Assembly: GCA_024278695.1 (NCBI GenBank) | Contig: JAJRSR010000280.1 | Coordinates: forward strand, 1 to 32,786 | DNA from: Planctomycetota bacterium | Lineage (GTDB): Bacteria; Planctomycetota; Phycisphaerae; UBA1845 | Length of the DNA: 32,786 bases | Direction of reading: 5' to 3' | In this document: positions 1 through 32,786 of the stretch, piece after piece | How the letters are laid out: each line of letters opens with the position of its first letter | Numbering within the stretch: position 1 is the first letter of the stretch | The notes under the pieces: generated by a model | What the model saw: the letters and a program-made list of their open reading frames with translations, nothing else | What the model was told of the DNA's origin: nothing | Databases searched by the model: none | Made by a program: the position numbers and the translations under genes

Positions 1-449
1 CCCTCGATCTGGTCGTCCGTCAGGTGCGGGTTGATCAGCTTGTGGGTCGCGTGATCCTTCGGCGTGGTCATGGTCCACGTTTCCTGCCCGTCCAACATCT
101 CGGTGGCGTCATACCGAAGCAGCCGCTTACGCATCAAGATCAGCGCGAGCACAAACCGAAATCGAATGCGAGACGGGTCTTCTTCACCGCCCAGACGCAC
201 AAAAAAGTTCATCAGCAGTTCGTCATCGACAAGCAGGCGTTTTTTCTTTTCTTTGACGGGCACACGCGTTTTGAAATGGCAATACGACCCTTCCGGCGGT
301 CCGGTCCAGCTATCGAGGCTGTAATCGGCCCGGCGAAACGAGTCGCCGTCCTCAAAGAGCACGGCGTAGAACTCCTCGCCCTCGCCCAGCTCGCGATCCG
401 TCACGGAGCAACGCCCTGTGGAATGACCTACTTGCCAGTCTTGTGTCAT
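1..449 (-). CDS. Conserved hypothetical protein, N-terminal part; runs off the left edge
   Basis: Manual reverse-strand translation from ATG at 449 is open to base 1: MTQDWQVGHSTGRCSVTDRELGEGEEFYAVLFEDGDSFRRADYSLDSWTGPPEGSYCHFKTRVPVKEKKKRLLVDDELLMNFFVRLGGEEDPSRIRFRFVLALILMRKRLLRYDATEMLDGQETW... Absent from the ORF track, presumably because it lacks a stop in the window. Confidence 0.8.
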   Translation of the reverse strand, partial: MTQDWQVGHSTGRCSVTDRELGEGEEFYAVLFEDGDSFRRADYSLDSWTGPPEGSYCHFKTRVPVKEKKKRLLVDDELLMNFFVRLGGEEDPSRIRFRFVLALILMRKRLLRYDATEMLDGQETWTMTTPKDHATHKLINPHLTDDQIE

Positions 450-739
450 TGTCAGCTATCGCCCCTGCAGCCGGTTGCAACCGGGCAGCCTCTCGTTTTG
501 TGCCGGTACCTGTTGGGTTGCGGAGGCTGTCACAAGTGCCACCCCGGCCAGCAAACCCGCATTCAAGTTGTAGTTGGCCGCGCCGTCAAGCTGTGATAAC
601 GAAAGGCGTCGCCGGTGAGCTCGATAAACGGACCGCTCGGCTTGCAATCGAGCGAAACGCGTTTATTCTGATGGCTGGTTTTTCGGCGACGTTGATCCGC
701 TGCCCACATAAAAAGCGCCATACGCAAGGAGGCGAGGTC

Positions 740-1834
740 ATGGCCAGGTACCGCACCCCCAAACATCGCAGCTATGGAAATCGTGGTTATGGGCGTAGGC
801 GTCGCGGCCCCCTACCCGTCATCCTCACGGCCCTCGTGGTAGCGTCGGGAGGATGGTGGCTCTACCCCGGTGCGGGCGACTCTTCCGTGCCGGAGGAACT
901 GGACACAGCCCCTAAGCCGATCTTAGTGACCAGCCGGCCAGACCTGCCGGTTGGCAATCAGCCGGAGTCCGACGTACCCGAACGGGGCGAACCGGCCCAT
1001 CCGGTGAAGCGGAAGGCGGCTGACGTGCCGCTGTCTGCCTCCAACCAGGCGGCCTCCAATCGGTCGTCCTCCAGCCAGTCGAGCCACCAGAGAACGGCGT
1101 CCTTGATCGCTGCTGGTCGAAAAGCGCTCGAGGCCAACGAACTCGTGGTCGCCCGGGCTCATTTTTCCGACGCGCTGGCTTCCGGCGTGGCCGAGCCTGA
1201 GCGGTCGCTGTTGCAGGCTGAGCTGACTCGGATCGGTACGGAGACGATCTTCTCGTCGCGCGTGCTGGTCGATGATCCGCTGACGTTTCGTTATGTGATC
1301 CAGCCGGGTGACACGCTCGGCAAGGTCGCCAAGGCGAATAAAATATCCTCTGATCTGTTGGCCGAGATCAACGGCATTCGCAACAAGAACATGATCCGCG
1401 CCGGGCAGACGCTCAAGGTGATTCGCGGTCCGTTTCATGCTGTGGTCGATTCCGGCGCGCACACGATGGGGTTGTATCTCGAAAAAACATTCGTACGGCA
1501 GTACCGCGTCGGTCTCGGTCTGGACAACGGCACGCCCACGGGCACCTGGGAGGTCGGCACCAAACTGATGAACCCAACGTACTATCCGCCGCGCGGCGGT
1601 CGCATCGTCTCGGCCGATGATCCGGAGAATCCGCTCGGTGGTCGTTGGGTTGGACTAACGGGGATCGAAGGAGAGGCCGTGGGCCAGCTTCGCTACGGCG
1701 TTCACGGCACGAACGAGCCCGACACGATCGGCAAGAGCGTCTCCCTCGGCTGCATTCGTATGTTCAATGAGGACATCGCTCAGGTATACACCTACCTGAT
1801 TGAGAAACACTCCCACGTCCAGGTTCTTCGCTAG
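740..1834 (+). CDS. LysM-domain L,D-transpeptidase (YkuD family), membrane anchored
   Basis: ATG at 740 preceded by AAGGAGGCGAGG. LysM-like YVIQPGDTLGKVAKANKISSDLLAEINGI...IRAGQTLKV, then YkuD catalytic motif HGTNEPDTIGKSVSLGCIRM. N-terminal TM segment. The track ORF starting at 443 is overextended. Confidence 0.93.
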   Translation: MARYRTPKHRSYGNRGYGRRRRGPLPVILTALVVASGGWWLYPGAGDSSVPEELDTAPKPILVTSRPDLPVGNQPESDVPERGEPAHPVKRKAADVPLSASNQAASNRSSSSQSSHQRTASLIAAGRKALEANELVVARAHFSDALASGVAEPERSLLQAELTRIGTETIFSSRVLVDDPLTFRYVIQPGDTLGKVAKANKISSDLLAEINGIRNKNMIRAGQTLKVIRGPFHAVVDSGAHTMGLYLEKTFVRQYRVGLGLDNGTPTGTWEVGTKLMNPTYYPPRGGRIVSADDPENPLGGRWVGLTGIEGEAVGQLRYGVHGTNEPDTIGKSVSLGCIRMFNEDIAQVYTYLIEKHSHVQVLR

Positions 1835-2439
1835 TGGCTTGGATCCGGCTTGTCGAGGAATCCGACGCCCACGGCCTGCTCGCGCGCATCTACGCCTCCG
1901 CCACGAAGCGGGCCGGCAAGATCTTCCAGATTCTCCGTGTCCAGAGCAACAACCCGGAGACGCTCAAGGCGTCGATGAACCTGTACACGACCGCCATGTT
2001 TGGCAAGTCGGCCTTGTCGCGCGTGCAACGGGAGATGTTGGCCGTCGTCGTTTCTCGTGCCAATGAGTGTCACTACTGAACGCTCGCCCACGCGGCCGAC
2101 CTCCGGGCAGAGGTCAACCAGCAGCGATCCGATCAGAAGGCCGACGCAAACGGCAATAACACGACACCCGACGAAGCGGATGCGTGGGTCCGACAGATCA
2201 CCGATGATTACCACCAAGCCAAGCTGAACGAAGTCGATCGTGCCCTATGCGACTACGCGTGGAAGCTCACGAAAACACCGGGTGCCATGACCGAAACTGA
2301 CGTGGGCACGCTCCGCGCTACGGGTTTGGATGACACGACCATCAACGACGCCGCTCAAGTGGTCGCCTACTTCAACTACATCAACCGAATCGCCGACGGC
2401 CTCGGCGTCGATCCGGAACCGGACATGCCGAAGCCGTAG
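1834..2439 (+). CDS. Carboxymuconolactone decarboxylase/AhpD-like peroxidase-related protein, putative selenoprotein (Sec at UGA 2077-2079)
   Basis: GTG start overlaps the TAG stop of the upstream Ldt gene by 1 nt. MAWIRLVEESDAHGLLARIYASATKRAGKIFQILRVQSNNPETLKASMNLYTTAMFGKSALSRVQREMLAVVVSRANECHY-U-TLAHAADLRAEVNQQRSDQ...MTETDVGTLRATGLDDTTINDAAQVVAYFNYINRIADGLGVDPEPDMPKP*. UGA replaces the second Cys of CxxCxxxH. The frame stays open 119 codons further and carries the family-typical C-terminus. Confidence 0.82.
2098..2115 (+). promoter_or_regulatory. Candidate bacterial SECIS hairpin downstream of the in-frame UGA
   Basis: GACCTC-CGGGCA-GAGGTC: perfect 6-bp stem, 6-nt loop with G at loop position 2; 24 nt lie between the UGA and the loop. 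Caveat: the encoded peptide DLRAEV has codons that tend to be self-complementary. Confidence 0.6.
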
Positions 2440-2682
2440 GGCACCCCTCAACTGCCGCTCTTCCCCGGCAAACAACACCAGAAAACCGCCCCATTCAGTC
2501 CGCCTCCAATCTTGGCCGTGGCTTGCCCGATTCTCCGCCCCTGCCGCCCGGTTTCGATACGACAGTACTGTTCAGTCGCGTCCGCCATCGTCCGATACAC
2601 ATCTGGGACTATTTTGGTCCCCATTCGCCGCGCGGCGTGCGCCATGGGCGGTGCGGCCGCGCGTGAGGAGAGTTATGACACC

Positions 2683-4320
2683 ATGACGATGGCACTAAGC
2701 ATCTTACCGAATACCGAGTTTCCCAACGCGACCGTTTCCCCGGACCGGCCTGTCAAACCGTTCAAGATTTTGCTGGCCGATCCGCCGGCGCTCGAGGACG
2801 ATTACGACAAGGCCTACCCGAACCTGGGGCTTATCCAACTGATCGCGCAAATGCGCGAAACCACGCCACTGACCGACGACGATATTCTTTTCCTCGATCA
2901 GTTTCATACAACCGACGACCACATTCGCTTAATTGAAGAGCACCGTCCGAAAATCTACGGGATCAGCTTTGCGTTTCTGACCCAGCGCATCGCCTACGCC
3001 ACGATCAACACACTCAAGCAGCGCTTCCCCGACATGCTCATCATCGCGGGCGGTCCGCATCCGACATCGGTGCCGAAGGTGGTCATGGAAGAGACGCTCG
3101 CGGACATCGTCTGCATCGGCGAGGGAGAGTTGTCCTTGGCCGGCATCATCAACGAGATGTGCCGCGGCGGGGATGATTTCTCGAAGATACCCGGGCTGCT
3201 ATTGCGCACGCCGGATGGTCTGGTAGACACGGGCAAGCCGATCGCCGTCGAAAACCTCGACGACCTGCCCTATATGGCCTGGGACCGGATTGATTTTTCT
3301 CGGTTCGTCGGGCAGCACTATTGCAAATCCAACAAGCAGTCGTGCATCGTGATTAGCCGGGGTTGCCCGTTCAAGTGTACGTTCTGCTCGCTACCGGTCT
3401 GGCGCGCGGCCAAGCCGTACGTGCGTATGCGCTCCCCGGAACACATCGCCGGCGAGGTGGCATGGCTCTACAAGCTCGGCGTGCGTGAGATCAAAATCGT
3501 TTCTGACGAAATCAACGTAACGCTGCCCTGGGCGAAGGACGTCTGCCGTGCGATCGGCGACCTCGGGCACGAGGACTTGTTCTTCCAGTCTAACCTACGC
3601 GCGGACAAGATGGACGGCGAGCTGGCCCACCTGTTCAAACGGATGAACATGTGGTTGGTTCACCTGGGCGTGGAGAGCGCGAACGACCGCGTGCTCGACG
3701 GCATCGAAAAAAAGATCACCGTCGAGCAGACCGAGGCGTGCCTCAAGTTCCTCAAGAAGAACAACATTCGCGTCTTGCTGTTCATGATGGCGTTTCAGCT
3801 TTGGGAACGCGACGGCGAGTTGCAGTTCGAAACGCCCAAGGAAATCCGGCGTTCACTCTGGTGGGTGTGGAAGCAGTTTTTCCTACGCCGCATGAGCTAT
3901 ATGACCTGGTCCATCGCCACGCCCATGCCCGGCGCACCGCTGCAAGAAATTGTGGATCGCCACGGGCTGAAGTCCGCGACCCAAGTGCTCGACAACTGGA
4001 ACCGCAACAAAGACTACCTCGGCATCGACCTGACTTCACTCGGCATCCAAGAAAAAACCAAGATGCGTATGCTCCGCGCGGGCATTTTGTCGAAGGGCGT
4101 TTTCGCGGTGTTCGGCGGCAATTTCGATTGGCGTCGCAACTTCTACCGGCTAGGCATCTTGGCCCGCAGCTTCTTCGGCAAGTGGAACGTCGTCCCGGTC
4201 GAGGCAAGAGCCGAAACGGCTTCGACCAAGACAATGCCTAAGTCGCTGGCCGGAAGCGCCACAACCACAACGACACCCCCAATCCTAAACCGCCCGCTAA
4301 CCACAAAAGTTGAAGGGTAA
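2683..4320 (+). CDS. B12-binding domain radical SAM protein
   Basis: Radical SAM motif ISRGCPFKCTFCSLP (CxxxCxxC). N-terminal cobalamin-binding-like region LADPPALEDDYDKAYPNLGLIQLIAQMRE...HRPKIYGISFAFLTQRIAYATINTLKQRFPDMLIIAGGPHPTS. Likely start ATG 2683 after GTGAGGAG. Confidence 0.93.
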   Translation: MTMALSILPNTEFPNATVSPDRPVKPFKILLADPPALEDDYDKAYPNLGLIQLIAQMRETTPLTDDDILFLDQFHTTDDHIRLIEEHRPKIYGISFAFLTQRIAYATINTLKQRFPDMLIIAGGPHPTSVPKVVMEETLADIVCIGEGELSLAGIINEMCRGGDDFSKIPGLLLRTPDGLVDTGKPIAVENLDDLPYMAWDRIDFSRFVGQHYCKSNKQSCIVISRGCPFKCTFCSLPVWRAAKPYVRMRSPEHIAGEVAWLYKLGVREIKIVSDEINVTLPWAKDVCRAIGDLGHEDLFFQSNLRADKMDGELAHLFKRMNMWLVHLGVESANDRVLDGIEKKITVEQTEACLKFLKKNNIRVLLFMMAFQLWERDGELQFETPKEIRRSLWWVWKQFFLRRMSYMTWSIATPMPGAPLQEIVDRHGLKSATQVLDNWNRNKDYLGIDLTSLGIQEKTKMRMLRAGILSKGVFAVFGGNFDWRRNFYRLGILARSFFGKWNVVPVEARAETASTKTMPKSLAGSATTTTTPPILNRPLTTKVEG

Positions 4321-4454
4321 GGTTGCGGCTCCGGTTCCCAACTTCAACCATTTTGTCGGACGAAACTCAACCAACAAACAACATGCCTTTCCGAACGGCT
4401 TCAAGCTGGGTCTTGTCCCATATGATGCTGATCCAGCAATCCTGACCAAGCTCA

Positions 4455-4814
4455 TCAATCCGGCCCGGGTTCTTCACGGATGGCGGCCGCGATGATTTCA
4501 ACTATGGACATGGTTTCGAGTTGGTGGGTTGGGTCTTGACCCGGGCTGGCGTCTACCGTCAGGCACGCCACGACCGACGACCGATCCGCGAGGGACGGCA
4601 GCGGCACACGAACCGTCGCGCCGCCGGGAGCTTGGCAAAGCAGAAACCGATCCACGACCACGTCGTCCAGATCGAGCCGGTACCGAAACACTTCTTCCGC
4701 CGTCCGGTCAAATAACGCAGAAAACGCCATCCGCAGCTCAGCAAGATCGAGGCTGTCAACATCCGCGACGAACGGGGCGGACGCCTCAACCAGTACGGTC
4801 CTTTCGATCTTCAT
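4455..4814 (-). CDS. Hypothetical protein (119 aa)
   Basis: ORF with ATG start filling the gap, same strand as the next gene upstream. No family recognised. Confidence 0.55.
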   Translation of the reverse strand: MKIERTVLVEASAPFVADVDSLDLAELRMAFSALFDRTAEEVFRYRLDLDDVVVDRFLLCQAPGGATVRVPLPSLADRSSVVACLTVDASPGQDPTHQLETMSIVEIIAAAIREEPGPD

Positions 4815-4844
4815 GCGTGCCTTGCTTTGACGGAAACGGCCTAC

Positions 4845-6011
4845 TCATAACGGAAGCTGATAGTCGCCCATGTAGCCCTTCTCTTGAAACAAGGCAAAGA
4901 GCGATTCGATATCAGGTAAGATCGCAGTGGCCGTCTCTGTGATAAACGGCGAGGGCTCGGACTTCGGCCGCCACACCACATAAACCTCCTTCGTGCTCTC
5001 GAACGCATGTTGCAATTCACGCTCCACACCAGAGGATAGCGCCGGGTGGCCGCCGGGCATGGTGGGGATGTAGCTGACGATCATGTCGGACTGGTCAATG
5101 AGTTTGAAGTCTCGCGCGTAGATCTGCCCGTCGATATCCCCGGCCAACCGCGCAATCTCGGCAGCACAGAGCGTGACGTCTTGCTCGTTCACGCGCACGG
5201 TGATGTGCGTGTCGCCGCGTTTCGTGGCCTCACCGGCCTCGATCAGCAAGCGTTTTTCGTCAACGTCGGCCGGGTCGAACGCGATAAAATGCTCGGCCAG
5301 CGCATCGCGAAAACGCTCAAGCTCACTCAAAATCGCCGGCTGGTTGAACACATGCGTCATCGGAAACGAGGGGTACACCCGCTTACGCTCCGGCTCAAAC
5401 ATGAGACGGTAGACCGACTGCGCCGTGAGACGCGTATTGGACCGCGAGACGACATACGCATGCCCATAGCCCGCTACAGCCTCGGCCATCGCCTCCGTGA
5501 CGACCATCTCCTCCTCGCGCCAGACGAGAATGTCCTTGAGCGAGTGCCGAATCTCGTGTTCACGCTCGAGCCGTTCATGCACGGCATCGACGTTGTCCAC
5601 CAAAGTGACGTACAGGTCCGCGTCCAGTTCCTGCATCTGCACATGGTCATACGCGTGGAACAGCCCATGCTTCCAACGAAACGTCGCGTGCGTGTTGACG
5701 ATGATATTCGAGCCGCGCGAAGCCTCCGCGAGGATATCCTTAAACACGCTCCGGCGAAGCGCCGTCAGCCGCTGCCGGGGCAGGTCGAGTATGCGGCACG
5801 GTGAAATATCAGGGGCTTCGGCGCACATCATCTCGCCGACGTTAAACAGCTTCACGTCGTGCGCGTGTTGCCGCGCGATCTCAACCACTTGTTCCAGAAA
5901 TTGCTTCTTCTCAAGCCCAACCTGACCCGTCACAATCAAACGAACGCCGGAGTGAGTGTGGCTCCGCTCGCGTGAGAACGGAAGCTGAGGGGAAGGGGGA
6001 ACGTCAGACAT
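4845..6011 (-). CDS. Nucleoside/adenylate kinase-like NTPase fold protein with C-terminal nucleoside 2-deoxyribosyltransferase-like region (tentative)
   Basis: 388-aa ORF. RLIVTGQVGLEKKQFLEQVVEIARQHAHDVKLFNVGEMM resembles a degenerate P-loop kinase; DIDGQIYARDFKLIDQSDMIVSYIPTMPGGHPALSSGVERELQHAFESTKEVYVVW resembles a deoxyribosyltransferase-like segment. CDS call strong, function tentative. Confidence 0.8.
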   Translation of the reverse strand: MSDVPPSPQLPFSRERSHTHSGVRLIVTGQVGLEKKQFLEQVVEIARQHAHDVKLFNVGEMMCAEAPDISPCRILDLPRQRLTALRRSVFKDILAEASRGSNIIVNTHATFRWKHGLFHAYDHVQMQELDADLYVTLVDNVDAVHERLEREHEIRHSLKDILVWREEEMVVTEAMAEAVAGYGHAYVVSRSNTRLTAQSVYRLMFEPERKRVYPSFPMTHVFNQPAILSELERFRDALAEHFIAFDPADVDEKRLLIEAGEATKRGDTHITVRVNEQDVTLCAAEIARLAGDIDGQIYARDFKLIDQSDMIVSYIPTMPGGHPALSSGVERELQHAFESTKEVYVVWRPKSEPSPFITETATAILPDIESLFALFQEKGYMGDYQLPL

Positions 6012-6026
6012 GAGTCACTAATTGCA

Positions 6027-6551
6027 TTACTGACCGGCCGGATCACCGAACTCTTGAACCCAGTAGATCGAATGTTCACCACCCGTACGGACGCCGACAC
6101 CAATCTCAGTCCAACGGTCGTCCAAAATGTTGGCGCGGTGCGAATCACTGTCCATCCAGACGCGCATCACGTCGGCCGCCGTCGGCTGACCGGCGGCGAG
6201 GTTCTCACCGACCGACCAGAACAGATAATCACCAGCGGCCGCCCGTTCACCCGGACCATAGCCCGAGTCCGGATCGGTGTGGCCAAAGAAGCCGCCCTCG
6301 ATCATGCGGCAGGCGTAGTCACCGGCAAACTTACTCAGCACCTCAGATTTAACGACCGGAGCCAAGCCGACACCGGCCCGTTCCAGATTGACGAGCTGCA
6401 ACACCTGGTCACCGAGCGACTCCTCGTCAGCCTCGGTAACGCACTTGGCCGCCCCTTCGGCAGGCGCAGAGGGCGTAAAGCAACCAGCCGAGAAGCCGGT
6501 AAGCCCAATAATCTGCGCTAGGATGATCAACCTGCGTAACGTCAAAACCAA
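6027..6551 (-). CDS. CAP-domain (SCP/PR-1-like) lipoprotein
   Basis: LVNLERAGVGLAPV...GHTDPDSGYGPGERAAAGDYLFWSVGENLAAGQPTAADVMRVWMDSDSHRANILDDRWTEIGVGV...YWVQEFG. Lipobox-like GFSAGC near the N-terminus. TTG start at 6551 preceded by GGGAG. Confidence 0.88.
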   Translation of the reverse strand: MVLTLRRLIILAQIIGLTGFSAGCFTPSAPAEGAAKCVTEADEESLGDQVLQLVNLERAGVGLAPVVKSEVLSKFAGDYACRMIEGGFFGHTDPDSGYGPGERAAAGDYLFWSVGENLAAGQPTAADVMRVWMDSDSHRANILDDRWTEIGVGVRTGGEHSIYWVQEFGDPAGQ

Positions 6552-6956
6552 CTCCCACCAAACCACCAGAGATGACGACAATCCGCCAACTATGTTATGC
6601 CATTGTATCCGGCGTTCGGGCAACCGCAAAGGATTATTTCCGCCGGTCCATACCGCTCGTGAGGGCCACCCAAAGGGGCTTTCCCGGCCGCTATCCGTGC
6701 CAACCCTGTTTTTTCGGTCGTTACGGTGCCCAACTTTTTTCTGCCGGCACACAAAGAACATCGTCTGCCCGAGGCAGGTGTCTTGAAAGGTGCTCGCCCC
6801 ACTACCGGCTCAGAACCCCGAAAACGGCCTGCCGGCACCTCTGCGGCCCCAGAATCGCCGGTGTTTATTCCCACGCGGTCGCGGACCGACGTCCGTTATG
6901 CTAGAAACGCCATTTTGCGAGCCAGCGACACACGAGACCTGCTAAGGAGCGAGCCG

Positions 6957-7796
6957 TTGAACAAGCATTTGACCCTCGGACACAGTCCGGACCCCGATGA
7001 CGCCTTCATGTTCTATGGGCTCGCGAAGGACAAGTTCGACACCAAGGGATGGACGTTCGAGCATGTGCTACAGGACATTCAAACCCTCAACGAGCGAGCG
7101 ACGCGCGGCGAGTTGGACATCACCGCCGTCAGCATTCACGCGTACCCATACATCGCCGAAACCTACGCCCTCACCGCGTGCGGTAGCAGCATGGGCGACG
7201 GCTACGGACCGATGGTCGTGGCCCGCTACACAATGAGCATCGAATCATTGCGCGGTAAAAAAATCGCTATACCCGGTGAGCGTACGACGGCGTTTCTTGC
7301 GTTGAACCTGATCCTCGGTGTTGGCACATTCGAGCACACCGTGGTGATGTTTGATGAAATCCTACCGTATGTTGCCAGCGGCAAGGCCGACGCCGGGCTG
7401 ATCATCCACGAGGGGCAACTCACCTACGCCGACCACGACCTGGAATGCATTGTCGACCTCGGGGCGTGGTGGAAGGAACAAACGGACATGCCGCTCCCGC
7501 TGGGCGGCAACTGCATCCGGCGTTCGCTCGGCCAAGAAGCGATGGAAGAAGTCACGGCGATTCTCAAACAGAGCATCGAGTACAGCTTGGCCCATCGTGA
7601 TGAAGCCGTGGCCTACGCCCTACAATACGCGCGCGACATGGGGCACGAGTTGGCCGATAAGTTCGTCGGCATGTACGTCAACGAATGGACCATCGACTAC
7701 GGTGACGTGGGTCGACGCGCCGTCACCGAGCTACTGCGCCGCGGCGCAGCAATCGGCATGGTGCCGGATATCGGCGAAATTGCGTTCATCGGCTAG
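6957..7796 (+). CDS. mqnD: MqnD-type 1,4-dihydroxy-6-naphthoate synthase / MqnA-MqnD family (futalosine menaquinone pathway)
   Basis: LGHSPDPDDAFMFYGLAKDKFDTKGWTFEHVLQDIQTLNERATRGELDITAVSIHAYPYIA...GKKIAIPGERTTAFLALNL. TTG start at 6957 after AAGGAGC. Confidence 0.8.
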   Translation: MNKHLTLGHSPDPDDAFMFYGLAKDKFDTKGWTFEHVLQDIQTLNERATRGELDITAVSIHAYPYIAETYALTACGSSMGDGYGPMVVARYTMSIESLRGKKIAIPGERTTAFLALNLILGVGTFEHTVVMFDEILPYVASGKADAGLIIHEGQLTYADHDLECIVDLGAWWKEQTDMPLPLGGNCIRRSLGQEAMEEVTAILKQSIEYSLAHRDEAVAYALQYARDMGHELADKFVGMYVNEWTIDYGDVGRRAVTELLRRGAAIGMVPDIGEIAFIG

Positions 7797-7873
7797 CGCA
7801 TTGATCGCGTGACAAGCTCGTATTAACACTTCGGCGCTGGAATCGTCATCACTAGCGAGACGAGCGAGCGAAA

Positions 7874-9043
7874 ATGATGCCGAAGTACACCTGCGCCTGT
7901 GGCGCGACATACAAGTTTCACGCAACATCGGCCGGCAAGAAGGCCCGCTGCAAGAAATGCGGCGCGGTGTTCTCGCTACCCGACACGGATGATCCGCCTG
8001 ATGGCACCATCGCCATTGCGGCCGACGATCCGTTCACCCAGGAAGTCACCAAAACCGTCGCCACGCAGGGCGAACTGTACATCCCGCCATCTTCCCCTGG
8101 TGCCGTGACCTCAGGCATCCTCGGCTCCAGCATCGTCGGTGCCGTAGAGCCGCCGACGAGAAGCTTCACGACAGACGTGCTCTGGACGTTTCTGTTTCCC
8201 ACCACCGCCAATAACTTCGTTACGTTTGTCATGCTTCTGATCACTTTGGTTGTGGCTTCTTTCTTCGCATCTATCAAACTCTTCGGGCTCATACACCTTG
8301 TAGCAGCGGGTCTGTATGTGGCCGTGATCGGTTGGTACTGTGCGTACCGCTTCAGTATTTTGACCTCTGCGGCCGGTGGCGACGAGGAACTTCCCGGCTT
8401 CGTCGCGCCGACGAACTGGCTCATCGAAGCCTTCCAGGCCATGTTCAAATGGTTCGGTAGCTGGATCGTCGTGCTGATCCCGGCGATCGCCTACCGCATT
8501 TGGTATTGGTCCGCACAGCCGGTGACACCTCCAATGGCAACCGGTCCGGGCGTGATGCAACCAGCGATCATGCCGGGGAGCATCATACCCGATTGGATGA
8601 ACGATATCACCGCCGCAGCGGAGGGGCTGTCCGGCATCATGGCACTACCGCCGGACGGACTCGACCCGTTCAAGATACTGGTCGTACTGGGGCTATTTCT
8701 TTGGCCGTTCGTGGCGTTGTGCGTCGCGCTCGGCGGCTTCAGAACGCTGGTCCGCTTTGACCTGATGCTCGTAACGGTTGGCAGAACGATCGGCGTGTAC
8801 TCGATCATGGTGGTGCTCATCTGGGTGGCGTTTTTCCTGGAACACACACTCTCCACGCTGACAAGCAGCAAGGCCGCCGCGGTCGCCGCCGCAACCGGTA
8901 CCCCGGCCACAACATTCGGCGCAACGGCAGTCGGCGGCATCTGCGTACTCGGCGTGGGCATCTACTTCGACATCGTGCTGATGCGACTCATCGGACTGTA
9001 CTACCACCACTTCAAGAAAAAGTTCGCCTGGAACTGGGGGTAG
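7874..9043 (+). CDS. Zinc-ribbon membrane protein, Yip1-like (multi-TM)
   Basis: N-terminal MPKYTCACGATYKFHATSAGKKARCKKCGAVFSLPD followed by several hydrophobic segments. Confidence 0.8.
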   Translation: MMPKYTCACGATYKFHATSAGKKARCKKCGAVFSLPDTDDPPDGTIAIAADDPFTQEVTKTVATQGELYIPPSSPGAVTSGILGSSIVGAVEPPTRSFTTDVLWTFLFPTTANNFVTFVMLLITLVVASFFASIKLFGLIHLVAAGLYVAVIGWYCAYRFSILTSAAGGDEELPGFVAPTNWLIEAFQAMFKWFGSWIVVLIPAIAYRIWYWSAQPVTPPMATGPGVMQPAIMPGSIIPDWMNDITAAAEGLSGIMALPPDGLDPFKILVVLGLFLWPFVALCVALGGFRTLVRFDLMLVTVGRTIGVYSIMVVLIWVAFFLEHTLSTLTSSKAAAVAAATGTPATTFGATAVGGICVLGVGIYFDIVLMRLIGLYYHHFKKKFAWNWG

Positions 9044-9085
9044 CACGAAACCAAAGGCTCCCCTGAAACGCCCATAACACCCGGA

Positions 9086-10912
9086 TCAGGTTCCGGGTAT
9101 CGGTTCAACACTTCGGGAAATCCAAAAGGCGCATACGATGCCAAGCAGCGTACCGATGGCGAGCCCTACGTTCATGATTGTCGAACTCGCTGAGAGTGAC
9201 GCGGCGGCATGGCTGGCGATTCGATCCGTGTTCGTCATACCGGCGTCGGAAGTCGTCTGACATGCAACGATCAAGTGCTGTCCAGCCTGTTGCTGCTGCT
9301 TGTCCAATTTCTGGAATACCAGCCAGTTGTCCAGTAGGTCATCCATGGCGGTCTTGTAGTTGGCGGCTTCCGCCTCGATCTTGGTGATGCGGTTGAGATC
9401 CTCTTTGAGACGGGTGATCTGTCGGAGGGAAGCGAACTTGGTCTCCATCGTGTCGAAGTTGACTCGGGCCTTCTCAATGCTTGTTGGATGATGCAACGAC
9501 TGGGATTTGAAGCAAGCAAGTTGTGTCGCGTTTCCAAGTTCGATCACGTCATTGACCAACGTGATCTTCTCCAGACGTTCGAGGCGTTTGGCGGCATAAT
9601 CAACCACCAGTACCGTGGCGTCGTCGGTGGCGTGCGGTGGCTCTTCGACAGCCACCGCCAGCAACCGGCTCTGTTGCGGGTGGGTGCCAAGCCATTTGAT
9701 TGTACCGTTCTCTATGTCATAGACCGCGCCTACGACCTTAACCTTGCCCGCCTTGACCCGCTCCTGCACGGCGCGGCTCTTCGTAAGCACCTGCTCGATC
9801 GAATGCCACACGTTCTCCACAACGCCCGCGTTCACGAGGGCCGAACCAATCAAACCAGGGTTTGCGATGAGCACCTTGGCCACGGACGGCTGGATGTTCT
9901 TCAACAGTGCCGGGATGCTGCCGTGTGTCGTAGCCCCTGTCACCACTGCGGTGACCGCGCCACAATTGGTGTGCCCCAGCACGACCAACAGCGGGGTCTC
10001 CAGGTGGTCAACGCCGTACTCGATGGAGCCCAGCTCATCAACGGCACAAACATTTCCCGCAACGCGCACGGGAAAGAGGTCGCCTATCCCCTGGTCAAAC
10101 AAAGCCCCTACGGGAACACGCGAGTCGGAACAGGCCAGAATCGTGGCCGGCGGGTGTTGGTTCCCCACGACAGTTTCCGTTCTTCGCTCCTGGTTGATAT
10201 GAGGATTCGTGAGATGTCCTTGGACATACCGCAGGTTACCTTGCTTGAGTTGTTCGATCGTCTGATCGCCCTTGGGACACGGTTGCGCAGTGATCGAACC
10301 ATTGACGATCGAACCGTTATAGTCAGCCGTTTCTTGGGGTGCGGCACCACCGTGGGATGCCTCCGACCCGGTCCCAGGTGGGGAGCTATCGTCTCCGCCC
10401 AGTTCTTCCTGCATCATCTCGTTCTGGTGTTTGAGTAGCGCGGTGGCATTCTCCATGTACGCAGCCGCCGCTCGATTGAGTTCCTTGTAGTCGCCCTCAA
10501 TCCTCTTGTTTGTTGCGACGGTTTCCTCGATTAGCTTCTTGTACTCGTCAACGGCGGCCGTCGCTTCTTTGACTTGCCCTTTGAGTGCTTTGAAGTGAAC
10601 GGCTTTCTCTGCCAGGTCTTTTGCCTCTGCGAGATGTTTGTCCACCGCGGCCAACTCTTTCTTCGCTGCCTCGTAATAGGTAGGGTCGTTGGTCAAACCG
10701 TAGCCACGCATCTGGTACATCAAACGGCTGGCGGCCCCGCGCAGCGCCGTGGCGACCCTTACTTCGGGAATATATTCGCTGGTGAGCATTTCCGAATCGG
10801 TCTTGGCCGTCTGCATGCTCCAAACGCCCATTTCGCCCAAGACTACGGAAATCACGATAACGATCGAGAATCCGACGGCGATACGCTTGCCCACTCTCAT
10901 TGGCCCAGCCAT
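9086..10912 (-). CDS. Membrane-anchored chemoreceptor-like helical sensor domain with an inserted beta-carbonic anhydrase domain; no HAMP or MCP signalling domain
   Basis: ATG at 10912 after AAAGGGAGGTTGAACCC. TM1 RIAVGFSIVIVISVVLGEMGVWSM; helical region; CA domain ...ATILACSDSRVPVGALFDQG...DLFPVRVAGNVC...LVVLGHTNCGAVTAV... (about 9680..10270); helical region resumes EKITLVNDVIELGNATQLACFKSQSLHHPTSIEKARVNFDTMETKFASLRQI; TM2 IMNVGLAIGTLLGIVCAFWISRS; stop. Confidence 0.92.
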   Translation of the reverse strand: MAGPMRVGKRIAVGFSIVIVISVVLGEMGVWSMQTAKTDSEMLTSEYIPEVRVATALRGAASRLMYQMRGYGLTNDPTYYEAAKKELAAVDKHLAEAKDLAEKAVHFKALKGQVKEATAAVDEYKKLIEETVATNKRIEGDYKELNRAAAAYMENATALLKHQNEMMQEELGGDDSSPPGTGSEASHGGAAPQETADYNGSIVNGSITAQPCPKGDQTIEQLKQGNLRYVQGHLTNPHINQERRTETVVGNQHPPATILACSDSRVPVGALFDQGIGDLFPVRVAGNVCAVDELGSIEYGVDHLETPLLVVLGHTNCGAVTAVVTGATTHGSIPALLKNIQPSVAKVLIANPGLIGSALVNAGVVENVWHSIEQVLTKSRAVQERVKAGKVKVVGAVYDIENGTIKWLGTHPQQSRLLAVAVEEPPHATDDATVLVVDYAAKRLERLEKITLVNDVIELGNATQLACFKSQSLHHPTSIEKARVNFDTMETKFASLRQITRLKEDLNRITKIEAEAANYKTAMDDLLDNWLVFQKLDKQQQQAGQHLIVACQTTSDAGMTNTDRIASHAAASLSASSTIMNVGLAIGTLLGIVCAFWISRSVEPIPGT

Positions 10913-11147
10913 GGGTTCAACCTCCCTTTCTTGAGACTCGCGCAACGCGCGTTGGCTAGAGACCCGCAATCTCCTGCAAGTGAGGGGCCACAGATAGCGG
11001 TGAGCGTCGAGAAGATGACAAAGAGCACAATGAACGGGTACGTACCACGCCAACAAGGCTAAAAACACAGCATAGAACCAGATTATGGCCGCGACGCGTT
11101 CATCTTACCTTAGGCACGAGAGCCTGCTGCGCACCCCCAGCTTCGGT

Positions 11148-14100
11148 CTACCGTGAGGGGGTGTCGTTGTCATTCGGTGGCGGGGTCGACATCCGGTCGT
11201 TACTTGGAAACACGGTGTCCAGTTGGAGACCTTTCGGGCCTGCATCCCAAAGATGGATCGCGGGCTTGGTTTGTGTGTTCGCAGGGCTCAGTGCATCCTG
11301 GCCTAACCACAACGGTTCGGCTTGTGTACCTGCCGCGGCCGCCGGCACCGGACATGGCGTGCTGTTTGAACCCACGAAGTCGCTCGCCCCGAACGCCGCA
11401 CCGTGGGCGTGGCAGGATTGGCAGCCGGTGCAGAAGTCGTGCCAACTGTATGCAGTACGCCAGTCTACGTGGCAGGCGCTGCAAAGGCTGACATCACTCC
11501 CCCAGTCCACCGTGGTGCCACTAATGGTCACGGTGACATCCCGCACCGTCCCGAATGTATCGAAAGGCGGACCGTTAAACCCTGCACCCGTACGCGTGCC
11601 GTCGTCCACAAACATGGTTCCGTCAACGGTGTCGCGTATCATGTAGGGGTTTCCGACGGGGTTGGCCGGCGTGGCTGAGCCGTGCGGATCGTGGCAAACC
11701 GTGCAGTCCATCACCGCATCAGGAGCGCCGGAATAGCCGCCCCAGCTTCGCTTCGAGTCGAGGCCGTGCGCCGAGTGCGTCCACGAATAATCCGCGTACC
11801 AGGGACCGGGAACATAGTCGCACGAGTCGATACCGCGAAGGCTTGAGCAGTCGGCCGTCAGGCATGCCCCGCCCAGAATGGTGGTCCAATCAAAACCCAA
11901 GGTGCTCCATAGCGGGTCGTTCGGATCGATGACCGGCCCCACGACGTCGGGTGGGAAGCCGGGGTCCAATGGTCCAGTGCCGCCACCGTGGCACGACAAA
12001 CAGAAGTCGTTTCCGCTTCCAGTCCAAGCGGTCGTCGTGTCGAACGGGTCCGCAATCGGCTGCGTTGCGGAAGCGTTATGTGCCCCATGACAGTTGAGGC
12101 ACTCCAGTTTAGCGCCACTGAATAGCTGGTCGGCGTTGCTGATGTCGTGGTGACTGTTGCCCGCACGGAGGGTTCCCTCATTTCCGAAGCAGGTGTCGCC
12201 AAACATCTCCTGCCACTGGAGCGTACCGGTGAATTTTGACGCCACATCCGGCGGTGTGTTACCGTTACCAAACGGATCGAAAGCGTTGGCGAGGCGGGTA
12301 GCGCCGTCGGCATCATGGCACGCGGCGCAGAAGTCAGATAGGTCCGGGTCGGTCGCGAGATCGTTTGGAGTGATGAAGCTGTAGAGGGTGCCACTGTCCG
12401 CGTCGAGCAGTTCGACGTAGCCGTTCATGTGGGTTGTCACGTCGTGGCACACCGTGCAGGAGCCGCTGTCCAACACCGCGCCATAGTGGGCGTGACTATC
12501 CCCCACGGGGAACTCGCCCACGATAGCCCGCCGCCCGCCAACGGGGATTCCGTCACCGTTGTCCTGGGGACCGGCGTGGCAGGACGTGCAATCTCCACCA
12601 ACGGGCATGAAGCCCGTGTCATGAGGGTGGCAACTCGTGCAGGACGTGCCGTCGTTATGGGGTACACCGGCACCATCGTAGGTGTGGTACGCCGTCTGTG
12701 TGTGGCAAACCTGACAGATCCCATCGTTGATCGTCGGATCACCATCGTCGAAGCTGTTGGCACCGGTCCTCGCTGTAAACAACACGGGCGTATCTAGGCC
12801 GAGGGTCACGTTGGTAACTATGGGAGCGATGAGCGAAAGATTGCTGCTGCTCACATCGTGCATGTCGTGGCAATCGACGCAGGTGGGCTGCCACGCACCT
12901 GTCGGCGTGTGACCGATATGGTCCACGTGGCACTGTCGGCACATGGCGCCGTTGGTGTTATTGGCTCTTAGGTATGGCGCAGCAGCTTCACTGGTGTGCT
13001 GATCGTGGCAGGTGGCGCATTTGATATTTCCAGCGTCAAGGTAGGCCTCGAGCGTGCTGCCCGGCGGTGGACCCACGGAACCGACGCCTGCGTTGACAGC
13101 GGGTACGTCCCAGGCGTGTGTCCGACCGGCGCGACCGGAAAGACCAAGTTTGTCTAACTCGTGGAGTGGTTTCGTCATGCCTTGTCCGCCGCCCACATGG
13201 CATGAAAAGCAAAGTGACTGCTGCCCTTCGGTTAGGGATGGGTTGTCGCCCGGTTGCCCTGGAACGCCGTGGCACCGCCCGCAAACGACCGAAGCGTCAA
13301 GCATGTGCGGCCCGTCAAAGCCGTCGGTGCTGGCGACCACCGGGAAACCGGTATCGAAGATCGCTTGCCTTATCTTGGTCTGACGCCCCATTGATTTGAT
13401 TCGTGGCCCGTCGGTTGTTCTGTCTCTCGTATCCAACGCTCGCACGGTGTCGTAGGCGGTGTCATACGTGGAGCGGTCGGTGCCCGCGGGACTTGGACTG
13501 GTCTCTTGCCGACGCGCGGCGCTGATCGTACCCAAGTCCGGCGTGAGGAAGATCTCTACGCTCGAGGTGTTCGTGCTGACGACATACAGTCTTGTGCCGT
13601 CGTTGCTAAGCGCCAGCCCGCAGGGTGAGCGTAAGCCGCCGGGTGCGGCTCCGTAATCGACGACCTTTCCCAACTCCGTACCGAGCGGGTCAAACAGGCG
13701 GACGGTGCTCATGAAAGCGTCGGCCACGTAAATGTTGCCGACAGCATCGACCGCGAGGCCCAGCGATCGTGGCATCCATCCTTCATCTCCACCGCCGACG
13801 AGGAACCTGATCCGGTAGCCAAATCGGTGGGTGAAGATTCCGGCCGACGTGAACACCTGTATGCGGAAGTTGTCATGATCGGCCACGACAAGCCGGCCGT
13901 TGGTTTCGTCCACGGCGACGGCACTGGGGTATTGAAACTACCCGTTTTGCTCACCATGAGTCCCGAGAATCAAAGCGAGTGCGCCGCCGGAATCAAACCC
14001 GTAGATCCGATCACCGTCCGCATCGGTAACGTAAATGTTTCCGGTCGAGCCGGCCACAGTGATGTCCGTCGGACGCACAAAGCTAACGAGGGGTTCGGTA

Positions 14101-14426
14101 TCGCCGAGAAGCCCCGTTCGTATGAACGTAGCGTCGTAGACGGCCACCGCCGCACTATCGCGCAAAGAGACGAAAAACCGTCCGTCCGGATGAGCGGCAA
14201 TGCCCACGGGAACCTCCGAAACGACGAAGGTACCCTGTAGCGTTCCTGCGGCGTCGTAGCAGACAACGTAGCCGTTGGCCGGGTCAGTGACCCAGACACG
14301 ATCATCGGGAGCCACTGTCACCCGCGCGGGGCTGTGCAGCGCCTCGCTCAAAGTTCCCACGTGCGACAACGGTGCGACCTGCCCGAGCGGCACGAGACCA
14401 ACGGCGATTATCAAAGTTGAGAACAT
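11148..14426 (-). CDS. NHL-repeat beta-propeller plus multiheme c-type cytochrome (15 CxxCH), interrupted by one in-frame TAG at 13938-13940
   Basis: ORFs 13938..14426 and 11148..13913 are in the same frame and separated only by TAG: ...[43 protein letters not shown]... The downstream part contains CGRCH, CFSCH, CATCH, CRQCH, CVDCH, CQVCH, CTSCH(x2), CTVCH(x2), CAACH, CLNCH, CLSCH, CSACH, CQSCH. Confidence 0.85.
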
Positions 14427-14809
14427 CCCGGTTTCTCCTTCCAGTCGAATGGGCTCGGGGCATGCGAACCCCTAGGAATTGGCTGCAAGGATCGTACCAA
14501 AGGGCAAGCGACGGCTCGCTCGTAACGCGCAGCGAGATCGATATTGCGAGGCCACTCGCCCGGAGAAACATGTTCCGGAATGGGCTTGTCAATCCTGGCA
14601 GCAGTGATGGGCGTTTTCTTGCTTGCCGGTGCCGGCGTGGGGGCTAACTCGTGTGTCATCCCCAACTTTCAACAACGAGATGAGCCTATACGACACCTCC
14701 CGAATGCGAGAACGGGGAGGCGGTGAAAGACCGTTAGGGGTATGACTCCCGACGCCACGATACCTCGGCTCCGGACGCGGGTGTAAGACCGGTGAAGCGG
14801 TAGTACGTG

Positions 14810-14976
14810 GGGTGGCATGGACAAGCGTCGCGGCCATGGCATGGCGCATACAGAAAAGGCTCCCGAAGCGACGCTTGCCCGTGTTTTCCCCTGTTGGGTC
14901 ATCACGGGCAAACGCCGCAAGCTGCGTCTATTGAACCTTCGCAAGCCCGATCCTGCGGCGTTTGTCCATGCCACCC
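14810..14976. repeat. REPIN/MITE-like element: 15-bp terminal inverted repeat enclosing two internal hairpins
   Basis: GGGTGGCATGGACAA (14810-14824) versus its exact inverse TTGTCCATGCCACCC (14962-14976). Inner pairs: GGACAAGCGTCGC / GCGACGCTTGCCC, and GGGCAAACGCCGCAAG / CCTGCGGCGTTTGTCC. Confidence 0.75.
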
Positions 14977-15175
14977 ATCCGCCAATTCTGTCTTGCGGCT
15001 CCGAACGCTGACGAATTGGCCGCCGTTTTGGCGAGCCAACGGCTGGGAAGTCATTCGGTTGAAAATGGCCCGTCCCCCACCCTACGGGAGTACCCGAAGG
15101 AAGGACGGGGCACCCGTTTTCGGGGTTGATTCTAGGTGTTGGGAGTGGGTTAGTCAGGTGATGCTTCCACGTGGC

Positions 15176-16912
15176 TTATCCTTCTCGCATTTTCTGCACG
15201 CATTTTCTCAGTGCGGGTAGTGTCAGGCAGTTCGCGATGTCGCTCTTTACGGCTCCGGCGCGGCGGGCTGTGGCTATGCCGTGACGTAGTTGGTCTAGCC
15301 CCTGCGTGCGGTGGGCGTCGGTGTTGATTGAGAGCATCACGCCTGCGGCGATCGCCTGTCTAGCGTGGTCATCTTTCAGATCCAGCCGCATCCAGTTCGC
15401 GTTGATCTCCAAGAACGTGCCGGTTCTCGCGGCCGCCTCGATGACCTGACGCATGTCGATCTCCATCGGCGCGCGGCGTTGGATAAGCCGACCCGTAGGG
15501 TGGCCGATCACGCATACGTTCGGGTTCTCGATCGCGGCGATCGTTCGTTCTGTCGGGCTGAGTTTTTTCGATTTGTCAGCTTTGCCCATAGCGGCGTGGA
15601 CGCTGGCGACCACCCAATCGCACTGCGCGAGAAGATCATCCGGATAGTCGAGCGAACCGTCGGGTAGGATGTCGCACTCAGTGCCCACAAGAATCGTGAT
15701 GCCCCGCACCTGCTTGTTGGCATCACGAATAGCCTGGATGTGTTGCGTCATCCGCTCGACCGATAGTCCGTTGGCGATGGTTGAGCTTTTCGAGTGGTCG
15801 CAAATGGCGATGTAGTCGTACCCGCGTGTGAGCGCCGCCCGGGCCATTTCCTCGATCGTATTTTTCCCGTCGCTGGCCACGGTGTGCATGTGTAGGTCGC
15901 TGCGGATATCGTCGAGCGTCACAAGCTTCGGCGATTCTTTCAGGTCAAACTCACCACGATCCTCGCGCAGCTCCGGTGGGATCATCGGCAATCCTAGCTG
16001 CTCGTAGATGTCCGCCTCCGTCTCGCCGGCGATGCGGTCTTCACCGTCGTGCAGCCCGTATTCATTGAGCCGCCATTTGTTCTTGATGGCGCGTTCGCGC
16101 AGGCGGATGTTGTGTTCCTTGGAACCGGTGAAATACTGCAGCGCCGCGCCAAACGACGCGGGCGCCACCACGCGAAGGTCGATCTGCAACGCCCTGTCCG
16201 TTTCGATCTCCACCGTGACCGAGCCTTTGGTGCCACCGGATGCCAATACCCGCTTCACCTCTTCAAACTCAGTAAAGGCTTTGATAATGGCCGCTCCGTC
16301 TTGCGCCTGACAGAGGATATCAATGTCACCGATGGTTTCGAGCCCGCGCCGCAGCGAGCCGGCAATCTCCACCCGCGTCACGCCCGGAAGCGCCCCGATG
16401 CGTTCGGCGAAACTCTCACCGATCGGCAGAGCTACGCCGCGCGGCGTGCGATCACCGCTTGTTTCCAAAAAGGCAATCCCCTCAGCAATTTTTTTCACGC
16501 TCGCAGCACCCAGCCCGGGCAGCTCGGCCAGCTTTCCGGAGGCGACGGCTTTTTTCAGATCTTCGAGCCCGCCCACGCCCAGCTCTCGATGGGCGAGCGC
16601 TATTTTTTTTGGCCCGAGTCCGGGAATATCCAGCAGGCGCGGCAGCCCGCTCGGGAGTTTCTCGCTCAAAGCGTCCAGGACATCGATACGGCCCGTTTCA
16701 AGGTAGGTGACAATCCGCTCGGCCGTACCCTTGCCGACCCCGGAGAGCTCAGTCAGGCGTTTTTCTGAGGCGAGCGTGGCGATGTCCTCGGCGCAGTTCT
16801 TCACACTGCGGGCGGAGCGACGGTAAGCGTTAATGCGAAACACGTCGGCCCCGTCGATCTCCATCAGATCGGCGATGCGCTCAAACAGTTTGACGAGATC
16901 GGCATTGACCAT
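15176..16912 (-). CDS. polX: DNA polymerase/3'-5' exonuclease PolX (family X polymerase with C-terminal PHP domain)
   Basis: MVNADLVKLFERIADLMEIDGADVFRINAYRRSARSVKN, two helix-hairpin-helix regions (LSGVGKGTAERI; IPGLGPKKIALAHREL), IAGSLRRGLETIGDIDIL, and PHP motif RSDLHMHTVASDGKNTIEEMARAALTRGYDYIAICDHS. Confidence 0.94.
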   Translation of the reverse strand: MVNADLVKLFERIADLMEIDGADVFRINAYRRSARSVKNCAEDIATLASEKRLTELSGVGKGTAERIVTYLETGRIDVLDALSEKLPSGLPRLLDIPGLGPKKIALAHRELGVGGLEDLKKAVASGKLAELPGLGAASVKKIAEGIAFLETSGDRTPRGVALPIGESFAERIGALPGVTRVEIAGSLRRGLETIGDIDILCQAQDGAAIIKAFTEFEEVKRVLASGGTKGSVTVEIETDRALQIDLRVVAPASFGAALQYFTGSKEHNIRLRERAIKNKWRLNEYGLHDGEDRIAGETEADIYEQLGLPMIPPELREDRGEFDLKESPKLVTLDDIRSDLHMHTVASDGKNTIEEMARAALTRGYDYIAICDHSKSSTIANGLSVERMTQHIQAIRDANKQVRGITILVGTECDILPDGSLDYPDDLLAQCDWVVASVHAAMGKADKSKKLSPTERTIAAIENPNVCVIGHPTGRLIQRRAPMEIDMRQVIEAAARTGTFLEINANWMRLDLKDDHARQAIAAGVMLSINTDAHRTQGLDQLRHGIATARRAGAVKSDIANCLTLPALRKCVQKMREG

Positions 16913-17037
16913 GCGTACAGTGTACCGCAGAGCGAACGCACGGGCGAGACGAGGGGAAGGAACAAACGAACCAATCGCGTCGCCTGCCAGCTTGAATACC
17001 CGTGCGCTGAGTCCCCCTCCGGGAGCACCTGCAAAGA

Positions 17038-17820
17038 CTAGGCGGCGACGGGTTGGCGGCGCAGGAGCACCGTACCGAAGATGGCAAGCATCATCGACAT
17101 CGCCACCAATCCCCACGTAGAGGCTGCAGGAACTGGGACGGTGTATACGATCCGTAACGAGGGTCGGTCTGCCGGGTTCGGCGTCTCGCGGCTGTCGAAA
17201 CGCTTGGCCGAACCTGTGAAAGACTCTTCACCAAGTGCGAGCCACCCGAAGTTGCTGGCCGGGCTGGTTCGCCATTGCTCCACGTCGGCCAGGAGTGCCG
17301 GAGTCGAAGCCCATGTGTACGTCCCGAGCCCGATGACAATGGCGATGGCGCTTTCCGTAGCGCTGAAATCTCCGCCGGCGCTGGTCCAAGCGGCGGTGTT
17401 GAAGAAACGGTGCAGCCAGGTGGCATCATTCGCTGCGGAAGGAGCGCCGGTGCCTTCTTCGCCGGTGGCGTCGGAGGTGCCCTCGCCCCAATCGGCAAGG
17501 ACGCGGTGCAACGAGATGACCGTCGCGCCTTCGATGGTGCGCGACATGTTCATGGTCAGGGCGACATCAACAATCGTGGCACCGGAAGGCAGGGCCGCCG
17601 CAACGTCAAACTTCAGCACAGCCCGACGTAGTGATTGCCCGTCCGGTTGGTTGGTCCGACCAGCGAAAAGATACTGTCCCGCGCCATTGCTTAGCGCCCC
17701 GGTCGCGTCTTCAAACAACGTATTGTCGCTCACGGGCGCGAGCGTGACGACCTCGGCCTGCGCTGCGGTAGAAACGGCAGCCAACAGAACGAAGCCAAGT
17801 AACTGAAATCGAATGAACAT
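17038..17820 (-). CDS. Secreted DNRLRE-like protein with IPTL/PEP-CTERM-like C-terminal sorting signal
   Basis: Signal peptide MFIRFQLLGFVLLAAVSTAAQA; SDNTLFED...; C-terminus VPAASTWGLVAMSMMLAIFGTVLLRRQPVAA (motif, TM, basic tail). Confidence 0.82.
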   Translation of the reverse strand: MFIRFQLLGFVLLAAVSTAAQAEVVTLAPVSDNTLFEDATGALSNGAGQYLFAGRTNQPDGQSLRRAVLKFDVAAALPSGATIVDVALTMNMSRTIEGATVISLHRVLADWGEGTSDATGEEGTGAPSAANDATWLHRFFNTAAWTSAGGDFSATESAIAIVIGLGTYTWASTPALLADVEQWRTSPASNFGWLALGEESFTGSAKRFDSRETPNPADRPSLRIVYTVPVPAASTWGLVAMSMMLAIFGTVLLRRQPVAA

Positions 17821-18033
17821 GATGCGCCCCTTGATTGCCCGAGTTCCAGTGCTTGTCGCCTACGTACTCGGGCTCCCCGATTAGTTGTATCGTGAGCCCC
17901 CGTTCCGACCGCCGCCTTCGCTTTCCCCGGCGACGCGTGGCACTGTAGCACAAACCCCCAAGCATTACGACTGAAATCTGTCTCGGGCATGGCTGGGCAC
18001 GACAAAAACGGCAATGTTGGCTCGGACAGCGCG

Positions 18034-18699
18034 TTACGGTGCTGCCGTGAAAACTCGCTGCATCTCCGCGTAGTCGTTGAGGTCCACGTCATTGTCAGCA
18101 TCAGTATCAAACACGCTACAGGTCGCGGTTACGCCTGGGCCGTCTAGCGACGCGGTGAAGCCCGGGTAATCGTCCAACATGACACCACCGTCGCAGTCGA
18201 GGTCTCCGGAAGCGCACGGGCCAACGGAAACGTAGTGAATGGCGTCATCCAGGTTGATCCAGCCTACGTTTTCAGCCCAGACATAACCGGAAAACAGACG
18301 GTCACAGGCAGAGAATCGCGCACGATCACCGCCCAGGACGGCCGTGTCAAAGTTGACCCAACCGATGTTCTCGCCCCAGGCTTTTCCGAAGAGTTCTCCG
18401 GTTACGGGATCGATGTTCACGCCGAAGGTGGATGAATCGCTAAGGTCGTTGACGTAGGGGCCGCCGCCGTTGCCCATGTTGATCCAGCCGACATTTTCCG
18501 CCCAGGCAAAGCCCGAAAGATGATCGAGTGCGACGATGACGCCGTCTCCGATGGTCGGCACGTCACCGCGCCAGTTGATCCACCCGACGTTCTCTCCCCA
18601 AGTAAATCTCTGTGCGGCGTCGATATTGGAAGAAGACGACGGCACACCCGCCACGGCCACCGTGCCGATGACCAATAATGAAAACAACGCTCGATACAT
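18034..18699 (-). CDS. Secreted protein with four W(G/A)EN(V/I)GW(I/V)N repeats and dockerin-like C-terminus
   Basis: FTWGENVGWINW, FAWAENVGWINM, KAWGENIGWVNF, YVWAENVGWINL; then GDLDCDGGVMLDDYPGFTASLDGP...FDTDADNDVDLNDYAEMQRVF. SD AGGAG upstream of ATG 18699. Confidence 0.85.
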   Translation of the reverse strand: MYRALFSLLVIGTVAVAGVPSSSSNIDAAQRFTWGENVGWINWRGDVPTIGDGVIVALDHLSGFAWAENVGWINMGNGGGPYVNDLSDSSTFGVNIDPVTGELFGKAWGENIGWVNFDTAVLGGDRARFSACDRLFSGYVWAENVGWINLDDAIHYVSVGPCASGDLDCDGGVMLDDYPGFTASLDGPGVTATCSVFDTDADNDVDLNDYAEMQRVFTAAP

Positions 18700-18839
18700 G
18701 ACTGACACTCCTGCCTTTATGCAAAAAGTTTGCCCGAGGTCCGTGGCTTCTGCGCCCGCTGCACTTTGGGAAGACCCCGACCATTGTCAGGGCGAGCCCC
18801 CTGAACCTGAAAAGCTGGTCCATCGTGTCATCATGATAC

Positions 18840-19982
18840 CTACTCGAAGACGAAGTTCGCCCAGGGATTGCTTGACGTAATGATCACGTTTGGCGTCGCA
18901 GAATAGTCGAAAATCTCCCCAACCTTGTTATTCAATGCGATATCGTAGTCCGTATCGTTTCGGGCGGCGCTGTTCTTGATAATGAAGTTATAGAACCCCG
19001 TGCCACCGATTCCGGTGACGTTTTGCTGCACGCTGTTCCCCTCAATACGGGTTCTCCGCCCACTAACGTTGATACCGGTCGCGTTATCATTACAACTGTT
19101 TCCTAGGATGATCGCGTTAAAACCCGCCTGAATCCCATCGCCGCCGTTGGCGCGACAGACGCAATGATGTACACCGCCGCCAATTGAGATGACGATGCCG
19201 TGACCGGCGTTGGTTTCCGCCGTGCAGTTGTTCACGACGCTGCCGTTTCCTGCGTAAATCCCATCAGCCGCTGTAGAGCCAGAGGCTGCGCACCCTTCAA
19301 TGGTGCTGGTAAAGACCGAGTAGATGCCAGTGCCGTTGTTGTTTCTGGCCGTGCATTCCTTGACCGTGCCGGAGCCTAGATAAATACCATGCCCACCGTT
19401 TCCGATGGCGGTACAACCTGTGACGATATTGGCATACCCCAGCCAGAATCCGCGACCCACGTTCCCAGCCGCCGTGCAGTTGCTAACGACACACCCCTCG
19501 CCCGTACCCAGACCCCTGTGGCCTGCCGCTGCATCGGTTCCGTTATTCATTAGGGTCAGATTTTCAAAGCGGGACTTGGAGGTGGAGCCCGCGAAAATGC
19601 CATGCTGCGGCCAGCCGCGTACGGTACCATTTCTGATTGTGATGTTCTCTTGCAGGTTAAAGACCATAATGCCCGTGCCCGTACCTCCCGAGAGCGTAAA
19701 TCCCATGAGGTCAAGTGTGACATCGTTGCTCGAAATGGAGATTCCATTGCCCGCCGTCGTAATGTTCTCCGCGAGGTAGTAGGAACCCGGCGACGAGATG
19801 ATCAGGGGCAGATCAGCCGCGCGGATGGCCGTTCGCGGCTCCACCTCGGCTAGTGTTTTCATCGTCGGAGCCACCGGTCCCGCCGGCGGGTCGAGGCTAC
19901 CGGCGAGCGATAGTGAGTCCAAGCCCAGGATCGCACCAAGGCACGCGATAGCACAGACGGTATTTATTCGTTTAGGCACCAC
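18840..19982 (-). CDS. Secreted right-handed parallel beta-helix repeat protein
   Basis: Signal peptide-like N-terminus; repeated N-C-T-A-x-x-N-x-G-x-G-I rungs (VVSNCTAAGNVGRGF, IVTGCTAIGNGGHGIYLGSGTVKECTARNNNGTGIY...). GTG start near 19979/19982 after GGAGGAGAG. Confidence 0.88.
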   Translation of the reverse strand: MVPKRINTVCAIACLGAILGLDSLSLAGSLDPPAGPVAPTMKTLAEVEPRTAIRAADLPLIISSPGSYYLAENITTAGNGISISSNDVTLDLMGFTLSGGTGTGIMVFNLQENITIRNGTVRGWPQHGIFAGSTSKSRFENLTLMNNGTDAAAGHRGLGTGEGCVVSNCTAAGNVGRGFWLGYANIVTGCTAIGNGGHGIYLGSGTVKECTARNNNGTGIYSVFTSTIEGCAASGSTAADGIYAGNGSVVNNCTAETNAGHGIVISIGGGVHHCVCRANGGDGIQAGFNAIILGNSCNDNATGINVSGRRTRIEGNSVQQNVTGIGGTGFYNFIIKNSAARNDTDYDIALNNKVGEIFDYSATPNVIITSSNPWANFVFE

Positions 19983-20467
19983 TCTCTCCTCCAAGTCAGT
20001 ACAAGGTGTAGAACAAGCTTTCGGAAGTGTTGACGTACTTTGACGATCGTCACCCCTCCCCCACGTTTCGTTGCCCCTTCCTTAGCCCCAACCAAAGCCA
20101 AGAGAAGAAAGGAACAAGAATCTATGCGAGTGTAGCCGGACAACACGCGCTATTCAAGACGTGTGCTTGATGAAACCGTTGCGTTTATAGGGTGTTCTCG
20201 CAAACACGGCCGTGAATCCACATGAAAGACAAAGCCATTCAAAGTGGAATACGAAAAAGTGATTCAGTGCCGCGTCCGAAAACTTCGCAGGCTTCTCGGT
20301 AAGAACTACGGGCAGTCGAACAGTGCCAATACAAGTCGCATGACCACGCTACGTCTCCTCAGACAATCATTTTGAACGTCTACTGTTGGTATCGAGTCAG
20401 AGTCACACCCGGAACACCCACCCACACTTGCAAAGCCGGTTAGCCTAATCCGCTCAACCAGCCGCGG

Positions 20468-20953
20468 TCAAAACGGTCCGAAGATGGCTAGTGCCACATC
20501 TACAGCGCCGACCAACAGCGCGCCGGACACGATGTCTTTTCGGGGTGGTTGAGGCAATCGCTCGCGGGCCCACTCGGGCAGGCTTCCGGCGCGGAGCACG
20601 CCAAGCCCCATCAAGATAGCCATCGCCCCTAAAATCCCCGCGACGATGCGAAAAAACGAAACCGACATGCCGGTCCTCACGATGACGCAGAGGATCAGCA
20701 GAAGCAAACCGCCACACGCCCCTTTTAAGCCAAACGCAGCCCAGTTGTTCGCGTCTTCGACCTCTAGCATACGTCGCTTGATGGCCGCAACGCGATCGTG
20801 CCATTCCTTTCGGACAAACACCTGGCCACATTCCGGACAACGCTCAGACACGGCACCGGTCAGGTCATAACCGCACCCCACACAAAACGGCGGCGCGTCT
20901 TGCGATCGCGGTGGCCCGCTCATCTGCTCAAGCTCGGAAGGGTTTATCGGCAT
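20468..20953 (-). CDS. Small zinc-ribbon membrane protein
   Basis: CVGCGYDLTGAVSERCPECGQVF followed by several hydrophobic segments; ATG at 20953. Confidence 0.75.
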   Translation of the reverse strand: MPINPSELEQMSGPPRSQDAPPFCVGCGYDLTGAVSERCPECGQVFVRKEWHDRVAAIKRRMLEVEDANNWAAFGLKGACGGLLLLILCVIVRTGMSVSFFRIVAGILGAMAILMGLGVLRAGSLPEWARERLPQPPRKDIVSGALLVGAVDVALAIFGPF

Positions 20954-21019
20954 GTGCAACGCTCCCCATGGCACCAAACCGCCCGCAGCACCGGCGCGTC
21001 ACCGCCGACGCGGCGTGGT

Positions 21020-22030
21020 CTACTCGTTCGAAGTTTCCAAGGCGCTGAGACGTTCCGAGATGCCGACCGGACCGACCAAGATCAGCGTGTCGCCGTGGTC
21101 GATAACTGAATCGGGCTCAGGGCTGTACAGCGTATCGCCGGCTACACGTTGAATCGCCACAACACTTCCACCGGTGATGCCCCTCACGTTCGAGCCCCGC
21201 AACGTCTTCCCCGCCAGCGTAGATGCCTCACCCACACGGTACTCGTCCATCTCCAATTCCACGCCCTCGCTTACCGTCTCGACAAAATCAACGACGTTGG
21301 GTCGCGTCAGCAACGCGGCCATCTTGCGCGCGCCGATGATGGGCGGGCAGATCACGCGCGTGGCACCCGCGCGACGAAGCTTGGCCTCCGTGGATGGATA
21401 CTCCGCACGAGCGATGATACGCAGATCCGGCTTGATCGCACTGGCCGTCAAGGTGATGTAGACGTTGTCCGCATCATGTGGTAGCGTCGCCACGAGCGCG
21501 GCCGCCCGCATCAAACCCGCCTGAAGCAACACCTCCTCCGACGTCGCATCACCAACGATGTACGGGATGTTCGCCTCTTTGAGCTGGCGGATCTTGTCGT
21601 CGTGGGGCTCGATCACGACAGATTGGTACCCCTGCTTGCGAAGCTCTCGAACGACCAAAGAGCCCGTTCGACCGTACCCGCACAGGACAATGTGATTCCC
21701 AAGCTGACTGATCTCTCGCATCAGTTTCTTCCTCTCACGCTCTGAACGAAGCTCACCGCTGACGATCAGCGCAATGAGCGACGTGAATGCATAGGATACG
21801 GTCGCAATGCCGAATGTGATGACTCCGATGGTCCAGATTCGCGTCCGAGGCGACAACGGCCAGATTTCACTGTAGCCAACTGTCGAAACCGTAATGACCG
21901 TCATGTACGCCGCTTCGCTGAAGCTGGGGTTGTTCGGGGGTTCTTCCAGCAACATATAGCCAGCCGTGCCAACCAGCAGAACGGCGACAACCGCAAGCGT
22001 GGCGACCAACAATCGCTGTGCCGGTGACAA
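21020..22030 (-). CDS. Two-TM potassium channel with RCK (TrkA-N/TrkA-C) domain
   Basis: Pore motif YMTVITVSTVGYSEIWPLS; RCK NHIVLCGYGRTGSLVVRELRKQGYQSVVIE; C-terminal TrkA-C-like region. Likely TTG start at 22030 after GGAGGAAAGCACA; the track ORF is overextended. Confidence 0.9.
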   Translation of the reverse strand: MSPAQRLLVATLAVVAVLLVGTAGYMLLEEPPNNPSFSEAAYMTVITVSTVGYSEIWPLSPRTRIWTIGVITFGIATVSYAFTSLIALIVSGELRSERERKKLMREISQLGNHIVLCGYGRTGSLVVRELRKQGYQSVVIEPHDDKIRQLKEANIPYIVGDATSEEVLLQAGLMRAAALVATLPHDADNVYITLTASAIKPDLRIIARAEYPSTEAKLRRAGATRVICPPIIGARKMAALLTRPNVVDFVETVSEGVELEMDEYRVGEASTLAGKTLRGSNVRGITGGSVVAIQRVAGDTLYSPEPDSVIDHGDTLILVGPVGISERLSALETSNE

Positions 22031-22264
22031 TGTGCTTTCCTCCGCGGCGCTGCCGCCACCTTCCCTGATGACCGGTTCGAGTGTACCCTGAGCACGGTGA
22101 ACTGCAACGCATCGTGCAGTTTGGGCTAAGACCCGACCGAGGCTGCGCCGATAGACTCGAGAGGGGTTGGCTGCTCCGGATGCTGGACTGGTGTTGGTCG
22201 AAAACGCTGGACGGTGCGGCAGCGTCAGGCAACAACAATAGATTTCACACGGAATGAGAAAGAA

Positions 22265-22477
22265 ATGGGTAAGGATCGAGATCATTCGTCGCAACGGTTT
22301 CACGACCGCGAACAGCGAGCCAAGGACTACCAAAAACAACTCCCCGGCGAGGACGACGCACCACTGCCCCCCCCGGTAGAGCCGATTAAAGCCGACGAAA
22401 ACCCTGACCGCAACGACCCCTGCTCATGCGGCAGCGGCAAGAAGTTCAAGAAGTGTTGCGGCAAGGCTGGCGGTTAG
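22265..22477 (+). CDS. Small SEC-C motif zinc-binding protein
   Basis: [71 protein letters not shown]-terminal SEC-C motif [16 protein letters not shown]. Confidence 0.8.
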
Positions 22478-22500
22478 GCCATCAGACTCCCGTCGGGCCA

Positions 22501-22540
22501 AGGGTGGTCCATAGCTTTAGCCGTGTGGGGACACGAATCG
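22501..22540. repeat. Degenerate single arm of the GTGGCTTTAGCCGTGGGG repeat family
   Basis: AGGGTGGTCCATAGCTTTAGCCGTGTGGGGACACGAATC resembles GGGTGGCCCGTGGCTTTAGCCGTGGGGGATACGAATC at 30955. Confidence 0.6.
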
Positions 22541-22634
22541 GTCCCCATCGACTCACACACCCGCAATCCACACCCCTGGGGATAACTCAGCCTATTCAGA
22601 GGTGCGCCTTCAGACCGGTGATCCACCTCGCATG

Positions 22635-23558
22635 TCAGACTGAAAACGCGGCACCAACAAACAACGCGATAATCAGCAAGTACAAACCGACCAGCAATAC
22701 GATCGGCCAAAGCACGGCTATCGCCGCGAGCCAGCCTGTCGTACCGTGGACCGTCTTCACCCCGTTAATCAGAATCACAATCTGCCACACACCCGCCACC
22801 GACCCACCACAAATAGGGACGCCATACATCACATAGGTGCCGAAGCTGTAGAGCGTCGTCCGAAAGGTTGTGCCCATCGGTTGACACTGTGGCACCGAGA
22901 TGGCCAACGCAGCCTGGATCGCCAACGTCCAAATCCCACCAACCGCAAGCGGCCCGAACAACGGCATCACGAGCGCCATAAACCCATACATGATCGCGAA
23001 AAGCCAAACCGGGAACACAGCCCCCGGTGGCGGTGGCGGTGCCGCTCCACCCGGAAGCGACAACGCATTTTGAACAACCCCCGATGAAAAGGCCCACATC
23101 ATAAGAAACTGCATGAACATCGACGGAACCATGCCGATGTAGGACGATATCATCGCAAACAGCCACGCCTCTCGCGTCGAGCGACCGACGTGCTCACGGT
23201 AGAACGAGGTCGGCCGAAGCGCCGTCTGCTTGAACGTCCGCCACCACGCCGGCCACAATCCGTGCAGCTTGCGGTTATCCCAAACCGACCCGATCCAGCC
23301 CAACGCATCGTCACGCTCCGGCACGACGCGAAGCTCTTGCAGTGACACGTCCGTCCCGCAACCGGCGCAGGCAAACGCACGCGGCACGGGCAAACCGCGA
23401 TCGTCATTGCCAAAGTAGGCCTGATCACAATGCGGGCAGTGAAACGACACGGCACCCGGTTCAAAGCGGTACGCCTCCGTGTCAAAACCCTGCCCACACT
23501 CCGGACAATGGGCGCGAGTCAGATGAAACAAAAGGTAATCGCAATGTCGGCACCGCAT
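22635..23558 (-). CDS. Zinc-ribbon membrane protein, Yip1-like
   Basis: Zinc-ribbon pairs CRHCDYLLFHLTRAHCPECG, FHCPHCDQ and FACAGCG, then multiple TM segments. Confidence 0.8.
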   Translation of the reverse strand: MRCRHCDYLLFHLTRAHCPECGQGFDTEAYRFEPGAVSFHCPHCDQAYFGNDDRGLPVPRAFACAGCGTDVSLQELRVVPERDDALGWIGSVWDNRKLHGLWPAWWRTFKQTALRPTSFYREHVGRSTREAWLFAMISSYIGMVPSMFMQFLMMWAFSSGVVQNALSLPGGAAPPPPPGAVFPVWLFAIMYGFMALVMPLFGPLAVGGIWTLAIQAALAISVPQCQPMGTTFRTTLYSFGTYVMYGVPICGGSVAGVWQIVILINGVKTVHGTTGWLAAIAVLWPIVLLVGLYLLIIALFVGAAFSV

Positions 23559-23680
23559 GACGAGATCGTAACCGAACGACCCAGTCTCGGCGAACCTCAC
23601 GCGCGCGGGTCTACGCCTCAGGCGGCATGGTCCGCGCCAGTTTGCCGGCCCGACCTGGCACCCGGCATCCAGTGCGGACG

Positions 23681-25723
23681 TTACCCGCGTTTGCCGTGTG
23701 GTCTCGGTTTTGGCTTCACTTTCATCGGCTCAACCGCCACACGCGACACGCTCATCGCCGGCACGTCTTTGAGCTCTTGAATCTTGTCGCGCAGCTTGGC
23801 CGCCCGTTCAAACTCCAGCGCCTCGGCCGCCTCCAGCATCTCTTTTTCCAACGCCGCGATGAACTCCGTACGGTCAAGCGTAGCTTCGTCAACGTGGATG
23901 GCCTGCGCAGCCACCTTATGGGCCGTCACGAGCTCCTCCAGGCTTGATCGGATTTCCTTGAAGATCGTCTTCGGTGTGATGCCGTGTTTTGTATTGTGCG
24001 CTTTCTGAATCTCGCGACGTCGATTCGTCTCATCCATCGCCCGCTGCATACTCCCGGTGATCTTGTCGCCGTACAGAATCACCTCGGCGTTTACGTTTCG
24101 CGCGGTTCTCCCTATCGTTTGAACGAGCGACGTTTCACTCCGCAAGAAGCCTTCTTTGTCCGCGTCGAGAATCGCCACGAGTGACACCTCCGGCAAATCA
24201 AGCCCCTCACGCAGCAAGTTGATACCCACGAGTACGTCAAACTTGCCCTCGCGCAGCTCCTTCAAGATCGTCACGCGCTCGAGCGTGTCGATATCGGCAT
24301 GCATATACCGGCAGCGCATGCCCTCCCCTTCCATGTACTTTGACAAATCCTCGGCCAGCCGTTTCGTCAGCGTCGTCACGAGTGATCGCTCACCGGCCGC
24401 CGTCCGTTGCTGAACGCGCTGCATCAGGTCCGGAATCTGCCCGCGCGCGGGTACCACGGTAATCGGCGGATCGACCAACCCCGTCGGACGGATAATCTGC
24501 TCGACGACCTCCCCGCCGGTCTGTTCAAGCTCATACGGGCCGGGTGTGGCCGACACGAAGATCACCTGGTTCCACATCGCCTCAAACTCTTCGAACCGCA
24601 TCGGACGGTTATCCAGGCAGCTCGGCAGACGAAACCCATGCTCGACCAGCGTGAGCTTCCGAGCCCGGTCGCCGTTGTACATCGCGCGAATCTGCGGCAC
24701 GGTTGCATGGGATTCATCGAAGAATATCAGATAATCTTCCGAGAAATAGTCCACCAACGTATAAGGCTTCGCACCCGCCTCCGTGCCGTTGAGGTGGCGC
24801 GAATAGTTTTCGATCCCCGAGCAGTAGCCCACCTCGCGCAGCATCTCGACGTCGTATTTCGTGCGGGCCATGAGCCGCTGCGCCTCCAACAGCTTACCCA
24901 GCCGCCGAAACTTCTTGACTTGCAGGTCCAACTCTTCCAGGATCGATGCGGTCGCCGCGGCCACGCGCTCCTCCGGCATCACATAATGAACGGCTGGAAA
25001 GATGAAAATCTTGTCGTGCCGCCCTGTCGACTCGCCCGTGATGGGGTTGATGGTTTCCAGCTTTTCGATTTCATCGCCGAACATCTCAATGCGGTACGCA
25101 AACTGCTCATCAGCCGGGAACAGCTCGACGATGTCACCCCGAACACGAAACCCGCCACGTTTGAAGTCCATGTCGTTGCGCGAGTATTGCAGGTCCACAA
25201 ATCGTTTGAGCAGCTCATCGCGATCCGTTTCGTGCCCGACCTCCAGCACGATCACGCTGGCCTTGTAGTCGTCAGGGCTGCCCAAACCAAAGATGCACGA
25301 TACGCTCGATACGATCACAGCGTCGTTTCGCGAAACCAGCGTGCTCGTCGTGCTCAGGCGCAGCCGATCGAGATCATCATTGCGCGACGCATCTTTTTCG
25401 ATATAGATATCCCGCTGCGGGATGTACGCCTCCGGCTGGTAGTAGTCGTAGTAGCTGACAAAATACTCGACGGCGTTTTTTGGAAACAGCCCGCGAAACT
25501 CCTCATAAAGCTGAGCCGCAAGCGTCTTGTTGTGCGAGATGACCAGGGTCGGTCTGTTCAGCGCAGCGATGACGTTGGCCGCCGTGAACGTCTTGCCGGA
25601 ACCGGTCACACCGAGCAGACACTGATACTTCGACCCCGCACGCAAGGAGGCCGTAAGCTTTTCGATCGCGGCAGGCTGATCGCCCTGCGGCGTGAACGGA
25701 CTGACGAGTTCAAACTGACCCAA
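23681..25723 (-). CDS. uvrB: Excinuclease ABC subunit B
   Basis: [114 protein letters not shown]-terminal UvrC-binding region [15 protein letters not shown]. Likely TTG start at 25723. Confidence 0.97.
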
Positions 25724-25914
25724 CGCGATAACTCCAAAACCTCGGACACCAGACCGCCCACGCTCGCCTCGAATGCTCCCGACGCAGAACCAGCGCCCGG
25801 TACCCAGCATCAAGTTCCCAGCCCCCCCGGCATCCATCGCCCGGAGACCAGCAACCGGCATCCCCCGTCTTGACGGCCGACCGGTGTCGATTGTACCCTA
25901 TCCGACGATCGCTA

Positions 25915-25987
25915 GCCCCCATCGTCTAGTGGCCCAGGATATCAGGTTCTCATCCTGAAGACAGGGGTTCGAGTCCCCTTGGGGGTG
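25915..25987 (+). tRNA. tRNA-Glu (anticodon CTC)
   Basis: GCCCCCA...TGGGGGT acceptor; D-arm region TCGTCTAGTGGCCCAGGA; anticodon arm TCAGG-TTCTCAT-CCTGA; T-arm AGGGG-TTCGAGT-CCCCT. No encoded CCA. Confidence 0.93.
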
Positions 25988-25991
25988 TTTA

Positions 25992-26032
25992 TAGAAACGT
26001 CGGCGTCAGACAATGACGACCGGCGTTTTCTA
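25992..26032 (+). terminator. Possible stem-loop terminator downstream of tRNA-Glu
   Basis: GAAACGTCGGCGTCA gacaa TGACGACCGGCGTTTTC is an imperfect inverted repeat followed by a short T-rich stretch. Confidence 0.4.
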
Positions 26033-26695
26033 TTGTCAGGACATGAACTTACGTCGTTTGTCGCGTTCGGTTTGGCCGGGCTGCCATCTTTCCGTCGATT
26101 ACCATCCAACGCCCCTTTCTGCGGTGAAAAATCACCCGTAAAACACACGGGTGTACATGCTTTCGGCGGCTGGATGTCGTTCGTCCCGGTTGCCCTTAGA
26201 ACGTCCGATTGGCGGACCTCGGCGTTGTGTTCGGACCATATGGAGCCATGAGTCAGGAACAAGTCCGGACAACACCGTGAGGCTCACGGACCCCACTGCA
26301 CCATACTTGACCAAAGACCTGGACAACAACGTAGACCAAGCCGACCTCCAAACATCCAACGCTCTGGCGAATCCGTAACGATGGCCACGGAGCTGCCTCT
26401 GCCACGACACGCCGTCGTGCTGACGCTGAACCAACCTGCCACTTTACCGGCCAAGCAACTCGCGATTGTGCTTCGCGTTACGGATTACACCTCCCGCACG
26501 TGTCCATGCAGAATCTGTTGATGCAGAACCCCCCGTGCCCCAGTCGATGGGCACGAGTCTACCCGCCCCTGAAGCGTCACCTCGCTCCGGGATGACGTTT
26601 CCAAAAAAAAGAAAACGCAATCGGCACAAAATCCGGAAATTATTTGGGAAAATTAGCAGATGGACGAAAAACGGCCCTGATGGGCGTTAGAGCCA

Positions 26696-27331
26696 CTATG
26701 CGACGCCGCTGTGCATTGCCGGGCCAACGGGCTGGGCGGTGATGATCTCGACCTCTTGATCGAGGATTTCATCCCAGCGCTCATCCACGCCGGTGGCCTG
26801 GGGTAGTGAGTAGGCCAAATCGATAAACTGCTTGTAGTGCCCGGCTTCGGAGGCGTACAACCCGCCGTAAAGCTTCGCGAGCACCGGGTCGTCGCAGCGA
26901 TCTGCCAACACCGCGAACCGTTCGCACGAGCGGGCCTCGATCAGCGCGCTGACCATCAGCCGATCCATCAACTCGGCCGGTCCATGCCCCAGTCGAACCA
27001 AACCGCGAAGGTCGGCCGCGTACTGGCACCGGTGCTGTTTTTTGAGCCGCCCGCCGCGACGCGCGAGCAGCCGAGTCACCACGGCCAAGTGCTCCACCTC
27101 ATCGCGGGCGATGGCAGTCATGGCCGTGACCCAATTCACTGGCGGGTTCGGCTCGGGCCAGCGGTTGAGCAGTTCCAGCGCGTTGGCGGCCGCCTTCTTC
27201 TCCAGCCACGCATGATCGTTGAGCAGCACTAGCGGTTCTGCGAGAACCTGCCTCGCCCAGCGGATCGGTGTCCACCAGCGCAGCGGCAGCGTCTTTTTCA
27301 CGCCAGTCCTGTTGGGAGTCGCCTTGGCCAT
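26696..27331 (-). CDS. miaE: tRNA-(ms2io6A)-hydroxylase (MiaE-like)
   Basis: LLNDHAWLEKKAAANALELLNRWP...AIARDEVEHLAVVTRLLARRG...LIEARSCERFAVLA...LYASEAGHYKQFIDLA: di-iron ligands ExxH repeated and the MiaE-typical EARSCERF. Confidence 0.9.
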   Translation of the reverse strand: MAKATPNRTGVKKTLPLRWWTPIRWARQVLAEPLVLLNDHAWLEKKAAANALELLNRWPEPNPPVNWVTAMTAIARDEVEHLAVVTRLLARRGGRLKKQHRCQYAADLRGLVRLGHGPAELMDRLMVSALIEARSCERFAVLADRCDDPVLAKLYGGLYASEAGHYKQFIDLAYSLPQATGVDERWDEILDQEVEIITAQPVGPAMHSGVA

Positions 27332-27784
27332 CGCGGTAGGATTGTGGTTCGACGGCACGGGCAGTGCAAGCCCGGTCGAATGCAGATGGCAAGATGAAGC
27401 GGGACGTCCCGGACACGGGGAAACCGAGATTTTGGACCTGTTTGGCGTGGTGGGGCTGGGATTTTTCGCCTTATGCTCGGATCAGGCCAACCACCAAGAC
27501 GGTCCTGGTTGCCGAGACCTTGGCGTCCGATTACGATGCGCCCGTGCGGGTGTTCGTTGGTGTTACGTCTGGAGACGACGTTTGGCGTTCGCACGGGTAG
27601 ATTGCCACCGCCCGGAAGGCTATAGTTATGGGGCGCTCGTAGCTCGCGGGTTGTACCTGCGGAGCGCTTCGGTGGTGTTTACCGATAAACCGGTACAGCC
27701 GCTTGGGACGCGTTCTATCGCGGCCGAAAGGTATGGGGCAGTGGGCTACCACCGATTGCCCCGGAACGACAAGGATAGCACAAC

Positions 27785-28594
27785 ATGACGACAAAACTGT
27801 TTTCGTTGGCCGGTACGATCGTGCTTTGTTCAACGATAGCTGCGCCGGCTCAGACCGCGCTCACCGACAGCGTCCTGAACAAGCGCGTGCGCGATGGTGC
27901 CGCGGCGCTGCTGGCTCAACGCGTCGAGTCTGTCGATTGGGTCGAGACCACCTTCGAAGAGGTCATCGACTGGTTACGTGACCTTAGCGACGACAAGGTC
28001 AACATCATTCCGCGATGGACAGCCCTCGATGTGGACGGCGTTGGACGCGAGTCGTTGGTCACCCTCAAGCTGACGGATGCCTACGTTTACGAAATTCTGA
28101 ACGAAGTGCTGATCCAGCTTTCCGATGACGACACACTAGGCTATCACGCGTTGCGAAACAACCTCAAGATTTCCAGCAAGCAAGATTTCAACAAACGGCA
28201 GTACATGCGAATCTACGACGCCACTGATATCCTCAACCGTCCCCGCAACTTCGGCCAAGAGTCTCCCCAGATCGACCTACAACGCTCGCAAGTAGCCGGC
28301 GGCGGTGGTGGTCAATCGGTTTTCTCCGGCGGTAGTGGCGGTGGCGGCGGTGGCGGCTTGCGGGGCGGCAGGCAGTCGGAGCAGGAACTCGAAGACAAAC
28401 TCGAAGAAATACGGGTGATCATTCAGACCGCCATCGCCCCTTCCACATGGGCCATAACAAGCGGCCGCCGTAACGTTTCAGCGGCTCCGGCCGCAGGCCT
28501 AGGAACGATATCGATCTACAACAACTCATTGGTCATCTACGCCACCGCGGAGGTCCATGAGATGATCGCAGGGTATTTCGCTTTCGGCGGCTAG
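27785..28594 (+). CDS. Secreted hypothetical protein with STN/secretin N-domain-like region and Gly-rich linker
   Basis: Signal peptide MTTKLFSLAGTIVLCSTIAAPAQT; TTFEEVIDWLRDLSDDKVNIIPRW...VTLKLTDAYVYEILNEVLIQL resembles an STN-type fold; Gly/Ser linker GGGGGQSVFSGGSGGGGGGGLRGG; C-terminal GTISIYNNSLVIYATAEVHEMI. Confidence 0.82.
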   Translation: MTTKLFSLAGTIVLCSTIAAPAQTALTDSVLNKRVRDGAAALLAQRVESVDWVETTFEEVIDWLRDLSDDKVNIIPRWTALDVDGVGRESLVTLKLTDAYVYEILNEVLIQLSDDDTLGYHALRNNLKISSKQDFNKRQYMRIYDATDILNRPRNFGQESPQIDLQRSQVAGGGGGQSVFSGGSGGGGGGGLRGGRQSEQELEDKLEEIRVIIQTAIAPSTWAITSGRRNVSAAPAAGLGTISIYNNSLVIYATAEVHEMIAGYFAFGG

Positions 28595-28730
28595 TATTCT
28601 GTTCGCGCGCATGCTGCCGGAGGTTCGCTCTCACGGGCGCAACAAACGAATCAGGGTCGAGTGGGTTTTTCGCCGATGCTTAACAGGCGGCGAATCTTCT
28701 ACTCGGCCCTGTTTTTGTTGATGAACGCTT

Positions 28731-29549
28731 ATGACCACGCAATACGAGATCGGCGTCCTCGGAGCCGGCAACGCGGCCGAGGGCATCGTCCACGGCATTC
28801 TCCGTAACTCCGTCCTTTTCGACGATCGCATGATCGCGTCCGACCCCCATGAAACCCGCCGCAAGGTCTTCGCCGACCGCTTCCACATTGCCGTAACCGA
28901 CGATAACCGCCGCCTCGTCGAGAACAGCTACATTGTCATCCTGGCCGTAAAACCACAACAGTTCGCCAGCGTATGCGACGGGGTGGCAGACCTCATGCGC
29001 GAGGATCACCTCATCGTGTCGATCATGGCCGGCGTCTCCACCAAGACCATCGAAGCGGCCTTCCCCGATCGCCACGTCCGAGTCGTCCGCGCCATGCCCA
29101 ACCTGCCGATCCATGTCGGTGCGGGGATGGCCGGCGTCTGCAAGGGTACCTACGCACAAGACGTCGACCTGCTTCGCGCCCAACGGATTTTTGAAGCGGG
29201 CGGACGGTGTATCGTCATCGAGGACGAAACGCAAATGGATGCCGTGACCGCGATCTCGGGCTCCGGACCGGCGTACTTCTATTACTTCGTCGAGGCGCTG
29301 ACCGAAGCGGGCACGAAGGCCGGACTCACCCAAGCCCAGGCTGATATTCTCGCCAAGCAGACCTGCCTCGGTGCCGCACGAATGATGATCGAGTCCGGTG
29401 AGCTGCCAAGCGAGCTTCGTAAGAAGGTCACCTCCCCGGGTGGTACAACTCAGGCTGCGCTCGAAGCAATGCGCGAAGCCAACGTGTTCGACAAGATCGT
29501 GGAAAGCGTCTTGGCCGCGTGGCGTCGAAGCCAAGAGCTAGGCCGGTAG
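28731..29549 (+). CDS. proC: Pyrroline-5-carboxylate reductase
   Basis: IGVLGAGNAAEGIVHGIL; VKPQQFASV; RVVRAMPNLPIHVGAGMAGV; DAVTAISGSGPAYFYYFVEALTEAGTKAGL; SPGGTTQAALEAM. Confidence 0.95.
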   Translation: MTTQYEIGVLGAGNAAEGIVHGILRNSVLFDDRMIASDPHETRRKVFADRFHIAVTDDNRRLVENSYIVILAVKPQQFASVCDGVADLMREDHLIVSIMAGVSTKTIEAAFPDRHVRVVRAMPNLPIHVGAGMAGVCKGTYAQDVDLLRAQRIFEAGGRCIVIEDETQMDAVTAISGSGPAYFYYFVEALTEAGTKAGLTQAQADILAKQTCLGAARMMIESGELPSELRKKVTSPGGTTQAALEAMREANVFDKIVESVLAAWRRSQELGR

Positions 29550-29584
29550 GCATACGCCGGGGGGAAGTGCGAGCGATCGAAGCG

Positions 29585-30850
29585 CTACGCGACCGTCGGC
29601 ATGGCGCGGCTGCGCTGGGTATCGCTTACGGGCTTCGTCGCAGAAGCCATCGCCGTCGCGCGTTCGGTGCCATGTGCGTTCATAGACCTGCGATCCGTAT
29701 GGAAACGAATCAGATTCGCCACGAGCACAGTCACAAACATCTGCCCGATCGAAAACGCGATCAACCCGGCCAGCACCACCCGCGACCAATGAATCGCAAC
29801 GTAGCCGTCGGTAATGCGCGTCCAAACCCCCGGTCCGATCAGCGCAAGCAACACCGGCACCGCAGGAACTGCCGCGATCACCAACCCCGTAAACGAATAC
29901 GCACGGTCGAGCGTCTCGGCGGAAAAACTTCTTCGGGCCACGTCGGGCGTCCACAGGCGGTGCAAGTTCTCGCACAACACACTCGCGGATAGCAGCGTCA
30001 CCCCGGCGCTGCCAAGCAGCGAGCAGAAGAGCAACCGGTAGATCATATCTTCCCCGAGCCGCCCCGCGCGAAGCCACACCTCGACCGGGTGGACCGCCAG
30101 CAGCGTCATCACCGTCAGGCACAAACACGCCGACAACGCAAACAGCTTCGTCGGCCGCCACATCAAGGTCATCTCAAGAATCGTGCGGAGGAAACGAACG
30201 CCGTCACGAAGCACATGCAGCTTGGATTCTCCGATGCGCTCGGCGTAGGCCATAGGCCGCTCCACAATCTGCAACCGATCATCACTGAGCACGCGGGCAC
30301 TCATCGCCGGCGTGAAATGTAAGCCATCCGGCAGTGGGTAGAGTTGTTCCAACGCGCTGCGTCGAATCACCCGCATACCGCTGGCCGTGTCGCTGACGAC
30401 TCGGTTCGATAGCGCCGACAAGATCAACGCGTAGACCCGATTTCCCAACCGCCGGACGCGCGGCATCTCACTGCCCGCGCCAAGCCGCGAGCCAATCGCA
30501 ACGGCCGCGTTTTCCTTAACGATCGCCGTACAAAGCGTCGCGAAGAACTTCGGATCACAGGTACCGTCACCGTCAAGAAACGAAACGAGATCACCCGTGC
30601 CCTGACGAAACCCCTCTTTGATCGCCGCGCCATAGCCACGGTTGTGCTCAAACTCGATGAGCTTGACGCCATCATAGCTGGCCGCGATCTCTGCCGTGCG
30701 GTCGGTCGAGCCGTCACTCACCACGATCACCTCGACCGCATCGACCGGGCTGGCCGCAACGATGTGCTCGCGCGCCGCGAGCGTCCGCTCGATCGTCGAA
30801 CCGATCGCGTCCTCTTCGTTCAGCGCTGGAATGACAATGGTTAGTTTCAT
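29585..30850 (-). CDS. Family 2 glycosyltransferase with C-terminal membrane segments
   Basis: MKLTIVIPALNEEDAIGSTIERTL...VEVIVVSDGSTDRTAEIA...FEHNRGYGAAIKEGFRQGTGDLVSFLDGDGTCDP. ATG at 30850; several TM segments downstream. Confidence 0.92.
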   Translation of the reverse strand: MKLTIVIPALNEEDAIGSTIERTLAAREHIVAASPVDAVEVIVVSDGSTDRTAEIAASYDGVKLIEFEHNRGYGAAIKEGFRQGTGDLVSFLDGDGTCDPKFFATLCTAIVKENAAVAIGSRLGAGSEMPRVRRLGNRVYALILSALSNRVVSDTASGMRVIRRSALEQLYPLPDGLHFTPAMSARVLSDDRLQIVERPMAYAERIGESKLHVLRDGVRFLRTILEMTLMWRPTKLFALSACLCLTVMTLLAVHPVEVWLRAGRLGEDMIYRLLFCSLLGSAGVTLLSASVLCENLHRLWTPDVARRSFSAETLDRAYSFTGLVIAAVPAVPVLLALIGPGVWTRITDGYVAIHWSRVVLAGLIAFSIGQMFVTVLVANLIRFHTDRRSMNAHGTERATAMASATKPVSDTQRSRAMPTVA

Positions 30851-30954
30851 CGCTAGTTCCCATAATCTGTCGGTATTTGACCGCTCCGGCTTGAAGTGTT
30901 TCGCCCTCATATCATCCCACAAAGACGCGTGTTGACGCGCGAATCCCCTCTTAT

Positions 30955-31091
30955 GGGTGGCCCGTGGCTTTAGCCGTGGGGGATACGAATCCCTGGGACC
31001 GGCAAGAAGTGTTGTCGCAAGCAGCCCTGGGCAGTGTTTTTTGCCGCGACACCAATTCGACCTTCCCCACGGCTAAAGCCGTGGGGCACCC
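30955..31091. repeat. REPIN/MITE-like inverted-repeat element
   Basis: Left arm GGGTGGCCCGTGGCTTTAGCCGTGGGGGA (30955-30983) against the inverted right arm TTCCCCACGGCTAAAGCCGTGGGGCACCC (31063-31091). The right arm contains the perfect palindrome CCACGGCTAAAGCCGTGG; an inner TGTCGC/GCGACA pair is also present. Confidence 0.75.
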
Positions 31092-31197
31092 GGGCAACAA
31101 CCGCAAACTCAACCAACCCCTAACGGCATCCGATAGGACCGATAACGGGGTGGCACGGAGCGTCCCCGGATAATGTGTCGGCGAAACGAGAACACCT

Positions 31198-32786
31198 ATG
31201 CCCGTGGGGAACGGAATCGTTGTGGACGGATCAATCGCCACGCCCCCCGACCGGCCCTTTGCCCACGGCGAAAACGCTAAGACAATTCCGACCGATACCA
31301 CGGCACCGAAACCCGTTCGTTGGTGGCTGCTTCTTGCGGCCGGCGCGCTACTGTCGCTTGGCCTAGCGTTTACGCCACATCAAAACGGCATCGCCCCACT
31401 CATCGAATCCGACTACGCCTATCAGCTCATCGCGGCCGACCGTCTAGTCGCGGGGCAGGGATTGACTTCACTCCAACCCGTCGCGCCGAACCAACCATGG
31501 CAGTGGCAGTTTGACTGGGGCTACCTGACGCAGTGGCCCGCCGGCTACACGATTATGGTGGCTGGCTTACGCGCTATCATCGGCGGGACGAGCATCCACG
31601 CGGCGCATTGGATCAGCGCAATAGCCTGTGCGTTTGCGATGGTCGGATGGTTTGTTGTCGTGATCCGAACAGTGCCAAGCGGTGTCACTCGATATTTTCT
31701 TGCAGCCGTCGCAGCCGGCCTGGCCGTACCTGCGGCCTCGCTCATCAACCCCTCGACCGACGCGATCGTTATGGCCGTGCTGCCGTTTCTGATACTCGTG
31801 CTAGGCGCGGCGTTGGAAACACGCCGCTTCTCGCACGACGCTTCCCACTCCGGTGGCGTGATTCACACCGGGTTGCTTCGGTTCGCGTTAATCGGATTCG
31901 CCGCCGGGGTCTTGGTGTGGATTCGCTACGCGGCGATCTTCGCGAGCGCCGGAATCGGTTTGTACCTGCTTGTCATCTGGATCGCATCAAAACGCCTCGC
32001 CCTACGGCATGTGTTGGCCTACACAATCGGTGCGGCCACCCCTGTCGCCGCACTCGTCATCATCAACCGCGTGATGAGTTCATCCGCGTCCGCCCAATCA
32101 CAGATGAACCTCGGCACGGGCACATCAGCATTGTTCTCCTTCGATCTGATCAGCACCGCGTGGAACAAGTGGACGGCACTTGGGCTGTACGACTACCGCC
32201 CCGGAGTTGCCACGGCCTTCACTTGGTGGCCGTTGGTTTTTCTTGTCGCGATCGCCCTGAGCCCGAAACGCCGCCGCGTGATGCTTCGGCTACTTGCCAC
32301 GCCCACCGTCGGATTGAGCGTGTGCCTCGTGGTGGCACTTCTTACGATGCTTGTTGTGGCTACCGCCCTGTTCGGAGAGAAGTTTCATTACGTCGGGCTT
32401 GATCGCTACTACCTCCCCGCGAAACCGCTCTATTGCCTCCTGTTCGTCGCCCCGCTGCTTCTGGTGCCGCAGCGATCCTTTCGAATAGCCCTTGGGGCTA
32501 CGTTTTCTCTGGCGTTTCTCTTTACCGTGCAGGTCTCATGGTCGCGTACGCTTCAACGCTGGCATGAGGCCGACCGGCCGAGCACACCGTACGGCGCATG
32601 GAGCCGCGCGTTTGAGCCACACGCGCAAGATATGTTCTCCTGGTTAAGAAACCAAAACGACCCGTCACTCATCATCGTCAGCAACTTTCACGAATATATC
32701 ACACTCGAAACCGGCATCCCCGCGTTGCCGATCCCGCCGGACCGCACGACACTCGACCGCTGGATCAACAAAATCGCAACCGCACG
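31198..32786 (+). CDS. Large multi-TM membrane protein (glycosyltransferase/mannosyltransferase-like), truncated by the right edge
   Basis: Manual translation from ATG 31198 is open to the window end: MPVGNGIVVDGSIATPPDRP...PVRWWLLLAAGALLSLGLAFTPHQNGIAPLIESDYAYQLIAADRLVAGQGLTSLQPVAPNQPWQWQFDWGYLTQWPAGYTIMVAGLRAIIGG... with repeated hydrophobic segments. Missing from the ORF track; the listed ORF 31533..32402 is a wrong-frame shadow. Confidence 0.88.
   Translation, partial: MPVGNGIVVDGSIATPPDRPFAHGENAKTIPTDTTAPKPVRWWLLLAAGALLSLGLAFTPHQNGIAPLIESDYAYQLIAADRLVAGQGLTSLQPVAPNQPWQWQFDWGYLTQWPAGYTIMVAGLRAIIGGTSIHAAHWISAIACAFAMVGWFVVVIRTVPSGVTRYFLAAVAAGLAVPAASLINPSTDAIVMAVLPFLILVLGAALETRRFSHDASHSGGVIHTGLLRFALIGFAAGVLVWIRYAAIFASAGIGLYLLVIWIASKRLALRHVLAYTIGAATPVAALVIINRVMSSSASAQSQMNLGTGTSALFSFDLISTAWNKWTALGLYDYRPGVATAFTWWPLVFLVAIALSPKRRRVMLRLLATPTVGLSVCLVVALLTMLVVATALFGEKFHYVGLDRYYLPAKPLYCLLFVAPLLLVPQRSFRIALGATFSLAFLFTVQVSWSRTLQRWHEADRPSTPYGAWSRAFEPHAQDMFSWLRNQNDPSLIIVSNFHEYITLETGIPALPIPPDRTTLDRWINKIATA

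Follow-up and report, generated by a model that had tools for sequence, protein, structure and literature searches.

The locus and its carbonic anhydrase domain

We have analyzed a window of 32,786 nucleotides (the whole stretch of DNA, which corresponds to one whole contig) from a Planctomycetota genome, a 3.55-Mb MAG in 331 contigs. On its minus strand there is a gene that starts with an ATG at position 10912 and whose stop codon ends at position 9086 (Table 1). It codes for 608 amino acids without internal stops, the single uninterrupted frame that an earlier note on this DNA had read there, and AAAGGGAGG, located 5' of the ATG, is a Shine-Dalgarno sequence that provides a good ribosome-binding site. 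The GC content by codon position (GC3) was coding-like and similar across all three parts of the gene. Hydropathy gave two hydrophobic spans, residues 6–35 and 575–602, as expected for the topology TM1, periplasmic sensor and TM2, and in agreement with the earlier claim that two transmembrane segments bracket the rest of the protein. The Pfam matches to Dsc3_C and CheZ scored below the cutoffs and were discarded as coiled-coil noise. Upstream, on the same strand (11148–13913, minus), there is a long ORF in which NHL-like repeats and, after them, numerous CxxCH motifs were recognized by eye, a likely multihaem cytochrome. On the other side, the convergent neighbour (7874–9043, plus) codes for a zinc-ribbon membrane protein; 48 of the 51 genomes of the family contain a match to it.

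Table 1. Parts of the chemoreceptor gene with a nested carbonic anhydrase, in window coordinates.
Feature	Position	Strand	Basis
Whole gene, 608-aa truncated chemoreceptor with nested beta-carbonic anhydrase	9086..10912	minus	One uninterrupted frame
TM1, residues 6–35	10808..10897	minus	Hydropathy; start of AF2 helix 7–74
Sensor half 1, residues 36–173, helices H1–H3	10394..10807	minus	4HB_MCP_1/HBM matches, similarity to CA-less MCPs, AF2
N-side linker, residues 174–211	10280..10393	minus	Low complexity, predicted disordered, pLDDT <50
CPxG motif, residues 212–215	10268..10279	minus	Found in all four nested CAs
Beta-carbonic anhydrase domain, residues 216–418	9659..10267	minus	Pro_CA profile; Rv3588c (2a5v) by sequence and fold
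Zinc Cys261 and Asp263/Arg265 dyad, CSDSR	10118..10132	minus	Active-site residue check
Zinc ligands His314 and Cys317, HTNC	9962..9973	minus	Active-site residue check
C-side linker, residues 419–435	9608..9658	minus	pLDDT <50 at 421–437
Sensor half 2, residues 436–574, helices H4–H6	9191..9607	minus	Up to 51% identity to CA-less sensors; AF2
TM2, residues 575–602, ending ISRSV	9107..9190	minus	Hydropathy; aligns with TM2 of MCPs with signalling domain
Tail EPIPGT-stop, where HAMP/signalling part of homologues starts	9086..9106	minus	Alignment with homologues

The central part of the protein is a beta-carbonic anhydrase (CA). The Pfam profile Pro_CA matched residues 256–405 over its full length (1–156 of 156, E 5.6e-38), and the zinc ligands C261, H314 and C317 were all there, together with the dyad D263/R265. 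The CA had been described as complete, which holds for the zinc and dyad residues, while its start has to be corrected to about residues 213–216, after a low-complexity linker of 38 residues. The closest solved protein was Rv3588c of M. tuberculosis (2a5v; 1.2e-30 by sequence), which was also matched by fold (E 4e-8). The fold, the same zinc site and an identity of 32–34% relate the domain to the secreted beta-CAs of the PRK15219/Rv3588c group, which has stand-alone relatives in Planctomycetota and Desulfobacterota, many of them about 45–59% identical; it differs from this group in being nested between sensor helices, membrane-anchored and provided with a CPxG motif. SulP-Pro_CA fusions, found in the same class, also join a membrane protein to a beta-CA, but there the join to the transporter is C-terminal and end-to-end, and the CA belongs to a separate clade. 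A hydrophobic, exported-type N-terminus was present in 31 of 51 CA homologues. Within the 3.55-Mb MAG, the window gene was the only Pro_CA match. The catalytic residues were retained in all four nested CAs that we have found (see below), and judging by sequence the nested CA is catalytic-looking, a predicted enzyme.

Insertion into a helical bimodular sensor

The regions at both sides of the CA resemble the sensors of chemoreceptors. The profile 4HB_MCP_1 matched residues 5–153 (27.9 bits against a cutoff of 27), and HBM matched the protein at 1.1e-5 with a score below its curated cutoff (25.4 against 29.8 bits). In the CA-less relatives Pfam HBM was found in 10 out of 10 at E <= 0.01 (best 3.2e-11), and the best solved-fold match of a CA-less sensor was the HBM domain of McpS (2YFA, E 1.6e-4, TMt 0.79). 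Six sensor helices appear in the AlphaFold models with and without the CA. The window sensor is, as modelled, of the HBM type, i.e., a six-helix bimodular fold like that of McpS. HBM domains bind organic acids (PMC5126104), the ligands being located at the dimer interface (PMC5449446). The likeness to the HBM chemoreceptors McpS, McpK and McpQ lies in the periplasmic sensor of six helices and two modules, but in the window protein the H3–H4 turn holds a CA of some 200 residues with its linkers, and the cytoplasmic half is lacking.

In CA-less MCPs of same-order relatives, window residues 1–172 and 442–602 are contiguous with no CA between them, and in the alignment of CA-less sensors the empty site is seen as the ...QNEAM...G of half 1 running straight into ...L.ERL.KIT. 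The AlphaFold model of a CA-less sensor (pLDDT 86) consisted of helices 7–74, 77–103, 108–172, 177–210, 213–219, 221–236 and 240–345, with a turn of four residues between 108–172 and 177–210. In the AF2 model of the window protein (a moderate pLDDT of 73, the CA region being less certain and all models being monomers) the helices were 7–74, 77–103 and 108–170 in half 1, and 436–473, 484–499 and 503–601 in half 2. Because the helix layout matches in both models, the CA replaces the H3–H4 turn. The empty-site alignment and the predicted folds rule out an end-to-end fusion, and the empty-site homologues together with the intact host fold indicate that this is a true domain insertion. The N-side linker showed weak conservation when aligned with the closest nested relative (L083).

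Most of what the earlier note had proposed for this architecture is sustained by these data. Its reading of the flanks as chemoreceptor sensor helices agrees with the profile searches, the CA-less homologues and AF2, and its assignment to the helical bimodular type with the fold match to 2YFA, the same helices in the window protein and the HBM matches of the CA-less relatives. The nesting of the CA between two sensor halves is recovered in the profile searches, in the comparison with empty-site homologues and in the predicted structures; structure prediction had been suggested as the way to tell insertion from fusion, and it gave an insertion in place of the four-residue turn. The predicted structure and the helix lengths also fit the membrane-distal location that had been claimed, from which we infer that the CA would sit at the tip of the sensor, and hydropathy and structure prediction fit an extracytoplasmic, membrane-tethered topology.

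Nested relatives and recurrent linkage to chemoreceptors

Three other genomes, one of Phycisphaerae and two of Hydrogenedentota, have a CA nested likewise. The protein of the Phycisphaerae MAG (L083/L046) has 923 aa; those of a Hydrogenedentota MAG (L104/L140) and of a second Hydrogenedentota genome (L141) are frames of 954 and 965 aa, the latter located directly 3' of a CA-less paralogue. The MCP signalling domain is present in all three (by Pfam in L083 and L104, by BLAST in L141), so that the search for homologues keeping this domain, advised in the earlier note, succeeded three times. The same order of parts in three other genomes rules out an assembly chimera inside the ORF, and as the Phycisphaerae protein aligns with 52% identity over window residues 4–603 in that same order, we can for practical purposes discard an origin by chance or as a chimera. 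The genome scan for nested sensors worked with a four-sequence sensor alignment, while scanning the genome contigs with one protein as query found nothing. No further nested case came out of scanning two whole phyla, that of the window and that of Desulfopila, for which the three best candidates of each genome were scored.

In the CA tree the four nested CAs formed one group with weak support (SH-aLRT 56), within which the values were 99 for the window CA with L083 and 89 for L140 with L141. The CPxG motif was found just before the domain in 4 out of 4 nested CAs and in 0 out of 73 other aligned CAs, with a chance probability of about 7e-7, a figure that ignores shared ancestry and refers to a motif picked out post hoc. 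A clade of the four host sensors was rejected (AU p 2.5e-30, four changes), and the two sensor halves treated separately agreed in not grouping the hosts. Either there were several entries of the CA cassette into the H3–H4 turn, or a single entry was followed by sensor exchange or repeated CA loss. At this same H3–H4 site, one or two extra HBM-like repeats were observed in the HBM-type sensors of other loci (L061, L062, L063, L084, L086–L092, L094, L095 and L101).

In at least 11 other chemoreceptors (L047, L064–L069, L139, L142, L143 and L144), CAs of the same group are joined to the N-terminus, with a layout of one or two CAs followed by TM, sensor, TM and MCP. Desulfopila aestuarii DSM 18488 (L139:4140-11000) has in a row, on one strand, an HBM-type MCP gene, a CA gene and a 1237-aa CA-CA-MCP gene. 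Neighbouring CA and HBM-MCP genes on the same strand were found in D. aestuarii and in two other genomes (G114 and G464). A double-CA membrane protein is encoded 31 bp after an HBM-MCP gene in L070, and L142 has a CA-MCP gene next to an HBM-MCP gene. Two other arrangements were observed. In L049:3049-5313 (G017) an MCP is preceded by the C-terminal half of a CA that has lost the zinc site, and in L048:3-1919 (G099) a CA-TM-sensor frame at the contig start runs into a CheB-like methylesterase, a configuration that could reflect fusion, decay or a join made during assembly.

Probable truncation of the window copy and proposed function

The window protein has six residues beyond TM2 and ends at the point at which the other nested proteins continue into their cytoplasmic part. 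Pfam found no HAMP or MCP signalling domain in it, no remnant was found downstream in any frame, and the MAG contained no orphan MCP domain or fragment belonging to this receptor. The host genome codes for proteins with a CheW domain, some of them in frames the size of CheA, and for two MCP-domain proteins. In relatives, conservation of the convergent neighbour extends as far as the C-terminal residue, and its gene ends 42 bp from the window gene. As neither remnant nor orphan domain was found and the neighbour is intact, the truncation is probably genuine, although a MAG cannot settle it; the gene might be a pseudogene in decay, or its 3' end might result from an error in the MAG assembly. 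That the nesting is real and the window gene only a non-functional remnant or 3' assembly artefact would fit the position of the stop, at the TM2/HAMP border, and the 331 contigs of the genome; we regard it as very unlikely in view of 608 codons free of stops, coding-like GC3 in all parts and an intact active site, besides the evidence from the orphan search and the neighbour. The earlier note had left the choice between a CO2/bicarbonate-linked sensor and a scaffold. For this copy, whose signalling domain is absent, the second option (a scaffold or tethered CA) is the likelier one, and the protein most likely persists as a tethered periplasmic CA.

We give about even credence to the window gene being a truncated member of a small type of CO2/HCO3-/pH chemoreceptor with built-in CA, persisting as a tethered periplasmic CA. 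In its full-length relatives the CA would probably equilibrate CO2 with HCO3- and H+ right at the sensor dimer, the HBM sensor would read HCO3- or the local pH, and the signal would pass via TM2 to the MCP signalling domain, resulting in CO2/HCO3-/pH taxis. The window copy would be a periplasmic CA tethered to the inner membrane, where it might pair with other receptors or buffer them. The linkers, which vary and are of low complexity, point to chemical coupling rather than to a rigid mechanical one. Both beta-CAs and HBM domains form dimers, and therefore the CA dimer and the sensor dimer could stack. The sensor ligand need not be HCO3-, since most receptors with this sensor carry no CA, and the CA may be a passenger because the linkers look flexible. 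The functional link between CA and receptor is mainly supported by the recurrence of their physical and genomic linkage. A CO2/bicarbonate chemoreceptor class with an active CA, the CA being a cassette that entered the H3–H4 turn of several HBM lineages, is a proposal that we make tentatively, with somewhat less than even confidence.

The CA might instead be a built-in binding domain that works without catalysis, its Zn/HCO3- site sensing and its movement or dimerisation being passed to the HBM helices. Several observations would speak for such a role. The ectodomain of RPTPgamma is CA-like, with an alpha-CA fold (unrelated to beta-CA), and non-catalytic. This vertebrate receptor phosphatase is a putative HCO3- sensor (PMC7541084), similar to the proteins described here in being a receptor with an extracellular CA-like module and different in being eukaryotic and having another output. 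Plant beta-CA4 regulates SLAC1 in the CO2 response apart from catalysis (PMC13128974), HBM-type receptors such as CtpL can work with binding proteins too (PMC6321045), and the fold search also brought up TorS-TorT structures. Against it, all catalytic residues are retained, and low-complexity linkers of about 17–40 residues, dissimilar between homologues, oppose rigid coupling, so that we consider a non-enzymatic role unlikely. It is also improbable, in our opinion, that the sensor helices merely anchor a periplasmic CA for carbon supply or pH control, the full-length relatives included. The window copy without signalling domain and the genome without other Pro_CA match would agree with a simple tether, but three relatives keep the MCP signalling domain, and the fusion of CA and MCP in at least two architectures, plus CA genes beside HBM-MCP genes, would be odd if the receptor were irrelevant. 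The chemoreceptor with built-in CA is the reading that we retain.

To our knowledge, TlpA of Helicobacter pylori has no CA domain. This chemoreceptor has been reported to mediate attraction to bicarbonate (PMC5245789), and the likeness is that of a chemoreceptor tied to bicarbonate, although it is another receptor. We found no description of a CA-chemoreceptor fusion in the open-access literature, and an earlier mention elsewhere is possible. Each of the domains was already known; it is the nested combination of CA in HBM that appears to be new.

Little is known about dedicated CO2 receptors in bacteria. A receptor equipped with an enzyme of its own for hydrating CO2, if this is what these proteins are, would be a concrete and testable molecular candidate for bacterial CO2 reception. 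The N-terminal CA-MCP fusions, one of them in the cultured D. aestuarii, are material that can be tested already, and the conserved H3–H4 insertion site is a natural place for grafting domains onto chemoreceptors.
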